Of a stretch of 64,000 nt of DNA, positions 1 through 64,000 are shown one piece after another (position 1 is the first letter of the stretch; each line of letters begins with the position of its first letter). The notes below the pieces were generated by a model, which worked only from the letters and a program-made list of their open reading frames with translations, was not told the DNA's origin and did not search any database. Origin of the DNA: Actinocorallia herbida (GTDB taxonomy: Bacteria > Actinomycetota > Actinomycetes > Streptosporangiales > Streptosporangiaceae); assembly GCF_003751225.1 (NCBI RefSeq), contig NZ_RJKE01000001.1:5766001-5830000 (forward strand), given 5' to 3'. A program made the translations under genes and the position numbers.

Positions 1-1
1 C

Positions 2-73
2 CATGACGTGTCCGGGCGGTACCCGGAGTTGGTGCGTCGCGCGAAGGGCTATATGCGCGAGTCCTGGCGGTGA
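2..73 (+). CDS. 3' end of an unidentified gene (partial)
   Basis: A reading frame enters from the left edge and stops at TGA 71-73. The 23 residues read like an ordinary protein C-terminus (ends YMRESWR). It is too short to assign to a family. The rest of 74-175 holds nothing I recognise; the gene on the other side points towards it, so this is a convergent intergenic gap. Confidence 0.35.
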   Translation, partial: HDVSGRYPELVRRAKGYMRESWR

Positions 74-175
74 CGGCGGGACCCGGAGGCCGCAGACGCG
101 GCCCTGCCGCGAGCCGGCCGTCCGTCCCCCGTCGGGGCAAGGGGAGCGGGCGGCCGACGCGGATGTGGTGCGGTC

Positions 176-1723
176 TCAGCCGAAGGACAGGTCGCGGCGC
201 CGGAAGGCGGCGAGACCGACGGCGGTGAGGACGAAGGCCGCGGCGGTCAGGGTGGTGAGCGGGGCGGCGGTGAATCCGGCGCCGAGCTTCGGCACGTGGG
301 CGAACGGGGACAGGTCGAGCAGGACCGGGTCCAGGTCGAGGGCGGCGCCGACGAGCATGAGGAGGGGCAGCGCTCCGAACAGGATTGTGCCGACGGAGCC
401 GAGGACCCAGACCGCCGGGATCTGGGCCAGGGCGATGCCGAGGACGCGGACCGACTCGCCGGACCCGCCCGCGCTGAGGCCGTGCACGAGGCCCGCGGCG
501 AGGCCGCCGGCCGCGAGGATCGCCGCCGATCCCGCCGCCGCCATCGTGAGGTGCGCGGCGGCCCAGCGCAGCCGCCCGGTCGGGGTGGCCATGACGGGTT
601 CGAGGTGCAGGGACGACTCCTCGGCGCGCAGGCGGAGGGTGGCCGAGACGGCGTAGCCGCAGGCGATGAGGCCCATGATGCCCATCGCGGAGCTGAAGTA
701 GGCGTCGATGAGCCCGGCCTCGCCGCCGAGGCGGGCGAACACGTCGCCGAGCTCGGGGTTGTCGGCGATCAGGTCGCCGACGCTCCCGCCGAAGCCGCCG
801 TAGACCGCGCCGAGCGCGGCGAATCCGGCGAGCCAGCCCGCGAGGCTGCGGCGGTGCAGCCGCCAGGCCAGGGAGAACGGCCCGCGCAGCCCCCGGGAGG
901 CGTCGGCGGGGCCGAGCCGGTCGGGCAGCAGGCCCGCGCCGAGGTCACGGCGCGCGGTCATGCGGGCGGCGGCCCAGGCCAGCGCGAGCGCGAGGGCCGC
1001 GCCGAGCGCGAAAGTCCACCAGCGCTCCGCTTCGTACGGGCGCGAGCGCTGCACCCAGCCGAGCGGGGACGCCCACCCGAGCCAGGTGAGGCCGTCCGCG
1101 CTGTCGGCGGCCATCCGCACGACGAAGGCCGCACCGAGGACCGCGAGGCTCAGCCCGCGGGCCGCCGCGGCACCGATGGTGAGCTGGGCGGCGAGCCCGG
1201 CCACCGCGGCGAAGACCACTCCGGCCAGGGCGAGCTGCAACCCAAAGGCGATCGAGCCGGCCGCGGGCAGGTCCTGGGATGCCATGCCCGCGGCGGCGAG
1301 TGCGCCGACCACAACGCAGGCCGTCATCGTGACGGCGAGGGCGGCGGCCAGCGGCGCGGCCCTTCCCATCCGGGTCGCGCCGAGCAGCTCGCGCCGCCCG
1401 GCCTCCTCCTCGGCCCGGGTGTGCCGGATGACGGTGAGGGCGGCGATGAGGGCGATGACGACGGCGATCAGGGAGGCGCGCTGGACGACGATCCCGCCGA
1501 GCCCCGGGTCGTACATCGGCCCGTACAGGGCGAGGAACGTGGGGTTGGCGCCGATGGTCGCGGCGTACTTGCCCTGGTCGGCGGCGGTGGGGTACAGCTC
1601 CGCGGTGGCGGAGGTGAACCCGGCGGGGATGGCACCGAGCCACAGGATCCACAGCGGCAGCAGGAAGCGGTCGCGGCGCAGGATTAGCCGGATGAGCCCG
1701 GCGGTGCCGGTGAGCGCGTTCAT
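176..1723 (-). CDS. ABC-2 type exporter permease (TnrB-like, 515 aa)
   Basis: Membrane subunit of an ABC exporter of the kind annotated as exporter of polyketide antibiotics (tetronasin-resistance TnrB-like). The protein is a series of Ala/Leu/Val-rich hydrophobic segments in two halves, with a soluble stretch containing [20 protein letters not shown] in the first half and a related [15 protein letters not shown] stretch in the second, which is the internal repeat usual for this family. It ends with the short basic tail FRRRDLSFG. Its ATG overlaps the stop of the upstream ATPase gene by 4 bp, so the two are translationally coupled and must act together. The substrate cannot be told from sequence; the adjacent TetR regulator suggests a toxic small molecule. 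Confidence 0.88.
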
Positions 1724-2625
1724 CGGACGGCCTCGGCCTGGTAGTGGCGCAGGAAGAGCTCGTCGAGGGTGGGCGGCCGGCTGGTGAGGGTGCGCACCCC
1801 CGCCTGGGCGAGCAGGACGAGGATCTCGCCGAGGTGGGCGGTGTCGGCCTCGCAGCGCACGCGGGCGCCGTCGATGCGGAGGTCGTGCACGTGGGGGTGG
1901 GTGTCGAGGCCGTCGGGCGGGGAGTCGAGGACGGCATCGAGGGAGGTGCGGGTGAGGTGGCGGAGTTCGTCGAGGGTGCCGGTCTCGACAGTGTGGCCCG
2001 CGCGGATGATGGTGACGCGGTCGCAGAGCGCCTCGACCTCGCTGAGGATGTGGCTGGACAGCAGGACGGTGCGGCCCGCGTCTCGGGCCTGGCGGACGCA
2101 GTCTTGGAAGACCTCCTCCATGAGGGGGTCGAGGCCGGAGGTGGGCTCGTCGAGGATGAGGAGTTCGGCGTCGGAGGCCAGGGCGGTGACGAGGCCGACC
2201 TTCTGGCGGTTGCCCTTGCTGTAGGTGCGGCTCTTCTTGCGGGGGTCGAGTTCGAACCGCTCCAGCAGTTCAGCCTTGCGGCGCTTGTCGATACCGCCGC
2301 GCATCCGGCCGATGAGGTCGATGACCTCGCCGCCGGTGAGGTTCGGCCACAGCGTGACGTCGCCGGGCACGTAGGCGAGGCGCTCGTGCAGGGCGGTTGC
2401 GTCCTTCCACGGGTCGCCGCCGAGGAGGGCGGCCTCGCCGCCGTCGGCGCGCAGCATCCCGAGCAGGACGCGAATGGTCGTGGACTTGCCGGAGCCGTTG
2501 GGGCCGAGGAACCCGTGCACCTCGCCGCGCCGCACGGTGAGGTCGAGGCCGTCGAGGGCACGGGTGGCGCCGAAGGACTTGGTCAGGCCGGACACGGAGA
2601 TGGGGGGTACGTGCTGGGCGTGCAT
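1720..2625 (-). CDS. ABC transporter ATP-binding protein (301 aa)
   Basis: Cytoplasmic ATPase that powers the permease encoded just downstream. Visible motifs: Walker [10 protein letters not shown] at residues 41-49, a divergent signature SKGNRQKVG in place of LSGGQ (normal for the CcmA/DrrA-type drug exporter class), Walker [14 protein letters not shown] near residue 160, and the H-loop SSHILSE. The C-terminal ~80 residues form the DrrA-type accessory domain. AGGAGG sits 6 nt before the ATG. Only 273 bp of untranslated DNA separates it from the regulator upstream, on the same strand; that gap shows no gene. Confidence 0.9.
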
Positions 2626-2898
2626 GGTGGAACCTCCTGGAGAAGAGGAAGGAAGGGGCGTGCGGCCGCCCGCCCTCCTCCGGAGGCTCAGGCCTTGGGC
2701 CCGGGGCGGGGCGGGGCGGGCGCGCGCGAGGCGTGCGGATACGCGGTGTGTGTGCGTGCTCCGGTCCGGGGCGGGTCGGAGTCGGTGCGGCGGGCGGCGG
2801 CGGCGGAGGTGGAGATCCGCCCGAAGGGAGGCCCGTCGGAACGGGCCGAAGTCGCGCCGGGTATTCGCCCCGCGGGCGGCAACGGGGCGGGGAGCAGA

Positions 2899-3552
2899 TC
2901 AGCGGACATCGGCGCCTGCGTGGGGAAGCCCTCGGAGTGCGGCGCGCGCGTGGGCGACGAGCTCCGGGCTCATCAGCCGGTCGTCGTTGATGTCGAGCAT
3001 CGCCAGGGCGACCTTGCGGTAGCCGTCGGTGCTGAGCGTGTCGACGCCGAGCGCGCGCGACAGGTGCTCGTGCAGGACCATCTGCCCGAAGTTCATCGCG
3101 GTCATCACCGCCGCGTACGCATGCAGATCCTCGGTGCTCGGTTCCGCCATCCCGGGAGCGCCGCCGCCGAGCAGCTGCTCGCTGAAGGCGACGGCGTCGT
3201 CGAACAGGCGCGCCGCCGCGGGCGATCCGTCGACGAGGGCACGGGCGAGGTAGCGCTGGATCGGCAGCCCGGCGGCGACCGCGGTGGCCATGAAACCGGG
3301 GTCTCCCATGCCGCTCTCGAATGCCTCCCGCTTCACGCGCCGGACGGTCTCCAGTGCGTAGGAGTCGCACGCCTCCCGCAGCCCCTCCTTGGTGCCGAAG
3401 TGGTGCTGCACCAGCCCCGCCGACACCCCGGCGGCCTCGGCCACCCCCCGCACCGTCGTGCCTTTGACACCGTGCCGGGCGAACTCCGCCAGTGCCGCGT
3501 CCCTGATCCGCGCCTTGGCGGTCAGATCCTCGTTCACCGATTTCTGCTCCAT
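2899..3552 (-). CDS. TetR family transcriptional regulator (217 aa)
   Basis: One-component repressor. Residues ~12-58 form the TetR helix-turn-helix: RIRDAALAEFARHGVKGTTV followed by the recognition segment GVSAGLVQHHFGTKEGL. The remaining ~150 residues are the alpha-helical ligand domain; the family variant is not assigned. It lies upstream of and co-directional with the ABC exporter, the usual arrangement for a locally acting drug-efflux repressor. Two short palindromes lie 35-62 bp upstream of its start (separate entry), so it probably represses itself and possibly the exporter. Confidence 0.85.
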   Translation of the reverse strand: MEQKSVNEDLTAKARIRDAALAEFARHGVKGTTVRGVAEAAGVSAGLVQHHFGTKEGLREACDSYALETVRRVKREAFESGMGDPGFMATAVAAGLPIQRYLARALVDGSPAAARLFDDAVAFSEQLLGGGAPGMAEPSTEDLHAYAAVMTAMNFGQMVLHEHLSRALGVDTLSTDGYRKVALAMLDINDDRLMSPELVAHARAALRGLPHAGADVR

Positions 3553-3586
3553 CGTGATCGCCCCCGATACGAACGTTTAACCAACC

Positions 3587-3614
3587 ATACATCTGTATCC
3601 CATACAAGTGTATG
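3587..3614. promoter_or_regulatory. Tandem palindromes, probable TetR operator
   Basis: Two adjacent inverted repeats lie upstream of the TetR gene: ATACATCTGTAT (3587-3598) and CATACAAGTGTATG (3601-3614, arms CATACA/TGTATG). Both share the half-site ATACA and their centres are 15 bp apart, fitting two TetR dimers side by side. The stretch is AT-rich against a high-GC background. Binding is inferred from position only. Confidence 0.6.
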
Positions 3615-3663
3615 GCCGCGCGTGGCCGGACCGGCTCTTCCTTGGTCCAGGAATCCGCCAAAG

Positions 3664-4065
3664 CTCAGCGGCCGATGTCCCGGCGGGCGAACCGCCAGGC
3701 CCCTGCGGCCAGGACGACGGTCGTGGCGGAGGCGAGGATCGCGATGTCGGCGAGGGGGAAGCCGCGAACCCGGCGTTGTTGAACGCCGACACCGCATGCA
3801 AGATCCCCAGGTAGACGGGCGTCCGGCCGGCTCGCCGGGATGACGACCTCGCCGAACACCGTTCACCGGTGTCGACCACCACCGGACCGGTGACGCACAC
3901 GGCCGACGTCGAGGTGAACAGCGCCGTCAGCACCCCCGCCGAGACACCCGACGCGCTCGCCACCGGAAAACACAGCAGACCGGTCCCGATGAGCACCGCG
4001 GCCCCGAAAGCCCCGACGATCACTCGTCCCGGATGCCGGAACCACTTCACCGACCCCCGCCCCAC
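3664..4065 (-). pseudogene. Broken TrkH/KtrB-type potassium transporter
   Basis: From 4065 the frame reads a TrkH N-terminus: a basic start (FRHPGRVIVGAF), a first hydrophobic helix and the first pore-loop region LFTSTSAVCVTGPVVVDTG. It then loses frame: a second frame gives FGEVVI, expected next in TrkH, and a third segment gives HAVSAFNNAGF, a later TrkH pore motif, only ~25 codons on instead of ~100. The end reads IAILASATTVVLAAGAWRFARRDIGR-like sequence (split over frames), which resembles the C-terminus of an ABC-2 permease rather than TrkH. So the gene has at least one large deletion, frameshifts and perhaps a foreign tail. Intact TrkH is ~440-480 aa. Positions 4066-4352 hold no further gene. 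Confidence 0.7.
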
Positions 4066-4352
4066 CGGACCTCCCGCAGCACCGCACCCGCGATCCGCGC
4101 GGAGGGCTCGCGCGAAGGACCGGGACGGTGCTGCGCCATGGCGGGCCTTTCCCGGAGACGACGAAGGGACTCGCCGACCAGGCTTCCCGGCAAACCAACG
4201 CGCATCCTAGAGCCCGGCGCGAGATCCACCACACCTTGCCGGAAATAGTCAATTACGTGCGCTTTGTGTGATCTTTCGTCCGGTACAGTGACCGCAGGTG
4301 TGCCGGGAAGTCTGGTCGGCGGTCTTGTTCGCGATCCCAGACGGAGGCTCCC

Positions 4353-5687
4353 TTGAGCAGCAGCACCGGCACGCCCAGGCGGGTCCTCTTCCAGCGCGGG
4401 AGCTGGCCCGAGGCGCGCCGCATCGCCGAGATCCTGCGGACCGAGACGGTCGGCGGCGCGCTACTCCTGGCCGGCGCGGTGATCGCGGTCGTGTGGGCGA
4501 ACTCTCCCTGGGCGTCGTCCTACACCGCGGTACAGGACTTCACCATCGGCCCGCACGCCCTGCACCTCGACCTCAGCCTGGCCACATGGGCCGCCGACGG
4601 GCTCCTGGCCATCTTCTTCTTCGTCGCGGGCCTGGAACTCAAGCGCGAGTTCGTCGCCGGCGACCTGCGCGACCCCCGCCGGGCGCTCGTACCCGTTGCC
4701 GCCGCCTGCGGCGGGGTCATCGTCCCTGCGGTCCTGTACCTGCTGGTGACGGCCGGCACCCCGGGCGCCGGCGACGGCTGGGCGATCCCCACGGCGACCG
4801 ACATCGCCTTCGCGCTCGCGGTCCTGGCCGTCCTGGGCCGCTGCCTCCCCAACGCCCTGCGGACCTTCCTGCTGACGCTCGCGGTCGTCGACGACCTCAT
4901 CGCGATCGTCATCATCGCCCTCTTCTACACCGCGGATCTCGCCCCGCTGCCCCTGCTCGGCGCACTGATCCCGCTGGCGGTGTTCACGGTGCTGGTCCAG
5001 CGGCGGATCCGCTCCTGGTGGCTGCTCCCGCCCCTGGCGTTCGCGACCTGGACGCTGGTGCACGCCTCCGGCGTCCACGCCACCGTCGCCGGCGTCCTGC
5101 TCGGCTTCGCCGTCCCCGTTCTACGGGGCGAGCGGGACGAGCCCGGCGACGGCCACGGCCTCGCCGAGCACTTCGAGCACCGCTTCCGGCCCCTGTCCGC
5201 CGGCTTCGCCGTCCCCGTCTTCGCACTGCTGTCCGCCGGAGTCGCCTTCGGCGGCGTGTCCGGCCTCGGCGACGCCCTGCGCAACCCGATCGCCCTCGGC
5301 GTCCTGGTCGGCCTCGTCGTCGGCAAGCCCATCGGCATCATGGCCGCGACCTGGCTCGTCGCCCGCTTCACCCGCGCCGAACTCGACGAAGGCCTCGCCT
5401 GGACCGACGTCCTCGGGCTGTCCCTACTGGCGGGCATCGGCTTCACCGTCTCCCTCCTCATCGGCGAACTCGCCTTCCCCGCCCACCCCGAGACCGCCGA
5501 CCTCGTCAAGATCGCCGTCTTGACGGCATCGATCGCCGCCACCCTCCTCGCCGGGATCGTCCTGCGCGCCCGCAACCGCGTTTACCGCCGCATCCACGAC
5601 GCAGAGACCGCCGACCGCGACCACGACGGCATCCCCGACGTCTACGAAGAGACCGCCAGACAGCACTACGAGGCACCCGGGGTCTGA
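4353..5687 (+). CDS. nhaA: Na+/H+ antiporter NhaA (444 aa)
   Basis: Inner-membrane antiporter exchanging Na+ (or Li+) for H+, used for pH and salt homeostasis. Hallmarks: [18 protein letters not shown] at residues 83-100, [14 protein letters not shown] at 149-162, and the ion-binding aspartate pair VVDDLIAI at D180-D181. Start chosen at TTG 4353, which follows GGAGG by 6 nt. About ten hydrophobic segments fill residues 30-405. Length is slightly above the usual ~390-430 aa because of a charged cytoplasmic tail that carries [13 protein letters not shown], a D-x-D-x-D-G pattern like calcium-binding TSP3/EF-type loops. A hairpin terminator follows, then crcB. Confidence 0.95.
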
Positions 5688-5710
5688 GGCGAACGCCGAC
5701 CTCGCGGTAC

Positions 5711-5735
5711 GGGGAACCTTCGAGTGAGGTTCCCC
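5711..5735 (+). terminator. Hairpin terminator after nhaA
   Basis: Perfect 9-bp inverted repeat GGGGAACCT / AGGTTCCCC with a 7-nt loop, 24 bp after the nhaA stop. There is no T-run, which is common in high-GC actinomycetes. Confidence 0.6.
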
Positions 5736-5844
5736 CGGAACCGTGAGGTGCGGTGCGCTCTTGGAAGCAGGGAGGTCTGGGTGCTGCGGGTGGCAAAGAG
5801 TTCGGTGGGTGTGTTGTGTCTTGGGCAGGTGAGGGAGAAGCGGG

Positions 5845-6309
5845 GTGCAGGGTCGGGGCATGGGGGTTCCCGTGTGGGTTCGGCCGCGGCTGGTGGGTCT
5901 GGTCGCGGTGGGTGGCGCGCTCGGAACCGGGGTGCGTGAGGTGGTGGGGTTGCGGCTTCCGTCGGGTGTGGCGTGGCCGTGGTCGCTACTGTTCGTCAAC
6001 GTCACTGGGGCGTTCGGGCTGGCGCTGCTCACCGCGTTGCTGGCCGGGCGCGGCGCGGAGACGCCGCGGCGCCGCGACGTCCGTCTGGCGGTCGGCACCG
6101 GGGCGTTCGGCGCGTACACGACCTATGGCAGCCTGGCGGCACAGCTCGACCTGATGGTCCGCGCGGGACGTCCCGGCCCGGCCCTGGCCTTCGCCTTGCT
6201 CAGTCTTGCCGGGGGCCTGTTCGCCGGGGCCGTCGGCTTCGCGCTGGCGCGCTCTGGCCGCTCTGTCCCGGCGTCCTGCGCCCGCCCGGACCATGGGGAG
6301 CCGCTGTGA
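5845..6309 (+). CDS. crcB: CrcB/Fluc fluoride exporter subunit 1 (154 aa)
   Basis: Four-helix membrane protein that forms half of a fluoride channel lowering cytoplasmic F-. Motifs: FVNVTGAFGLALLTALL (conserved pore Asn in helix 2) and GTGAFGAYTTYGSLAAQ (the G-F-x-T-x-x-T/S segment). The GTG at 5845 follows GGGAGAAG; an ATG five codons later (5860) is an alternative. The next gene begins inside its stop codon. Actinobacteria usually carry two different CrcB subunits that pair as an antiparallel heterodimer; this is the longer one, with extended N- and C-termini. I looked for a crcB-type fluoride riboswitch upstream and did not see one. Confidence 0.9.
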   Translation: MQGRGMGVPVWVRPRLVGLVAVGGALGTGVREVVGLRLPSGVAWPWSLLFVNVTGAFGLALLTALLAGRGAETPRRRDVRLAVGTGAFGAYTTYGSLAAQLDLMVRAGRPGPALAFALLSLAGGLFAGAVGFALARSGRSVPASCARPDHGEPL

Positions 6310-6656
6310 CGTTCTGGCTGATCGTCCTCGCCGGGGCGCTGGGTGCCGCGATGCGCTATGTCGTCGACGGCGCGTTGCGCGCGAAGTGGCCGACGACGCT
6401 TCCTGCGGCGACGTTGACCGTGAACGTTCTCGGCTCGGCGGTCCTGGGTGCCGTCATGGGGGCCGGGCCGCACACCGACTGGGCCGCGATCGCCGGCATG
6501 GGCTGGTGCGGGGGTTTCACCACCTTCTCCACCCACATCGTCGAGACGCTCCACCTCGCCTCGCACACCTCCCGCGCGAAGGCACTCGCCAATCTGTTCC
6601 TCATGCTCGTGGCCTGCACCTTCGCCGCCGGGCTCCTCTTCTGGCTCATCGCCTGA
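6306..6656 (+). CDS. crcB: CrcB/Fluc fluoride exporter subunit 2 (116 aa)
   Basis: Second small four-helix subunit. Start is the GTG at 6306, overlapping the TGA of the first subunit (GTGA), which implies coupled translation and 1:1 production. It begins TFWLIVLAGALGAAMRYVVD, has the helix-2 motif TVNVLGSAVLGAVMG and the pore motif GWCGGFTTFSTHIVET. Length is typical of Fluc monomers. Together with the first subunit it should make the functional exporter. Confidence 0.92.
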   Translation: MTFWLIVLAGALGAAMRYVVDGALRAKWPTTLPAATLTVNVLGSAVLGAVMGAGPHTDWAAIAGMGWCGGFTTFSTHIVETLHLASHTSRAKALANLFLMLVACTFAAGLLFWLIA

Positions 6657-6836
6657 CGGGCACCGCACGACGCGGCGCCGCCGTGCCCTCCGGACGCCGG
6701 GGTGGCCCGATCTCCTGAGCACACGGCGGAAAGAGGGCTCGCCGACGGGTCCCGAAGCGGCTGATCAACCCACGGAAGAGCAGCGACACCACGTTCTGCC
6801 GTACGCGTCCGGACCGCCCCTGCATCCGACGCCAGC

Positions 6837-7073
6837 ATGGCCAGCGGGAACCCGACGCCGGCCGCCACCCTCGCCGCCGGATGCTCCCCGACCACCACCA
6901 ACACCGCCCGCCTCCGCGATCTCGGCTCCACCTGGGCCAAGGACCTCGCCACCGGCACCTACACCGCCACCCACCACTGCACGAACTCCGACACCCCCGC
7001 CACCTGCGGCACGACCGTCTCCGCACTGATGGGCGGCACCCTGCCCCTCGCCGCCCTGATCCCCAACAGCTGA
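6837..7073 (+). CDS. Hypothetical small ORF (78 aa), doubtful
   Basis: The frame has alanine/threonine-rich, weakly hydrophobic character, a short hydrophobic C-terminal stretch (ALMGGTLPLAALIPNS) and two cysteines. A hairpin terminator begins 14 bp after the stop, the main argument that something is transcribed here. No Shine-Dalgarno is evident before the ATG and I recognise no family. It could be the tail of a decayed membrane or exported protein gene, since 6657-6836 also holds nothing clear. Confidence 0.25.
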   Translation: MASGNPTPAATLAAGCSPTTTNTARLRDLGSTWAKDLATGTYTATHHCTNSDTPATCGTTVSALMGGTLPLAALIPNS

Positions 7074-7087
7074 TCTGAAGCGGAAAC

Positions 7088-7116
7088 GAAGGGGGCCCGG
7101 CAAGCCGGCCCCCTTC
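7088..7116 (+). terminator. GC-rich hairpin terminator
   Basis: GAAGGGGGCCCGG pairs with CCGGCCCCCTTC (about 12 bp with one bulged base, 4-nt loop). It lies between the small ORF at 6837 and the promoter region of the permease at 7233, insulating the latter. Confidence 0.55.
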
Positions 7117-7187
7117 CAGAGGTTGACGCCTACGAGATGACCGCCATGTTCGACGCCCTCGGCCCGCAGCACGTTGTCCAGAATTCC

Positions 7188-7212
7188 GACAACGGTAACG
7201 AAACTCATTGTC
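7188..7212. promoter_or_regulatory. Degenerate Zur-like box upstream of the permease pair
   Basis: GACAACG (7188-7194) and CATTGTC (7206-7212) form an imperfect inverted repeat; the inner 19 bp GGTAACGAAACTCATTGTC also resembles a 9-1-9 Zur palindrome. It sits 20 bp before the permease GTG. It is a weaker match than the boxes at 10839 and 18290, so the assignment rests mainly on gene content (YraQ/TIGR03943 pairs are often in Zur regulons). Confidence 0.4.
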
Positions 7213-7232
7213 GTTAGTGGGAGCATGGGCGG

Positions 7233-8258
7233 GTGACACACCCCCATGCGTCCGACCGCCTCGAAGGACCCCAGCGGTCCTCCCCTTCCGCCCGCCGAAC
7301 CGCGCGTTCCTCCCCGGGCTCGGACGCGGTATGGCTGCTGTTCGCCCTCGGCTCCATCGTGGTGCTCATCCGGGCGTACGTCGCCCCCGTCCTCACCCAG
7401 GAAGCAGTCCTGGCATGGGCGACGATCTTCGTCGCCATCTGCGTGCAGGCGCTGCCTTTCCTGGTGTTCGGGGTCGCGCTCTCCGCCGCGATCACCGCGT
7501 TCGTACCCGCACGAACCTGGCAGCGGCTGCTGCCCCGCAACGGGGCCGCGGCGGTTCCCGTCGCCGGTATCGCGGGCGCCGTCCTTCCTGGGTGCGAGTG
7601 CGCCTCCGTGCCCGTCGCCGGCGGGCTCATGGCGCGCGGGGTCGCGCCCGCCGCCGCGTTGACCTTCCTGCTGGCGGCACCGGCGATCAACCCGATCGTG
7701 ATGGTCGCGACGGCGGTCGCGTTCCCCGGACAGCCCGGCATGGTCGCGGCCCGGTTCGGTGCCTCGCTCCTCGTGGCGGTGCTCGCCGGATGGGCGTGGC
7801 TGCGCTTCGGCAAGGCCGAGTGGATCCGCATCCCCGCGCCCCCCGCGCACGACAGCGGCAAGTGGGACGCCTACCGCCAGGCCGCCCGGCACGACCTCAT
7901 GCACGCGGGCGGCTTCCTCATCGTCGGCGCGATCGCCGCGGCCACCATCAACGTCGCCGTGCCGGCGGCATGGGTGAACGCGGTCGCCGGCATCCCCTGG
8001 GCGTCAGTGCTGGTCCTCGCGGTGCTCGCCGTGCTGATGTCGATCTGCTCCGAGGCCGACGCGTTCGTCGCGGCCAGCCTGACCTCCTTCTCCCCCACCG
8101 CCAAGCTCGCGTTCCTCGTGGTCGGCCCGATGGTCGACCTGAAGCTCATCGCCATGCAGACCGGCTTCTTCGGCCGGGACTTCGCCCTGCGGTTCGTCCC
8201 CCTCACCTTCGTGCTGGCCGTCGCCGTCAGCTCTGCCTTCGGAGCCCTTTTCCTGTGA
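7233..8258 (+). CDS. YraQ/DUF318-type permease (341 aa)
   Basis: Integral membrane protein of the UPF0718/COG0701 family, with two blocks of hydrophobic helices. The conserved core motif is PGCECASVPVAGGLMARG at about residue 112, with a C-x-C element reminiscent of the ArsP metalloid permeases, then AAPAINPIVMVATAVAF. The second half repeats the pattern (SEADAFVAASL). The GTG start overlaps no neighbour; the proline/serine-rich N-terminal ~30 residues precede the first helix. The stop overlaps the GTG of the next gene. In actinobacteria this pair recurs near zinc-regulated ribosomal protein paralogues and CobW proteins, as here. Transport of zinc or a zinc complex is an inference; the substrate is unknown. 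Confidence 0.85.
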   Translation: MTHPHASDRLEGPQRSSPSARRTARSSPGSDAVWLLFALGSIVVLIRAYVAPVLTQEAVLAWATIFVAICVQALPFLVFGVALSAAITAFVPARTWQRLLPRNGAAAVPVAGIAGAVLPGCECASVPVAGGLMARGVAPAAALTFLLAAPAINPIVMVATAVAFPGQPGMVAARFGASLLVAVLAGWAWLRFGKAEWIRIPAPPAHDSGKWDAYRQAARHDLMHAGGFLIVGAIAAATINVAVPAAWVNAVAGIPWASVLVLAVLAVLMSICSEADAFVAASLTSFSPTAKLAFLVVGPMVDLKLIAMQTGFFGRDFALRFVPLTFVLAVAVSSAFGALFL

Positions 8259-8977
8259 CCCGTGCCTTCCAGAACATGCTCATGCTGGTGCTCGGCGGCA
8301 CGATCCTGTGGATCACGCTCGTCACCGGCCAGGTCACCGACTACGTCAAGCCCGGCCTGCGGTATCCGCTCATCGCCTGCGCCGTGGTGCTGCTCGCCCT
8401 CGGCGCCGCGGGAATGCGGCGTGACTGGCACGCAGACCCCGACCATGGCCCGGACGACCACGCGGGCCATCACCACAGCGGGCCGCGCACCGGATGGCTG
8501 CTGTGCCTGCCGGTCCTGGTGATCCTCGCCATCGCGCCGCCCGAACTCGGCGCGTACACCGCCTCGCGAGCCGCCGAGCAGCCGGCGCCGCTTCCCGCGG
8601 CTCTCAGTGACCTCCCGCTCCTGCCGAGCGAGCCTGATCCGCTGCCCCTGACGATCTTCGAGTTCCTGCAGAGGTCCTACCAGGCACAGCTCGGCGAGGC
8701 GCCCACGCTGATGGGCAGGAGCGTCCAGCTGACCGGCTTCGCCGTCCGCAGCGAGAACGGCACATGGGCGGTCGGCCGTCTCCAGATGAGCTGCTGCGCA
8801 GCCGACGCCGTCGCCCTCACCGTGGAAGTACTCGACGCTCCCGCTCCAGCGGACGGCACCTGGATCGAGGTCACCGGCTTCTGGCGGCCCGCGGGCGATC
8901 CACAGGGCCCTCCCGTCTACCAGATCCGCGCGCAGGACGTCGCACGCATCGACAAGCCCGACTTCGTCTACGAATGA
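8255..8977 (+). CDS. TIGR03943-family partner protein, His-rich (240 aa)
   Basis: Starts at GTG 8255 within the stop of the permease gene, so the two are coupled. The N-terminus has two hydrophobic helices joined by a loop (near residues 60-77) rich in His and Asp, HADPDHGPDDHAGHHHSG, likely a metal-binding loop. A third helix follows, then a soluble C-terminal domain with the conserved QMSCCAADA motif (adjacent Cys pair) and a beta-rich end. This is the layout of TIGR03943 putative permease subunits, which nearly always accompany a COG0701 permease. The His loop and CC motif support a role with a transition metal, most simply zinc. Confidence 0.82.
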   Translation: MTRAFQNMLMLVLGGTILWITLVTGQVTDYVKPGLRYPLIACAVVLLALGAAGMRRDWHADPDHGPDDHAGHHHSGPRTGWLLCLPVLVILAIAPPELGAYTASRAAEQPAPLPAALSDLPLLPSEPDPLPLTIFEFLQRSYQAQLGEAPTLMGRSVQLTGFAVRSENGTWAVGRLQMSCCAADAVALTVEVLDAPAPADGTWIEVTGFWRPAGDPQGPPVYQIRAQDVARIDKPDFVYE

Positions 8978-9024
8978 CGTCCCGTAGAGCGCGTCATCCC
9001 TGTGGGCGGTGATGAGGCATGCGG

Positions 9025-9590
9025 TCAGCGGTCGTGCAGCGTGTCGTGCCGCAGCGCGGTGCCGATGAAGACGAGTTCCTGGCCTTCGGGTGAGGCGTCG
9101 TCGACGGTCGCGAACGGCTCCAGGCGGATGACGGGCCCTGCCTGGGACCACAACGCCGCGGTGGAGGGACGGCTCGCGAGACGGCAGAAGCCCTTCACCC
9201 TCAGGACGCCGCCCGCACCGCGGAATCCTTCGCCGATGAGGTCCCACAGGCGCTGGGGGTGGAAGGGCCGCGGGGAGCGGAAGACCAGGCTGGAGAGGTG
9301 CAGCAGATGCATCCGTTCGACAGCTCCACCAGCCGCTCGTCGGTGCGCGACAAGGCTCCTCCGTCGCCGCGACGTTCGCCTTCGGCGAGTACGAGGACGA
9401 CGACCGGACCATCACCGACCTGCTCATCGGCCAGATCGCGGATCAGGTCGGCGTCGATGTTCACCTCGCTCAGGTCGTTGACGATGACCGCGGTGCGCAG
9501 GCCGTCGCGGTTGTTGAGCACGTGGTTCAGCAGGGTCGTCTTGCCCGCGCCCAGGAACCCGGACAGAACGGTGACGGGCAGCGCAGGCGC
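9025..9590 (-). pseudogene. CobW-type zinc GTPase with large internal deletion
   Basis: Reading leftwards from 9581: the canonical CobW start [22 protein letters not shown] with an intact P-loop, then [16 protein letters not shown], then the metal motif SNGCICCT. Immediately after this the frame shifts and the next recognisable sequence is the C-terminal domain ([17 protein letters not shown] ... GQELVFIGTALRHD). The middle ~180 residues, including Walker B and NKxD regions, are missing. It is the last gene downstream of the ribosomal-protein operon, where actinobacteria often carry cobW. Without the switch and base-binding regions it cannot be an active GTPase. No clear start codon is visible upstream of LPVTV. 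Confidence 0.88.
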
Positions 9591-9681
9591 ACAGGCGCTG
9601 GTGAGGTCAAGGGATCTCTCTCGTTGGCGAAGCCCGGGCCCCCTCGGCGCGCGAGGGAGCCCGGGTGCGGGACGCGGTCCG

Positions 9682-9846
9682 TCAGCGGGCCAGCAGGCCG
9701 CGCTGGTAGGCGCGGATCAGGCGGCGCGGCACCTGGATCTGCTCGCCGTCGACCGTCACCGGGGTGAGGGCGGGCCGGTCGGCCTTCCACTGGGCCCGGC
9801 GGGTGCGGGTGTTGCTGCGGGACTTCTTGCGTTTGGGGACTGCCAT
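9682..9846 (-). CDS. rpmF: 50S ribosomal protein L32, zinc-free paralogue (54 aa)
   Basis: Protein starts [20 protein letters not shown], the standard L32 N-terminus, but has no cysteine at all, whereas the housekeeping L32 carries a four-Cys zinc ribbon. It ends [12 protein letters not shown]. Preceded by GGAG and 10 bp downstream of rpsN in the same operon. Cys-free paralogues replace their zinc-binding counterparts in the ribosome during zinc starvation, releasing zinc; that role is inferred from the family and from the Zur-like box at the head of this operon. Confidence 0.93.
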
Positions 9847-9856
9847 GGCGGGCTCC

Positions 9857-10162
9857 TTACCAGCTGGACTTGGTGACGCCGGGCAGCTCGCCGCGGTGGG
9901 CCATCTCCCGGAAGCGGACGCGGGACAGGCCGAAGCGGCGCAGGTGGCCGCGGGGCCGTCCGTCGACGGCGTCGCGGTTGCGCAGCCGGGTCGCGCTCCC
10001 GTCGCGCGGCTGGCGGGCCAGCTCCCGGGAGGCTTCGGCCTTGATCTCCAGCGACGTGTGCGGGCTGGAGATGATCCGCTTCAGCTCGGCGCGGCGGGCC
10101 GCGTGGCGGGCGACGACCTCACGACGGCGCACGTCGGCGGCGATCTTGCTCTTCTTGGCCAT
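9857..10162 (-). CDS. rpsN: 30S ribosomal protein S14, zinc-free type (101 aa)
   Basis: Long-form S14 ([20 protein letters not shown] ... [27 protein letters not shown]). It lacks the CxxC...CxxC zinc motif of the short S14 type and contains no cysteine. Its ATG overlaps the stop of the L28 gene (ATGA). Binds 16S rRNA in the small-subunit head. Part of the zinc-starvation set rpmG-rpmE2-rpmB-rpsN-rpmF. Confidence 0.95.
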
Positions 10163-10398
10163 CAGACCTTCACTCCCCGGGCGCGCATGCGGCGGACGGC
10201 CGCCTCGATCCCGATCTTGTCGATCGTCTTCATGCCGCGCGCCGACAGCTTGAGCTTCACGGTGCGCCGCTCGCTCGGCAGGAAGTAGCGCTTGGTCTGG
10301 ATGTTCGGGTCGAACCGGCGGTTGGTGCGGCGGTGGGAGTGCGAGACGCGCTTGCCGAAGCCGGGCTTGGTGCCGGTGAGCATGCAGACGGCGCTCAT
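10162..10398 (-). CDS. rpmB: 50S ribosomal protein L28 paralogue (78 aa)
   Basis: Starts [20 protein letters not shown] and continues with the L28 core [12 protein letters not shown]. Zinc-type L28 has CxxC (CDVCGKKP...); here the second Cys is replaced (CMLTG), leaving a single Cys5, so a zinc site cannot form. The ATG overlaps the L31 stop by 4 bp (10395-10398). Length matches the family. It is the third gene of the operon led by rpmG. Confidence 0.95.
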
Positions 10399-10643
10399 TT
10401 GGCGGCCCCGTAGCGCTGCCGGAACCGCTCGACGCGTCCCGCGGTGTCGAGTGTGCGGTTGCGGCCGGTGTAGAAGGGGTGGCTCGCGGAGGAGACGTCG
10501 ACGTCGATGACGGGGTAGGTGTTGCCGTCCTCCCACGCGATGGTCTTGTCGCCGGTGGCGGTGGAGCGGGTCAGGAAGGCGTAGTCGGCGGACGCGTCGC
10601 GGAAGACGACGGGCCGGTACTCCGGGTGGATGCCCGGTTTCAT
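10395..10643 (-). CDS. rpmE2: 50S ribosomal protein L31 type B (82 aa)
   Basis: [20 protein letters not shown] ... [20 protein letters not shown] is the type B (YtiA-like) L31, which has no zinc-binding cysteines. In many bacteria this form is repressed by Zur and substitutes for the zinc-containing type A protein when zinc is scarce. The ATG abuts the stop codon of rpmG, only 0 bp apart, so they are co-transcribed. Confidence 0.96.
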
Positions 10644-10808
10644 CTAGCGGTCCTCTCGGTAGGTCACGTGCCTGCGCACGATCGGGTCGTACTTGCGCAG
10701 CACCAGGCGGTCGGGGCTGTTGCGGCGGTTCTTGCGGGTCACGTACGTGTGACCCGTCCCCGCGGTGGATCTCAGCTTGATCAGGGGGCGGAGTTCGGTT
10801 CGTGCCAC
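10644..10808 (-). CDS. rpmG: 50S ribosomal protein L33, zinc-free paralogue (54 aa)
   Basis: Reads [20 protein letters not shown] with the L33 signature [19 protein letters not shown], and no cysteines, so it is the non-zinc form. GTG start at 10808 follows AAAGGA. It is the promoter-proximal gene of the five-gene ribosomal operon; the Zur-like box at 10839-10862 lies 31 bp upstream of its start codon, well placed to block the promoter. Confidence 0.94.
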
Positions 10809-10838
10809 CTTGTGTCCTTTCCGGTCTCAGGCCATGCC

Positions 10839-10862
10839 ATGATAATGAAAATGATTATCGTT
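10839..10862. promoter_or_regulatory. Zur-like box between divergent promoters
   Basis: The AT-rich palindrome GATAATGAAAATGATTATC (10841-10859; arms GATAAT/ATTATC, 9-1-9 layout) closely resembles actinobacterial Zur sites. It lies in the 71-bp gap between rpmG (leftward) and the CobW-like gene (rightward) and could repress both directions from one site. The surrounding DNA is GC-rich, so the run stands out. The regulator itself is not encoded in the window. Confidence 0.85.
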
Positions 10863-10879
10863 GCAAGTGAGGTTACGTC

Positions 10880-12034
10880 ATGACCGTCCCCGTCGTCCTG
10901 GTCGCCGGGCTGCACGGACCCGCGCGGGCCGCCGTCGTCGACCGGCTGCTGCGCGAGCAGCCGAACGCGGTCGCGATCCACCACGATCTGCGCGGCATCA
11001 CCGCGGACCGGATCGTGCGCGTCGTGCGCGACGCCCGGAACATCGCCGAGCGGACCGAAGTCGAACTGGAGCACGGCTGCGTGTCGTGCACCGTGCGCGA
11101 GGACCTGATCCCGCAGCTGCTGCGCTACGCCGTCACCGCGTCCGTGCTGGTGGTGGACCTGTGGGACTGCGTCGAGCCCCGTATGGTCGCCGACGCGCTC
11201 GGCCACGCCGAAGAGGCCAGGGGCCGGCTCCGGCTCACCGGCGTGCTCACCGCGCTGGACGCCGAGCACATGCCCGCAGACCTGTGCCGGGGCGACCTGC
11301 TCACGGAAGCGGGCAAGGCGGGGTCCGCGGGCGATCCCCGCTATGTGGCCGAGGTCCTGGCGCGGCAGATCGAGTACGCCACCTCCCTGATGCTGCCCGA
11401 GCTGATGCCCGCCCCCCTGCCCGGCGTACCCGAGGAAGACCTCGACCTGTGCCGGGAGATCCTCTCCCACCTCGCGCCCGCGACGCCCGTCATCGCCACC
11501 ACCGACCCGCTGCCGCCGGTCACCGGTCCCGCGCTGTGCGCCCGCGAACTGGGCCTGCGCGTCGATCCGGCCACCGCGCTGCTGCCGTGCGACATCCACA
11601 CCGACGCCGTCGACACCGTCGTCTGGCGGGCCCGCCGCCCCCTGCACCCCGCCCGGTTCTTCGACGCCGCCGACACCCTCGCGTCCGAGACCGTGCGCAG
11701 CCGCGGCCGCTTCTGGCTCGCCAACCGGCCCGACCGGATGATCGCCTGGGACGCCGTCGCCGGCGTCGTCGGCATCGAGGACGCCGGCACCTGGCTGGCC
11801 GCGCTGCCCTCTGATGCCTGGGACGAGCTGCCCGCCGCCCGGACGCTGGCGGCCGACCTCGACTGGTGCGCCGAGCACGGCGACCGGGTGCAGCACCTCG
11901 TGTTCACCGGCCCCGACCTCGACCGCGTCCGCATCCACCGCCTCCTGGACGCCTGTCTCCTGGCGCCCGGGGAATCCCCCGAATCCGACGACGACCCCTT
12001 CGCCGCCTTCTTCGACGTCAAGGAGACCGCATGA
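10880..12034 (+). CDS. CobW-like protein lacking a P-loop (384 aa)
   Basis: Shows the CobW/COG0523 layout: a partial metal motif [11 protein letters not shown] near residue 73 (canonical GCICC reduced to GCVSC), a central [12 protein letters not shown] and VLTALDAEH, and a CobW C-terminal domain ([15 protein letters not shown] ... [10 protein letters not shown] ... QHLVFTG). However, where the Walker A should be the sequence is [17 protein letters not shown], without GK(S/T), so GTP binding by the usual mode is unlikely. ATG 10880 follows GTGAGG. It runs from the Zur-like box and its stop overlaps rpsR2. It may be a regulatory or zinc-binding partner of the true CobW that is deleted at 9025-9590. 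Confidence 0.85.
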
Positions 12035-12267
12035 GCCACCCGCGCGACCGCCGCCCCCGCCCCAAGAAGAATCCACTTCACGGCGTCACCTACATCGACT
12101 ACAAGGACACCGACCTCCTGCGGAAGTTCATCAGCGACCGCGGCAAGATCCGCAGCCGCCGTGTCACCGGCGTCACCGTCCAGCAGCAGAAGCAGATCGC
12201 CGCCGCCATCAAGAACGCCCGCGAGATGGCACTTCTGCCGTACGGCGACCGCAGCTCCGCCCGCTGA
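12031..12267 (+). CDS. rpsR: 30S ribosomal protein S18, zinc-free paralogue (78 aa)
   Basis: S18 core: [38 protein letters not shown] and [11 protein letters not shown]. No cysteine, whereas the housekeeping actinobacterial S18 has a zinc-type CxxC element near its N-terminus. ATGA overlap with the CobW-like gene shows coupled translation. It completes the set of alternative ribosomal proteins in this island. Confidence 0.95.
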
Positions 12268-12320
12268 TCCTCGGAACGTCCCGCCCGACCGGTTCCTCCT
12301 TCTGGGCATGGGCGGGGCTG

Positions 12321-12352
12321 CTCCCCGGCGGCGCGTGCACGCCGCCGGGGAG
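12321..12352. terminator. Bidirectional hairpin between convergent operons
   Basis: Perfect 13-bp inverted repeat CTCCCCGGCGGCG / CGCCGCCGGGGAG with a 6-nt loop, located between the ends of rpsR (rightward) and the double ATPase (leftward). It probably ends transcription from both sides. The rest of 12268-12450 shows no gene. Confidence 0.75.
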
Positions 12353-12450
12353 CCCCCGCGCTCGCATGAACCATGGACCGGGCCTGCTCGCCCGGCCCGC
12401 AGACTGATCTTCTGTAGGCAGACGCCCTGATGATGAACACCGGACGGGGG

Positions 12451-13869
12451 CTATCCACCCCGGGGCTGTCTCCTGTCGGCGACCCCGGCCGGTCGCCGGC
12501 CCCTCTCTTGTAGCGCCCTTCCTTCCTTCAGGGCGATCACCCGCTGGGCGGAACGTGCCACGACGATCGGGTCATGGGTGATCAGGATGAGCGTCGTGCG
12601 AAGACCGGTGACGAGATCGAGGATGTCGGCCTGGGTCAGGGGGTCCAGGGCCGAGGTGATCTCGTCGCAGATGAGAACGTCGGGGTCGGCGAGCACGGCT
12701 CTGGCGATGCCGGCCCGCTGGAGTTCTCCACCGGACAAGGTGCGGGCCGGCCTTCCGCTCGTCTCGGCCGGGAGGCCCATGTTCTCCAGGAGCACGCCCG
12801 CCTCGCGAGCCGCCACAGCGGTCGGCAGGCCGCGTAGGCGCACGGCGGTCCTGGCGACTTGATCAAGGATCCGGCCGCCGGGCGCGAACGTGGCGCGGGG
12901 GTCCTGGAAGATGTACTGGACGCGGGCGAGTTCGGCGCGGTTCCGGCGGAGCGACAGGCGCTGCCCGTGCAGGGCGATGGTGCCCGCAGTCGGCCGGTGC
13001 AGGCCGGCGAGGCATCGTGCGAGCGTCGTCTTCCCGCTACCGGAGCTGCCGACTATCGCCAGCCTCTCTCCTGCCGCCATGTCCAAGTCGATGCCGCGCA
13101 GGACGGGACCTTGATACGCCGCGGTCAGGTCGCGCACCGTGAGGATCGGTGGACCCGGCCGCTCTGCCGCGACGGGGTTTTCGACAGGCCGCGCCGCTTC
13201 GACCAGGGCTCGCGCGTAGTCGCTGCGCGGCCGGCCCAGAATGTCCGGACCGGCCTCCTGGACCCGTCCGCCGCGCAAGACGATGACGTGGTCGGCCAAG
13301 CGCCGGACGAGATCGAGGTCGTGCGACAGCACGATGGTCGTGATGGGCAGCGCGGCGAACGTCGCGGTCAGCTCTGCGCGGGTTCTCGGGTCCTGGCCTG
13401 TCGTCGGCTCGTCGGCGACGAGGACTTTCGGGGCCGCCAGGAGGATCTGGGCGAACGCGAGTCGTTGCTGCTGGCCGCCTGACAGCTGGTGCGGGAACCG
13501 GCGGAGGAACTCCGTGTCGGCAGGCAGGCTGGCGGCGGCGAGCACTCCCGGCACCGAGGTTCCGTGCAGACGGCTGAGTTCGCGCAGGACCGAGCCGATC
13601 CGGCGCACCGGGTTCAGCACCGTTGAAGGGTGCTGCGGCAGATATGCGACGTCACCGCGGCGCGGCGGCCACCGTCCGTCGATCGCGATGCGGCCGCTCA
13701 TCTCGCTTCCGGGTGGGAGTTGGCCGAGCAGGGCGAGGCCGGTCGTGGTCTTCCCACTTCCCGAGGCCCCCACCAGGGCGATGGTCTGCCCTTCCTTCGC
13801 GGTGAAGGTCATTGCGTCGACGAGGGCGCGGCCGTTGAGGGTGACCTTCAGGTCGGCGACGTTGATCAT
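12451..13869 (-). CDS. Double ABC ATPase for opine/peptide-type importer (472 aa)
   Basis: Two nucleotide-binding domains in one chain, equivalent to fused DppD-DppF or CntD-CntF. First domain: Walker A GASGSGKTT near residue 32, signature LSGGQQQRLAFA, Walker B VLVADEPTTGQDP. Second domain: GSSGSGKTTLARCLAGLHRP, signature LSGGELQRAGIA, Walker B VLICDEITSALDP. Start ATG 13869 overlaps the stop of the preceding permease (ATGA). The C-terminus is short and Arg/Gly-rich, without the usual oligopeptide-permease Cys cluster. It energises the permease pair just upstream; it is the last gene of the operon that starts with the MFS exporter. Confidence 0.92.
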   Translation of the reverse strand: MINVADLKVTLNGRALVDAMTFTAKEGQTIALVGASGSGKTTTGLALLGQLPPGSEMSGRIAIDGRWPPRRGDVAYLPQHPSTVLNPVRRIGSVLRELSRLHGTSVPGVLAAASLPADTEFLRRFPHQLSGGQQQRLAFAQILLAAPKVLVADEPTTGQDPRTRAELTATFAALPITTIVLSHDLDLVRRLADHVIVLRGGRVQEAGPDILGRPRSDYARALVEAARPVENPVAAERPGPPILTVRDLTAAYQGPVLRGIDLDMAAGERLAIVGSSGSGKTTLARCLAGLHRPTAGTIALHGQRLSLRRNRAELARVQYIFQDPRATFAPGGRILDQVARTAVRLRGLPTAVAAREAGVLLENMGLPAETSGRPARTLSGGELQRAGIARAVLADPDVLICDEITSALDPLTQADILDLVTGLRTTLILITHDPIVVARSAQRVIALKEGRALQERGRRPAGVADRRQPRGG

Positions 13870-14621
13870 GTCCTGCTCCTCAATGCGCGGTCGAAGGCGA
13901 GGTTCAGCCCGACCGACAGCATGATGATCATGAGGGCGGGTGCGAGGGCGGCCCACGGATTGAGCAGCGTCCCGGCGCGGTTGCGCTCGATCATGACCGC
14001 CCAGTCCGCGGCGTCGGGGGCCACGCCGATGCCGAGGAAGCTCGCGGCTGCGACGAGGTAGAGGGTCCCGGTCAACCGGGTCCCGGCGTCGGCCGCCACG
14101 ACCCGGGCGGCCGAGCCTCCGACGTGCCGGACCGTCGTGCGCCACCAGCTCTCGCCCTGCATCCGCAGCGCGTCCATGAGCGGGCCGTGCGCGGCCTCCA
14201 GCGCGGTCGCCCGTACGAGCCGCGCGACGTCGGGCAGATGGATGAGCATCACGATCCAGGTCAGCCCCGAGGCGGGTAGGAGGGTCGCGAGCAAGAGCAT
14301 CAGGAACAGTGCCGGAACGGCGAGCAGGAGATCCAGCGGTCGCATCAGCGCCTCGTCCACCAGGCGGCTGCGGGCGGTCGCCGCGGTCAGGCCCCACAGC
14401 GCGCCGAAGAGGTACGCGCCGGCCGTCGCGGTGAAGGCGACGACGACCAGCGTGCGGCCGCCAAGAAGGATCTGCTGCCAGACGTCTCGTCCGGCGAAGT
14501 CGGTGCCGAGCCATCCGCCGCCCGGATCATAGGACGTTCCCGTGACGGCGCCGCTGTCGGAGGCCAGCCACGGTCCTGCGAGGGCGATGAACAGCGGGAT
14601 CGTGAGGAGGAGACGTCTCAT
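13866..14621 (-). CDS. DppC/CntC-type ABC permease (251 aa)
   Basis: Membrane subunit with an N-terminal helix, a periplasmic segment containing YDPGGGWLGTDFAGRDVWQQIL (typical HPLGTDxxGRD motif of DppC/NikC), and about five further helices. The cytoplasmic coupling loop reads LVRATALEAAHGPLMDALRMQG. Start is ATG 14621, overlapping the stop of the partner permease by 4 bp (ATGA). Forms the heterodimeric channel with the gene upstream; substrate delivered by the lipoprotein at 15529-17064. Confidence 0.9.
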   Translation of the reverse strand: MRRLLLTIPLFIALAGPWLASDSGAVTGTSYDPGGGWLGTDFAGRDVWQQILLGGRTLVVVAFTATAGAYLFGALWGLTAATARSRLVDEALMRPLDLLLAVPALFLMLLLATLLPASGLTWIVMLIHLPDVARLVRATALEAAHGPLMDALRMQGESWWRTTVRHVGGSAARVVAADAGTRLTGTLYLVAAASFLGIGVAPDAADWAVMIERNRAGTLLNPWAALAPALMIIMLSVGLNLAFDRALRSRT

Positions 14622-15532
14622 GCTCGGGGGGCCAATCGGAAGGCGGCGAAGTCCGCGGTGAGGTTCGCCAGGACCGTGGTGGCCGCGAAGACGAGCGCGA
14701 GTCCTTGCAGGACGGGCAGGTCCCGGTCGGCGACCGCGTCGGCGAGGACCGTGCCGAGCCCGGGTACGACGAAGACCGCCTCGACGATGATCACGCCGCC
14801 GAGCAGCCAGTCGACCGTCCGGGCGAGTTGCTGAACGGCGGGAGTCACGGCGTTGGGCAGCGCGTGCAGATACCGCACCCGCCGCGCGGGGACGCCGAGC
14901 CGGGCGGGGTGGGCGGTGTACCCGGCATGCAGCGCGCCGATCATGCCCGCGCGGACCAGGCGGCTCAGCGAACACAGCGGCCGGGCCAGCATCACCGCGA
15001 CGGGCGGCACCATCGCAGCCGGGGTGAGCCCGCCGAGCGCGGTCACCGGGAGGATGCCGCTGAGCGCGGTGATGAACACGATCGCGAGGGCGAACTCCGG
15101 AACCGCGTACAGGCCGACGGCGATCGCGGTGAACGCCTTGTCGAACCTCCCGCCTTCGCGCAGCGCCGCGGCGACGCCGAGTACCGCTGCCAGGGGAAGG
15201 AGGAGCGCGAGTGTGGCCGAGGCGAGCAGGAGCGTGGGTCCCAGCGCTTCGCCGAGGATGGCGCTGACCGGCCGGTCGGAGACCAGGGAGTGGCCGAGGT
15301 CGCCGCGGAGCAGCCCGCCCAGCCAGTCGGTGAACCGCTCGCTCAGCGGCCGGTCCAGGCCGAGCGCCTGGCGGATCTGGGCGATCCGCTCGGGGTCGGG
15401 GTCGTCTCCGGCGATGATGACGGCGGCGTCGCCCGGCAGGAGGTCGGACAGCAGGAAGACCGCCGAGGCGACGGCGGCCACCTGCGCGAGCGCGAGGGCC
15501 AGCCGCCGCCCGACGTACCGGGGGGTGATCAA
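14618..15532 (-). CDS. DppB/CntB-type ABC permease (304 aa)
   Basis: Starts ITPRYVGRRLALALAQVAAV, the characteristic N-terminus of DppB/NikB permeases. Then the LLPGDAAVIIAG-type segment, the RIAQIRQALGLDRPL motif and RGDLGHSLVSDRPV. About six hydrophobic helices. The coupling-loop region is LSRLVRAGMIGALHAGYTAHPARLG. Overlaps the SBP gene by 4 bp at its start and the next permease by 4 bp at its end, so SBP-permease-permease-ATPase is one tightly coupled unit. Confidence 0.92.
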   Translation of the reverse strand: MITPRYVGRRLALALAQVAAVASAVFLLSDLLPGDAAVIIAGDDPDPERIAQIRQALGLDRPLSERFTDWLGGLLRGDLGHSLVSDRPVSAILGEALGPTLLLASATLALLLPLAAVLGVAAALREGGRFDKAFTAIAVGLYAVPEFALAIVFITALSGILPVTALGGLTPAAMVPPVAVMLARPLCSLSRLVRAGMIGALHAGYTAHPARLGVPARRVRYLHALPNAVTPAVQQLARTVDWLLGGVIIVEAVFVVPGLGTVLADAVADRDLPVLQGLALVFAATTVLANLTADFAAFRLAPRA

Positions 15533-17064
15533 GCCAGTTCGACCTTGTCGAACCGGGCCCAGTCGAGGCTGTTCGCGGGTGCTGACACGACTCCCTTCAC
15601 GTTGTCGGCAGTGGCGACGATCCAGTCCGCGAACCCCCAGACGAGCAGGCCGCCTTCGGCGTGCAGCATTCGCTGCATGTCCAGGTAGGCGGCGTCACGG
15701 TCGGCGGCCTTCGATGAGGAGACGGCCTTGTCGTAGAGGGCGTCGAACTCCGGCCGCTTCCAGTGGGTGGCGTTGGTGGTGGAGTTGGTGAGGAGCCTTT
15801 GGGAGATGTGGGTCTCGATGGGCATCGCGCCGGAGCGGAAGCTCGCCAGGGAACCCTTGGTGAGGATGTCGGCCCAGTAGGTGTCCTTGTTCGCGGTCTT
15901 GATCTCCGCTTTCAGGCCCGCGGCGCGGATCTGTTCGGCGAAGACGGTGGCGGCCTCGACGAATCCGGCGGCGACGGGCGCGGTGGTGAGCTCGATCGTC
16001 GTGCCGACGGCACCGGCCTTGGCGATGAGGGACTTGGCCCGGTCGAGGTCGAGCTCACGCTGGGGGATGTCGGCGGCGTAGTGCTGGTAGCCCTTGCCGA
16101 ACAGGTCGTTGCCGATCTGCCCGGCGCCGGGCATGACGGTGTCGACGAGCTGCTGCCGGTCGGTCAGCAGGAACATCGCCTCGCGCAGGTCCTCGTTGTT
16201 GAAGGGCGGCCGGTCGACCTTCATCGCGAAGGCCTGCATGGCGCTGTTGGGCGACTTGACGAACGCGGCGCGGTTCTCGTGCTGGCGGGCGAGGGCGGGC
16301 GACAGGTCGTGGGCGTATTCGGCCTGGCCGCCCAGGAGCGCGTTCATGCGGGCGGTCTCCTCGTTGGCGATGAGGATTTCCAGTTCGGCGATGCGCGGGG
16401 CGCCGTCCCAGTAGGCGGGGTTGGCCTTGAGGAGCACGGAGCTGCCGGGCTTCCAGGACACGAAGGAGAACGGGCCCGACCCGACCGGCTCGGTGAAGTC
16501 GGTGTGGCCCTCGGGGATGATGTGGGTGCCGAAGGCGGCGAGCACGTTCGGGAACTCCGCGAACGGCTTCGTCAGGGCGAACTCGACGGTGCGGTCGTCG
16601 GACGCCCGGCTGGCCTTGAGGTCGATGAGGGCGAGGCTGGACTTGGCCCGGTAAGTGGCATTCGGGTCGAGGATGCGGGCGTAGCTGGCGAGCACGTCGG
16701 CGGAGGTGACCGCCTTGCCATTGTGGAACGCGGCCTCGCGCAGCCGGATCCGCCAGATGGTGAAGTCGGCGTTCGGCTCCCAGCTCTCGGCCAGGCGGGG
16801 CACGGGCGCGATGTCGGGGCCGAGGTCGGCGAGCTTGTCGAACATGGCCTTGGTACGGGCCGCCTCGTTGAACAGGTTGGCCAGGTGCGGGTCGAGCGTC
16901 TCGGTCGCGCCGCCACCGGCGAACACCGCGCGCAACCGGCCACCGGACCTGGACGAGGAAGAGGGCGGGCCTCCGCAGCCGGTGAGCAAGGCCGCGCCCG
17001 CCGCCATGCCGAGGCCGAGGACGTGACGTCGGCTGAAAGAGTGATTCACAGGGGATTCCTTCAT
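15529..17064 (-). CDS. Lipoprotein substrate-binding protein, SBP_bac_5 family (511 aa)
   Basis: Extracytoplasmic receptor of the nickel/peptide/opine class (NikA, CntA, DppA relatives). N-terminus FSRRHVLGLGMAAGAALLTG then C: a twin-arginine-like start plus lipobox, so it is probably anchored as a lipoprotein. Body: TLDPHLANLFNEAARTKAMF, PRLAESWEPNADFTIWRIRL, FHNGKAVTSADVLASYARI, all diagnostic of SBP family 5. Located between the MFS exporter and the permeases. A Zur-like box upstream of the operon suggests the ligand is a zinc (or similar) metallophore complex rather than a peptide; this is inference. Confidence 0.92.
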   Translation of the reverse strand: MKESPVNHSFSRRHVLGLGMAAGAALLTGCGGPPSSSSRSGGRLRAVFAGGGATETLDPHLANLFNEAARTKAMFDKLADLGPDIAPVPRLAESWEPNADFTIWRIRLREAAFHNGKAVTSADVLASYARILDPNATYRAKSSLALIDLKASRASDDRTVEFALTKPFAEFPNVLAAFGTHIIPEGHTDFTEPVGSGPFSFVSWKPGSSVLLKANPAYWDGAPRIAELEILIANEETARMNALLGGQAEYAHDLSPALARQHENRAAFVKSPNSAMQAFAMKVDRPPFNNEDLREAMFLLTDRQQLVDTVMPGAGQIGNDLFGKGYQHYAADIPQRELDLDRAKSLIAKAGAVGTTIELTTAPVAAGFVEAATVFAEQIRAAGLKAEIKTANKDTYWADILTKGSLASFRSGAMPIETHISQRLLTNSTTNATHWKRPEFDALYDKAVSSSKAADRDAAYLDMQRMLHAEGGLLVWGFADWIVATADNVKGVVSAPANSLDWARFDKVELA

Positions 17065-17097
17065 TGATCGACCGCCTTGAAAGCGGAAACAAGGGGT

Positions 17098-18243
17098 TCA
17101 GACAGGCCGCAGCGCGGCACGTCGGCCGATGGCGAGCGCGCCGAGAGCGCACAGCAGGCCGATGGCCGCGCAGAGGAAGGCGCCCGCGCCCTCCGCTGCT
17201 CCGATGAGGGCGGTGCTGGCCGCGGCGACGACGCCGGACACGAGGTAGAAGACACCGAAGTAGGTGCCCGACAGGCGCTCTCCACCCACGTCGCCGATCA
17301 GCGCGTAGGCGAACGGCTGGGTGATGATCACGCCGATCTCCAGGCAGACGACCGCGAGCAGCACCGGAACGAGGCCGGGCAGGAGCGCGGGGGCGAGGAA
17401 CCCGGCGCCCATGACGGCGAGCCCTGCCGCCATCACCGCGTACCGGTTCTTCGTGCAGGACAGCTGCCGGGTGATGCGGACCTGGAGCAGCAGGGTCGCT
17501 GCGGTGCCGACGAGGAAGAGCAGCGCGGCCGACTCCGCGCGGCCGGTCGCGTCGCGGGCTGCGAGCGGAAGGACGAGGTAGAGCTGGTTCTGCAGGGCGA
17601 ACATGCCGCTCAGGGCGAGGGTGAACGCGAGGAAGCGCCGGTCGGTCAGGCAGCGGCGCCAGTCCCCCAGCACCGTCGTGTCTCTCGGCGGCACTTCGCG
17701 GGCCGGGAGCGCCAGCGCCTGCGCCGCCGTCAGGACCGTGAAGATTCCGGCCGCGACCAGCGCGGAGAGGCGAAAGTCCACGAACAGCGGAGCGGCGCCC
17801 AGCAGCGGCCCGAACAGGGCGCCGGCCTGAGCGAACACGTTGAACAGTGCGAACGCCGCGGCCTTGTCATCGGACTCGACGGCGATGTAGGCGCGCACCG
17901 CAGGGTTGAACAGCGCCCCCGCGACCCCGCTGAGCGCGGCGGCGCCCAGCAGCACCGGCAGCGAGGTGCCGAGGGCGAACAGGGCGAAGCCGACGGCCCG
18001 CAGCGCGCACCCGGCGATGATGACGCGCCTCGCGCCGAGCCGGTCGGCCGCGCTGCCGCCGATGAGGAACAGTCCCTGCTGGCTGAGGTTGCGCACGCCC
18101 AGCACCACGCCGACCAGCGCCGCGGACATGCCCAGGCTGTCGGTGAGGTGCGTCGCCAGGTACGGGATCAGCAGGTAGAAGCCGGTGTTGACGCCGAACT
18201 GGTTGACCAGCAGGAGGCGTACCGCCCAGGGCTGTTTCCGCAT
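17098..18243 (-). CDS. MFS transporter, CntE-like candidate metallophore exporter (381 aa)
   Basis: Twelve-helix major facilitator. The start is taken at ATG 18243 (RKQPWAVRLLLVNQFGVNTG); an upstream in-frame extension to 18447 would run through the Zur-like box and is cysteine/arginine-rich, so rejected. MFS motif A is GGSAADRLGARRVI after helix 2. It is first in the operon, followed 33 bp later by the SBP. An MFS exporter together with a family-5 SBP importer under a zinc repressor matches the Staphylococcus aureus cnt locus, where CntE exports staphylopine. A drug-efflux role remains possible. Confidence 0.85.
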   Translation of the reverse strand: MRKQPWAVRLLLVNQFGVNTGFYLLIPYLATHLTDSLGMSAALVGVVLGVRNLSQQGLFLIGGSAADRLGARRVIIAGCALRAVGFALFALGTSLPVLLGAAALSGVAGALFNPAVRAYIAVESDDKAAAFALFNVFAQAGALFGPLLGAAPLFVDFRLSALVAAGIFTVLTAAQALALPAREVPPRDTTVLGDWRRCLTDRRFLAFTLALSGMFALQNQLYLVLPLAARDATGRAESAALLFLVGTAATLLLQVRITRQLSCTKNRYAVMAAGLAVMGAGFLAPALLPGLVPVLLAVVCLEIGVIITQPFAYALIGDVGGERLSGTYFGVFYLVSGVVAAASTALIGAAEGAGAFLCAAIGLLCALGALAIGRRAALRPV

Positions 18244-18289
18244 GATCCCGCATTCGCTTGCGGCAGGTCGTGGACGACCCGCTCCGGGC

Positions 18290-18314
18290 GAAAACGATAA
18301 TGATTTCCGTTTTC
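18290..18314. promoter_or_regulatory. Zur-like box upstream of the MFS/ABC operon
   Basis: GAAAACG ... CGTTTTC, a perfect 7-bp inverted repeat spanning 25 bp with an AT-rich core ATAATGATTTC. It ends 47 bp before the MFS start codon. It shares the GATAATGA string with the box at 10841. This is the main evidence that the whole five-gene transporter operon belongs to the zinc-starvation response. Confidence 0.78.
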
Positions 18315-18694
18315 TAACGCAACACCGGCGACCCCGGCCCGCTGGCCCGCACGGCAGTGCCTGCTCACCGGCCGAGACGCAGCCGGGTCGCGAGCAACGC
18401 GGGTTCGAGGCGCCCCTCGGCGAGCCGCTCCGACACCTCCTGGGCATCCTCGGCCGAGAGCACCGGACCGATGGGGATCACCGGCCCGGCACTGCCGGGC
18501 TGTTCAGTGATGGTTGCGGGTGAGGTGGCCGTCCCTCGGCATCGCCGTGAGCAGTGCAAGCGCCTGTTGGAGAGCGCGGAGTCGTGTCCCGGGTGCTCTG
18601 ACGGCGGGTCGTGTCATTTTCGAGAGGATTCTGAGAGAACCCGGCGTTGGCGATGTCCGTCATATCGGCACTGGTCCGGTACACGGGAGGCGGC
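18315..18694. other. Intergenic region between MFS operon and SPFH gene
   Basis: Divergent intergenic space of 380 bp. Leftward promoter elements for the MFS operon should lie just beyond the Zur-like box; the rightward promoter for the SPFH gene should lie near 18600-18690. A leftward frame ending at 18365 gives a plausible short protein tail (SAEDAQEVSERLAEGRLEPA) but has no convincing start. Confidence 0.4.
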
Positions 18695-20050
18695 ATGACG
18701 CAAGAGGGCGGTAACAGCTACCTCGATCAGGTGGTCGCGCAGCAGGCGATGCTGGAGGGCGATCTGCGGTCGCGGCGGGCGGCGCCGCCCGTCCCGCCGA
18801 AGGTCGCCGCACCGGGCGGCGCTCCGTTCCGCGCCGTGGCGGCCCCGGGGACCGCCGGCGGTCCCGGTCCGGTGGACGTGCGGATCAGCGGGTGGTGGCG
18901 CTGGAAGACGGTCGTCGTGCCGCCGAACGCGTTCGTGGTGCACACGCGCCGGGGGCGGCCGGCGCCGCTGCACCTCGGGCTTGGGGTGTCGTTCCGCTAC
19001 AACCCGGCCACCGACTCGTTCCTGGTCGTTCCGGGGGCCACGCAGACCATCCTCATCAACGCGTACTGCATCTGCCAGGAGCTTCAGGGCGTTCTCGTGC
19101 AGGGCTACGTGCAGTGGATCATCCAGGACTTCGGCACGGCCTACCGCAAGCTCGACTTCAGCGACAACGAGGACCCGATGCGGCTGGTCAACCTCCAGCT
19201 CAAGGAGCAGGCCGAGGCCGCCATCAAGGACAAGGTGTCCACGATGGCCGTCCGCGACGTGCTCAGCGACAAGCAGACCATCATCGAGGAGCTCACCGCC
19301 CGGCTCCGGGCGGTCGCCGAGGGCGAGGACACCTCCGACCAGGGGCTGGGCCTGCGGATCGTCACCGTGCAGATCAAGGAGGCCGTGGTCAGCTCCACCA
19401 CGCTGTGGAAGAACCTGCAGAAGCCCTACCGCTCCGAGCAGGCCCGCATCGCCCGGATCGCCGAACTCGCCGCCGAAGAGGCGATCTCCGAGCGGGAGAT
19501 GCAGGCGGCCCGGCAGAAGGAGACACAGCGGATCGAGCACGAGCGGGAAGTGGCGGAGCTGCGGGCGCGCAACGAGGCCCGCCGGTTCGACACGGAGGCG
19601 GCCGAGAATCTGCGCCGTACCCACCGTGAGCACGACGACGCCCGCGATATGGCCGCGCTGGAGCAGGAGACGGCGCTGCACAAGCTGACGTTGCGCCGCG
19701 AGCGCCAGGCGGAGGAGGCGGCCGCCGACCTGATGTGCGCCGAGCAGGAACGCGAACTCGCCCGCCTGCGCGCGGAGGCGGAACTGGAGCTGGCCGCCAC
19801 CCGAGGCCGCGCCGCCCATGACCTGGACCTCCTCCAGGTCGAGCGCGAACGCCTCCGCGCCGCCGTCGCCAACGAGCAGACCCCCGAAAGCATCCAGGCC
19901 CGCCTCGTCGACTCCCTGCCCGACATCGTCCAGCGCCTCCCCAAGCCGGACGAACTCCGCTCCGTCACCCTGGCCGGCGACCCCACCTCCCTCACGGGCG
20001 TCATCACCGAACTGACCGCCGTCCTCGACGCCCTCCGCACCCCCCGCTGA
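18695..20050 (+). CDS. SPFH/band-7 domain protein without a membrane anchor (451 aa)
   Basis: Residues ~1-60 are a Pro/Ala-rich linker. Residues ~65-240 form an SPFH (stomatin/flotillin) domain: RWKTVVVPPNAFVVHTRRGR, VSFRYNPATDSFLVVPGATQ, VQGYVQWIIQDFGTAYRKLD and LQIKE-type RIVTVQIKEAVVSS. Residues ~255-400 are an Arg/Glu/Ala-rich coiled coil, as in flotillins. No transmembrane helix or signal peptide is visible, so it is cytosolic or peripheral. ATG 18695 follows GGGAGG; an ATG 16 codons earlier lacks a ribosome site. No operon partner. Role probably in membrane organisation or stress scaffolding, by family only. Confidence 0.8.
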   Translation: MTQEGGNSYLDQVVAQQAMLEGDLRSRRAAPPVPPKVAAPGGAPFRAVAAPGTAGGPGPVDVRISGWWRWKTVVVPPNAFVVHTRRGRPAPLHLGLGVSFRYNPATDSFLVVPGATQTILINAYCICQELQGVLVQGYVQWIIQDFGTAYRKLDFSDNEDPMRLVNLQLKEQAEAAIKDKVSTMAVRDVLSDKQTIIEELTARLRAVAEGEDTSDQGLGLRIVTVQIKEAVVSSTTLWKNLQKPYRSEQARIARIAELAAEEAISEREMQAARQKETQRIEHEREVAELRARNEARRFDTEAAENLRRTHREHDDARDMAALEQETALHKLTLRRERQAEEAAADLMCAEQERELARLRAEAELELAATRGRAAHDLDLLQVERERLRAAVANEQTPESIQARLVDSLPDIVQRLPKPDELRSVTLAGDPTSLTGVITELTAVLDALRTPR

Positions 20051-20504
20051 GCCGCCCAAGGCGGCCGTCCGCAGCGACAGGCGCAGCTGAGCTCCACCCG
20101 TCGCACGGACATGTTCGGATGTGATGCTCAGGTGCTCGACTCGGGCGGTCATGGAGCCGCTCGTAGTCGCTGGGGCTCCTGCCCCAAGCCTCAAGTCAGC
20201 TCGTGCCGGCGCGACGACATTCGTTTCAGCGCCGGGATGTTCAAGACGGGTCCCATGATCCGCTGCCGCCGTTTACCGAGATCGATCGGGCGGCAGACCA
20301 TCCAGAGGGTCAGGTCGCCGAAGTCGAACCGGGGAGGCCGAGATGTGTTCGCCGGGCGGGACAGGCAGCGGGGCCGGGGTCGAGTGGCAGCGGTGATCCT
20401 CACAGAGGCGGAGGCACCCGTTGCCGGCTCTGCCATCCCGGCGGCCGTCGCGCTGCGAGTGACCGTTCCGACGGTTCCGGAGCCTCGCCGGGTGCGCCTC
20501 TGAG
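20051..20504. other. Intergenic region, no gene recognised
   Basis: 454 bp between the SPFH and SulP genes. Short frames occur on both strands but none has a convincing start, ribosome site or family resemblance. It presumably carries the SulP promoter. Confidence 0.5.
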
Positions 20505-22169
20505 ATGGCGCTACCCGGGTACGTGACCCTTCGCCGGTACCGGCGGCGTTGGCTGCGCGGGGACGTCCTGGCGGCGCTGTCGCTGTGGGCGGTGGTGATT
20601 CCCCAAGGCTTCGCCTATGCGCAGCTCGCCGGGTTGCCCGCGCAGGCGGGTCTGTACACCGCGTTCGGCGCGATGCTCGGGTACGCGGTGCTCGGTCCGA
20701 CGCGGGGGCTGAACGTGGGGCCGGAGTCGTCGGTGGCGATCGTGGTCGCGAGCGTCTCGGCTTCGCTGGCCGGGACGGATCCGGCCCGGCATGTGGCCGT
20801 CGCGTCGATGCTGGCGTTCATGGTCGCGTGCTGGCTGCTGGTGGGCTACCTGGTGCGGGCCTCGGTGTTGATGCGGTTGCTGTCGACCCCGGTGCTCACC
20901 GGATATCTGGCGGGCTCCGCCCTGATCATCGTGCTGAGCCAGCTGGGCAAGGTGACCGGGATCGACGCAGGCACGGGACACGCGCTGGTCAAGGGAGTAC
21001 GCGTCCTGACCTGCCTGGGCGACGTGAGCTGGCCCGCGGTGGCCTGCGCGGGTCTCACGGCTCTGGTCCTGCTGGTCCTGCGGCGTTTCGCGCCGCGGCT
21101 GCCGGGGCCGCTGATCGCGCTCGCTCTGGCGACCGGCATCGTTGCCCTCGCGGGGCTGGACGATGTCCTGAGCGTTCTGGGTACCGTGCCCGGCGGGCTG
21201 CCGTTGCCGCACCTGCCCGACGTGGGCGCCTCCGACGTCGTCGCGCTGCTGGGCCCGTCGGCCAGCATCGCGCTGCTGGTGTACGCGGGCACCGTGCTGA
21301 CGTCACGCGCACTCGAGGCGGCCAAGGGCCGTGACGCCGACGCGCGGCAGGAGTTCCTCGGGCTGGGGGCCGCCAGCGCCGTCTCCGGGTTGTTCGGGGG
21401 CTTCCCGCCGAACGGCAGCACCTCGCGCAGCATGCTGCTGGCCTCCTCCGGCGCCCGCACCCAGCTGGCCGGGGTCGTCGCGGCCGGGGCCGTCGCGCTG
21501 ACGTCGGCGGCGCTGCTTCCGCTGGTGCGGGATCTGCCGCACGCGGCGCTCGGCGCGCTCATCATCGTCACCGCGGTCGGTCTCTTCGACGTGGCCGAGT
21601 TCCGGCGGCTGTGGCGGCTGCGCCGCTCCGACCTGGTGATGGCCGCCGTCACCGCGGCGGGCGTCCTGGTGCTGGGCGTGTTGGCGGGCATCGTGGTGGG
21701 GGTCGTGGTGTCGCTGCTGGAGGTGCTGCGGCGCTCGATCATGCCTTACACCGCGGTCCTGGGCCGGACAGGTGAGAGCGAGGCCTACCGCGACATCACC
21801 AACTTCACCGACGCCGAGACGCTCCCCGGTCTGGTCGTCTACCGGTTCGACGCGCCGCTGTACTTCGCCAACGCCGACACCCTGCGTGAGGACCTGCGCC
21901 GTCTGGTCCAGGAGGCCGACCCGCCGGTCCGGCTCGTGGTCGTCAACGCCGAGGCCATGTACGACATGGACACCACCGGCGTCGAAGTCCTGCACCGGGT
22001 CCTGGACGACCTGGAGGAGTACGGCACGCGCCTCGCCCTGGCCCGGGTCCGCACCCCGCTGCGGACGCTGCTGCGGGAGACCGGGCTGGAGGAGCGCATC
22101 GGCGCCGACCACCTCCATCTGCGGGTCATCGACGCCGTCAACTCCTTCCGCAGAGGGAACATCGCATGA
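20505..22169 (+). CDS. SulP family anion transporter with STAS domain (554 aa)
   Basis: Residues ~15-400 are the SLC26/SulP transport domain: WAVVIPQGFAYAQLAGLPAQ, GLYTAFGAMLGYAVLGPTRG (the phylogenetic signature region), and FLGLGAASAVSGLFGGFPPNG. Residues ~430-545 form a cytoplasmic STAS domain (LVVYRFDAPLYFANADTLRE ... VVNAEAMYDMDTTGVEVLHR). Probable sulfate or bicarbonate uptake coupled to H+ or Na+. It stands alone in its orientation; a second SulP gene lies 2.4 kb away beyond the alkylsulfatase, giving a sulfur-related neighbourhood. Confidence 0.93.
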   Translation: MALPGYVTLRRYRRRWLRGDVLAALSLWAVVIPQGFAYAQLAGLPAQAGLYTAFGAMLGYAVLGPTRGLNVGPESSVAIVVASVSASLAGTDPARHVAVASMLAFMVACWLLVGYLVRASVLMRLLSTPVLTGYLAGSALIIVLSQLGKVTGIDAGTGHALVKGVRVLTCLGDVSWPAVACAGLTALVLLVLRRFAPRLPGPLIALALATGIVALAGLDDVLSVLGTVPGGLPLPHLPDVGASDVVALLGPSASIALLVYAGTVLTSRALEAAKGRDADARQEFLGLGAASAVSGLFGGFPPNGSTSRSMLLASSGARTQLAGVVAAGAVALTSAALLPLVRDLPHAALGALIIVTAVGLFDVAEFRRLWRLRRSDLVMAAVTAAGVLVLGVLAGIVVGVVVSLLEVLRRSIMPYTAVLGRTGESEAYRDITNFTDAETLPGLVVYRFDAPLYFANADTLREDLRRLVQEADPPVRLVVVNAEAMYDMDTTGVEVLHRVLDDLEEYGTRLALARVRTPLRTLLRETGLEERIGADHLHLRVIDAVNSFRRGNIA

Positions 22170-22172
22170 CCG

Positions 22173-22450
22173 CTAGGCCCTGGTCGCGCCCGCGTCGATC
22201 ACGCGCCCTCGGGTCGTCTCCACGACGACCGGAGTGCCTTGGGGCAGCACGGTCTCCAGGCGGGTGAGCAGGTCGTCGACCGGCGGCGGCGAGCAGGTCG
22301 GCCAGGCCGGGTGTGGTGCGGCCGGAGATCTGGTCGTTGTCCATGAGGTGGTAGGAGCCCGGCACGGCGAGGGAGGCCAGGAGCCCGATGGCGACGACCG
22401 CGGTCGCGCCGCCCAGGACGAACCAGCCCGCCCCGGTCCAGCATCGGCGC
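22173..22450 (-). pseudogene. Small membrane protein, frameshifted
   Basis: Reading leftwards, one frame gives a single hydrophobic helix (GAGWFVLGGATAVVAIGLLA) followed by PGSYHLMDNDQISGRTTPGLADLL. At about 22285, in a GCC-repeat tract, the sense frame must shift by one base to continue as VDDLLTRLETVLPQGTPVVV ... IDAGATRA, ending TAG 22173-22175. No start codon is evident for the first part. It looks like a small anchored protein that has lost its start and frame. Function unknown. Confidence 0.45.
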
Positions 22451-22508
22451 TCCTTCAGGTGGCGGCGCCCGCCGCGTTCGTCGCGGCGGGCGGGCAGGTG
22501 AGGGACCG

Positions 22509-24317
22509 TCAGGGTGTGACGATGTCGAAGTCCCGGTCGCCTTCGTCCAGCAGTCCCTTCAGGGTGGTGAGGGCGCCGGTGTCTCCTGAGGTCTGGAGTC
22601 CGGCGAGGTCGCCGTTCGCCACCAGGCCGAGCAGTTGCGGCTTGGTGAGGGTCACCATGAGGTCTGCGGCGGTGCCGTCGTGTGCCTTGGTCTGGGTGAG
22701 GACGCCGTTGGCCAGGCTGGTCCGGATCTCCTGTTTCACGTCGGTGAGGTTCCAGTCGATCGACAGGCGGGTGTCCCAGGCGCGGGGGCCGTTGACCCGG
22801 ATGGCCACGGAGTCGAAGACCTGCTCGACGCTCAGCGCTCCGACGACGTCGGGGCTGGAGGTGTCGAGCGTGTTCGGCGGCTTGTGCCCGCGCAGTTCGG
22901 CGGCGCCCTGCAGGTAGAAGTTCCGCCAGGTGCCGTTCTCGCAGCCGTGGCCGAGCCGGTCGTAGACCGTCGCGAGCATCTCGCGGGCGGCGGTGCCGGA
23001 CGGTTCGGCGAACACCGCGTAGTTGAGCAGCTGGGCGGCCCACCTCAGGTCACCGGCCTCGACCGCCTCCTCGGCCTGGTCGAGGACGGCCTTGACGCCG
23101 CCCATCGCCCGCACGTGCCTGCGCGCCGACTCCTCCGGGGGCAGTTCCCACAGGTGCGCGGGATTGCCGTCGAACCAGCCCATGTACCGCTGGTAGATCG
23201 CCTTGACGTTGTGGGAGACCGAACCGTAGTAGCCGCACGCGTGCCAGGCCCGCGCGAGCGCCGGCGGGAGCTCCATCATCTCGGCGATCTCCACGCCGGT
23301 GTAGCCCTGGTTGAGCAGCCGGAGCGTCTGGTCGTGCAGGTAGCCGTACAGGTCCCGCTGCAGTGACAGGAACTCCGTCAGCTCCTGCGTCCCCCAGGTG
23401 GGCCAGTGGTGCGAGGCGAACAGGACGTCGGAGTCGGCCGCGAACATCTCGATCGCCTCGGTCAGGTACCGCGCCCACACCCGCGGGTCGCGCACCAGCG
23501 CGCCGCGCAGCGTCAGCACGTTGTGCAGGGTGTGGGTGGCGTTCTCCGCCATACACAGTGCCCGGTGCTCGGGCAGGAGGAAGTTCATCTCCGCCGGGGC
23601 CTCGGTGCCCGGTGTGAGCTGGAAGACGATCCGGACACCGTCGACCGTCTCGTCCTGACCCGTCTCGGTGATCAGGAGCGTCGGCTCGATCAGCGAGATC
23701 ATGCCCGTGGACGTGGTCTGGCCGAGCCCCGCGCCGACCTGGCCGTCACCGCCCCGCGACAGCTCGGCCCCGTACATGTAGATCGCCCGCCGGTTCATCG
23801 CGGTCCCGGCGTAGACGTTCTCCGAGACCGCGTGCTCCAGGAACCCCGCCGGAGCGATGATCGGGATGTCGGCCCCCTCCGGCACGACCCCGCGCACCCC
23901 GCCGAAGTGGTCGGCGTGCGAGTGGGTGTAGATCACCCCGGTCACCGGCCGGTCGCCCCGGTGCTCCCGGTACAGCGCGATCGCGGCCTGCGCGCACTCG
24001 ACCGACAGCAGCGGGTCGACGACGACGACGCCCCTCTCGCCCTCGATGAACGTCACGTTCGACAGATCGAACCCGCGCACCTGGTAGATCCCGTGGGCGA
24101 CCTGGAACAGGCCGTGCTTCGCGGTGAGCTGCGACTGCCTCCACAGACTCGGATTCACCGTCTCAGGACAGGCCCCGTCCAGAAAGTCATAGGACCCGAA
24201 GTCCCACACGACCCGGCCGCCGGCATCCTTGATCGTCTTGTCTGACGTCGTCCCCACGAACCCCTTTTCCGCGTTCTCGAAGTCGGTCCGGTCCTTCATC
24301 GACGGCATCGCGTCCAC
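22509..24317 (-). CDS. Metallo-beta-lactamase-fold alkylsulfatase (602 aa)
   Basis: SdsA1/BDS1-type enzyme that hydrolyses primary or secondary alkyl sulfate esters (such as SDS) to alcohol and inorganic sulfate with two zinc ions. The metal motif THSHADHFGG is at residues 131-140; further ligands are expected near CMAENATHTLHN and HHWPTWG. After the catalytic domain come an alkylsulfatase dimerisation domain (YGSVSHNVKAIYQRYMGWFD) and a C-terminal SCP2-like domain (~480-602). No signal peptide, unlike Pseudomonas SdsA1, so action is probably intracellular. The GTG start follows GAGGAG by 5 nt. It lies between two SulP transporters. Confidence 0.93.
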   Translation of the reverse strand: MDAMPSMKDRTDFENAEKGFVGTTSDKTIKDAGGRVVWDFGSYDFLDGACPETVNPSLWRQSQLTAKHGLFQVAHGIYQVRGFDLSNVTFIEGERGVVVVDPLLSVECAQAAIALYREHRGDRPVTGVIYTHSHADHFGGVRGVVPEGADIPIIAPAGFLEHAVSENVYAGTAMNRRAIYMYGAELSRGGDGQVGAGLGQTTSTGMISLIEPTLLITETGQDETVDGVRIVFQLTPGTEAPAEMNFLLPEHRALCMAENATHTLHNVLTLRGALVRDPRVWARYLTEAIEMFAADSDVLFASHHWPTWGTQELTEFLSLQRDLYGYLHDQTLRLLNQGYTGVEIAEMMELPPALARAWHACGYYGSVSHNVKAIYQRYMGWFDGNPAHLWELPPEESARRHVRAMGGVKAVLDQAEEAVEAGDLRWAAQLLNYAVFAEPSGTAAREMLATVYDRLGHGCENGTWRNFYLQGAAELRGHKPPNTLDTSSPDVVGALSVEQVFDSVAIRVNGPRAWDTRLSIDWNLTDVKQEIRTSLANGVLTQTKAHDGTAADLMVTLTKPQLLGLVANGDLAGLQTSGDTGALTTLKGLLDEGDRDFDIVTP

Positions 24318-24533
24318 AGCAGCTCCTCGATCCGATCAGGCCCTGCCATGCAGATTTCCGCCATCGCCCCAGCCCAAGGCCATCGCGAGGCAAACGGAGC
24401 GCCCACGCGGTGGGAGCGGCAACCCGATCACGCGTTTCCTTCGGAAAAGGCGAGCACGCGCGCAGCGGCGACGACGGCGACGCCCCGCCCGGAGGAGCAT
24501 GAGCGCCGCAAGCCGCGGGTACTTGCCGGGCGC

Positions 24534-26213
24534 TCACGTCTCGTCGGGTCGCAAGACGGCGGCGACGGTCTCGTCAACGGTCCGCCGGGCGCGCTCCCGT
24601 CCGTCCGCCTCGCCGATCACATCACGGACCTGGCCGACATCGTGCGCAACGGCGAACGCGGCATTCGTCCTGCCGAGGTCGGTGCGCAGGCCGGCGAGCA
24701 TCTCGGCGGCGGTCACGTCCACGAACGGAATGACTCCGGCATCCAGGACGACGGCGTACACGTCGTCACGGGCTCCGATGGCGCGGACGGCGGAGCGGAT
24801 CCTGTCGGCGTTGGCGAAGAACAGCCCTCCCTCGACCCGGACGACCACCACGCCGGGCACCGTCTCCGCCTCAGGATTGCGATCCCGGTCCACCCAGGCT
24901 CCGCCGGGGAGCCGGCCGAGTTCGGTGAGATTCGGTCTGGACGCCCGGTAGAGCAGCAGGACCAGGGAGACGCCGATGCCGAGGAACAGGCCGGGCAGGG
25001 TATCGAACACGAGAACGCCCAAGAGAGCGGCGAGCGCGGCGAGGAAGTCGGCGCGGGCGGCGGGCCCGTAGATCTGTCCGAGCCGACTCGTCCAGATCCG
25101 GTAGAGACGGGCCAGAGCGGGGAAGTCGAGGAGGTCGACGACGGCGGCGATGACGATCGCGGCCAGCGTCGCCTCCGGCAGGCTCTCGAACAGGCCGGTC
25201 AGGAACAGCAGGGTGACGACGGTGAGGGCGGCGGCGGTCAACCCGGACACCTGTGACCGCGCCCCTGCCCCTCCGTTCACCGCCGTCTTCGACAAGCTCC
25301 CGTTCACCGGCATCCCCGAGCAGAATCCGGCGCCCACGTTCGCCGCCCCCAGCCCCAGCAGCTCCCGGTTCGCGTCGACGTCGTACCCGGCCTTCGCGGC
25401 ATAGGTCTTCGCCGCGCCGAGCCCCTCGGCGAACCCGACCAGCGCGACGCCGACCGCGCCGCCCGCCAGCGCAAGGTATTCCCCGATAGGCAGATGGGGA
25501 AGGGCGAGCGAGGGAAGCCCACTGGTGATGTGGCCGACCAGCCCGACACCATGGCTTTTGAGATCGAACGGCACCGCCGCGGTGACCCCCAGGGCGGCGG
25601 CGACCAAAGCGGCCGGGACCAGAGGCAGCCATCGCTTGAGCGCGAGGACGAGCACCAGGGACAGGAGGCCGACCGCCGTCGTCCAGGCGTTCGCCTGCCC
25701 CAGATGGGTGACCAGGCTCCAGATCTGCTCGAAGAAGTCGCCTTCGCCCTTGGGCACACCGAACAGCTTCGGTAGCTGGCCCGCGAGGATCGTGAGCGCG
25801 AGGCCGACGATGAAGCCCTTCAACACGGGTTCGGAGATGAACCCGGACAGGAAACCCAGCCGGGCGAGCCCCGCGAGGACCGCGACGGCACCGGTGACGA
25901 CGGCGAGCGCGGCGGTGAGCGCCGCAAAGCCACCACCTCCTCCCGACACGCCGCCCACGACGGCCGCCGACAGAGCCGCCGTCGCCGACATCGGCCCGAC
26001 CACCAGATGCCGGGAACTGCCGAAAAGCGCGTAGAGCAGCAGCGCGGCCGGTGCCGCATATAGGCCGACGACCGGATCGACACCGGCAATCGTCGCGTAC
26101 GCCAGGGACTCCGGCACCAGCACCGCCCACACCGTCAGCCCGGCAACGACATCGCCGCGCAGCCAGGAACGCCGGTAACCGCGCAGAGAAACCGGAGTCC
26201 AGAGACCGCCCAT
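24534..26213 (-). CDS. SulP family anion transporter with STAS domain (~559 aa)
   Basis: Second SulP protein. Transport domain: GLTVWAVLVPESLAYATIAGV, GLYAAPAALLLYALFGSSRH, LGLGAANVGAGFCSGMPVNG. STAS domain from ~residue 430: VVVRVEGGLFFANADRIRS and VVLDAGVIPFVDVTAAEMLA. The start is uncertain: ATG 26213 used here, GTG 26234 gives seven more residues, and neither has a good ribosome site. It is read in the same direction as the alkylsulfatase and ends 216 bp after that gene begins, so it is downstream-facing rather than in its operon. Uptake or efflux of sulfate is the family expectation. Confidence 0.92.
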   Translation of the reverse strand: MGGLWTPVSLRGYRRSWLRGDVVAGLTVWAVLVPESLAYATIAGVDPVVGLYAAPAALLLYALFGSSRHLVVGPMSATAALSAAVVGGVSGGGGGFAALTAALAVVTGAVAVLAGLARLGFLSGFISEPVLKGFIVGLALTILAGQLPKLFGVPKGEGDFFEQIWSLVTHLGQANAWTTAVGLLSLVLVLALKRWLPLVPAALVAAALGVTAAVPFDLKSHGVGLVGHITSGLPSLALPHLPIGEYLALAGGAVGVALVGFAEGLGAAKTYAAKAGYDVDANRELLGLGAANVGAGFCSGMPVNGSLSKTAVNGGAGARSQVSGLTAAALTVVTLLFLTGLFESLPEATLAAIVIAAVVDLLDFPALARLYRIWTSRLGQIYGPAARADFLAALAALLGVLVFDTLPGLFLGIGVSLVLLLYRASRPNLTELGRLPGGAWVDRDRNPEAETVPGVVVVRVEGGLFFANADRIRSAVRAIGARDDVYAVVLDAGVIPFVDVTAAEMLAGLRTDLGRTNAAFAVAHDVGQVRDVIGEADGRERARRTVDETVAAVLRPDET

Positions 26214-26925
26214 CAGACCGGCGCGCCCGCGCACCGGCTGGGCAGCACGCCCGCATCCCCCGTCAGAGAGGCACTGCGCTGTCGCTCGACTCGGTTGCCC
26301 ATGTCTTCCTTCAGCAGATAGGGAGCAGGTCGTTCGGACCGCGGGTAGGCATGCCGGGCCCCGGATCTCAGCACGAAGGACGCAGAAGAGGGTGCCCCCC
26401 TCTCAACCCGAGTGACACCAAGCCCAGGTCGAAGATCGGCAAGGCGGACGATCGGCAGGGAGGCAAGACTCCGCAACAAAATCGCTTTGGTCGACTTCGA
26501 CCATGCGTTGCCCCAGCCGACCACCGCAGCCGTGCCTCCAGGGGGAAGGGCATGGTGTGCGAGGACTGTGACCCGTGATGAAGGCCCGCGCTGTGCGGTC
26601 CGGGCTGGTCGGGGCGTCTGCTCTGTTGCGAATCCGGCGGTAACTCAGAGTGGCTGTCCTCGTTCTGGACATCCGCGCACTTCCCGCCGCCCCGCGAGAG
26701 CTGCCGATAACGAAGCGTTGATCCCTCAGCCATCGAGAACCAACACAAACCACGGATATCCGCTGCGTACGCTCCGTTACCACCGAATATGAAGCAGAGC
26801 CTCTAGCTGAATAGACCCGGAGTCCGGGACAGAAAACGGGACATTCCTCCCTGCCGCCTCCCGGGGTACGCCTTTAGGTTCGGTTCTGTTCGGGGGACGG
26901 AGCAGGGTCGAAAGGGGCCAGAACA
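26214..26925. other. Accessory intergenic region, no gene recognised
   Basis: About 700 bp with short overlapping frames and a visibly lower GC content than the flanks. Several frames on the minus strand are open for 100-126 codons, but their composition is irregular and I recognise no domain. It may hold remains of transferred DNA and the promoter of the lectin gene. Confidence 0.4.
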
Positions 26926-27405
26926 ATGGGACGGGTCTTCGGGCGGGTGCTGGGTGCGCTGCTGATGGCGTCGGGAGCGGTGGCGGCGACCGCGCCGCCC
27001 GCCGCGGCCGACCCGCTGAAATTCACGCTCGTGAACACGATGACGTGGGACTGCCTGGACGGCACGACCTTCCACGTACAGGCCACACCATGCGACCAGC
27101 GGTACGCACAGATTTGGTACTTGCAGGGATGGAGTTCGACCGCTTTGCAGCTCGTCAACAGCGCTTCGTCCGGCGAGCGTTGCATGTACGCGCCGATCGA
27201 GGCGCACGGCGCGCTCGTGGAGACCGCACCGTGCGTTCTCCCCACTTCGAGGCAATGGACGCTGGTTGGGGCGGGTGGCCCCGGCGATTTCGAGATCCGG
27301 CCGAACGGGAGCACGTCCTTGTGCGTGTCGCAGGCCGACACCATCGTGTTCCTCGAGACCTGCTCAGGCTGGCGCCGTCAGCGGTGGACCACCCGAGACT
27401 TCTGA
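26926..27405 (+). CDS. Secreted ricin-type beta-trefoil protein (159 aa)
   Basis: Signal peptide at residues 1-28 (basic start, hydrophobic GALLMASGAVAATA, cleavage after AAA-D). The mature ~130 residues have three spaced repeats with Cys and Q-x-W-like features (CLDGTTFHVQ, AQIWYLQGW, RQWTLVGAGG, RRQRWTTR), suggesting a single ricin_B-like lectin trefoil. Six cysteines could form disulfides. Released carbohydrate-binding protein is the likely role. It stands alone, with no operon partner. Confidence 0.7.
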   Translation: MGRVFGRVLGALLMASGAVAATAPPAAADPLKFTLVNTMTWDCLDGTTFHVQATPCDQRYAQIWYLQGWSSTALQLVNSASSGERCMYAPIEAHGALVETAPCVLPTSRQWTLVGAGGPGDFEIRPNGSTSLCVSQADTIVFLETCSGWRRQRWTTRDF

Positions 27406-27942
27406 CGACCCAGCCGTGAAGATGCGCCTCCACGCCCGCGGGGAAGCACCACCGGTGCGAGGCCAGGGGGACTGGTCCTCGGATCGTGCCGAGGTCGAGG
27501 ACGAGACGGCTGTCTGCGGTGCGTGCTGGAGCGGTGAGCGTGCTCCCTCACGGACCGCGTCACCGCATCGGTCTGCGGCCGCCGTCGACGCCTGGACCTG
27601 CCCCGACCGAACGTGGTCCGGCCGCGTTCTGCAGGCCGCGCGGCGTCAGGAGTCGGCCAAGTCCGGCGGGCCGCCCAGCACCGACGGCGCGGCCCACCTC
27701 GGATCCGCACAGGACGTCGTCTAGCAACTCCCCTGCGAGAGCCCCCGATCAGCAAGACGAGCCGACAGCCGGGCTCGGGACAACGGCCCCGCCGTCACGG
27801 TCATGACCGGCCACCGTCAGGGCGCGGGTGTCTCTCTGGCGTTCATCTGCCTCGGATGCCGGGTCAGGGCCTGTCGTAGACGGTGACGGCGAGGCCTTGG
27901 CCGAGGAGTTCGCCGGTCCTCCTGGCTCGGCTACAGCAGTGA
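27406..27942. other. Region without recognisable gene
   Basis: About 540 bp of GC-rich sequence after the lectin gene. Open frames are present on both strands but are Arg/Pro/Ser-rich shadows of each other and show no domain. Confidence 0.4.
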
Positions 27943-28473
27943 TCATCGTGGCCGGGGCTGCACCGCGGCGGAGGAATCGGGCGAACTCGCGTTGATGCCC
28001 GGCCGCTCGCCCCATTCGAAGGAGGCCAGCACCACGACATGGTTGGCGATGCGCAAGCGGATCATGTCCATCGTGACCGGTGAGATCTCGTCTGCGGCTC
28101 TCCTGCGCCGCAGGGTCGGCCAGAAAAGATCGGCGGAGGTCAGCGGTGCAGGTGGAGGAATGAGCCAGAAGGCGCTGGCCTCCCGCGGGACGACGTCGAT
28201 GTCATCCGGGACGGAGCGGATGAAGGTCGATCTTGCCAAGCTCCCGGCCATCACCACGCCCAACCGACCGCGCCCGGCAAGCTGAGCCGACGCACCATGG
28301 GCTGCCTGGATAAATGATTCCACCGACGAGGCCTCACCCTGTGCGACCCGGTCGTTGCCGGCCACCCGCTCGGCGCGCAGGCGTGCGGCGTCGATGATGC
28401 CGGACGCCTTCTGGAGCTCCGTTATCCGCGGCAAGACTTCAAGATCCTTCCCGAGCGCCAACCCCACCCACAC
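27943..28473 (-). CDS. Putative nucleotidyltransferase-fold protein (176 aa)
   Basis: I do not recognise a named family. The middle of the protein carries GVVMAGSLARSTFIRSVPDD followed by IDVV, which matches the G-S-x-A-R-x-T ... D-x-D pattern of the polymerase-beta nucleotidyltransferase superfamily (aminoglycoside nucleotidyltransferase, MNT and similar). The flanking helices are ordinary. An in-frame stop lies 8 codons upstream of the GTG start. No paired HEPN gene is visible, so an MNT-type antitoxin role is not supported. It may be a decayed or orphan gene. Confidence 0.45.
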   Translation of the reverse strand: MWVGLALGKDLEVLPRITELQKASGIIDAARLRAERVAGNDRVAQGEASSVESFIQAAHGASAQLAGRGRLGVVMAGSLARSTFIRSVPDDIDVVPREASAFWLIPPPAPLTSADLFWPTLRRRRAADEISPVTMDMIRLRIANHVVVLASFEWGERPGINASSPDSSAAVQPRPR

Positions 28474-28689
28474 CTCACCGGCAACGACTTAGCCCACGAT
28501 CTCGCACGGTTGTTCCCCAACCCCCGGGTCCGGTGGTGAAGGAGGGTGCCGCCGTGGAGGCCCCGTGGAGAGCTTGGCTCGATCGTGGCGTCGGTGGCTG
28601 ACCGGGCGATAGCGAAACCTCGTTCGCGATGTCGCGTGCGAGGGCGCCTTGTCCCCCGACCTGTCACAGGCGGCCGGTAGCCTCTCGAT

Positions 28690-29334
28690 GTGCAGGCAGC
28701 GCTGATGATCTATGACGGCCCCGCGCCGGCCGATTCCAACGTCCCGCGTACCGGGGGCGTGCCACTGGCTCCGGCCGGATTCGCCTGGCCCGTGTGCGGC
28801 TGCGGAGGCCCGCTGCAGTTCTTCGCCCATCTCCCCGCCGAGGGCGCTGTCCTGTCGGTGTTCGTGTGCCAGAACAACCCTGGCGCGTGCGAATTCTGGG
28901 AGGCGACCTCCAGCGCGAGCCGGGTCTACCTGTTTCCCCAAGAAGGACTGCTGCCAGTGGCCGTGCCCGAGGCGGGCGTGACGCTGCTTCCCGCCACCTC
29001 GGCCATCCGCACTCATATCGTCACGATCGACCCCGAGGAGGCCGACGACGACGGGATCGAGCCCGACGCGTACGACCTCGCACGCTCGGGATGGAAAAGA
29101 GAACCCGAAGACCGATTCGGAAAGCAGCGCGAAGTGCTCGGGTCGCTCGGAGGCAGCCCTTCCTACCTTGAGGACGACCGACTACCCGTGTGCCCCTCCT
29201 GCACCGCCACGATGGAATTTGCGGCACACCTGGAGGAGGGGATGTCCGCGGAGACGGCGATGAACCTCGGCGGTCAGCTGGGCTACGTCTTCGTCTGCCG
29301 CGCTTGCCGCGAGGGATCTTTCCTCACGGGCTGA
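28690..29334 (+). CDS. Cys-rich DUF1963/PDCD2-like protein (214 aa)
   Basis: Function unknown. Pattern: GGVPLAPAGFAWPVCGCGGP, then LQFFAHLPAE, then VFVCQNNPGACEFW, which resembles YwqG/DUF1963 and PDCD2-type proteins with C-x-C and C-x(n)-C pairs. The second half contains another likely zinc ribbon (LPVCPSCTATMEFAAHLEEG ... YVFVCRACREGSF). Acidic middle. The GTG 28690 has no ribosome site, so either a leaderless start or ATG 28705 may be used. Cytoplasmic. Neighbours are unrelated. Confidence 0.6.
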   Translation: MQAALMIYDGPAPADSNVPRTGGVPLAPAGFAWPVCGCGGPLQFFAHLPAEGAVLSVFVCQNNPGACEFWEATSSASRVYLFPQEGLLPVAVPEAGVTLLPATSAIRTHIVTIDPEEADDDGIEPDAYDLARSGWKREPEDRFGKQREVLGSLGGSPSYLEDDRLPVCPSCTATMEFAAHLEEGMSAETAMNLGGQLGYVFVCRACREGSFLTG

Positions 29335-29553
29335 GGGCCACCGGCGAGCCGGCCATGTTGCCGAACCACACGGCGAGCCCTCGCAGGAGAGGGTCGGAGG
29401 ACGTGCCGAGCAGGATGTCCCGGGGAGCCTTGCGCCATCACTGGCTGCGGGTCTGCCGCTGGTAGTCGGCGTGCGGTCCGAGGCCGACCTCGGCGCGCCA
29501 CTCGTCCAGCCGCTCAGATCTGCGATCTCCTGCGGTCCGGCCACCCATACCGG

Positions 29554-30381
29554 GTGATCACCGACGCGAGGCCGGTGGACTCCGCCGGGGCCGTCTCGGG
29601 CGCGGCGAAGGTCCGCGGAGTGGCCTCGGTGGGCGCACCCGTGATCTCCGCCGACGGCCGGACCGCCAGGATCGACGCCGTCCTCGCCGATCCGCCCGAC
29701 TCCGAGGCCGCCAAGGACACCGTCGACCGCCTCAGGAACGCTTTCCACGGCACAGGCGCCCTGGTCGGCGGCCAGACCGCGACCACCCTCGACGTCGAAC
29801 GGGCCTCCCATCACGACAACCTGGTCGTGCCCCCGCTGATCCTCGTGGTCGTCCTCGCGGTGCTGGTCCTGCTGCTGCGGGCCGTAGTCGCCCCGATCCT
29901 GCTGGCCGCGAGCGTGGTCCTCTCCTTCGCCGCGGCGATGGGCGCGGCCGGGCTGCTGATGCAGCTCCTCGGGCATCCGCACTTCATACCGTCGCTGCCG
30001 CTCTACGGGTTCCTGTTCCTTGTCACCCTCGGCATCGACTACACGATCTTCCTGATGACCAGGGCACGGGAGGAAGTCGCCGTCCGGGGCCACCGTCAGG
30101 GCGTCCTGACCGCCCTGACGGTCACCGGCGGGGTGATCACCAGCGCCGGGATCGTGCTGGCGGCCACCTTCGCCACCCTGATCACCCTGCCGATCGTGAT
30201 GGCCCTCCAGATCGGCGCGATCGTGGCCATCGGCGTCCTGCTCGACACCCTCGTGGTCCGGACGCTCCTCATCCCCGCCCTGATCATCGACGTGGGAGAC
30301 CGCGTGTGGTGGCCCGGCAGAAGGAACGCCAGGCCGCCTGCGGAACGCCTCAGCCGCGACGCCGTCGACCTTGTGGGATAA
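29554..30381 (+). pseudogene. MMPL/RND transporter, C-terminal half only
   Basis: 275 residues that match the second half of an actinobacterial MMPL protein: the end of a periplasmic loop (GGQTATTLDVERASHHDN), then five transmembrane helices with LGIDYTIFLMTRAREEV, the conserved D-Y motif of the proton relay, and the last helix QIGAIVAIGVLLDTLVVRTL. Complete MMPL proteins are ~700+ aa with two such modules; the N-terminal module is absent and 29340-29553 shows no trace of it. A short leftward frame ending near 29458 (ERLDEWRAEVGLGPHADYQR) may be a remnant of another gene. The fragment is unlikely to function. Confidence 0.8.
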
Positions 30382-30408
30382 GGGCCGGGACGCCCCAGTG
30401 CGTCCCGG

Positions 30409-30560
30409 CTACCAGGCCAGGCCCCGGCCATCGGCGAAGCTCATGGTTCTGGAATTGGCGGCCACCGGATTGCTGCGGTCGTAGGGCTCACCGACCCAGG
30501 GGGCGAGTTCCAGCGAGGCACGCAGTTCCAGGTAGCCCTCAAGACCTCCGCTGTACGCCT
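30409..30560 (-). pseudogene. C-terminal fragment of a small protein
   Basis: Leftward frame ending TAG 30409-30411 reads GYLELRASLELAPWVGEPYD and RTMSFADGRGLAW. This resembles short actinobacterial proteins sometimes annotated as toxins or hypothetical proteins (pattern APWxGEPY...N.R). No start codon exists upstream before the frame degrades near 30570. Remnant, low certainty. Confidence 0.3.
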
Positions 30561-30820
30561 GAAGTGGATCCCGCTTTCTCGCGGGACAGCGTTATCTCAC
30601 CCTGGGTGTCCCAATCGGGCCACTGCGTTGTGGACGACGGGGTTCTTTCGAATTCTGGAGGGCTGGCGGCCCCCTCCACCGAAAGGCGGTCCTTGTGGGT
30701 CCGTCAGATCCCAAGATCAGAGATGCTTCACTCGGCCTCGCCGGCCACCTGGGCGAACTGGTCCGCGCGGCCGAACCGCTCAACCGCACTGCGCGCGGTC
30801 TCGATTCCTGGTGACTCGCG

Positions 30821-31114
30821 GTGGTTCCGAAGCTGCTGCGGCCCCAGCATCCGGAGCCTGCGCCCGAGGGCATGCCGATGATCGAGGTGCCGACCGGCCT
30901 CGACGCGAAGCGGTTCGATGAGTGGCTCGCTCGCTGGACACGTTGGGCCGAGTCGGAAACCGCACGGCAACGCCGAGAGAGCCTCCGGCGAGAACTCGCG
31001 GCCGCCGCCCGGCAGTTGGAGGTTCCGGCAATTCGAAGTCGGCGGTACCTGACGAAACATCTCCAGGCCCTCCTCTTAGAGAGGACGCTTTCCGCAAGTA
31101 GCCGGAGTGTCTGA
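30821..31114 (+). CDS. Hypothetical protein (97 aa)
   Basis: Arg/Glu/Ala-rich helical protein (DAKRFDEWLARWTRWAESET, ESLRRELAAAARQLEV). A 40-codon frame just before it (ending TGA near 30815) reads LGLAGHLGELVRAAEPLNRT, so the two may be a broken or tiny two-gene unit. No family recognised and no strong ribosome site. Confidence 0.3.
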   Translation: MVPKLLRPQHPEPAPEGMPMIEVPTGLDAKRFDEWLARWTRWAESETARQRRESLRRELAAAARQLEVPAIRSRRYLTKHLQALLLERTLSASSRSV

Positions 31115-31228
31115 AATCAGTGGCCGAGAGGCAAGATCAGACCGGCTATCCGTGGTGCGTGGTGTGTCGTAGAAGGATTCCTGAGAGTTGCGGTTCTGCC
31201 CCTACCGCAGCGTTCTGGAGGGAATCCG

Positions 31229-31548
31229 ATGAGCAGAGCACGTCGTCTCCGATGTGCCGCTGTTGTGGCGGTCCTCGCCCTGCTGGGGTCTTCGGGCTGT
31301 CGAGCGCCGCGTTCGCCGACACCGTCGTCGCGCAGGGCTCCTTCACCGAGTACGAGATGTCGGCGACGTCCGCGCTGCCCGGCGCGCCCGTCACCTTCAC
31401 GTTCACCGCCCGCCTCAATCTCCTCGGCCTCGGCGCGCTCCCCGCCTCGGCCACCCGCACCACCAGCACCCCCGCCGACCCGACGGCAGGGAACGACACG
31501 CACACCGCCAACTGCACGGCGCTCACCTCGCTCATCATCACCTGCTGA
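31229..31548 (+). pseudogene. Secreted protein with single-base frameshift
   Basis: ATG 31229 follows GGAGG and gives a signal peptide MSRARRLRCAAVVAVLALLG. At about 31290, in a GGGG run, one base is missing; shifting frame yields VFGLSSAAFADTVVAQGSF and a 75-residue mature protein ending CTALTSLIITC. The C-terminal pattern NDTHTANC..LT.LI..C matches the end of the secreted protein at 50761-51600. Either a recent null mutation, a phase-variable tract or a sequence error. Confidence 0.7.
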
Positions 31549-31658
31549 CCCCAGTCCCGGGGTCCGCACCGTCGCACGGCGCGGAGCCCCCGGCCGAACG
31601 AGATCAGAAGTGGGCATCGAGAACTCGGTGCCCGAGGACATTGGAAGAGGAGATCGGT

Positions 31659-33179
31659 ATGGCGTTCCGCACGTATGTGGAGTCGGTGCTCGGCGGGCTG
31701 GCGCCGGAGGGACCCGTGCTGGTGGCGGACGGCGTCCGGTTCGACGCGGTGGAGTTCCGCGCGCTGGTGTACCGGATGGCGCGGGCGCTCTGGCTGCGCG
31801 GGGTGCACAGGGGCGTCACGGTGACGCTGCTGTCGGGGAACCTGGCGGAGGCGATCGCCGCCCGGTACGCGGTCAACCTGCTCGGCGCGCACTACAACCA
31901 CCTCTACAACCGGCTCGCGCCGGATGTTCAGGCCAGGATGATGCGGGACGTGGAGACCACCGTCCTGATCGTCGACCCGAACCTGGCCGAGCGGGTCGCA
32001 CGGCTGGCCGAGCTCGCGCCGGTGAAACTGGTGCTGGTGCTCGGGCCGGCCGGCGACGGCGCGCCCGGCGAGGATCTGCTCGCGCTCGCCGCGGAGCAGG
32101 ACGACGCCCCGCATCCGAGTCTCGCCGAGCCCGGCGACCTGTGCTTCATCCGCCACTCCGGCGGCACCACCGGCCACCCCAAGGGCGTGCGCAGCACCTT
32201 CGAGCGGACGGCCTTCGACCCGCGGATGACCGCCATGTTCGCCGGGGACGCGCCCCGCGACCTGGTGTGCACCCCGATCTCCCACGCCGCCGGGTTCCTC
32301 GCCGACTTCGCCCTCGCCGCGGGCGGCACGGTCCATCTGCACTACACCTTCGACCCGGCCGAGATCCTCGCGACGATCGAACGCGAGCGGATCACCCACA
32401 TGATGCTGCTGTCCCCGCTGCTCTACCAGCTCCTCGACCACCCCGGCACGGCCGACACCTCCAGCCTGAAGCAGATCACCTACGGCGGCACCCCGTCCTC
32501 ACCCGTCCGGATCGCGCAGGCCGTCCGCCGGTTCGGCCGGATCTTCCAGCACGGCTACGGCCAGTTCGAAGCGGGCGCGATCAGCGTGCTGCCCGCCGCC
32601 GAGCACGACCCCGACGATCTCGACGTCCTGCGCACCGCCGGACGCCTCGTGCCCGGCGTCAAGGTCGAGATCCGCGACACCGACGGCAAGCCGCTGCCGT
32701 CCGGCGAGGTCGGCGAGATCTGCGCGCGCGGACCCCAGATGATGGAGGGCTACTGGAAGGACCCCGAGCTCACCGCCACCACCCTCGTCGACGGCTGGAT
32801 CCTCACCGGCGACCTCGGCCGCCTCGACGCGGGCGGCTACCTCACCGTCGTCGACCGGGCCAAGGACATGATCGCCGTCGTCGGCGGCCATGTGTACACC
32901 ACCGAACTCGAGGAATTCCTCTCCACCCACCACGATGTCCGGCACAGCGCCGTCTACGGCGTCCGCGGCGAGGACGGCATCGAACGCGTCCACATCACGG
33001 TCGTGCTCGCTCCCGGTTCCTCCACCACGGCCGACGACCTGCGCGCCCTGATCCGCGACGGCCGCGGCCCCATGTACGAACCCGACCACGTCGACCTCAC
33101 AGACGCGATCCCCCTCACCGACGCCGGCAAGCCCGACAAGAAGGAGCTCCGCCGCCGCGCCGGCCACCACACCCCCTGA
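31659..33179 (+). CDS. Acyl-CoA synthetase / fatty-acid-CoA ligase (506 aa)
   Basis: ANL superfamily adenylating enzyme that activates a carboxylic acid to acyl-AMP and then acyl-CoA. P-loop-like motif HSGGTTGHPKGV near residue 164, A5-type YGQFEAGAIS, A7 GWILTGDLGRLD, A8 RAKDMIAVVGGHVY and A10 lysine GKPDKKEL. ATG 31659 follows GGAAGAGGAG; longer in-frame starts are rejected because they overlap the secreted pseudogene. The acid substrate cannot be inferred. It stands between small secreted proteins with no metabolic partner. Confidence 0.9.
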   Translation: MAFRTYVESVLGGLAPEGPVLVADGVRFDAVEFRALVYRMARALWLRGVHRGVTVTLLSGNLAEAIAARYAVNLLGAHYNHLYNRLAPDVQARMMRDVETTVLIVDPNLAERVARLAELAPVKLVLVLGPAGDGAPGEDLLALAAEQDDAPHPSLAEPGDLCFIRHSGGTTGHPKGVRSTFERTAFDPRMTAMFAGDAPRDLVCTPISHAAGFLADFALAAGGTVHLHYTFDPAEILATIERERITHMMLLSPLLYQLLDHPGTADTSSLKQITYGGTPSSPVRIAQAVRRFGRIFQHGYGQFEAGAISVLPAAEHDPDDLDVLRTAGRLVPGVKVEIRDTDGKPLPSGEVGEICARGPQMMEGYWKDPELTATTLVDGWILTGDLGRLDAGGYLTVVDRAKDMIAVVGGHVYTTELEEFLSTHHDVRHSAVYGVRGEDGIERVHITVVLAPGSSTTADDLRALIRDGRGPMYEPDHVDLTDAIPLTDAGKPDKKELRRRAGHHTP

Positions 33180-33210
33180 GTTCCCGGTCCATTCCTGAAG
33201 GGAGATCTCC

Positions 33211-33732
33211 ATGAAGAGCATCTCTGCCGGACTGTCCGCACTGGTCCTGGTGGGAGCGGCGGTGGTCGCCGTGGCGAGTCCCGCCGCCGCGCTCACCCTG
33301 GTGAACTGCGTCGGGACGACCACCGTCGCGTTCTCGCCCGGCATCACCAACACCAGCCAGACCGTCGCCGTCAGCGGCTCCGATGAAGCAACGACCTGCC
33401 TCAGCCTCACCCACCCCGGTCTGACCAGCTTCTCCGGCCCGTTCTCCGGCACCGCCACCCAGTCCTGCACCACCTTCTTCGGCGGCGGATCCGGCACCGA
33501 GACCCTGCACTGGAACGACTCCACCACCAGCACCTGGAACTACACCAACAGCTTCTCCAACATCAACGGCACCAAAGTCGGCACCTCCACCGGCACCATC
33601 TCCACCGGCACCCTCGCGGGCGCCTCCGTCACCCAGACCATCACCTTCGCCAACCTCGACCTGACGGCCTGCACCACCACCGGCCTCACCGAACTCAACG
33701 GCACCGACACCTGGACCTTCACCGCACTCTGA
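33211..33732 (+). CDS. Secreted Thr/Ser-rich protein (173 aa)
   Basis: Signal peptide 1-27 (AGLSALVLVGAAVVAVASPA, cleavage after AAA). The mature part is rich in Thr, Ser, Gly and Asn, with four cysteines and beta-strand-like alternation (TQTITFANLDLTACTTTGLT). No named domain. GGGAG precedes the ATG by 6 nt. It follows the ligase by 31 bp and precedes the lectin frame by 35 bp, so the three may be co-transcribed. Role likely extracellular; unknown. Confidence 0.65.
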   Translation: MKSISAGLSALVLVGAAVVAVASPAAALTLVNCVGTTTVAFSPGITNTSQTVAVSGSDEATTCLSLTHPGLTSFSGPFSGTATQSCTTFFGGGSGTETLHWNDSTTSTWNYTNSFSNINGTKVGTSTGTISTGTLAGASVTQTITFANLDLTACTTTGLTELNGTDTWTFTAL

Positions 33733-33767
33733 CCGCAACGCGACACCTCGGCAAGAAGGAGTCCCCC

Positions 33768-34200
33768 ATGAGCTGGACCGAGATCCCCGGTGGCATGCTT
33801 ACCACCCTGCCGCCCGCCGCCGTCCTCACCACCGACGGCACCCTGTACGCCTTCGTCGTCGGCCAGGACCAGGCCGTCTACGTCAACAAGAAGACCGGCG
33901 GCGCCTGGGCGACGTCCTGGACCAAGATCCCGGGCGGCCAGACCAAGTGCGGACCGGCCGCCGCCGTCAACTCCCTCGGCACCCCCAGCGTGATCATCAC
34001 CGGCCTGGACGGGAAGTTCTACCAGACCTACCTCAACGACGACGGCACCTGGAACGCCTGGGAGTCCCCGGACGGCGGCACCGGCTCCTCCCCCGCATCC
34101 GTGGCCCGTCGCCGCCGGCACCCGCCAGATGTCCTACGTGTTCGCCGGCAACAACAAGCACATCTACACCGACACCACCACCTACGCGGTCGCCCTCTGA
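33768..34200 (+). pseudogene. PLL-like beta-propeller lectin, frameshifted near its end
   Basis: About three ~48-residue repeats: SWTEIPGGMLTTLPPAAVLT, SWTKIPGGQTKCGPAAAVNS and a third with GTWNAWESPDGGTG. The W-x-x-I-P-G-G ... P-A-A pattern matches PLL-type fucose-binding seven-bladed lectin repeats (sialidase-like PLL fold). At about 34105 an extra C in GGCCCG shifts the frame; removing it gives VAAGTRQMSYVFAGNNKHIY and a clean stop TGA 34198-34200. No signal peptide. AAGGAG precedes the ATG. Confidence 0.65.
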
Positions 34201-34600
34201 CCGGGTAGGAGCACGGAAGCCTGTCCCGGTTTCCTGCACTGGACATGGTTTGACCGGTTGGAGTGAGGCACCCCCCGTTGGCCACGCCGGCACTGCACTC
34301 GCCCCTGCTCGTCCTTGTTACGGCGGCGTTCGTGACGGGGTCGGCCTGGACGTGTCGATCAACACGTTCGGGACCTATCAGCGGCGGGAGATACGCGCCG
34401 GGATGCAGTCGCGGACGTCCACCCCAGAAGCCCGGTGGAGATCCCGGAACCGCCCGTCGGGCCGGGGTAACTGGTCCGGACGGTCATCACCGGTTCAGAA
34501 TGCGGCCATGGATGCCCGTTCTTCGCGAGTCCGCCTGGGCGGCGCTGATGTACGTGGACTTTAGTGTGCCTCCTTCGGGGGGGTCCATGAGAGGGGTGCG
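34201..34600. other. Intergenic region, no gene recognised
   Basis: About 400 bp before mtnP. Frames on both strands are short and unlike known families. It should contain the mtnP promoter near its right end. Confidence 0.4.
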
Positions 34601-35413
34601 ATGCGGGCCGAGGTCGGGGTCATCGGCGGTTCGGGGTTGTACGGGCTGATGGACGGCGTGGAAGAGATGGTCGTGGAGACGCCCTACGGGCCGCCGAGCG
34701 ACATGGTGGCGATCGGGGAGGTCGGCGGCCGGGGTGTGGCGTTCCTGCCGCGGCACGGTAGGGAGCATGGGGTGCCGCCGCACCGGATCAACTACCGGGC
34801 CAACCTTTGGGCGCTGCGGTCGCTGGGCGTGTCGCAGGTGCTGGGCCCGTGCGCGGTCGGCGGGCTGCGCGCCGAGTTCGGCGGCGGCACGCTGGTAGTG
34901 CCGGACCAGCTCGTCGACCGGACGAGCGGCCGCGTGCAGACCTTCTACGACGGGCTGCCCCTTTCGGATGGGACGGTTCCGCCGGTCTCGCACGTGTCGA
35001 TGGCCGACCCCTATTGCCCGGCCGGCCGGGAAGCGGTGCTGTCCGCCGCGCGTGGCGCGGCGTGGGAGGCGGTCGACGGAGGCACGATGGTGGTCATCGA
35101 GGGTCCGCGGTTCTCCACGCGCGCCGAGTCGCGGTGGTTCGCCGCCAGCGGCTGGTCCGTCGTCGGGATGACCGGGCACCCGGAGGCCGTCCTGGCCCGT
35201 GAACTGGGCCTGTGCTACACATCGGTCAATCTGGTCACCGATCTCGACGCCGGGGTCGAGCACGGTGAGGGCGTCACCCAGGCTGAGGTGTTCGCGGCCT
35301 TCGGCCGGAACGTCGGGCGGATGCGGGACGTCCTGGTGGCGGCGGTCGTGCTCCTGCCGGAGGTCAGGGACTGCGTCTGCTCGCACGCGCTCGACGGGCT
35401 CGAAGGCGTCTGA
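34601..35413 (+). CDS. mtnP: 5'-methylthioadenosine phosphorylase-type enzyme (270 aa)
   Basis: Purine nucleoside phosphorylase family 2 (MTAP): cleaves 5'-methylthioadenosine with phosphate to adenine and methylthioribose-1-phosphate in methionine salvage. Motifs: phosphate loop IGGSGLYGL near residue 8, RHGREH near 53, NYRANLWALRSLG, and the purine-site EGPRFSTRAESRWF followed by VVGMTGHPEAVLARELGL. Length is typical. Its last 50 bp overlap the convergent membrane protein gene. It belongs to a cluster with the molybdenum enzyme and glycosyltransferase genes, an association that recurs in actinobacteria. Confidence 0.93.
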   Translation: MRAEVGVIGGSGLYGLMDGVEEMVVETPYGPPSDMVAIGEVGGRGVAFLPRHGREHGVPPHRINYRANLWALRSLGVSQVLGPCAVGGLRAEFGGGTLVVPDQLVDRTSGRVQTFYDGLPLSDGTVPPVSHVSMADPYCPAGREAVLSAARGAAWEAVDGGTMVVIEGPRFSTRAESRWFAASGWSVVGMTGHPEAVLARELGLCYTSVNLVTDLDAGVEHGEGVTQAEVFAAFGRNVGRMRDVLVAAVVLLPEVRDCVCSHALDGLEGV

Positions 35414-35777
35414 GGAGTTCCACTGCGGCGACCGCCGCGGCGCAGCAGGCGAGCAGTGCCGCGAGGTTCCGCGTGTAGGGCAGCGGCAGCAGCGAGCCGT
35501 TGCCGTGGTCGTCGCCTTCTCGCAGCACGACGGGCAGGGCGACGGCGGTCAGCGCCGCCGCCACGACCATGCCGTATCGGACGGCCGTGTCGCGGGCGAC
35601 CACCGCGCCGACCAGGGCGGTGAACGGCATCCACATGCCGTCGTGGACGACGACCGCTCCGATCGCCCAGGCGAGGACGCCCCACACGTCGATGATCGGA
35701 TCGAGGAGCAGGCCGAAGGAGCCGAAGACGATGGCGGCGAGTCCAGCAATGAGCAGGGCGATCCTGATCCCGCGCAT
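35364..35777 (-). CDS. Small integral membrane protein (137 aa)
   Basis: Four hydrophobic helices (GLAAIVFGSFGLLLDPIIDV, WGVLAWAIGAVVVHDGMWMP, YGMVVAAALTAVALPVVLRE, LAALLACCAAAVAAVELL) and an Arg-rich cytoplasmic end. Function unknown. ATG overlaps the stop of the molybdopterin oxidoreductase (ATGA), indicating a functional tie to that membrane redox protein, perhaps as an accessory subunit. The 3' end overlaps mtnP on the other strand by 50 bp. Confidence 0.75.
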   Translation of the reverse strand: MRGIRIALLIAGLAAIVFGSFGLLLDPIIDVWGVLAWAIGAVVVHDGMWMPFTALVGAVVARDTAVRYGMVVAAALTAVALPVVLREGDDHGNGSLLPLPYTRNLAALLACCAAAVAAVELLRRLRARRARASRRSP

Positions 35778-36904
35778 CACAGCCCTTCCAGCCGGTCGAC
35801 CCATTTGGTCTGGAGCACGCCGGGCCGGTTCGGCGCGATGATCCGGGCCGGGTGGCCGTGGTCGGGTGCGAGGATCTCGCCGTTGACGCGCAGCGCGAGC
35901 AGGGTCAGCGGGTCGCGCGCGTACGTGGCGGCCATCTCGGTGACGCGGTAGTCGCCCTGCTGCTCCCGAGAGGTGACGCGCACCGTGGCGTCGTGGGCGA
36001 TGCCGGCCCGGTCGAGGAGGTCGGAGAGGCGGATGCCGGTCCACGTGGCCATCGCGCTCCATCCCTCGACGCACGAGATCGGCAGCCGGACGGTGCGCTG
36101 GGGAAGCGCGGCGAGTTCGGCGAGGTCCAGGGCGAACGGGCGCGGCCCGTCGACGGACAGCCGCCAGTCCGCCGGGGTCGTCGTCGTTCCGGCCTGCGCG
36201 GCGGTCTTGTTGACCGGCAGGCCCTGCGGCCCGATGTCGGGGCGGCGCGGCGCCAGCAGGACGAGCCGCCGCAGCCACGGCACCGTCTGGCCGGCGGTCA
36301 CCGCGGTCACCAGGCCGGTCGCGGCCGCCACGCTGAACAGGAAGCCGCGCCGGGCGGGCACGGCGGGAACCCGTGCGCGCCACCAGTTCGCCGCGATGAG
36401 CGGCGCTTTCGCGGCGAGGTGGACGAGCAGGCCGCCCGCCGCGATCCAGGCGAGCCAGAAGTGCGTCTGCCGGAACGGGAACGGCCACGGGTACCACTGC
36501 ACGGCGTTCACCAGGCCGGTGCACAACTCCAGCAGCACCGCGGACACCAGGAGCGCGATGCCGGCGCGCTCCAGACCGTGCAGTACGCCCTGCACGGGCG
36601 GCCACGCGAACAGCCGCGGGTAGACCGTCCAGAGCTTCGCGCCGAGCAGCGGGATCATCGCCGTCCCGCTGATCACGTGAAGGCCCTGGGTGAAGCGATA
36701 GCCGTTGACCGGACGGCTGGGAAAGGGCAGGTGCCAGTCCTGCAGGGCGTGGCTGATCAGCCCGGTGACCAGGCAGACCACGAGCGCCGCGCCGAGCCAG
36801 CGACCGATGGCGACGGCGGTGCGCGGCTCGTGCAGCGGGGACGGGAACGCGCCCTCGCGCAGCGGACCGCGGCGCAGCGCGGTGGGCGGCGTGGGAATCC
36901 TCAC
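35777..36904 (-). CDS. Cytochrome b561-like / molybdopterin oxidoreductase fusion (375 aa)
   Basis: Residues ~25-215 are a membrane domain with about five helices and spaced histidines (LISHALQDWHLPFP, GLHVISGTAMIPL, RQTHFWLAWIAAGGLLVHLA), suggesting b-type haem. Residues ~235-370 form a sulfite-oxidase-type molybdopterin domain: WRLSVDGPRPFALDLAELAA, the Mo-ligand cysteine in LPISCVEGWSAM, and HPARIIAPNRPGVLQTKWVD. So electrons from an extracytoplasmic Mo site could pass to haem in the same chain. Substrate unknown (a sulfoxide- or sulfite-type reaction by family). Coupled to the small membrane protein downstream. Confidence 0.85.
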   Translation of the reverse strand: MRIPTPPTALRRGPLREGAFPSPLHEPRTAVAIGRWLGAALVVCLVTGLISHALQDWHLPFPSRPVNGYRFTQGLHVISGTAMIPLLGAKLWTVYPRLFAWPPVQGVLHGLERAGIALLVSAVLLELCTGLVNAVQWYPWPFPFRQTHFWLAWIAAGGLLVHLAAKAPLIAANWWRARVPAVPARRGFLFSVAAATGLVTAVTAGQTVPWLRRLVLLAPRRPDIGPQGLPVNKTAAQAGTTTTPADWRLSVDGPRPFALDLAELAALPQRTVRLPISCVEGWSAMATWTGIRLSDLLDRAGIAHDATVRVTSREQQGDYRVTEMAATYARDPLTLLALRVNGEILAPDHGHPARIIAPNRPGVLQTKWVDRLEGL

Positions 36905-37016
36905 GTTCTCATCGGATCACCGCGGCGGTGCACAGAAGTGAAATGGCGTTCCCGTGAAGTGCCAAGAGCCACCCATGATCGTGGATCCCGGGCCGGGTCG
37001 CTGGCAGGCTGGCCGG

Positions 37017-38396
37017 GTGAGCGCTCCAGACCGGCGTGCCGTGGCCGTCGTGCCGGTGTTGGTGGCCGCTCTCGTGCTCGCGCTCGCCCGGACCGTCACC
37101 GGCGGCGGGACGCTCGGGCACTCGGGCCCGCTCGACCTGTGGTATCCGGTCGACCTCGTGCTCTTCGGCTGTTCTGTCGCGGCGTTGCGGCGGGTGCGGC
37201 CGGGGCTCGTCACCGCGGCCGTCCTCGTCGGCTGCCTCGCGGTTCTGGCGACGGGCCTGCTCCGGCCGCCGCGGACCAGCGACGACGCCTACCGGTATCT
37301 GTGGGACGGCCGGGTCCAGGTCGCGGGTCTGTCGCCGTACGCCCACCCTCCGGACGACCCGAGGCTGGCGGCGCTTCGCGCGCGGGCCCCCGAACTGTTC
37401 CCGCCCGGCCCGGCATGCGAGGGCTGGGACCTGCGCCGTGCCCGGCCCGGCTTCTGCAGTCATGTGAACCGGCCGTCCGTGCCGACGATCTACCCGCCCG
37501 TCGCCCAGGGCTATTTCGTTGTGCTGTACGGGCTCGGCGGGCGGTTCGGCGTGCGCGCGGCACAGCTGGGCGGTGCGGTGTCGGCGCTCGTCCTGTGCGT
37601 TCTGCTGCTTCGGCTGCTGCCACCGGATCGGCGCTGGCAGGCGGCTCTGTGGGGCTGGTTCCCGGGTGTGGCGCTGTGGGCTGTGAACGACGCGCACGTC
37701 GACGTGCTGGGCGCTCTGCTCGCCGTCGCAGGCCTCGCCGCGACGGCCCGTGGCCGCCGGGCGGCGGGTGGGGCCCTGCTCGGCGCGGCCATCGCCACGA
37801 AGATCCTGCCCGCCCTGGCGGTCCCCGGGGCGATGTCGGGCGTCCTGGCCCGCAGGCCCCGGCCCGGAGACCTCGTCGTGCCCGGGACGGCGGCGGCCGT
37901 CTGCGCGCTCGTCTACCTGCCTTACGCGCTGATGTCGGGTAAGGGCGTGCTCGGATATCTCGGGGGCTACCTTGCGGAGGAAGGGTACGACTCGGAGGCT
38001 TCGGCCCGATTCGCGCTGATCCGCTTGGTCGTGCCGGACAGGTTCGCCGCGGGCGCGGCCGTAGTCGTCGTGGCAGCGGCCGTCCTGTACGTGCTGCGGA
38101 GCGGCGACGACAGGCGTCCCTGGCGAGGGGCGCTTCTGGTCTCCGGCGTCGCGCTGCTGGCGTTGACGCCGTCCTATCCCTGGTACGGACTGCTCATCGT
38201 CGCGCTCGTCGTCCTCGACGGCCGCTGGGAATGGCTGGCCGTGCCGGTGGCGGCGCAGATCTCCTACCTTCACTCCGGCTGGCCCCACGGCGTCGTCTTC
38301 GGGACCGCGGCCGTCGTGGTCGCGGCGGGCCAGGCGGTCAGGACCGGAAGGCGGCGAAGCATCGCCCATGGATCGACCAGCGCTCCACTTCGGTGA
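37017..38396 (+). CDS. Membrane mannosyltransferase, GT87/GT-C type (459 aa)
   Basis: Polytopic glycosyltransferase of the GT-C fold using a polyprenyl-phosphate sugar at the outer membrane face. Early D-D motif RTSDDAYRYLWDGRVQVAGL in the first loop is the catalytic signature; then about nine further helices, with ATKILPALAVPGAM typical of GT87. GTG 37017 is chosen because the upstream extension to 36954 is not hydrophobic; both remain possible. The last 59 bp overlap the convergent methyltransferase. Envelope glycan or glycolipid synthesis is expected. Confidence 0.82.
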   Translation: MSAPDRRAVAVVPVLVAALVLALARTVTGGGTLGHSGPLDLWYPVDLVLFGCSVAALRRVRPGLVTAAVLVGCLAVLATGLLRPPRTSDDAYRYLWDGRVQVAGLSPYAHPPDDPRLAALRARAPELFPPGPACEGWDLRRARPGFCSHVNRPSVPTIYPPVAQGYFVVLYGLGGRFGVRAAQLGGAVSALVLCVLLLRLLPPDRRWQAALWGWFPGVALWAVNDAHVDVLGALLAVAGLAATARGRRAAGGALLGAAIATKILPALAVPGAMSGVLARRPRPGDLVVPGTAAAVCALVYLPYALMSGKGVLGYLGGYLAEEGYDSEASARFALIRLVVPDRFAAGAAVVVVAAAVLYVLRSGDDRRPWRGALLVSGVALLALTPSYPWYGLLIVALVVLDGRWEWLAVPVAAQISYLHSGWPHGVVFGTAAVVVAAGQAVRTGRRRSIAHGSTSAPLR

Positions 38397-39000
38397 GACC
38401 GCAGGCTGCTGCGTGGCGGGCCGCCGCGTCCGGGCCGAGCCGAGCCCAGGCGAAGGTCGGGCCGCACCGCCCGGTGCCGTCCTCGACCTGGACCGTGAGG
38501 CATTCGTCGACGTCATCGGCCTCCACCTCGGCGAGCAGGAGCCCGCCGGGGGCCAGCAGATCGGCGACCCGGCGGATCAACCGCGACGGATCTCCGCCGA
38601 TGCCGATGTTGCCATCCGCGAGCAGGACCGAGGCCCAGCGCCCCTCGGCGGGCAGCGGATCGAAGACCGACCGGCGCACCGCCGCGCCGCCCCGGGCCCG
38701 GGCCAGCGCGACCGCCGCCGAGGCGATGTCGACGCCCAGCGCAGGGACACCGAGGGCGAGCAGCGCGGCGACGAGCCGACCGGGGCCGCACCCGACGTCC
38801 AGGGCAGGGCCTCCCTCGTCGCGCGAGCGCTCCAGCAGCCCCAGATCCGCCGACTCGGCCGGGCCGAACCACCGTGCGACGTCCAGCGGGTGGGTTCGGC
38901 CGCTTTGCTCGCGCAGCCACAACGGTTCCGTGCCCGAGGCGACGGCCGCGGTGAACGGGTCGTCACCGGACCACGCAGGAAGCGCCGCGCGTCCGCTCAT
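38338..39000 (-). CDS. SAM-dependent methyltransferase (220 aa)
   Basis: Class I Rossmann methyltransferase. Motif I LDVGCGPGRLVAALLALG near residue 67, motif II VDIASAAVALARAR, and LLADGNIGIGGDPSRL. Substrate unknown. It is coupled to the GT2-DUF2064 gene upstream by a 4-bp ATGA overlap, suggesting modification of a sugar lipid or related product made by that protein. Confidence 0.87.
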   Translation of the reverse strand: MSGRAALPAWSGDDPFTAAVASGTEPLWLREQSGRTHPLDVARWFGPAESADLGLLERSRDEGGPALDVGCGPGRLVAALLALGVPALGVDIASAAVALARARGGAAVRRSVFDPLPAEGRWASVLLADGNIGIGGDPSRLIRRVADLLAPGGLLLAEVEADDVDECLTVQVEDGTGRCGPTFAWARLGPDAAARHAAACGLTEVERWSIHGRCFAAFRS

Positions 39001-40289
39001 CGCGTGACACCGGCGAACTCACGCCAGCGGGCGGCGAAGTGGGTCTCGGGAGCCGTCCGGGCCACAGCCGCCGCGGTCCGCGCGGTGTCGACGTCGGTGA
39101 GCACCGGTAGGCGGCGCACACGCAGACCGGCCGCCGTCATCCGGTCCAGCAGGATCGCGCCCGTCCGGCAGGTCGACATGGGAATGCCCAGCAGCAGCGG
39201 TGGGGCCGCGCGGGGGTCGGCAAGGCCGAGGGCCCAGAAGCCGCCGTCCTCGGCGGGCCCGAACCAGGCATCCGCCCCGCGCCGGGCCGCCGGGGCCAGC
39301 GGTGCCGCGATGTCCTCGCCGCGGATCTGCGGGGTGTCCATGCCGACCAGGAGGGCAGGAGCTCCGTCGGCCGCGGCGTCGAACGCCGCGGCCAGCCGCA
39401 TGTCGAGGCTTCCGGAAGACTGCGTGGCCACCTGCCAGTCTGGCGGCGTCCAGGGGCCCGGCCTGCCGTCGAGCACCAGGATCCGGCGACCCGCCGGCAC
39501 CGTGCCGAGGACGGAGAGGGTGTCGGAGAGGGCGGCCTCGGCCAGAGTGGCCGCCTGCTCGGGCGTGTATGGAGGCGTCAGGCGGGTCTTCACCCGTCCG
39601 GGCCGGGGTTCCTTGGCGATGACCAGCAGGGTGGGAAGGGGCGCGGCCAGGACCGTGCGCATGTCGGTGACGGCCTGGCGGGTGCCGCGCAGCGTACCGG
39701 TGACCTTCGACCTGCCTTTGCGGGGACGGTAGTCGACCGAGGTCTCGGCGATCCGCATTCCTGCGGCGGAAGCGGCCAAGACCATCTCCAGCGGATAGCC
39801 CGACCGCCGGTCGCCCAGGCCGAGCGCGAGCAGGCGGGCGCGGCGGGCCGCGCGCATCGGGCCGAGATCGTGCAGGGGCGCCCCCGTCCGGGCGCGCAGA
39901 CGCCGAGCGAGCTCCGCGTTGGCGAGCCGGGCGTGCACCGGCCACGCGCCGCGTGAGACGGGCTGCCGCCAGGCCAGGACGAGATCGGCCTCGTCCCGCG
40001 CGACCGGCCCGACGACCCGGTCCAGCTGGGCGGGGTCCAGTGACCCGTCGCAGTCCAGGAAGCAGACGATCTCGGCGGTGGCGGCCAGGAGGCCGGCGTG
40101 GCAGGCCGCTCCGAATCCGCGCCGGGGTTCATGGACCACGTGCGCACCGAGCCGCCGGGCGATCGCCGCGGAGCCGTCGGTCGAACCGTTGTCCACCACG
40201 ATCGCCCGCCAGCCCGCGGGGACACGCGCCAGTACCCACGGCAGAGCGTCCGCCTCGTCCAGGCAGGGCAGCACCACGTCGACGCTCAT
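38997..40289 (-). CDS. GT2 glycosyltransferase-DUF2064 fusion (430 aa)
   Basis: Residues ~1-215 are a family 2 (DPM-like) glycosyltransferase: VDVVLPCLDEADALPWVLAR, IVVDNGSTDGSAAI, and the D-x-D-type FLDCDGSLDPAQLD. Residues ~218-430 are a DUF2064/TIGR04282 domain, a nucleotidyl-transfer-like fold: LLVIAKEPRPGRVKTRLTPP, LLVGMDTPQIRGEDI, WFGPAEDGGFWALGL. These are separate genes in many organisms but fused here. ATG 40289 chosen; 17 more codons upstream are unlikely. Probably makes an activated sugar and transfers it to a lipid for use by the epimerase/GT87 neighbours (inference). Confidence 0.85.
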   Translation of the reverse strand: MSVDVVLPCLDEADALPWVLARVPAGWRAIVVDNGSTDGSAAIARRLGAHVVHEPRRGFGAACHAGLLAATAEIVCFLDCDGSLDPAQLDRVVGPVARDEADLVLAWRQPVSRGAWPVHARLANAELARRLRARTGAPLHDLGPMRAARRARLLALGLGDRRSGYPLEMVLAASAAGMRIAETSVDYRPRKGRSKVTGTLRGTRQAVTDMRTVLAAPLPTLLVIAKEPRPGRVKTRLTPPYTPEQAATLAEAALSDTLSVLGTVPAGRRILVLDGRPGPWTPPDWQVATQSSGSLDMRLAAAFDAAADGAPALLVGMDTPQIRGEDIAAPLAPAARRGADAWFGPAEDGGFWALGLADPRAAPPLLLGIPMSTCRTGAILLDRMTAAGLRVRRLPVLTDVDTARTAAAVARTAPETHFAARWREFAGVTR

Positions 40290-40478
40290 ACGTCTCACGC
40301 TATAGACGAGATCGCCAAGGGCCGGTCCGGAAGCCGCCACGGAGCCCCGTCGGCGGGCTACGCCCTACCCGCCCTTCCATTCGATAGAGCACGGTTTCGG
40401 GAAGGAAAGGGTCTGATCGTGATCGCCGGAAGCGGGGCCGAGGTCCCCGCCCGCGCCGGGGCTCCGCGGTCCAGGCGG

Positions 40479-41531
40479 TCACTCACCGCGCAGGGGTTCC
40501 CGCGCGAACGCGCGGACGCCCTCTTCGAACGGAGTCCGCGCGCGCCACCCCAGCTCGCGCCGGAGCCGGGCCGAGTCCGCGGTGATGTGCCGGACGTCGC
40601 CCAGCCGGTACTCACCCGTCACCACAGGCGCCGGCCCGCCCCAGGCGCCGGCGAGCGCCGCGGCCATCTCCCCGATGGTGCGCACGGTGCCGCTTCCGAC
40701 GTTGTAGCGCCGGACCGATCCCTCGGGCAACTCCCCGACCGCGTCGATGGCCGCCATGTTCGCGCCCGCGACATCGGTGACGTGCACGAAGTCGCGGCGC
40801 TGCGCCCCGTCCTCGAACACCCTCGGCGCCTCACCGCGCGCGAGCGCGGACCGGAACAGCGACGCGACGCCCGCGTACGGCGTGTCCTTCGGCATCCCCG
40901 GCCCGTACACGTTGTGGTATCGCAACACCAGCGCCCGCCCTCCCGAAGCCCGTGCCCATGCCGCAGCCAGATGCTCCTGCGCGACCTTCGAGGCGGCATA
41001 GACGTTCCGTGGGTCGAGTGGGGCGTCCTCCCCGACCAGAGCGGATATCAGGGGCCTGCCGCAGTGCGGGCACGGCGGCTCGAACCGGCCCGCGTCGAGA
41101 TCGGCGCGGGCCCTCGGTCCCGGCGCGACCGCGCCGTGCCGGGAGCACAGGTACCGGCCCTCTCCGTAGACGACCATCGATCCGGCCAGGACGAGATCGG
41201 TGACCCTCTTTCTCGCCATCGCCGACAGGAGCACCGCCGTGCCGAGGTCGTTGCAGCCGACGTAGTCGGGCGCGTCCTCCAGATCCAGGCCGAGCCCGAC
41301 CATCGCGGCCTGGTGGCACACCACGTCGACGCCGTCCAGGGCCGACTCGACAACGGTGGCGTCCCGGACGTCCCCGAGCCGGAACTCGGCACCGGGCGGG
41401 CCGCAGGTCGTCTCCGGATGCACGGCCGGCAGGAGAGCGTCCAGCACGCGGACCCTGTGTCCCCGTTCCACCAGCCGGGCGACGACGGCCGATCCGACGA
41501 ATCCCGCACCACCCGTCACCAGAACATGCAT
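40479..41531 (-). CDS. NAD-dependent epimerase/dehydratase with Cys insertion (350 aa)
   Basis: Extended short-chain dehydrogenase acting on nucleotide sugars. NAD motif HVLVTGGAGFVGSAVVARL at the start, catalytic YAASK (Y-x-x-x-K), and HNVYGPGMP. An unusual insertion between residues ~125 and 165 contains YLCSRHG ... EPPCPHCGRP, with three or four Cys/His ligands that could form a zinc ribbon. This form recurs in actinobacteria, often labelled dTDP-rhamnose 4-epimerase-like. ATG 41531 chosen because it begins the Rossmann strand. Next to the GT2-DUF2064 gene in the same direction, 190 bp apart. Confidence 0.87.
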   Translation of the reverse strand: MHVLVTGGAGFVGSAVVARLVERGHRVRVLDALLPAVHPETTCGPPGAEFRLGDVRDATVVESALDGVDVVCHQAAMVGLGLDLEDAPDYVGCNDLGTAVLLSAMARKRVTDLVLAGSMVVYGEGRYLCSRHGAVAPGPRARADLDAGRFEPPCPHCGRPLISALVGEDAPLDPRNVYAASKVAQEHLAAAWARASGGRALVLRYHNVYGPGMPKDTPYAGVASLFRSALARGEAPRVFEDGAQRRDFVHVTDVAGANMAAIDAVGELPEGSVRRYNVGSGTVRTIGEMAAALAGAWGGPAPVVTGEYRLGDVRHITADSARLRRELGWRARTPFEEGVRAFAREPLRGE

Positions 41532-41762
41532 GCCACGACGGTAGCCCCGAGCGTCCCGGTGCCCGACGCCTCCCAGACCGTGGAATGTCAAAGTCTCCTG
41601 CGTGGAGATCGCCCTGGTAACGCGGGTGTCATGGCGCATCGCCGCGATCGTGTACTCGCGCGGGCAGCCGTTTCTTTGCTGCTCCAAAGGCGGGCCTGCC
41701 GAGTTCCCGAAGGATTTCCGTGGGTGGCCAATCCGAGACGTCACGTGCTCCGAACAGAGGGT

Positions 41763-42540
41763 GTGAACGAAGCAGGGGCCCTATGGAGTGGTGCGCTCGG
41801 CGGTGTTGTGGCCGTCGCGGCGGCGGTCCTGCTCGCCGGGATCGCCCTGGTGATCGCGGTCGCGTCGGTTCTCGTCGGGCTGGCGGCCCGGCGCCGGCCC
41901 CGCCTCGGCGTGTGCGCCCTGGCCGCTTTCGCCATCGTGGGCGTGATCGCGTGCGCGACGCGTCCCGGTGCCTCTGCGTGGGACGTGCCTCCCACCTTCG
42001 TGGGCGCCTTGGTGGGGGCCGGTGTCCTGCTCACGCTGCGCGCCGCGGCCGTACCACCGAAGGACGGCTCGGTCACCGGCCGGGATGGTGCCGAAGTGCC
42101 AGGGAGCGGTCTGGTAGGGCGGCGGTTCGTGCTGGTGTCGGGCGGCGCACTGGCGCTCGCCGCGGGCATGGGTGGCTGGCGGGCCTGCTGCGGGCGGGCA
42201 GGAGCGTGGAGGCCGCGCGCGGGACGGTGGCGCTGCCCCGGCCGGTGCTGCCCGCGCCGATCCCGGCGGGTGCGGATCTGCGCCTGGAGGGCCTGTCGCC
42301 GTTCATCACGCCGAACCGGGACCGCCTGGCGCACCGCGCGGCTCGCCGACGTTCCCGGCACCGACACCTGGCGCCAATGGTCCCTGGACTGGGACGCCTC
42401 CCCGGGCACCCACCGCATCCAGGCCAGGGTCACGGACGCGACCGGCGCGCTCCAGCCTCGGCTGCGCTCCGAGCCCTTCCCCGACGGCGCGACCGGCTGG
42501 CACATGTCCGTCGTCACCGTCACACCACGCTCAACCGACC
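41763..42540 (+). pseudogene. Membrane-anchored molybdopterin oxidoreductase, internally deleted
   Basis: GTG 41763 opens a four-helix membrane N-terminus (GVVAVAAAVLLAGIALVIAV; CALAAFAIVGVIACATRPGA) followed by a Tat-like RRFVLVSGGALALAAGMGG. The frame then breaks, continues in another frame as LAGLLRAGRSVEAARGTVAL ... GLSPFITPNRD, and jumps to the extreme C-terminus of the same family, ARLADVPGTDTWRQWSLDWD ... DGATGWHMSVVTVT. The whole catalytic domain (~270 aa including the Mo-ligand Cys) is missing. Intact relatives are ~500+ aa. Confidence 0.85.
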
Positions 42541-42553
42541 AAGGAGAACCAGA

Positions 42554-42664
42554 ATGGAGCGTCTCACCATCCTCGCCGGCACCGCCCTGGCCCTCGCGCT
42601 CGTCTCGGGCTGCGGCGCCGACGACACCGGCAAGGCCGCCGAGGCCCCGATGGGCGCCGCCTGA
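42554..42664 (+). pseudogene. Truncated lipoprotein (fasciclin-type start) cut at a Tn3 remnant
   Basis: A perfect AAGGAG 7 nt before ATG 42554 starts MERLTILAGTALALALVSG then a lipobox Cys and ADDTGKAAEAPMGAA, and stops at once. The start resembles fasciclin-domain lipoproteins that follow this type of molybdenum oxidoreductase in actinobacteria. Homology to transposase sequence begins on the opposite strand exactly where the protein ends (about 42662), so the gene was cut by the insertion or its decay. Confidence 0.6.
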
Positions 42665-42879
42665 TCGGGAAGTTCGGCACGGCCCGCCGGGAACCGGCCG
42701 TTCAGCGCGTAGAACCGCAGCAACAGCGCGAACCCGAGCTTCGTCACGCCCCGCCGGCCGGACAGCTGATCCAGCTCGTCCCCGACCAACGTCCGGTTCC
42801 CAACGAGCTCGTCCTCGTCCAGCACACGCGCCACGCGACATCCGGCTCTCTCGCAAAGCGGCCAGCCATGCCGCCGCAA
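42662..42879 (-). mobile_element. Tn3-family transposase fragment, N-terminal DUF4158 part
   Basis: Leftward frame: DEDELVGNRTLVGDELDQLS, GRRGVTKLGFALLLRFYALN, GRFPAGRAELPDQA. This is the N-terminal DUF4158 region of actinobacterial Tn3-type transposases (pattern ELLxGKRGxTRLGFALxLKFYxxHGRFPxGRxELPDEAV). Homology ends near 42662; the remaining ~900 residues are absent. No terminal inverted repeat seen. 42880-43105 holds no gene. Confidence 0.8.
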
Positions 42880-43105
42880 ACCACACGAATCCGGATCAAT
42901 AGTGGCCGCGCACGATCACACACGTCCCACGACCGGAGAAAGGTCCCTCAACCAGCCACACACGCGAACTGAGCCGCCCCGAAGGTTCCACGGGCACGGC
43001 GGAACACGCGGGCATGGACGGAGGGCGGCCCATCTTCCGGGGACTGTGTGCGGCACATCAGGGTGGGCGGCGGCCAGGGCCGCTGCCCACCCTGGAGCCG
43101 ACCGA

Positions 43106-44107
43106 TTAGCGCCAGGGATCGAGGGCGTGCTTGCCGCTGGTCTGGCCGGCTTCGAGTTGCCGCAGCACCTCGGGACCTTCGGCCAGGGGGTGAACCTGGG
43201 GAGTGCCGGGCGGGTACACGCCTTGGGCGATGAGCGCCTCGATCTCGACGAGCAGCGACTGATAGAGCGACGGGGCTGTGGCCGCCAGCGCACCGATGTG
43301 CAGGCCCTTGATCTGGATGTGGTGGGTGAAGACCAGGTCGTGCGTGGTCAGTGTGGCGTGGCCCGAGGCGGCGCCGAACACGACGACGCGTCCGGTGAAG
43401 GGTTTGGTGACCGCCAGGCTGGTCTCGAAGGTGGCCTTGCCCACCGATTCCAGGACCAGGTCGACTCCGCCGGTCAGGCGGGTGATTTCCGCGGCCAGAT
43501 CGGGGTGTCGGCTGTCCAGGATCTCGTCGGCGCCAAGTGACTTGACGGTGGTGTGCTTGGCCGGGGACGCGGTGGCGATGACGCGGGCACCGTAGTGGCG
43601 GGCGAGACGGACCGCGGCCTGCCCCACGCCGCCGGCCGCGGCGTGAACGAGCACCACGTCACCGGTCTTGATCTCGCCCAACGGCTTCAGCGCCGCCAGG
43701 GCGGTGGCCCAGTTCAGCACCAGGCCGAGAGATTCGGCGTCGCTCCAGCCGGACGGCACGGGAAGGACACCCGCGGCCGGCATCGTCATGTACTGCGCGA
43801 AGGCGCCCGGGCCGGCTCCGACGACATGGGTGCCGAGCGGAAGCGGGCTCTCGACGTCCGGGCCGACACCCACGATCTCGCCGGCGGCTTCGAAACCTGC
43901 CACGTACGGTGCCTGCGGGCCGCCTGCGTACGTTCCGTGTGTCTGCGTGACGTCCGCGAAGTTGACCCCGGCGGCACCGACGCGGATCAGGTACTCCCCA
44001 GACCCTGGAGCGGGACGGCGCTGGTCGGTCGCAAGGGTCAGGTCCTCCGGTCCCCGGTGCGAGGCCTGGATCAGTGCTCGTACGGTCTGCTGCTCGTAGA
44101 TCTCCAT
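43106..44107 (-). CDS. Zinc-independent quinone oxidoreductase (MDR family, 333 aa)
   Basis: Medium-chain reductase that uses NADPH to reduce quinones or alpha,beta-enones. Motifs: GAAGVNFADVTQTHGTY at the substrate site, NADPH motif VLVHAAAGGVGQAAVRLAR (AxxGGVG), and LVLESVGKATFE. No structural zinc-site cysteines, consistent with the quinone reductase branch (QOR). ATG 44107. It is preceded on the same strand by a MerR regulator with a palindromic operator between, so it is probably induced by an electrophile. Confidence 0.9.
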   Translation of the reverse strand: MEIYEQQTVRALIQASHRGPEDLTLATDQRRPAPGSGEYLIRVGAAGVNFADVTQTHGTYAGGPQAPYVAGFEAAGEIVGVGPDVESPLPLGTHVVGAGPGAFAQYMTMPAAGVLPVPSGWSDAESLGLVLNWATALAALKPLGEIKTGDVVLVHAAAGGVGQAAVRLARHYGARVIATASPAKHTTVKSLGADEILDSRHPDLAAEITRLTGGVDLVLESVGKATFETSLAVTKPFTGRVVVFGAASGHATLTTHDLVFTHHIQIKGLHIGALAATAPSLYQSLLVEIEALIAQGVYPPGTPQVHPLAEGPEVLRQLEAGQTSGKHALDPWR

Positions 44108-44124
44108 GGGGCGAACGTAGGACG

Positions 44125-44140
44125 TTGACACATACGTCAA
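44125..44140. promoter_or_regulatory. MerR-type operator/promoter for the quinone oxidoreductase
   Basis: TTGACACATACGTCAA, arms TTGAC/GTCAA with a 6-bp centre, lies 17 bp upstream of the oxidoreductase ATG and 13 bp after the MerR stop. A MerR dimer here could distort an over-long promoter spacer, the usual activation mode of the family. The downstream location inside the regulator-target gap suits self and target control. Confidence 0.6.
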
Positions 44141-44153
44141 GGTCAAGCAGCTG

Positions 44154-44519
44154 TCATGGGTCAGTGCGACGGGCCTCGCGAAGGTAGGTGTCGAGTGCCG
44201 CCTGCTGGTCACTGAGAACGGCGATGCGTGCCGCCAGCCGATCGCGGTAGCTCTGCACCTCGTGCAGGAATTCCGCGCACACCATGTCCGTGCCGGCATC
44301 GGGTTCATCAGTCAGATGAGGCAGAACTTCCCGGATCAACCGCACAGGCAGTCCGGACTCCCGCAGCGAGCGGATGACGAACACCCGATCGATCGTGGAC
44401 TGGCAGTAGTCGCGGAACCCGTTACTGCAGCGACCAGAGGCGATCAAACCCTCGTCCTCGTAGTGCCGCAAGGATCTCGCACTCACACCGCTCACTCGGG
44501 AGGCTTCGCTGATCTTCAT
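44154..44519 (-). CDS. MerR family transcriptional regulator (121 aa)
   Basis: Winged helix-turn-helix at residues 1-70 (MKISEASRVSGVSARSLRHY, EDEGLIASGRCSNGFRDY) and a C-terminal dimerisation coiled coil (VQSYRDRLAARIAVLSDQQA). Only one Cys in the effector region (DMVCAEF) plus C38, so not a classic mercury or copper sensor. ATG overlaps nothing. Acts next to the quinone oxidoreductase on the same strand and most likely controls it. Confidence 0.87.
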   Translation of the reverse strand: MKISEASRVSGVSARSLRHYEDEGLIASGRCSNGFRDYCQSTIDRVFVIRSLRESGLPVRLIREVLPHLTDEPDAGTDMVCAEFLHEVQSYRDRLAARIAVLSDQQAALDTYLREARRTDP

Positions 44520-44883
44520 ATCTGGGGCAACATCCGGGAGGACAGCGATCTTCCAGCACCGGCCACCCCGATGACGTGCTCGTCGGTGCTCCGGTCAACC
44601 CCCGAAGGACTTCCGGAGCCGACCACTTGGCGTGCGGCTCCAACCCGTCGAGCCTCGCTGGTCGCAAAGACGGTTTCAAGGCCGCACTGAGCCTGCGAGA
44701 TCCTTCGTATCGGTACGGCGACGGATGCTGGAAATCGCAGTTGGAGGTTCTCTAGGGAACCAGGATCACCGACATGGCTCATCGACCTCAGGCGCCCGCG
44801 GCTGGTCGGTGGCTCCGCATCCCGTGGCGGTCGGTGGGTACACGGTGTCCGGCGAGCTGCTGTACACAGGGCGTGAGCTTCCC

Positions 44884-45190
44884 CTAGGCGCTCTGCCGGG
44901 TCAGGGAACCCACGGTGCTGGAGACATTCACGATCCCCGCGCGAACGGCGCAGCAGCGAAAGCATCGCGTCGGTGACGCGGACGACGCCGATCACGTTGA
45001 CCTCCACGGCCGTCCGGACGGTCGCCGGTTCGGCCTTGGTCGGTTCCTGTGCCGTTCCTCCGGTGGCCCCGGCATTGTTGACCGAAACGTCCCGGCCGAA
45101 GCTGTCCTCCAGCAGTCGGGCGGCCGTGGCCGCGTCTGCGTCCACCGCGCCCGCAGCGCCCCGCCCCCGGCCGAGTAGCTTCCTGGCCCC
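44884..45190 (-). pseudogene. Short-chain dehydrogenase fragment, frameshifted
   Basis: Leftward frame: AARLLEDSFGRDVSVNNAGA, the NNAG motif of SDR enzymes, then VRTAVEVNVIGVVRVTDAML. A shift at about 44950 yields GIVNVSSTVGSLTRQSA ending TAG 44884-44886. The NAD-binding N-terminus (TGxxxGIG) and the catalytic YxxxK are both missing. 44520-44883 carries only shadows. Confidence 0.75.
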
Positions 45191-45220
45191 CGGTGTTCTC
45201 GCTTGCGAGGACCGGCGGAG

Positions 45221-46219
45221 TCAGTCGTGGAAGCGGTCGTCGATGAGGGTTCTCAGGTCCGGATCGAACTCGAGTCCTATGGTCTGGAGCGGGGAGACCG
45301 TGGCGGTGCAGGGGAGGCGGACGAACGCGATGTCGTACAGCATGCCGGTCGTCTCTCGCAGGCGCAGCACATCGAGGCCGCTGAACCGCCCGCGGTCCAG
45401 GCACTCGCGCTCGAGTTCCCAGTCCCGCATCGCGGACGGGCTCACGCCGGACCGGGACAGGATCTCGCGGAGGGAGCTTTGGTCACCGCGATCCTTCTCC
45501 GACGCGACAAGGGCGAGCCGCTCACCCGACCCGCGGTAGCGGCAGAACGTCACGGCGGCGAACTCCCCCGGCTGATACCTCTGGTACTCAGGAAGTCCGA
45601 CGGTCTCTTCGGAGAGCACGTCCGCTATTCCTGCCTCGTCGCGGGGCAGCTCCTTCGTGCAGGCGGCCGGCTGCTTGTCCGAAGGCGAGGACTCTGCGAC
45701 ACGCTGTTCCCTGTAGAGCCGCAGGAACATGTTCAGCGCCTTATGCGGATGGGCGCGGACACTCTTTCCGTTCGACACCCCGCCGCACCCGCCGAGATCG
45801 ATGCCGATCACCCGCGATGGCCGTCCGGGGGACGTCAGCACCAGGGTCGGATACGGTGCGCCGACTCCGGCGCATAGGAATTCGCCATCACTGCCGAAGT
45901 CCGATCTCGGCAGGCCGTTCAGTTCCTCCACCAGCCGGTCGGCCCACACACCGTGCAGCGTTCCGACCGGCGGACCGCCACCGCCTTCGCCGACCTCGGT
46001 GTAGGAGCAGAGCCGCACCGTCTCGGGCCGACCTTCGACCAGCGGGCCGCCCCCATCGGCGACCGGCTCCGCCTTCCAGCCCTCCCGCGGGCATCCGCCC
46101 GCCTCCGGGATCTCCACGATGGTCCCCCCGAGCCAGGACGGCCGCACCACCGCGAGCACGCTCACACCCGCCAGCATGACCGCGCCCAGCACCGCGGCGA
46201 TCACCACTCTGCCCCGCAT
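45221..46219 (-). CDS. Membrane-anchored extracytoplasmic protein (332 aa)
   Basis: ATG 46219 begins a single N-terminal anchor (RGRVVIAAVLGAVMLAGVSV) followed by a ~300-residue secreted domain with eight or more cysteines. The domain seems bilobal: a first half with VRLCSYTEV ... GEFLCAGVGAPYPTLVLTSP ... IDLGGCGGVSNGKSVR, a second with ACTKELPRDEAGIADVLSEE ... AVTFCRYRG ... LERECLDRGRF. Duplicated disulfide-rich architecture is typical of uncharacterised actinobacterial exported proteins. Function not assignable. It lies directly beside Tn3 remnants. Confidence 0.65.
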   Translation of the reverse strand: MRGRVVIAAVLGAVMLAGVSVLAVVRPSWLGGTIVEIPEAGGCPREGWKAEPVADGGGPLVEGRPETVRLCSYTEVGEGGGGPPVGTLHGVWADRLVEELNGLPRSDFGSDGEFLCAGVGAPYPTLVLTSPGRPSRVIGIDLGGCGGVSNGKSVRAHPHKALNMFLRLYREQRVAESSPSDKQPAACTKELPRDEAGIADVLSEETVGLPEYQRYQPGEFAAVTFCRYRGSGERLALVASEKDRGDQSSLREILSRSGVSPSAMRDWELERECLDRGRFSGLDVLRLRETTGMLYDIAFVRLPCTATVSPLQTIGLEFDPDLRTLIDDRFHD

Positions 46220-46356
46220 ACCCGGACACCTCCGACAGATCACTTCGGGAGAGTATGACGGCCACTGCCCGCATTCGGTGGAATTCCCAAGATCCCCGGG
46301 AAACGCGGCGACCGCTGCGGTCTCTGGCGCGACGGCCGGCTCCTCGCCGTCGATAA

Positions 46357-46578
46357 TGCCGAGGGTCAGGCGCTTGTGGAGGTCGAGTTGGATCTCGCCG
46401 CACGGGGTCCAGTCGGTGTGGAACACGAGGGTCAGGCCGCGCCGGTCGGCGTCGGTGAGGGCGTCCTGCCATTCGGTGAGGGCGAGGGTGTCCTGGATCA
46501 TGAGGGTGTCGATGTAGCCGAGGCAGGACTGCAGGATCTGCAGGCACAGCATGCCGAGCTCTTGTTCCTCCTTGCGGT
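46357..46578 (-). mobile_element. Tn3-family transposase fragment, C-terminal end
   Basis: In the frame just upstream of the previous gene: KEEQELGMLCLQILQSCLGY, IDTLMIQDTLALTEWQDALT, DADRRGLTLVFHTDWTPCGE, IQLDLHKRLTLG. This is the conserved C-terminus of actinobacterial Tn3 transposases (LVYxNTLMIQDxLAxPEW ... ADRRGLTPLFxxxxxPYGExxLDMxxRLxL). Only ~65 residues remain. The adjacent fragment at 42662-42879 is the N-terminal end of the same kind of transposase, on the same strand but in the wrong order. Confidence 0.82.
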
Positions 46579-46616
46579 TGGAGGCGGCGGTGGGAACTCG
46601 GTCCCCGAGTTCGCGC

Positions 46617-47741
46617 TCATCCGTTCGCGGTGTCGTCTCGGCGCGGGAAGGAGGCGGTGGTGGAGAAGACGCCGTCCGCCTGGTGCACGGTGAGGTCGCC
46701 GCCCTGGGCGGCGAGGCGGTCGCGGAGGGTGGCGAGGCCGCTGAGCCGCGGCGCCTCACCCGGCCGGACGCCGTCGTTGGCGACGGAGATGCCCGTCTCG
46801 GTCAGGGTGATCCAGACCTGTGCGGCGTCGGCGTGGCGCAGGATGTTGGTGGTGGTCTCGCGGAGGACCTGGCCGAGCGCCTCGCCCACGCGCGGGTCGA
46901 CCTCGCCCCTGCGCTCGACGCCGACGCCGATGCCCGCGGCCTCGAACAGGTTCTTGGCGTTCTCCAGCTCGGCCGAGAGGTTCAGCCTGCGCTGGGCGTA
47001 GGCGAGCTCCTTGGTCTGGGCGATGGTGGCGGCGACGAGGTCGTGCACCTCGTCGAGTTCGTGCGCGGCGCGGTCGAGGTCCGTGCGGAGCAGCCGCTTG
47101 GCCAGGGCGACCTTCAGCTTCACGACGTGGAGGGTGTGGCCCTGGATGTCGTGCAGGTCGCCCGCGAAGCGCACCCGCTCGCGCATGACGGCGGTCTCCG
47201 CCTCCCGTTCCCGAGCCTTGTCCAGCTCCCCGACGAGGTCGTTCATCGCGTGGGAGAGGATCACCAGGACCGAGCCGCCCCCGGCGACGCACAGCGAGGT
47301 GACGCCGTACCGGAGGAGGGTGTCCACCCCTTCCCCGGAGGGCGACGTCAGGACCTTCACCGCGATGACGGCCCCGGCGAAGATCGCGATCCCCGCGAAC
47401 AGCGGCCGCCGGTGGCGCGGCAGTTCGAAGGCGGCGATGGTCGCGGCGATGGCGAAGCCGTAGGACGCCGAAGCTGCGTCCGCCGCCAGCACGCCGACGA
47501 GGAAGACGAGCCCGGTGATGACGAGTCCGATGAGCGCGCCCCTGGCGAAGCGGCCCGCGCGCCACCGGTCGACGACGACCAGCGTCGCGGCCAGGCCCCC
47601 GCCCAGCAGCAGCGCCTCAGGCCCGGACCTGGTCTCGGTCGCGACGAGCAGCGCGCCGACCGCCGCGATCGAGCCGGACACCAGGCCGCGGTTGAGGTGG
47701 ACCAGCCGGCTCTGCGTCTCCTCCACCTGCTCGGACGCCAT
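46617..47741 (-). CDS. Sensor histidine kinase, HisKA_3 type (374 aa)
   Basis: DesK/LiaS-like kinase. Residues ~15-155 have about six hydrophobic helices with very short loops, i.e. an intramembrane sensor. Phospho-acceptor region RVRFAGDLHDIQGHTLHVVK (His in DLHD) near residue 197, followed by the HATPase_c domain with N-box RETTTNILRHADAAQ and G-box ISVANDGVRPG and GLATLRDRLAAQGG. It is read in the same direction as the two ABC genes; the response regulator is divergent. Probably monitors membrane damage and controls the ABC exporter. Confidence 0.9.
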   Translation of the reverse strand: MASEQVEETQSRLVHLNRGLVSGSIAAVGALLVATETRSGPEALLLGGGLAATLVVVDRWRAGRFARGALIGLVITGLVFLVGVLAADAASASYGFAIAATIAAFELPRHRRPLFAGIAIFAGAVIAVKVLTSPSGEGVDTLLRYGVTSLCVAGGGSVLVILSHAMNDLVGELDKAREREAETAVMRERVRFAGDLHDIQGHTLHVVKLKVALAKRLLRTDLDRAAHELDEVHDLVAATIAQTKELAYAQRRLNLSAELENAKNLFEAAGIGVGVERRGEVDPRVGEALGQVLRETTTNILRHADAAQVWITLTETGISVANDGVRPGEAPRLSGLATLRDRLAAQGGDLTVHQADGVFSTTASFPRRDDTANG

Positions 47742-47807
47742 TCTCCTACCCCCTTCCGGGCTCCTGTCCCCATTCTCGGCGCGTAACCGTCGCGCCCCGT
47801 CCGGTCG

Positions 47808-48527
47808 TCAGCGGCGCGGCTCCCAGCGGAAGAGGCGGACGGCGAGCGTGACCGCGATACCGATCCATGCCAGGGTCGGGGCCAGCCGGACCAGCGCCTC
47901 GGCTCCGGTGAGGCCGCCGTTCCAGGCGCCCGCGGCCAGGTCGGCGGCGGCTCCGCCGGGGAGCAGCAGCTTGAGCGCGGTGAGATCGCCGGTTCCGGTG
48001 ATCCCGACCCAGATGGCGACGGCGATGGTGCCGAGGACGATGGGCAGTGTGGTGACCTGGGCGTGCTCGGGCGAGGTGGTGAGCCCGGCCGTGGCCAGGC
48101 CCAGTCCGGTCATCATGGCCAGCACGGCGAGGACCGCGACCACCAGGAGCGGAGGGTCGGCCGGGGCGTCGGCGACGACGGCGAGGACGGCGAGCAGGGC
48201 GGTGACCTGGATCAGCGCGACGGCGACGACCGGGAGCAGCAGCCCGGTCAGGATGCCGGTGTCGCTCGCCGCGGTGGAGCGCAGCCGCTTGAGGAACAGG
48301 GTCTGCCTGCGGGACGCCAGCGTGGTCACCGCCGAAGAGTAGAGCCCGAGGGCTCCCACGGTGAACACCAGGACCGCCGCGATGTAGCCGAGGCCGCCGG
48401 AATCGGCGAACAGCTCGTGCCGGTGGATGAGGAAGGCCGCGGAAACGGTCGGGAGAAGGAAGCCGGTGATCAGGACGAGCCGGTTGCGGAGGATCTGGGT
48501 CAGCTCGCTGCGGGCGAGGGACAGCAT
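47808..48527 (-). CDS. ABC-2 type permease (239 aa)
   Basis: Six hydrophobic segments: GFLLPTVSAAFLIHRH, GYIAAVLVFTVGALGLYS, ALIQVTALLAVLAVVA and others. SRRQTLFLKRLRSTA is the cytoplasmic loop characteristic of ABC-2 exporters. Together with the ATPase gene 28 bp upstream on the same strand it makes an exporter. Linked to the kinase/response regulator, as in LnrLMN/BceAB-like lipid-targeting antibiotic resistance modules. Confidence 0.85.
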   Translation of the reverse strand: MLSLARSELTQILRNRLVLITGFLLPTVSAAFLIHRHELFADSGGLGYIAAVLVFTVGALGLYSSAVTTLASRRQTLFLKRLRSTAASDTGILTGLLLPVVAVALIQVTALLAVLAVVADAPADPPLLVVAVLAVLAMMTGLGLATAGLTTSPEHAQVTTLPIVLGTIAVAIWVGITGTGDLTALKLLLPGGAAADLAAGAWNGGLTGAEALVRLAPTLAWIGIAVTLAVRLFRWEPRR

Positions 48528-48555
48528 GTGCGGGGCCTTTCCGGGTCTGCGGGGT

Positions 48556-49440
48556 CTAATGGCCGGCGAGGGAGCGGAAGACGTCGTCGAGCCGGGTCGG
48601 CCCGGCCTCCAGGTCGCGCGGTTCGACTCCCGCGTCGCGCGCCCACCGGAGCAGGGCGTAGAGGTCGTCGGGCAGGTCGAAGGTCTCGATGAGGAAGCCG
48701 CCTTCGCCGTCCGCGCGCGCGGGCGCGGGAGGGGCCGGGGACGCGGCCGGCAGCCGGAAGCGGATCTCGGCCGGGAGCGCCCGCCGCAGCTCGGCGACAG
48801 TGCCTTCCCGGTGCAGGGAGCCCTGGTGCATGAGGCCGATCCTGTCGGCCCGCTCCTCGGCCTCTTCGAGGTAGTGGGTGGTGAGGACGATGGTGGAGCC
48901 GTCTTCGCGCAGGCGGTCCACCGTCTCCCAGAGGTCGTCGCGGGCGCTCACGTCGAGGCCCGTGGTCGGCTCGTCGAGGATCAGCAGCTCGGGCGACCCG
49001 TAGGCCGCGGTGGCGAAGTCCAGGCGCCGCTTCTCGCCGCCGGACAGCTGGGAGACCCTCGTCCCGGCCTTGCGGGTGAGGCCGACGACGTCCACGACCC
49101 GATGGGCGATGTCGACGCGCCCGGAAAGGCTCCCGATGAGCTGGACGGTCTCCTTCACCGTCATGTCCGGGGCGAAGCCGCTCTCCTGGAGCATGATCCC
49201 CATTCGCGGCCGGACGGCGCGCCGGTCGCGCGGGGCGCGCCCGAAGATCCGGACGGTGCCCGAGGCGGGCGCGCGGTGGCCCTCGATGACCTCCAGGGCC
49301 GAGGTCTTGCCCGCCCCGTTGGTGCCGAGGAGCGCGTAGAGTTCCCCGCGCCGCACCTGGAAGGAGAGGCCCCGCACGGCGTGGAAGCCTTCGTAGGCGA
49401 CATGGAGGCGATCGACTTCGATCACTGCTTCGGTGGACAT
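48556..49440 (-). CDS. ABC transporter ATP-binding protein (294 aa)
   Basis: Walker A LLGTNGAGKTSALEVIEGHR near residue 37, signature QLSGGEKRRLDFA, Walker [15 protein letters not shown]-loop LTTHYLEEAEE. The C-terminal ~80 residues are an accessory domain. CcmA/DrrA-like class. It is the first gene of the transporter-kinase operon; the 182-bp gap to the divergent response regulator at 49623 must contain both promoters. Confidence 0.92.
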   Translation of the reverse strand: MSTEAVIEVDRLHVAYEGFHAVRGLSFQVRRGELYALLGTNGAGKTSALEVIEGHRAPASGTVRIFGRAPRDRRAVRPRMGIMLQESGFAPDMTVKETVQLIGSLSGRVDIAHRVVDVVGLTRKAGTRVSQLSGGEKRRLDFATAAYGSPELLILDEPTTGLDVSARDDLWETVDRLREDGSTIVLTTHYLEEAEERADRIGLMHQGSLHREGTVAELRRALPAEIRFRLPAASPAPPAPARADGEGGFLIETFDLPDDLYALLRWARDAGVEPRDLEAGPTRLDDVFRSLAGH

Positions 49441-49622
49441 GCCGTCGATTCCACCCGCTGCGCGGCCCGCCGGTCAGTGCCGCAGCGTCATCGTTCCGGC
49501 ATGACGTTTCCACGGGCGAGACCATGACGCCGCGTCACTGGCGGCCGCCGGGAAACGCCGAGAATACTGGGAAGCCCCCCGGGAGGCCGTCGACCGCCCG
49601 GGCGCGAGGAAGGACGACCCCG

Positions 49623-50225
49623 ATGACCACCGTGGTGCTCGCCGACGACGAAGCCCTGCTGCGCAAGGCCCTCGCGGCACTGCTGCCGCTCGAAGGCGAC
49701 ATCACCGTGCTCGCCGAGGCCGAGGACGGCGCCGCCGCCGTCCGGGCCACGCTGGCGCACCGGCCGGACGTCCTCGTGATCGACCTGGAGATGCCCGGGA
49801 CGGACGGGCTCGGCGCCGTCGCGGAGATCCGCGGCGAGCTCCCGGACCAGACGATCCTCATGCTCACCCGGCACGCCCGCCCGGGCGTCCTGCGCAGGGC
49901 GCTGCGACTCGGCGTCCAGGGCTTCGTGAGCAAGTCCGCCGACCCCTCCCACATCACCGAGGTCATCCAGACCCTGCACGCGGGCAAGCGCTGGATCGAC
50001 CCGGACGTCTCGGCCCTCGCCGTCATCGACGACTGCCCGCTCACCGACAGGGAGATCGACGTCCTGCGCGCCACCCGCGACGGCTACTCCGTCGCCGAGT
50101 CCGCCGCCCGCCTCCACCTGGCGGAGGGGACCATCCGCAACTACCTGTCGAACGCCATGCAGAAGACCCAGACCCGGACCCGCCACGAAGCCGCCCGCTA
50201 CGCCCGCGAACACGACTGGCTGTGA
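49623..50225 (+). CDS. Response regulator, NarL/DesR family (200 aa)
   Basis: Receiver domain: acidic pocket VVLADDE, phospho-acceptor aspartate in VLVIDLEMPGTDG, conserved Lys in GFVSKSADPS. LuxR-type helix-turn-helix at ~residues 138-195: LTDREIDVLRATRDGYSVAE, SAARLHLAEGTIRNYLSNAM. ATG 49623 follows GGAAGGACGA. It pairs with the divergent kinase at 46617-47741, which phosphorylates it, and likely acts on the shared intergenic promoter region. Confidence 0.92.
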   Translation: MTTVVLADDEALLRKALAALLPLEGDITVLAEAEDGAAAVRATLAHRPDVLVIDLEMPGTDGLGAVAEIRGELPDQTILMLTRHARPGVLRRALRLGVQGFVSKSADPSHITEVIQTLHAGKRWIDPDVSALAVIDDCPLTDREIDVLRATRDGYSVAESAARLHLAEGTIRNYLSNAMQKTQTRTRHEAARYAREHDWL

Positions 50226-50760
50226 CCCGCCCCCGAACGGCGGAGCCGGCGGGACAGAGCACCCTCTGAAACGAGATGTCCAGACGGCGAAGTTCGCATG
50301 CTCCGGCGCGAATACCCGGTCGGGCTGCTACGTGCTCCGATCTCCCGCAACCGTAACCGCCCCGGTGAGACGGCTTTTCGACACGGACGGCCTCCCGCCG
50401 ACCCGGGCCGTGGATTTGTGCCGCCGACCCGCCGGCCGCCCACGGATTCCGGTCGTACGGAGTGGCGGCCGACGTTCTCGAAAGCGAATGCGCTCGCGCC
50501 GAAACCGTACGGCGGGAGCTCTGCCACACCAATCACCCATATGTCCGGGCAATTGTCCAAAATTGGCGGACGAAATTCCATTTTCTGGATTCTTCATCTC
50601 TTGTGGGCATGCGGGCGTCGTGTGAAAATCCGTCCGGCAACACAGAGTGGCGCGAAGCAACGTTTCGTGACCGAGACCGCGCCGCGGAACCACTTTCGGC
50701 GGCCGGTCTCGGCGCCGAGCCCCTGCGATCCCCATCCCCTTCAAGAGAAGGAAGTCCCCC
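50226..50760. other. Long leader/intergenic region before a secreted-protein gene
   Basis: 535 bp. From about 50530 to 50640 the base composition falls to near 50% AT (AATTGTCCAAAATT and ATTCCATTTTCTGG), unlike the flanks, and may mark the promoter or a structured leader. A GC-rich self-complementary stretch near 50660-50720 (GACCGAGACCGCGCCG ... GGCCGGTCTCGGCGCC) can fold. I see no gene. Confidence 0.45.
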
Positions 50761-51600
50761 ATGAAGTTCAGAGCCCTGGCCGCCGCATTCGCACTCGCCC
50801 TGTGCGGTGCGCTCGCCGTAGCCGTGCCCGCTTCCGCCCACCCCGCGCTCACCGTGACCGCCGCGCCGACCACCGTCGTCGCGGGCACCGCGACCACGAT
50901 CACCGTCGCGGGCACCTCCAACGGCAACTACACCGGCGCCCGGATCGACGTCTTCTCCACCGGCGGACCCGGCGCCCTCACGTCGTTCACGACCTTCGGC
51001 TCCTGCGGTGGCGGAGTCACCTGCACCGAGGTCGGCAGCCTCTACCGGATGGCACTGCCCGCCCTCACCAACGGGCAGGCGTTCTCCTACACCCTCACCC
51101 TGACCGTCGACGCCGCCACCGCCGCGACCACGTTCACGCCCAAGGCGCAGTTCTACACCTCCGGCGGCTCCACCACCGGCGCCGCCACCGGCCCCGTCAT
51201 CACCGTCACCCAGCCGTTGCCCGACGTCCAGGCGACCAAGATCGGCGTGACCTACAACGCGCTCACCCAGCAGATCGTCTTCCAGTGGAACCTGCGGAAC
51301 ATCGGCACCGCGACCGCCACCGGCCGCACCGTCACCAAGACCATCAGCCCGTCAGGATTCCTGGCCAGCGGCGCCGGCGTCGGCTGCACCGGCGGACCCG
51401 ACACCGAAACCTGCCCGGGCCCCAACCTTGCCGTCGGCGCGTCGATCAACCCCACCTTCGGCCGCACCGTCTCCCTCCTCGCACTCGGCAACTACACCGC
51501 CACCTTCACCTTCAATACCCCGAACGACCCCAACCCGGCCAACGACACCATCACCTTCAACTGCTCCGTCCTCACCGGCCTGATCGTCAGCTGCACCTGA
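50761..51600 (+). CDS. Secreted DUF11/CARDB-like repeat protein (279 aa)
   Basis: Signal peptide ~1-29 (ALAAAFALALCGALAVAVPA, cleavage AHP). The mature protein has two beta-sandwich-type segments: residues ~30-150 (Ig-like, ALTVTAAPTTVVAGTATTIT) and ~155-279 with a DUF11-like pattern (NALTQQIVFQWNLRNIGTAT ... ASGAGVGCTGGPDTETC). C-terminus NPANDTITFNCSVLTGLIVS followed by CT. AAGGAAG precedes the ATG. Likely a cell-surface or released structural protein. Shares its C-terminal motif with the frameshifted gene at 31229. Confidence 0.75.
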   Translation: MKFRALAAAFALALCGALAVAVPASAHPALTVTAAPTTVVAGTATTITVAGTSNGNYTGARIDVFSTGGPGALTSFTTFGSCGGGVTCTEVGSLYRMALPALTNGQAFSYTLTLTVDAATAATTFTPKAQFYTSGGSTTGAATGPVITVTQPLPDVQATKIGVTYNALTQQIVFQWNLRNIGTATATGRTVTKTISPSGFLASGAGVGCTGGPDTETCPGPNLAVGASINPTFGRTVSLLALGNYTATFTFNTPNDPNPANDTITFNCSVLTGLIVSCT

Positions 51601-51884
51601 TCACCGACAAGAGCACATTTCCCACCGCCGCATCCCATCCACCCTGATCCCGCCGGCACCCCGTCCCGCGCCGAGGCTCCCCAGCCTCGGCGCGGCACGG
51701 CAACAGAAGGACAGAACAGTCCCGACCCCATCTGAGCCTTCCCCGGCAAAGTGGCGCCGATCGCCTCCACGAGGCCGCGGTGCGCGTCGGAGACGTCGTC
51801 GGCTGGGAAGGCCTGACCCATTCGGCACCGAACCGCGCCGAACGGGTCCGTCGCGCCCAGCCGACACGGTCACCCTCGTCTTCC

Positions 51885-52793
51885 TCACTCGGGCGAAGAC
51901 CTCGGCTCGACGGCCCGCGTCGTCCGGCTCGGCTCTCTGGCGCCGGCCGCACATCCCGCATGAGACGACGACCTCTCCGAGCTTGTCAAGACGGTGAGCA
52001 GAACCGGGGTGGTGACGCCGTGCTGGACGCTCGCCTCCGCGAGGAAGGCGGCCAGCCATCCGATGATGTCCAGCGACCACTCCGCGAGAACACACCGGAA
52101 AACGGCTCGGTTCTGGGGAGGGCCGGGCCAGAAATGGTCGCCGATGGCGGGCTGCAGGAGCGATTCGCTGTCATCCGTCACGGAGACGGAGTCGAACACG
52201 CAGATGTTCTGGTGAAATTCTTGAAGCCACTGCACCATTCCGGGTGCCACTGCCGGGATCGACGGGTCCTGTCCGCTGTCCATGGTCACGAGTACCTCTG
52301 TCTCGTTCCGCGGGTCGGTGTCGGTGAACCAGTCGGCTGCCTGAAGTAGCGCTCCGATGTTTCCGAAAGGTGCTCCCGCGGCCGGGCCGCCCGGACGGCC
52401 TTCCGGCAGGAGCAGTTGAACCGCCCGCAGGTTCAGCGTTCCCATCCGGCCCATGACATCACCGATACAGGCCAGGAAGGCTTGCGTCGGTAGCGGCAGG
52501 CCGGAGGAGATCGGCTGGCTCACCCGCACCTGAAACCAGGCGACCCGCGGAATCCGTGACGCCGAGTCCGCGCCCAGATCCGCGTCGTTCATCCACCAAC
52601 TCATCTTTGCGGCGCCCTCCCGCGCCTCCGTGAGCCATCCCATGGCCAGCGACCTCTTGGAGAAGAGGCTGTAGGCGTCTTCGCTCGCCTCCGCGGGATC
52701 ACGCCATCCGTGCGGCACCAGTTCGCCGTGCAGCGCGGCGAAAAGAGTGCGGTCTATCTCAGCACCCGGGACCGCAGCGGGCTCAGCTGTCAT
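51885..52793 (-). CDS. Hypothetical protein (302 aa)
   Basis: I do not recognise a family. Composition is ordinary for a cytosolic enzyme-like protein, with Trp-rich patches (MGWLTEAREGAAKMSWWMND; VQWLQEFHQNICVFDSVSVT) and no signal peptide or membrane helix. The C-terminal ~35 residues are low-complexity (SSHAGCAAGAREPSRTTRAV) and may lie beyond a lost stop. Start ATG/GTG at 52793. Convergent with the secreted gene at 50761 across a 284-bp gap that contains no gene. Confidence 0.5.
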   Translation of the reverse strand: MTAEPAAVPGAEIDRTLFAALHGELVPHGWRDPAEASEDAYSLFSKRSLAMGWLTEAREGAAKMSWWMNDADLGADSASRIPRVAWFQVRVSQPISSGLPLPTQAFLACIGDVMGRMGTLNLRAVQLLLPEGRPGGPAAGAPFGNIGALLQAADWFTDTDPRNETEVLVTMDSGQDPSIPAVAPGMVQWLQEFHQNICVFDSVSVTDDSESLLQPAIGDHFWPGPPQNRAVFRCVLAEWSLDIIGWLAAFLAEASVQHGVTTPVLLTVLTSSERSSSHAGCAAGAREPSRTTRAVEPRSSPE

Positions 52794-53195
52794 GCGCTGT
52801 ATCCGATTCTCATGGTCGGGAACGTGTCACACGAAATGAACGGGGTGCCGGTGAGGCGGAGCCGACTCGACGCACCGCCTCGCCGATCACTTCATGCTCG
52901 TCGGCTCAGCGTCCCCGGCGGATCGCGGTGGGCGCGCCCTGTCCGATCAGCACCTGCAGGTCTCGCTGGAACCGGCCGACGGGAGTGATGACGTTGATGA
53001 TGAGCGCGGTGGTGGCGTCGTTCGCGGCGAGGTCGTGGAGGTTCGGCAGGGGCCCGGACACGACGGCGGGGAGACGCCGCGTGCCCGGCACCGGTTGCGA
53101 ACGTGGTGGATGCCGATGAGGTCGCGGCGGAGCCGGAACACCTCGGAGACCGTCTGCCGACACCCCCGACGCGAAGCCCGTCCGCGCCTCGGAGG
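52794..53195. other. Intergenic region with possible gene remnant
   Basis: About 400 bp. Leftward frames give short plausible pieces, e.g. VFRLRRDLIGIHHVRNRC near 53130 and TTALIINVITPVGRFQRDLQ near 53000, in different frames. They could be remains of one decayed gene. None supports a family call. Confidence 0.3.
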
Positions 53196-53996
53196 TCATC
53201 GGGGATTTCTGGGAGGTTCGCGGAGGAGGGGTTCGAGGCGGGCGGCGGTCTGGCGGTATCGGCTGACGGGGACGAGGTGGACGCCGTCGAAGGCGCCGCT
53301 GTCGCGGATGGCCATGACGTGCTCGCATGCGGCGGCGATGCCCGCGTCGGGGTCGTGTTCCACGGCTTGGACGAGTGCGTCGGGGATGGTGATGTCGGGG
53401 ATGGTGGCGGCAAGGTTGCGGGCCATGGCCGCGCTGGCCAGGACCATCACCCCGGCGTAGACGGGTGCGTCGATGGTGACGGTCTCGCGCCACCGCAGCA
53501 GGTCGTCGAGGCTGTAGCTGACCTGGGCGAACACGAAGTCGGCCTGCTGCTTCCAGGCGGGCAGGGGCCGCATGCCGGAGGCGACACCGATCTGGAACCG
53601 CGGATGCCCGGCGAAGACGGGGTCGGCGGTCGCGGCGCGGGCTTGGTCGAGCATCGACCGGACGGTGAGTTCGCCGGTGCGGTTGCCGGAGGCGGGTTTG
53701 TCGCCGTAGACGAACAGGAACCGCTGGACGCCGTAGGCGGCGGCGGTCAGCAGGTCCCGCTGGAAGCCGAGCAGGTTGCGGTCGCGGGCGTTCAGGCAGG
53801 CGATCCCGGTCGCTCCCATCGCCTGCACCTCGTGCGCGACCGCCACACTCGACACCGTCGCCCGCCCGATGTGATTGTCGGGGATCAAGAACGCGTCCGC
53901 GACGGCGTCCAGTACCCCGATCTGGTGCCGCACCCGCCGGAGATCCGGCCGAGTCGGCGGCTCGATCTCACACACCACCTCGAACCCACGTGTCAT
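53196..53996 (-). CDS. Methylenetetrahydrofolate reductase-like protein (266 aa)
   Basis: MTHFR-fold TIM barrel: VCEIEPPTRPDLRRVRHQIG (catalytic Glu position near residue 10), AFLIPDNHIGRATVSSVAVA, ACLNARDRNLLGFQRDLLTA, FLFVYGDKPASG, IGVASGMRPLPAWKQQADFV (the QADF-V motif of the family). It is shorter than E. coli MetF (296 aa). May be a MetF-type flavin enzyme in one-carbon metabolism or a relative acting on another folate; the gene stands alone, which gives no help. Confidence 0.8.
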   Translation of the reverse strand: MTRGFEVVCEIEPPTRPDLRRVRHQIGVLDAVADAFLIPDNHIGRATVSSVAVAHEVQAMGATGIACLNARDRNLLGFQRDLLTAAAYGVQRFLFVYGDKPASGNRTGELTVRSMLDQARAATADPVFAGHPRFQIGVASGMRPLPAWKQQADFVFAQVSYSLDDLLRWRETVTIDAPVYAGVMVLASAAMARNLAATIPDITIPDALVQAVEHDPDAGIAAACEHVMAIRDSGAFDGVHLVPVSRYRQTAARLEPLLREPPRNPR

Positions 53997-54153
53997 GCCA
54001 TCACCCTAGACGGCCGACCACCGGCTCGTAGAGCCATGATCGACCTCAGCGCCATCGGTTGTCCGCGGGTTCCTCAACCGCTCAGGGCCCCGCATGTGAC
54101 GAGGCCGGGCCCGCCTTCGGTCGACGGCGGGCCCGGCGAGGGCGGGGTGCGGG

Positions 54154-54999
54154 TCAGGCTGCGGGGTCGAGCCAGATCGGCCGCCAGTCCGGGAGTTCGT
54201 GGTAGCGGCGGAGCTCGGCGAATCCGGACACGTTGCCCAGCCAGCCGGCGTAAGGCGGGTTCTGCTCGTCGAACCCGCTCTGCACGATGGTCAGGCGGGT
54301 CTTGCCGTCGGAATCGGCCAGCTCCCAGGTGGTGATGCCCGGACCGTCACCCCAGTCGACCGACACCCGGCTGCCCGGCTCCAGATCGATGACCTTCGCG
54401 GCGTGCCCGGACTCGAAACCACCCATGGAGTAGCGGCCGCCGACCCACGGCTCGATTCCGATCGGGAACCCGAACCAGGCGGTGACCTTCTCCGAGTCGA
54501 TGAGCGAGTCGTACACCTGGTCGCGCAGCGCGTCGATGAGGACCTCGTCGCGCATGACCGCGGAGGTGAAGTCGGCCTTGACGCTGAGCGTGCGGCCCTC
54601 GAGATGGTCGACCAGGTTGGCCAGGGACAGGCACCAGAACGTCTGCAGGACGCCCCGGATGCTGGACCCGGTCATCTGCTCCTCGATGGAGTAGTGGCTC
54701 TGCGCCAGCGACACGATCGTGCTGTCGGGGCCCTCCTCGGCCAGGGAGATCTCGACGGTCGTGTCGACGCCGTCCAGCAGCCACGCGAACCGCAGCGTGC
54801 CGTCGTCGGCGTGCAGGACCCGCTGATGCGGGGCGTCGCCCTCGGGCGTGTGCCGGCCCCAGAACTCGAAGCGTTCCGGCAGGTCGACCTCGGCGAACTC
54901 GGCCAGCCAGACCCGCAGCTCGGCGGCGTCGGTCAGGGCGTGCCGGACCGTCTTGAGCGGCGCGGACACCCGCGCCCGCAACGTCATCGATTCAGTCAT
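54154..54999 (-). CDS. Tandem SRPBCC (AHSA1-like) protein (281 aa)
   Basis: Two START/SRPBCC domains in series, each of ~135 residues. The first begins LRARVSAPLKTVRHALTDAA; the second VLIDALRDQVYDSLIDSEKV ... GRYSMGGFESGHAAKVIDLE. AHSA1-type ligand-binding fold without a catalytic motif. Its 5' end overlaps the upstream HTH regulator gene by 8 bp, forming a two-gene operon. ArsR-SRPBCC pairs are common in actinobacteria; function undefined. Confidence 0.82.
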   Translation of the reverse strand: MTESMTLRARVSAPLKTVRHALTDAAELRVWLAEFAEVDLPERFEFWGRHTPEGDAPHQRVLHADDGTLRFAWLLDGVDTTVEISLAEEGPDSTIVSLAQSHYSIEEQMTGSSIRGVLQTFWCLSLANLVDHLEGRTLSVKADFTSAVMRDEVLIDALRDQVYDSLIDSEKVTAWFGFPIGIEPWVGGRYSMGGFESGHAAKVIDLEPGSRVSVDWGDGPGITTWELADSDGKTRLTIVQSGFDEQNPPYAGWLGNVSGFAELRRYHELPDWRPIWLDPAA

Positions 55000-55552
55000 C
55001 GGGGATGCTCTCCTTCGGGTAACAGGCCACGGCCAGCTTGAAGGCGTCGCCTTCGGCGCCGCCGTAGCGGGTGAACAGGCCCTGCAGCGCCGTCTGCAGG
55101 TCGGTCAAGAACTCCTGGCGCCGCTCCGCCGGTACCCGGATCTCCCCGGACACACCGAGCGAGGGAAGCTCACCGGCGGCCGGGTCGAGCGCGGCGACAT
55201 CGGCCTGGACCTCTTCCATCAGGTCCAGCAGATGACCCAGGCTCAGCACGTCCCGGGTGCGGCGCAGCCCGATCCGGCCGACCAGCCGCGGCGACAGCCA
55301 GTACGAGCGGGCACTCGCCTGGTAGACGCCCTCCTGGATGCCGCGGACCTTCCGCTCGGCGACCTTGGTCGCCAAGCCCGCGTCCACCAGCTTGCGCACG
55401 TGGTAGTAGACCCGCTGCTGGGTCTGGTCCAGCCGCTCCGCGACCTCGGTGCAGCTGCGCGGCTCGGCCAGCTGCCGCAGCACCTCGATGCGCTGCGGCT
55501 TGAGCAGGGTCTCGGCCTGCTCGATCTCTTCCAGGTACAGGACGTCTCTCAT
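54992..55552 (-). CDS. ArsR-like winged-helix regulator (186 aa)
   Basis: N-terminal winged helix: QAETLLKPQRIEVLRQLAEP, RSCTEVAERLDQTQQRVYYH, VRKLVDAGLATKVAERKVRG. The rest is a helical C-terminal domain of unknown ligand. It leads the operon with the SRPBCC gene. The start codon lies only 3 bp from the AT-rich palindrome AAAAACTAGTTTTT, so the mRNA is probably leaderless and repression is probably autogenous. Confidence 0.8.
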   Translation of the reverse strand: MRDVLYLEEIEQAETLLKPQRIEVLRQLAEPRSCTEVAERLDQTQQRVYYHVRKLVDAGLATKVAERKVRGIQEGVYQASARSYWLSPRLVGRIGLRRTRDVLSLGHLLDLMEEVQADVAALDPAAGELPSLGVSGEIRVPAERRQEFLTDLQTALQGLFTRYGGAEGDAFKLAVACYPKESIPDD

Positions 55553-55555
55553 CTC

Positions 55556-55569
55556 AAAAACTAGTTTTT
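55556..55569. promoter_or_regulatory. Palindromic operator abutting the ArsR-like start
   Basis: AAAAACTAGTTTTT is a perfect 14-bp palindrome directly upstream of the regulator start (55552), followed outward by TATATAAAAATTC, a plausible -10 region on the minus strand. This AT island contrasts sharply with the local ~70% GC. Confidence 0.65.
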
Positions 55570-55917
55570 ATATAAAAATTCACCTTGTCAATGGCTCGCA
55601 CCGATCGGGCATGGGCCGGTGGGCACCGGGCGGACGTCCGGCCCGCACCGCCATCCCGCCCGGCCGCACCCGCCTGATCCGGCACCTGGCGGCCTGGCCC
55701 GACCACGACGGGCCCGACCCGCCCGGCGAGCCTGTCGGTCAGCGTCGGCCTGTTCGAGCAGCCTTCGGTGAACTGCTCCTGCGCGGTGACGTCCGACGCG
55801 GGAGGCGGCTCGCTCCGCGCGGCCGCGTGGAGCTCGCCCAGACGGCTCGTCGCGATCCGCAGCTCGGGGACGGCGGTGGCCCGACGTCGCCCAGGCGCCG
55901 TACGCGAGGAACCGGGG
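55570..55917. other. Intergenic region, no gene recognised
   Basis: About 350 bp between the ArsR-like promoter and the end of the LysR gene. Only shadow frames. The right half presumably terminates LysR transcription. Confidence 0.35.
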
Positions 55918-56814
55918 TCACGGGGAGGGGGGTTCGCCGGTGATCCAGTTCCAGTCGGTGAGGGTGGTGCGCATCAGGCGGGCGGCGGCGGACGGATGGC
56001 CGTCGGCCGTCCAGTAGAGGGTCACGGTACGGCGGGCGCCGGGGTCGTCGACGGGGATCCAGGCGAGCGGGGCGCGGGTGGCACTGCGGCGGGCGAAGGC
56101 GGGCACGAGGCCGATGCCCAGGCCCGCGCTGATGAGGTCGGCGATGGCGCTGTGCTCGTCGCTCTCGCACACGATCTTCGGGGTGAGGCCGTGGGCGGCG
56201 AAGAGCCGGTCGAGCAGGCTGCGCAGCCAGTGCCCGTGGCGGGCTGTGATGAACGGCTGGTCGGCGAGGTCGGCGATGGTCACCGACGCACGGCCCGCCA
56301 GCGGATGGTCGTGGGGAAAAGCCGCTCCGACCTCCTCTTCGAACAGGCGCACCGCTTCCAGCCCCTCGGCGTTGATCGGCTGGGAGGCGACGCACAGATC
56401 GATCTCCTGGGCGCGCAGCCGCCGGGCCATGTCCTCGGGCGGAGACCAGTGGAGCCCGATCTCGGCCTCGGGGTGGGAGCGTTTGAAGGCGGACAGGGGG
56501 CCGGTGAGGGTCAGGAAGGTCTCCGACGCCAGCCGCACCGCGCCCAGGCCCCGGCCGGCGGCTTCGGTGACGGCACGTCGTCCCGCCTCCAGCTCGCCGA
56601 GGGCGCGCTCGACGTGGTCGCGAAAGAGCCTTCCCGTGTCGTTCAGCCGGAGTCGGCCGCTGCGGTCGAACAGCGGCACGCCCAGTTCGCCCTCCAGCCG
56701 GGCGATGGTGCGGCTCAGCGACGGCTGTGCGATGCGCAGCTCGTCGGCGGCCCGGCTGAGGTGCTCCAGCCGGGCGACCACCAGGAACTGCCGGAGCGCG
56801 TTCAGCTCCATCAT
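55918..56814 (-). CDS. LysR family transcriptional regulator (298 aa)
   Basis: Winged HTH at the N-terminus: ELNALRQFLVVARLEHLSRA, ADELRIAQPSLSRTIARLEG, ELGVPLFDRSGRLRLND. Then a periplasmic-binding-like effector domain (~90-290). ATG 56814 (MMELNAL) is preferred over upstream ATGs at 56823 and 56874. It is divergent from the SnoaL-like/YceI genes with a 108-bp gap that holds a T-N11-A-like palindrome, the classic LysR arrangement; so it probably controls those genes. Confidence 0.9.
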   Translation of the reverse strand: MMELNALRQFLVVARLEHLSRAADELRIAQPSLSRTIARLEGELGVPLFDRSGRLRLNDTGRLFRDHVERALGELEAGRRAVTEAAGRGLGAVRLASETFLTLTGPLSAFKRSHPEAEIGLHWSPPEDMARRLRAQEIDLCVASQPINAEGLEAVRLFEEEVGAAFPHDHPLAGRASVTIADLADQPFITARHGHWLRSLLDRLFAAHGLTPKIVCESDEHSAIADLISAGLGIGLVPAFARRSATRAPLAWIPVDDPGARRTVTLYWTADGHPSAAARLMRTTLTDWNWITGEPPSP

Positions 56815-56846
56815 GACTCCCATGACATAACCGCATAGCAATATCG

Positions 56847-56860
56847 ATCTTAGACAAGAT
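56847..56860. promoter_or_regulatory. LysR-type binding site in divergent promoter
   Basis: ATCTTAGACAAGAT, arms ATCTT/AAGAT with a 4-bp centre, fits the T-N11-A box. It is roughly midway between LysR (56814) and the SnoaL-like gene (56923). Confidence 0.6.
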
Positions 56861-56922
56861 AGCCCAGAGGTCATATTTTCGGGTGTCGGAAGCCGAAAGG
56901 CCTACCTCGAAGGGAAACTCCG

Positions 56923-57369
56923 ATGACGATGCCCACGCAGCGTGAGGCGGACGAAGCCCAGATCCGCAGGCAGATCGACAAGATCGTTGAAGCGCTCCGG
57001 GACAAGGATCTCGAGGGGCTGAACGCCGTCTACACGGCGGAGGTCGTGTCGTTCGACGTCGAGCCTCCGCTCCAGCACCTCGGGATCGCGGCGAAGGCCC
57101 GGAACTGGGCGAACGTGTTCGCGTTCTTCGAGACCGTGACCTACGAGATCCGCGACCTGAGCCTCACCGCGGGCGAGGACGTGGCCTTCGGGCACGCCTT
57201 CGCCCGCCTCAGCGGCACGCTCAAGACCGGGACGGCCGCGGCCGGCATGTGGGTCAGGGTCACCTACGGCCTGCGGAAGATAGACGGCATCTGGCTGATC
57301 GCCCACGACCAGGTCTCGGTGCCCCTGGACATCGTGTCCGGCAAGGGCGTGACCGACCTCCAGCCCTGA
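56923..57369 (+). CDS. SnoaL/DUF4440-like NTF2-fold protein (148 aa)
   Basis: NTF2-like alpha+beta barrel: QIRRQIDKIVEALRDKDLEG, LNAVYTAEVVSFDVEPPLQH, TYGLRKIDGIWLIAHDQVSV. Members are polyketide cyclases or detoxification isomerases, but many are of unknown role. GAAGGG precedes the ATG. It is followed 28 bp later by the YceI-type gene in one operon, and controlled by the divergent LysR. Confidence 0.82.
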   Translation: MTMPTQREADEAQIRRQIDKIVEALRDKDLEGLNAVYTAEVVSFDVEPPLQHLGIAAKARNWANVFAFFETVTYEIRDLSLTAGEDVAFGHAFARLSGTLKTGTAAAGMWVRVTYGLRKIDGIWLIAHDQVSVPLDIVSGKGVTDLQP

Positions 57370-57397
57370 CGCACCACACACCTTTGGAGACGAGGAC

Positions 57398-57870
57398 ATG
57401 AGCACCATCCCCGCGACCGTCGCGATCCCCGACTACCTGGTCGGCACCTGGAAGGCCGACCCGGTCCACTCCGAGATCGCCTTCTCCGTCCGCCACCTCA
57501 TGATCAGTAAGACGCGCGGCCGGTTCACCGCCTTCGACGTCACGATCATCACCGGCGAGGAGCTCCTGGACTCCTCCGCCACCGCGTCGATCGACCTGAC
57601 GTCGATCGACACCGGCCACGCGATGCGCGACGAGCACCTGCGCACCGCCGACTACCTCGAGGTCGAGAAGTATCCGACGATGGACTACCGCTCGACCGGG
57701 ATCCGCCGGGCCGGCGACGGCTGGATCATCGACGGCGACCTGACGTTGCACGGCGTCACCCGGCAGCTGCCGCTGGCCGTCGAGGTGAACGGGTTCGGCA
57801 CGGACCAGTGGAACGGACGGCGGGCCGGGTTCTCGGCGACCGCGGAGATCGACCGGCGCGAGGCGACTGG
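57398..57870 (+). pseudogene. YceI-family lipocalin-like protein, truncated
   Basis: YceI domain: GTWKADPVHSEIAFSVRHLM, ISKTRGRFTAFDVTIITGEE, SIDLTSIDTGHAMRDEHLRT, ADYLEVEKYPTMDYRSTGIR. It runs normally to GFSATAEIDRREA and then departs from the family where relatives have DFGVDF and the last strands (~25 aa). The frame stays open to 58321 as a Pro/Arg-rich tail, so a 307-residue chimera could be made. The break is where a WD40 fragment begins in another frame. No signal peptide. Isoprenoid-binding is the family function. Confidence 0.72.
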
Positions 57871-58320
57871 TGGACCGAATCCGCGGCGTTCGCCCCCGAC
57901 GGCGCGTCCTTCACCACCCTGCACAGAGGCAGGCCCCGATCCTGGCACGCCACGACCGCGCGGCCCCTCCCGTTCCCCTTGGCGGGCCCCATCGAGGCCG
58001 TCGCCCACCACCCCGACGGCGACCGGATCGCCGTCTCTCGCGGCGACGTCCTCACCTCCTATGGCCCCGCCACCGGCTCCGCCCTCTCCAGCCTCCCGCT
58101 CGCCGGCGCCGGAGCCCTCGCCTTCACCTCCTCCGGCGACACCCTCGCCGTGGCCCGCGCCGACACGGTCGACCTCCCGCGCTGGCCCTCCGGCACCCCC
58201 GAAGGCCGACTCCTCCCCCCGCCCCCCTCCAGGGTCGTCCACCTCTCCTTCCACCCCACCACCGGCGCCCTCCTCACCGGAGTCGCAGAATCCGGCCTCA
58301 TCCTCTGGACCCCGCCCCTG
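57868..58320 (+). pseudogene. WD40 repeat protein, C-terminal fragment
   Basis: In a frame different from YceI: TESAAFAPDGASFTTLHRGR, HHPDGDRIAVSRGDVLTSYG, LAFTSSGDTLAVARADTVDL, LSFHPTTGALLTGVAESGLI then LWTPP. Three or four WD40/beta-propeller blades from the end of a larger protein, with no start codon of its own. It is fused directly to the truncated YceI gene, so a deletion joined the two. The stretch 58321-58545 holds no clear gene. Confidence 0.7.
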
Positions 58321-58545
58321 ACGCCCCCACCCGGACGGAAACCTCCTGAATCGCGATCAGGTCCACCCCGGAGGTGCGGAGCCAGAACGCGCAGAGTGTG
58401 GCGGATGTCCTGCGGGGTGACCTCGGGACGACGCGGAACGCGCCCGGCCCCGGCGTCCCGAGCACGACCCGGCGCAGGACCGTGCGCCCTCGACCGTGTC
58501 CGCCCGCCCGTTCCGCCGGGCCTGTGGGTGAACGCCGATCTCATG

Positions 58546-58589
58546 CCTTCCCGCCCTTCTCCCCTCCTCGCGGGAGAAGGGCGGGAAGG
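58546..58589. terminator. Strong hairpin terminator
   Basis: Perfect 18-bp inverted repeat CCTTCCCGCCCTTCTCCC / GGGAGAAGGGCGGGAAGG with an 8-nt loop, 1 bp after the stop codon of the leftward secreted-protein gene (58591). It serves that gene. Confidence 0.8.
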
Positions 58590-58590
58590 G

Positions 58591-59955
58591 TCACTTCTTC
58601 GTTTTGACCCGGAAGATCCGGACGGCCGGGGTGGAGGCCCGGCCCTGCTGCGTCTGGTCGCCGCCCGCCGTGACCCGCCAGTAGGCGTTGCGCGTGGCGG
58701 TCGGGGAGAACGCGAAGGCGCCGTCGAGGCCCACGGTCTGTGAGGAGGCGTCGTGCCAGGTCCTGCGGTCGACCGACCAGGCGAGGGTGACGGTGGCGCC
58801 CGGGTACGGCACGGGCTCGTAGTCGATGCCGACGTACTGGACGGCTCCGGCGACGGTGAAGGGCTCGCCCTTCTTGGCCTTGGCCGGCGCGGTGACCCCG
58901 ACGAGGGAGATCTCATGGGTCACCAGGACCGGGACGGTGACGGGGAGGGCGGTCGTGCCGAGCACCTCCACCCGGTAGGCCCTGATGGTGTCCGTCCAGA
59001 CCCGCGGCTCCGCCGTGTAGTCGCCGTTGGCGTCGGTGGTCCCCCTCGCCTCGAAGAGCGGGTACGGGTAGGAGCCCTCGAGGGAGTACACCTCGGCGGG
59101 AAGGCCGGCGAGCGGAGTGCCGTCGGGGCTCTCGGCGTGCACCCTGATCATGCTGTTCGTGCCCAGGACGGGCGGGCTCACCTCGACCGTCACCCGGTCG
59201 GAGACGACGGGGCGGAGCGGCCCCCAGACGACACGCTGGTAGTCGTTATCGGACCCTCCGTCGTAGATGGCGCCCAGGAACGGGCCGCCGTCCGACCCGG
59301 CGCCTTCGTCGACCTCGTTCAGGATCGTCAGGTCGTAGGCGAACCGGCCGTCGACGACCTGGGCCGAGCCGCTGTTCGTGCCGCCGCCGTAGGCGCTGGT
59401 GATGACGCCGACCTGGGCCGACGCGGGCCTCGCCCAGGTGCCGTCCTCCTGCTCCAGCTCAAGGGTGCCGGACACGGTGAGGATCGAGCCCACGGCATAG
59501 GGGCCGGCCGCAGGAGTGTCGAGGGTGAGGCGCGTCGCGCGCTTGTCGCTCTCCAGGACCACCTCGGCCGAGGACTCCGCATGCTCCTCGGTCCCGGCGA
59601 AGTGCGCCCGGTACCGCCCGTCGAACGCGTACGGCTCCGTCGTCGCGGGCCAGGGCGCCGGCCCGGTGAAGTCACCGATGTCGAAAGAGCCGTCGGCACC
59701 GGTCGTCCCGACCGCCTGCACCGACTCCGGCTCACCGACGGGATGCTCGATCCGCACCTGCGCGCCCGCTACCGGGTCACCGGAAGCGGTACGCAGCTTC
59801 CCACTGATCCACGGCTGGGGGTTCGACTGCTGCAGGCCGACGCCCGCGAGATCCACGATCCGCGTCTCGGTGCCGGGCGCCGCGAGGGCCTGTCCCGGTG
59901 CGAGCGCGAGGCAGGCCAGGACGAATCCCAGCACCATCGCCATTGCTCTCTTCAC
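58591..59955 (-). CDS. Secreted Ig-like/carboxypeptidase-regulatory-like protein (454 aa)
   Basis: GTG 59955 follows GGGAGG and gives a signal peptide VKRAMAMVLGFVLACLALAP, cleavage after ALA. Mature domains: ~35-105 a carboxypeptidase-regulatory-like/Ig strand set (SGKLRTASGDPVAGAQVRIE), ~140-250, ~270-340 (PPVLGTNSMIRVHAESPDGT), ~355-454 (APAKAKKGEPFTVAGAVQYV). The basic C-terminus RIFRVKTKK lacks a sortase motif or membrane helix, so it is released or wall-associated non-covalently. No cysteine pattern. Adhesive or structural role likely. Confidence 0.75.
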   Translation of the reverse strand: MKRAMAMVLGFVLACLALAPGQALAAPGTETRIVDLAGVGLQQSNPQPWISGKLRTASGDPVAGAQVRIEHPVGEPESVQAVGTTGADGSFDIGDFTGPAPWPATTEPYAFDGRYRAHFAGTEEHAESSAEVVLESDKRATRLTLDTPAAGPYAVGSILTVSGTLELEQEDGTWARPASAQVGVITSAYGGGTNSGSAQVVDGRFAYDLTILNEVDEGAGSDGGPFLGAIYDGGSDNDYQRVVWGPLRPVVSDRVTVEVSPPVLGTNSMIRVHAESPDGTPLAGLPAEVYSLEGSYPYPLFEARGTTDANGDYTAEPRVWTDTIRAYRVEVLGTTALPVTVPVLVTHEISLVGVTAPAKAKKGEPFTVAGAVQYVGIDYEPVPYPGATVTLAWSVDRRTWHDASSQTVGLDGAFAFSPTATRNAYWRVTAGGDQTQQGRASTPAVRIFRVKTKK

Positions 59956-60182
59956 TTGTGTCCTCCCGTTGGGGGGTTCGGGAGGATCTTGGATATCACG
60001 CCCCGCTGACGTAAGGAGCCGTGTCCAGAGCCTTGGGAACGCGGAAGGCCGAAGCGGACGAGCGGCCGGGTGCGCGAGGCCAGGTGAAAGGTGCCGAGGC
60101 CCCCGGGGGCCAGGTACCACCCGGATCCGGCGGCACGACCTGCACGGCACCGGCCCGTGGATCAACCTGCCGCCGCCCCAGG

Positions 60183-60398
60183 TCATGGGTGGCTCTCGGT
60201 GCCGGCCAGGAGCGTCCCGTCGGTCGTGAAGGCCGTCAGGGGCGTTCGGTCCGGATGGCCCGGTGGAAGGCGGCGGGTCCAGAGGAGGGCTCCGGCGTAG
60301 TGGGAGGTGGTGACGAGAACGTCGTGGTGGAAGGCCATCCTCTGATGGGACAGCCGGAGTCGGCGGACGGCGGCGGCCGGGTGCGGGGGCCTGGAATT
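60183..60398 (-). pseudogene. WD40 repeat C-terminal fragment
   Basis: Leftward frame: RLRLSHQRMAFHHDVLVTTS, HYAGALLWTRRLPPG, LTAFTTDGTLLAGTESHP then stop. One or two beta-propeller blades without start codon, directly after the alditol oxidase stop codon. It faces the WD40 fragment at 57868-58320 across the secreted-protein gene, in the opposite direction. Confidence 0.5.
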
Positions 60399-61636
60399 CA
60401 GGGGTGGAACAGGGCTTCGGTGAGGGCGTTGCCGAACTTGCCGTCGGGGTCGAGATCGCGGGCCAGGGCTGCGAAGTCGGACGAGCGCGGGTGCAGGGCC
60501 GCGACGGGCTGCGGAGCGAGGGTCGTCAGCTTTCCCCAGTGGGGGCGGCCGCCCAGCGGGATGAGGCGGGCCTCGATCGCGGCCAGCGCGGCGTCGACCG
60601 CGACGGGTTTCCAGGTGAAGTGGAAGGCGACCGTGTCCCGCTCGTAGCAGGGGCTGAGCCACAGATCGTCGGCCCGGATCGTCCGCACTTCGGAGATGTG
60701 CAGGAGATCGCTGAAGATCGGGGACAGCTCACGCAGGATCGTGAAGCCCTCGCGGGCGCGTGACCGGGGCAGGAACAGTTCCGACTGGAGCTCGGTGCCG
60801 GCGCTCGGGGTGAACTCGGGCCGGAAATGCGGCAGCCGCTCATGCCAGGGCCCCGGCACTCCCAGCTGGGGCGTCGCCGGACCGGGCGCGACGCCGGGGA
60901 TGGGATGCTGCGGGGTGTCGGCCGCGTGGCCGCCCGTCCAGCCGGGGCCGGGACGGTCGAGTCGCTGTTTCAGCCAGACCCGTCCATCTCCCCGCCAGTC
61001 GGTGAAGAGGCTGACGCTGTACGCGGAGTGGAACAGCGCGTCGAAGTCGTCCGCGGCTTCCTCCAGCGGGACGTCCAGCCGGACGGTCTGCGCCACCTCG
61101 AAGGCGGGCTCGATCTCGAGCGTCAGCCTGACGACGACGCCGAGCGCGCCCAGCGCCACGACCGCCCCTGGGAACCGGTCATCGGATCGCGTGAGCGTCA
61201 GCACGTCCCCCGAAGGCCCGACCAGGTCGAGCGCCGTCACAGCTGCCGCCAGCGACGGCAGCGAGCACCCCGATCCGTGCGTTCCGGTCGCGACCGAGCC
61301 CGCCACCGAGATGTGCGGCAGCGACGCCATGTTCGCCAGCGCGAGCCCCTCGGCGTGCAGCGCGGCCGCGAGCTCGGCATACCGCGTCCCGGCCGAGACG
61401 GTCACCGCCGCGGCGTCACGGTCGATCTCGACCGTCGCGGGCAGAGAGTCCAACCTGATCAGATCGCCAGACGTATCGGCGACGAGGTTGAAGGAGTGCC
61501 CCGAGCCCAGCGCCCGGATCCGGTCGGCCCCGGCGACGATCCGCCGCAGCTCCCCCTCTGTCCCCGGCCGGTGCATCCGCTTCGCGCCGTACCTGACGTT
61601 GCCCGCCCAGTTCGTGATCACAGCCTCTGCCCCCAT
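60398..61636 (-). CDS. aldO: Alditol oxidase, VAO flavoenzyme (412 aa)
   Basis: Oxidises sugar alcohols (xylitol, sorbitol) with O2 to aldose and H2O2, with covalently bound FAD. Residues ~10-170 are FAD_binding_4: NVRYGAKRMHRPGTEGELRR, the flavinylation motif RALGSGHSFN with the His at 47 (position 46 in the characterised AldO of Streptomyces coelicolor), and GSVATGTHGSGCSLPSLAAA. C-terminal ALO domain: LWLSPCYERDTVAFHFTWKP, RPHWGKLTTL. No signal peptide. Length matches AldO. The gene stands alone. Confidence 0.92.
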   Translation of the reverse strand: MGAEAVITNWAGNVRYGAKRMHRPGTEGELRRIVAGADRIRALGSGHSFNLVADTSGDLIRLDSLPATVEIDRDAAAVTVSAGTRYAELAAALHAEGLALANMASLPHISVAGSVATGTHGSGCSLPSLAAAVTALDLVGPSGDVLTLTRSDDRFPGAVVALGALGVVVRLTLEIEPAFEVAQTVRLDVPLEEAADDFDALFHSAYSVSLFTDWRGDGRVWLKQRLDRPGPGWTGGHAADTPQHPIPGVAPGPATPQLGVPGPWHERLPHFRPEFTPSAGTELQSELFLPRSRAREGFTILRELSPIFSDLLHISEVRTIRADDLWLSPCYERDTVAFHFTWKPVAVDAALAAIEARLIPLGGRPHWGKLTTLAPQPVAALHPRSSDFAALARDLDPDGKFGNALTEALFHP

Positions 61637-61879
61637 CCGTTCCGCCGGATCTTCGCGCCAACTCTACGGCGGATGCGGCCTTTCGCCTCGTCGGGGCCGC
61701 TGGGCCGAACAAGGGCCCCGGCTCTTGGGTTCTAGGGGTCGTTGCAACACCTGATCTGTTCAGGGGTTGTGGTGTTTGAACCGCCGACTTGTATGGAGGT
61801 GCGGTTCAAGCGGGACTGTTCCGATCATGGTGGTCCGCGCGCGCCGAGGCCCACGGGCGGGCGGTGCGCACTCTCTCGG

Positions 61880-62130
61880 GCGGCGGCCTGATGACGTCCT
61901 TCGACCTGGAGGTCTTCCACGGCGAGCGGGTCCCGGTGCCGGAACTCCTTGACCAGCGGGTCCGCGGCGGCGGGGTCGCGGGTGGCGATCGCGACTTCGG
62001 CCCCCGCCCCCGCGAGCGCGCACCGTCTCGACTCCGATCCCGGAGGATCCGCCGGTGACGATCATCCGGCATCCGCTCAGATCGACTCCGTCGAGTACCT
62101 CCGAGGCCGTGGCGCCCTTGGTGAGGAATG
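61880..62130 (-). pseudogene. SDR (retinol dehydrogenase-like) N-terminal fragment
   Basis: Leftward frame TKGATASEVLDGVDLSGCRM, IVTGGSSGIGVETVRA (NAD motif T-G-x-x-x-G-I-G) and, after a one-base shift at about 62010, LAGAGAEVAIATRDPAAADP and LVKEFRHRDPLAVEDLQVEG. It then degenerates; catalytic and substrate regions are missing. No start codon in good context. 61637-61879 carries no gene. Confidence 0.75.
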
Positions 62131-62291
62131 GTCTCCGACCCCGCGAAAAACCGCAAGTCAAACGACAGATGTCCGTCCCACGGCGCACCACGACATTGGG
62201 ACACGGCAACACTCCGCCGTGCTCGGGCCCGCACCGCCCACCCGGGCACGGCGGACCATCCGGAACATCGACGAAGAACGAAGGTCCGAGC

Positions 62292-63125
62292 ATGTCCCGT
62301 ACATGGTTGATCACCGGAGCGTCCCGCGGCTTCGGGCGTGCCCTCGCCGAAGCGGTCCTGGCGGCCGGCGACCGCCTGGTCGCCACCGCGCGCCGTCCGG
62401 AGCGGCTGGCCGATCTCGCCTCGGCCTACGGCGATCGGGTCCTGCCGACCGCACTGGACGTCACGGACGCGTCCGCCGCTCGGCACGCGGTCCGGTCTGC
62501 CGTCGCGTGCTTCGGCCGACTCGACGTCGTCGTGAACAACGCCGGCTATGCCAACAGCGGGCCGATCGAGGAGATGGCGGAGGACGACTTCCGCGCGCAG
62601 TTCGAGGCGAACTTCTTCGGGGTCGTCAACGTCACCCGGGCCGCCCTTCCGGTCCTGCGCCGGCAGCGCTCGGGAATGTTCGTCCAGTTCTCCTCCCTCG
62701 GCGGCCGGGTCGGCGGCACCCCGGGCATGGGCGCCTACCAGAGCGCCAAGTTCGCCGTGGAGGGCTTCTCCGAGGTCCTGGCCGGCGAGGTCGCCCCGTT
62801 CGGCGTCAAGGTCCTCATCGTCGAGCCGGGCGCCTTCCGCACGGATTGGCAGGGCTCGTCGATGGAACTGCACCCCGTGGGCCCCGACTACGAGGAGACG
62901 GTCGGCGCCATGAACCGGTACCGGGCGCAGAACAACGGCGCCCAGCCCGGTGACCCGGTCCGCGCCGCCGAGATCCTCATCGACGCCGTGAACGACGACG
63001 CCCCGCCGCGCCGGCTCCTGCTCGGCGCCGCTGCGGTGACCGCGGCCCTGGAGGCCGGTGAGGCCCGCGCCGCGGAGACGCGGAAGTGGGCCCTGATCAG
63101 CGCCGCCGCCGACTTCCCGGCCTAG
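62292..63125 (+). CDS. Short-chain dehydrogenase/reductase (277 aa)
   Basis: Classical SDR. NADP motif LITGASRGFGRALAEAVLAA with TARRPERLADL, NNAG motif VVVNNAGYANSGPIEEM, catalytic Ser in VQFSSLGGRVGGTPG and YQSAKFAVEGFSE (Y-x-x-x-K). Substrate unknown. ATG 62292 follows GAAGG. A different SDR fragment lies just upstream on the other strand, so this locus has had SDR turnover. A separate hydrolase gene follows 97 bp later. Confidence 0.9.
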   Translation: MSRTWLITGASRGFGRALAEAVLAAGDRLVATARRPERLADLASAYGDRVLPTALDVTDASAARHAVRSAVACFGRLDVVVNNAGYANSGPIEEMAEDDFRAQFEANFFGVVNVTRAALPVLRRQRSGMFVQFSSLGGRVGGTPGMGAYQSAKFAVEGFSEVLAGEVAPFGVKVLIVEPGAFRTDWQGSSMELHPVGPDYEETVGAMNRYRAQNNGAQPGDPVRAAEILIDAVNDDAPPRRLLLGAAAVTAALEAGEARAAETRKWALISAAADFPA

Positions 63126-63222
63126 GCGGGCCGCCGGGCCCGGCGCGCCACGTCGCCGACCGGACCGATCCGTCCGCCAGGCGTCCCCTCCCTGTCAGAA
63201 CAGCACACCCTTCGGAGATCCG

Positions 63223-64000
63223 ATGCACTCGTCGATCGCGCACACCGCTCCCCTCTCCCCCGGCACCCACGCCTACCGGCTGGCGGGCCTCGTCCAGCGC
63301 TACCACGTCCACGGCAGCGGCCCGGTGTGCGTGGCGCACTCCGGCGGCCCCGGCATCTTCTACGAGTATCTGCGGATGCCCGCACTCGAAGAGCACCTCA
63401 CCATGGTGTACGTCGAGCCCATCGGCACCGCGGAGGACAGTCGGCTGCCCTCACACCCGCACGGTTACACGAGGGAGCGCTACAGCAGGTTCCTGGAGAT
63501 CCTGATCAACCGGCTCGGCGTCCCGAAGGTGCATCTGCTGGGGCACTCGCACGGCGCGTTCGTGGCCGCCCACCACGCCCTGCACCGCCCGGAGAGGCTG
63601 GCGGGCGTCGTGCTGTACGAGGGCTCCCCGGTCACCGGCCCCGAACACGCCGCGGAGGCGGGTCGCATGGTAGAGGAGTTCGCGGCGGAGCACTCGGGCC
63701 ATCCGGGACTGCCCGGTGTGCTGGCCGCGTTCGACGCGATGTCCCGCATCTCCAGCGACGAGGAGGCCGAGGCGGTGGCCAAGGGCGTGCTGCCCTCATA
63801 CTTCGCGGACTTCTGGGGCGACGAGGCACGGTACGCCCCGCTCCGGGACGCGGTCCAGGCCACCTACATCTCGGGCCTGGACGAGGACCTGGCCCCCGAC
63901 GTCGTCAACGACCGCGCTGCGCTCAGGGACCTGACGCTGCCGGCCCTGGTGATCGTGGGCCGGCACGACGTGATCTGCGGCGTGCGCTGGGGACGCGAAC
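63223..64000 (+). CDS. Alpha/beta hydrolase (prolyl aminopeptidase-like), partial
   Basis: 259 codons visible; the gene runs past the window end. Oxyanion-hole HSGGPGIFYEYLRMPAL near residue 40, nucleophile elbow LLGHSHGAFVAAHHALHR (G-x-S-x-G) near 108, and the acid region LVIVGRHDVICGV with catalytic Asp. The catalytic His lies beyond the end. GGAG precedes the ATG. Substrate unknown. Likely co-oriented with the SDR upstream. Confidence 0.87.
   Translation, partial: MHSSIAHTAPLSPGTHAYRLAGLVQRYHVHGSGPVCVAHSGGPGIFYEYLRMPALEEHLTMVYVEPIGTAEDSRLPSHPHGYTRERYSRFLEILINRLGVPKVHLLGHSHGAFVAAHHALHRPERLAGVVLYEGSPVTGPEHAAEAGRMVEEFAAEHSGHPGLPGVLAAFDAMSRISSDEEAEAVAKGVLPSYFADFWGDEARYAPLRDAVQATYISGLDEDLAPDVVNDRAALRDLTLPALVIVGRHDVICGVRWGRE

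Follow-up and report, generated by a model that had tools for sequence, protein, structure and literature searches.

Gene content of the locus

The window (the whole 64-kb stretch of DNA analysed here) contains a transport operon with the gene order MFS-SBP5-DppB-DppC-double ATPase, which occupies positions 18243-12451 on the minus strand and has a Zur-type box at its head (Table 1). The box lies 46 bases from the MFS start, the MFS and SBP genes are separated by 33 bases, and 4-base overlaps are found at SBP/B (TTGA), B/C (ATGA) and C/ATPase (ATGA). An earlier note on this DNA had described this gene order, the overlaps and a Zur-like box, and we recovered all of them where it had placed them, on the minus strand. 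The reading frames are open and the uptake genes intact; the SBP has a lipobox-like sequence (..LLTGC), and Walker A and LSGGQ-type motifs can be read from the translation in each half of the fused ATPase.

The nearest NCBIfam model to the MFS protein was MdtH, whose cut-off of 469 bits is well above the 157 bits scored, and the best match of the SBP, among the 11 SBP models listed, was Opp5A_nikA (123 of 600 bits), with no listed model at its cut-off that would assign it to a NikA, DppA or OppA equivalog class. Likewise, no listed model was at its cut-off for the MFS protein or either permease, nor was any of the best 25 of 195 models for the fused ATPase.

The operon faces a zinc-starvation island (7194-12267), absent from the earlier note, in which two more Zur-type boxes accompany a COG0523 GTPase gene and genes for ribosomal protein paralogues poor in Cys.

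Table 1. Coordinates of the transport operon, the Zur-type boxes and the adjoining zinc-starvation island (window positions).
Feature	Position	Strand	Remarks
Zur-type box heading transport operon	18290..18314		GAAAACGATAATGATTTCCGTTTTC; matrix score 36.4
MFS transporter, putative metallophore exporter/recycler	17098..18243	-	381 aa; PF07690
SBP family 5 lipoprotein, putative metal-metallophore receptor	15529..17064	-	511 aa; PF00496, 250 bits
DppB/NikB-type permease	14618..15532	-	TTG start; PF00528+PF19300
DppC/NikC-type permease	13866..14621	-	PF00528
Fused double ABC ATPase (DppD+DppF type)	12451..13869	-	two ABC_tran stretches
rpsR2-type ribosomal protein S18, 0 Cys	12031..12267	+	TIGR00165
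COG0523/CobW-type GTPase, putative YciC/ZigA-like role	10880..12034	+	PF02492+PF07683
Zur-type box between ribosomal-paralogue operon and COG0523 gene	10841..10865		GATAATGAAAATGATTATCGTTGCA; matrix score 38.0
rpmG2-type ribosomal protein L33, 0 Cys	10644..10808	-	TIGR01023
rpmE2, type B ribosomal protein L31, 0 Cys	10395..10643	-	NF002462, 138 bits vs 86
rpmB2-type ribosomal protein L28, 1 Cys	10162..10398	-	TIGR00009
rpsN2-type ribosomal protein S14, 0 Cys	9857..10162	-	NF006477
rpmF2-type ribosomal protein L32, 0 Cys	9682..9846	-	recognised from translation by reading
DUF1980-type membrane protein	8255..8977	+	PF21537 above cut-off, PF09323 just below
ArsP_1-type permease behind third box, start uncertain	7233..8258	+	PF03773
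Third Zur-type box	7194..7218		GGTAACGAAACTCATTGTCGTTAGT; matrix score 26.4

Zur-type boxes and probable zinc control

The box heading the transport operon has a nearly palindromic 12-1-12 layout, in which 10 of the 12 arm positions pair. Palindromy alone is weak evidence for such a box, because 15 windows in the 64 kb, mostly GC-rich, reach at least 10/12. Against the Streptomyces coelicolor Zur motif tGaNNatSatNNtCa, as given in the accessible part of PMC5472717, direct reading matched only 8 of the 11 specified positions in this box, 10/11 in the box at 10846 and 8/11 in that at 7199. We scored the boxes with a matrix trained on the promoter boxes of orthologous operons, with the window excluded, although its training boxes were chosen by a pattern taken from the window's own boxes; random sequence from an order-1 Markov model, 20 Mb in all, contained no position that scored 22.1 or more.

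In the 9.8-Mb genome, a strict pattern, derived from the three window boxes, occurred at 5 distinct places (0 in the reversed control), 3 of them within one 11-kb stretch of the window; at the other two, C1:6399315 and C1:7675602, the genes that contain or adjoin the match have no readable metal link, and both look like chance matches. A middle pattern returned 27 rows at 23 distinct places (4 and 0 in controls), and one of the four AT-rich places that we read was the znu-zur operon (znuACB plus a Fur-family gene), which thus bears the same kind of box. The loose published motif gave 169 matches on each strand (16 in the control), and among the matches listed most resemble coding sequence; another Zur pattern had 0 matches. 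Taken together, Zur control of the transport operon is very likely, with Zur itself predicted to bind the box. The Zur linkage claimed in the earlier note is borne out by the matrix score of the box, by the strict-pattern search and by the similar box of the znu-zur operon, and the link to zinc is strong because the operon faces an island that combines ribosomal paralogues low in Cys, a COG0523 GTPase and two further Zur-type boxes.

Orthologous loci in other actinomycetes

Orthologues were collected by searching for six short peptide patterns from one protein, and the counts of loci given below thus describe the catch of that scan. A full cluster, defined as a locus matched at more than 80 bits by all seven query proteins of one full locus (L047), was found behind the same kind of box in 41 of 53 close orthologous loci; this count includes one locus with fragmentary, broken-looking copies (L097, dropped from the trees), and a further locus, L070, ends inside the importer. 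The full cluster comprises an ATP-grasp ligase with an L-amino acid ligase C-terminal domain, a DUF364 protein, an SbnA-like PLP enzyme (246 of 350 bits with the SbnA model, under the cut-off), an enolase-superfamily protein, the MFS transporter, a methyltransferase and the ABC importer, and it is conserved in Streptomyces, Nonomuraea, Lentzea and relatives. Neither an SbnB-type gene nor an NRPS was among the full-cluster genes identified. The reduced forms were MFS plus ABC, as in the window (2 loci), MFS plus methyltransferase plus ABC (1) and ABC only (9, with no such MFS gene nearby). In 51 of the 53 loci a box (at most one mismatch) heads the operon; the sister locus L034, which is ABC only, had none at this threshold within its 20 kb.

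The window proteins are closest to those of three loci (L045-L047), with 73-76% identity for the SBP and 72-75% for the MFS protein. In both trees, which are quick searches without bootstrap, the window falls in a clade (SH-aLRT 99) with L046 and L047, which are full, and L045, which is MFS plus ABC; in the SBP tree, the reduced loci L082 (MFS plus ABC) and L058 (MFS plus methyltransferase plus ABC) fall among full loci of Streptomyces. The outgroup of the 65-row tree does not form one side of a branch and L039 is placed with the ingroup, and the branching does not tell gain from loss. The window branches are long (0.33 against 0.08-0.12 for L045-L047 in the SBP tree, 0.46 against 0.08-0.18 in the MFS tree), which could reflect ligand drift or relaxed constraint. 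Of the columns conserved in full-cluster proteins (41 rows: 40 of the 41 full loci plus L035), the window keeps 206 of 224 in the SBP and 163 of 176 in the MFS protein. A reduced locus need not mean a non-producer everywhere, because two ABC-only Kribbella genomes hold a DUF364 relative (44-45%) at another place; in one of these genomes it belongs to a second cluster with a Zur-type box.

A probable transport half without its biosynthesis half

The biosynthesis genes of the full cluster have no evident counterpart beside the window operon. No remnant of them, the enolase-type and methyltransferase genes included, was found within the window, and searches of the whole genome (a single contig) gave 0 matches for ATP-grasp relatives at E<=1e-20 and 0 for DUF364 relatives at 1e-10. 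In the 19 genomes searched, ATP-grasp matches of at least 61% occurred only in four full-cluster genomes (G141, G523, G524 and G525).

We consider it probable that the operon is a receiver or 'cheater' locus: it would supply the transport part of a Zur-controlled metallophore system of actinomycetes, in a lineage that lacks the part for biosynthesis. The earlier note had offered uptake of a metallophore made by neighbours as one of several options; with the biosynthesis genes absent, this becomes the best reading. Under zinc scarcity, release of Zur from the box at 18290-18314 would allow expression of the MFS-ABC genes alongside the neighbouring zinc-sparing set (COG0523 GTPase and ribosomal paralogues poor in Cys). 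A zinc-loaded small chelator released by other actinomycetes, among them Streptomyces, Nonomuraea and Lentzea, would then be captured by the SBP lipoprotein and imported by DppBC and the double ATPase, and zinc, which we infer to be the cargo, would be freed inside. In producers, the chelator would be made by the ATP-grasp ligase, the SbnA-like PLP enzyme, DUF364, the enolase-superfamily epimerase-like protein and the methyltransferase, and it is probably an aminopolycarboxylate or a diaminopropionate-type peptide. An exporter kept with no product to export is odd. Our guess is that the MFS transporter perhaps sends the emptied chelator back out, which would explain its retention in some non-producers.

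A broader proposal, quite possible if short of probable, is that this enzyme set (ATP-grasp, an SbnA-like C-N bond former, DUF364, epimerase and methyltransferase, under Zur) makes a new class of actinomycete zincophore that serves as a public good, with biosynthesis dropped repeatedly and transport kept, and with the MFS transporter of some non-producers recycling emptied zincophore as opposed to only exporting new product. In the open literature we found no description of the zincophore cluster of Streptomyces, Nonomuraea, Lentzea and relatives: searches for ATP-grasp, SbnA, DUF364 or diaminopropionate together with Zur or metallophores returned nothing on it, and a paper on its enzyme set may exist elsewhere; none was found there on DUF6153 either. 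These loci would form a natural producer/receiver series for studying zinc sharing in soil, the MFS-keeping non-producers would allow a direct test of metallophore recycling, and the enzyme set suggests that amino acids able to chelate metals may be made by a short route that is new.

Alternative explanations

Some chelator may be home-made, because the genome itself encodes an SbnA-like protein (C1:3259467-3260702; 60% identical to the cluster enzyme) paired with an MFS paralogue (45% to the window MFS; pair C1:3259467-3261976). The cell could thus supply itself, with a simpler chelator made by this enzyme, exported by the MFS protein of that locus and re-imported through the window importer. 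We think this unlikely: no Zur-type box (at most one mismatch) occurs in the 20-kb stretch around the pair, ATP-grasp and DUF364 are still missing from the genome, and such pairs also occur in the full-cluster genomes G141 and G523, so that the pair is no substitute for the full cluster and we rejected it as the missing biosynthesis. Its FecBCD-type neighbours, together with the ArsR- and CDF-type genes read beside three relatives' pairs, point to another metal task. A scan for copper-type operators ahead of SbnA-MFS pairs gave one in seven (L140, near divergent copper-type genes). There is a similarly small chance that the full cluster makes a zincophore already described, for example of the [S,S]-EDDS type, and that only the receiver form has gone unremarked. 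EDDS lacks an amide bond and requires no methyl group, which argues against this given the ligase and methyltransferase of the cluster. In its favour, [S,S]-EDDS is Zur-controlled according to the accessible part of PMC6103462, the EDDS genes were, in the source text available, located in an actinomycete through their Zur sites, and SbnA-type enzymes make aminopolycarboxylate precursors (PMC12751119, accessible part).

The operon also shares its MFS-SBP-B-C-ATPase order and Zur-type box with the staphylopine Cnt locus, which the earlier note had said it mirrors, and a Cnt shuttle with CntKLM encoded elsewhere in the genome would account for both. This explanation is already largely refuted and highly improbable. 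The search for a CntM-like opine dehydrogenase that the note had proposed, run with PF10100, matched 0 of 150 family genomes, this one included; no control matched in these genomes either, and the search works because it gave an E-value of 7e-196 in 1 of 394 class genomes (G379). The note's remark that CntKLM is absent from the window thus extends, for the CntM family, to the whole genome. The SBP scored 53.2 bits with the CntA model (cut-off 800), and alignments of the MFS protein to the MFS encoded next to the CntKLM-like locus of G379, itself not a proven CntE, were short and weak (23.5 bits at best). An opine-export model was absent from the NCBIfam matches of the MFS protein, in a library that may lack such a model. 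DUF364 as a disguised CntL was rejected at an hhalign probability of 0.1 (percent scale) against the CntL-like protein of G379. Finally, an ordinary dipeptide, opine or nickel importer with an unrelated MFS gene could lie beside zinc genes by chance, as the generic domain families and the Opp5A_nikA match would allow; this is very unlikely given the head boxes of the orthologous loci, the co-residence of one enzyme set with most of them, and the lack of any listed SBP model at its cut-off.

Comparison with known systems

The receiver locus proposed here has in common with staphylopine Cnt an Opp-type ABC importer, an MFS transporter, a Zur-type box and the gene order of the transport half. It differs in that its two ATPases are fused and that the producers among its relatives use the ATP-grasp, DUF364, SbnA-like, enolase-type and methyltransferase set instead of CntKLM. 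The earlier note's statement that no well-studied actinobacterial equivalent exists needs softening, since coelibactin and [S,S]-EDDS have been described as Zur-controlled (PMC6103462) and actinobacterial CntM clusters have been mapped (PMC7438024, in the part accessible).

Coelibactin of S. coelicolor is, like the system proposed for the window, a Zur-controlled actinomycete metallophore, set apart by its description, in the accessible source text, as an enterobactin-type zincophore cluster (SCO7676-92). The aspergillomarasmine (AMA synthase) and staphyloferrin B (SbnA) pathways share, in the portions available of their sources, with the full cluster an SbnA/cysteine-synthase-like enzyme type for diaminopropionate chemistry, which joins O-phosphoserine to an amino acid (PMC12751119); the cluster enzyme lies below the SbnA cut-off and no SbnB-type gene accompanies it among those identified. 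The [S,S]-EDDS system (aes) of Amycolatopsis japonicum resembles the full cluster, as far as its accessible source goes, in its actinomycete origin and in Zur control, predicted for the full cluster, and its amino-acid chemistry is possibly related; the ligase and methyltransferase set the full cluster apart, going by the structure of EDDS.

Receivers have been reported elsewhere, and in the accessible parts of these sources Staphylococcus keeps CntA, SirA or HtsA without biosynthesis (PMC12709192) and Bordetella petrii has kept uptake with metallophore biosynthesis missing (PMC12971057). The window has in common with both that uptake is present and biosynthesis missing, and differs from them in its putative metallophore, in the retention of an MFS transporter and in the zinc-sparing ribosomal island that adjoins it.

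The transport operon and its zinc-related neighbourhood

The gene order, the 4-base overlaps among the ABC genes and the box at the operon head are all present as an earlier note on this DNA had claimed (see the table). The overlaps fall at three junctions, and the box stands 46 bases from the start of the MFS gene. Zinc-related genes lie convergent to the transport operon, with the second box separating their minus-strand and plus-strand groups, and the ribosomal paralogues carry 0 or 1 cysteine each. Such ribosomal-paralogue and COG0523 genes are among the listed Zur targets of S. coelicolor (PMC6103462). This neighbourhood of zinc genes points strongly to zinc as the metal of the transport operon. 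The broken COG0523 gene adjoins the intact one.

Principal features; window positions, or positions within the named genomic stretch (L-number)
Feature	Position	Strand	Content
Operon box	18290-18314		Zur-type
Transport operon	18243-12451	minus	MFS, SBP family 5, DppB-type, DppC-type, fused double ATPase
Second box	10841-10865		Zur-type
Ribosomal group		minus	L33, L31 (type B), L28, S14, L32 (family models; L32 by reading the translation)
COG0523 group		plus	COG0523 GTPase, S18; across second box from ribosomal group
Broken CobW/COG0523 gene	9025-9521	minus	Two overlapping frames: PF02492 (N-terminal), PF07683 (C-terminal)
Third box	7194-7218		Followed by ArsP_1-type permease, DUF1980-type protein
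L047 (Nonomuraea rhodomycinica), first part			Box, ATP-grasp ligase, DUF364 protein, SbnA-like PLP enzyme
L047, second part			Enolase-superfamily protein, MFS, methyltransferase, SBP, permeases, ATPase
L148 (Kribbella, G522)	7893-15859		Zur-type box, SBP, permeases, ATPase, SbnA-like, DUF364, other MFS
L137 (own genome, C1:3248000-3267900)	10974-17453		His-rich small ORF, SbnA-like PLP enzyme, MFS, then FecBCD-type genes (by reading)
L146 (own genome)	C1:7782500-7790000		CooC-like gene next to CbiMNQO-type genes (by reading); similar AT-rich palindrome
L077 (S. himastatinicus)	14694-15018		Zur-type box, L28/S14 paralogues after full cluster
L045 (N. fuscirosea)	20383-21509		Relatives of window ArsP_1 and DUF1980 genes near MFS+ABC locus

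A strict pattern derived from the three window boxes and searched over the 9.8-Mb genome found 5 distinct places (6 rows), 3 of them inside the window, and its reversed control found 0. Orthologous operons, with the window excluded, also supplied 54 promoter sites (39 distinct boxes) for a matrix. It scored the second box at 38.0, the operon box at 36.4, the third box at 26.4 and the best non-overlapping window site at 9.8, scores that are not fully independent because the training boxes were chosen with the strict pattern. A 20-Mb Markov background held 0 positions at 22.1 or above. Independent support for the boxes as Zur-type comes from the published Zur motif, with which the operon box agrees at 8 of 11 positions (PMC5472717), and from the own-genome znuA-znuC-znuB-Fur-family operon, which sits behind the box GATTTTGACAATCGTTTTCATTTTC.

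None of the NCBIfam models listed reached its cut-off for the SBP (11 models), the MFS (10), the two permeases (14 and 12) or the fused ATPase (25 of 195). The top model for the SBP was Opp5A_nikA (123/600 bits), followed by SapA (93) and DppA (82), and its closest solved structures by sequence, among the best 60 of 86 matches, were mixed family-5 SBPs, none decisive.

A full cluster in relatives

An SBP-based genome scan gave 64 loci, with a close set of 53 (L045-L097) at 56-76% SBP identity over the best segment. All seven query proteins of L047 were matched in 41 of these 53; L045 and L082 had MFS and ABC genes alone, L058 MFS, methyltransferase and ABC genes, and nine (L053-L057, L087, L088, L092, L094) ABC genes alone. 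A box with at most 1 mismatch heads 51 of the 53, the exceptions being L049 and L087. Reading frames in L047 touch or overlap up to and including the SBP; its ATP-grasp ligase carries an L-amino acid ligase C-terminal domain, and its enolase-superfamily protein is closest to DgcA and Ala-Glu epimerases. Probable catalytic residues of the cluster enzymes are near-invariant across 42-43 rows, among them KxK and acidic residues in the enolase-type protein and Lys40 in the SbnA-like enzyme, which we presume to be catalytic. Window-like neighbours were seen at 2 of the 53 loci (L077, L045).

Biosynthesis genes in the own genome

The own genome gave 0 matches to the ATP-grasp ligase at 1e-20 and 0 to DUF364 at 1e-10, and within the window no remnant of the enolase-type protein or the methyltransferase was found. 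ATP-grasp matches of at least 61% came from 4 of 19 genomes, all with the full cluster (G141, G523, G524, G525), the remainder being at or below 39%; across 150 family genomes, an ATP-grasp orthologue (1e-80) occurs in one and a close SBP orthologue (at least 62%) in six, the own genome included. DUF364 was positive in 5 of 16 genomes: three with the full cluster (64-100%) and two of Kribbella with ABC-only loci, where it lies at another place (44-45%). The Kribbella stretch L148 shows a second architecture: its SBP is 49% identical to that of L047, and it also holds a DUF364 protein (43%), a distant SbnA-like protein (31%) and a different MFS; importer, PLP enzyme, DUF364 and exporter thus recur together outside the main family. 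This Kribbella case warns that an ABC-only locus is no proof of non-production of every such chelator.

An SbnA-like relative (60% identity) does occur in the own genome, in a separate two-gene unit with an MFS paralogue (L137). This PLP-MFS pair was found in 7 of 7 genomes examined and possibly exports a chelator for another metal. In L138, L141 and L142 its neighbours, identified by reading, include genes of the ArsR and CDF types.

Relatives of the SBP5-ABC importer (36-38%) also lie at ~9-17 kb in L043 (G067) and L044 (G016, the window's genus), adjoining genes that, by reading, encode very large PKS-like proteins of 2174 and 2123 aa, with a Zur-like box, GAACGTGATAATCATTTTCACACAT, in L043; they are a candidate further metallophore cluster occurring in the window's genus. 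L041 and L042 have an SBP5-ABC importer adjoined by a gene for a CooC-like ATPase and a Zur-like box; for a CooC-like gene in the own genome see L146 in the table.

Evolution of full and reduced loci

The window clusters with the full loci L046 and L047 and with the MFS+ABC locus L045 (SH-aLRT 99) in two trees, one of SBPs with 65 rows and one of MFS proteins with 32 of 60 sequences (eight were removed as duplicate, weak or broken and the rest thinned); the ABC-only L034 joins this clade in the SBP tree. Full and reduced states on a 57-row SBP tree need a minimum of 7 changes, by a method that does not distinguish gain from loss. For L082 and L058, placed among full Streptomyces loci, loss is the simplest reading. 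In L097 (Streptomyces philanthi, which we take to be an insect symbiont) SBP, permeases, MFS and ATP-grasp copies were matched in pieces, which suggests decay.

At columns conserved in 41 full-cluster rows, the window SBP retains 206 of 224 and the MFS 163 of 176; L047, excluded from its own training, retains 216 of 229 and 172 of 181. Compared with L045-L047, the window sits on longer branches, which counts against full constraint.

Proposed working and comparison with known systems

Uptake of a chelator made by neighbours is most likely how the system works. Under zinc shortage Zur would leave the box and the operon would be transcribed; the SBP would capture zinc-loaded chelator secreted by neighbours bearing the full cluster, and the MFS may send the emptied ligand out. 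The chemical class of the chelator can be inferred from the ligase in the cluster and from SbnA chemistry, which joins O-phosphoserine and an amino acid (PMC12751119). Cluster-type and pair-type MFS both adjoin an SbnA-like enzyme, an arrangement in favour of the products of such enzymes being the cargo of this MFS family.

The likeness to the staphylopine (Cnt) locus proposed in the earlier note did not hold at the gene level: the CntA model scored only 53/800 bits, and we rejected the window operon as a Cnt locus, the CntM family (PF10100) occurring in 0 of 150 family genomes. Among 394 class genomes one (G379) has it, at 652 bits in L040, where CntK-, CntL- and CntM-like genes, matching the NCBIfam models below cut-offs, stand with MFS and FecBCD-type genes. 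This locus, in the same class as the window organism, adjoins a Zur-like box and ribosomal paralogues resembling the window's. Searches of the open-access literature, to which subscription papers such as the 2016 EDDS gene paper do not belong, turned up no description of the Zur-type cluster with ATP-grasp, DUF364 and SbnA-like genes; this absence is not proof of novelty. The metallophore cheater idea is already published (PMC12709192 and PMC12971057), and the window operon would share the way of working of such loci, in which uptake genes are kept and chelator-making genes are missing.
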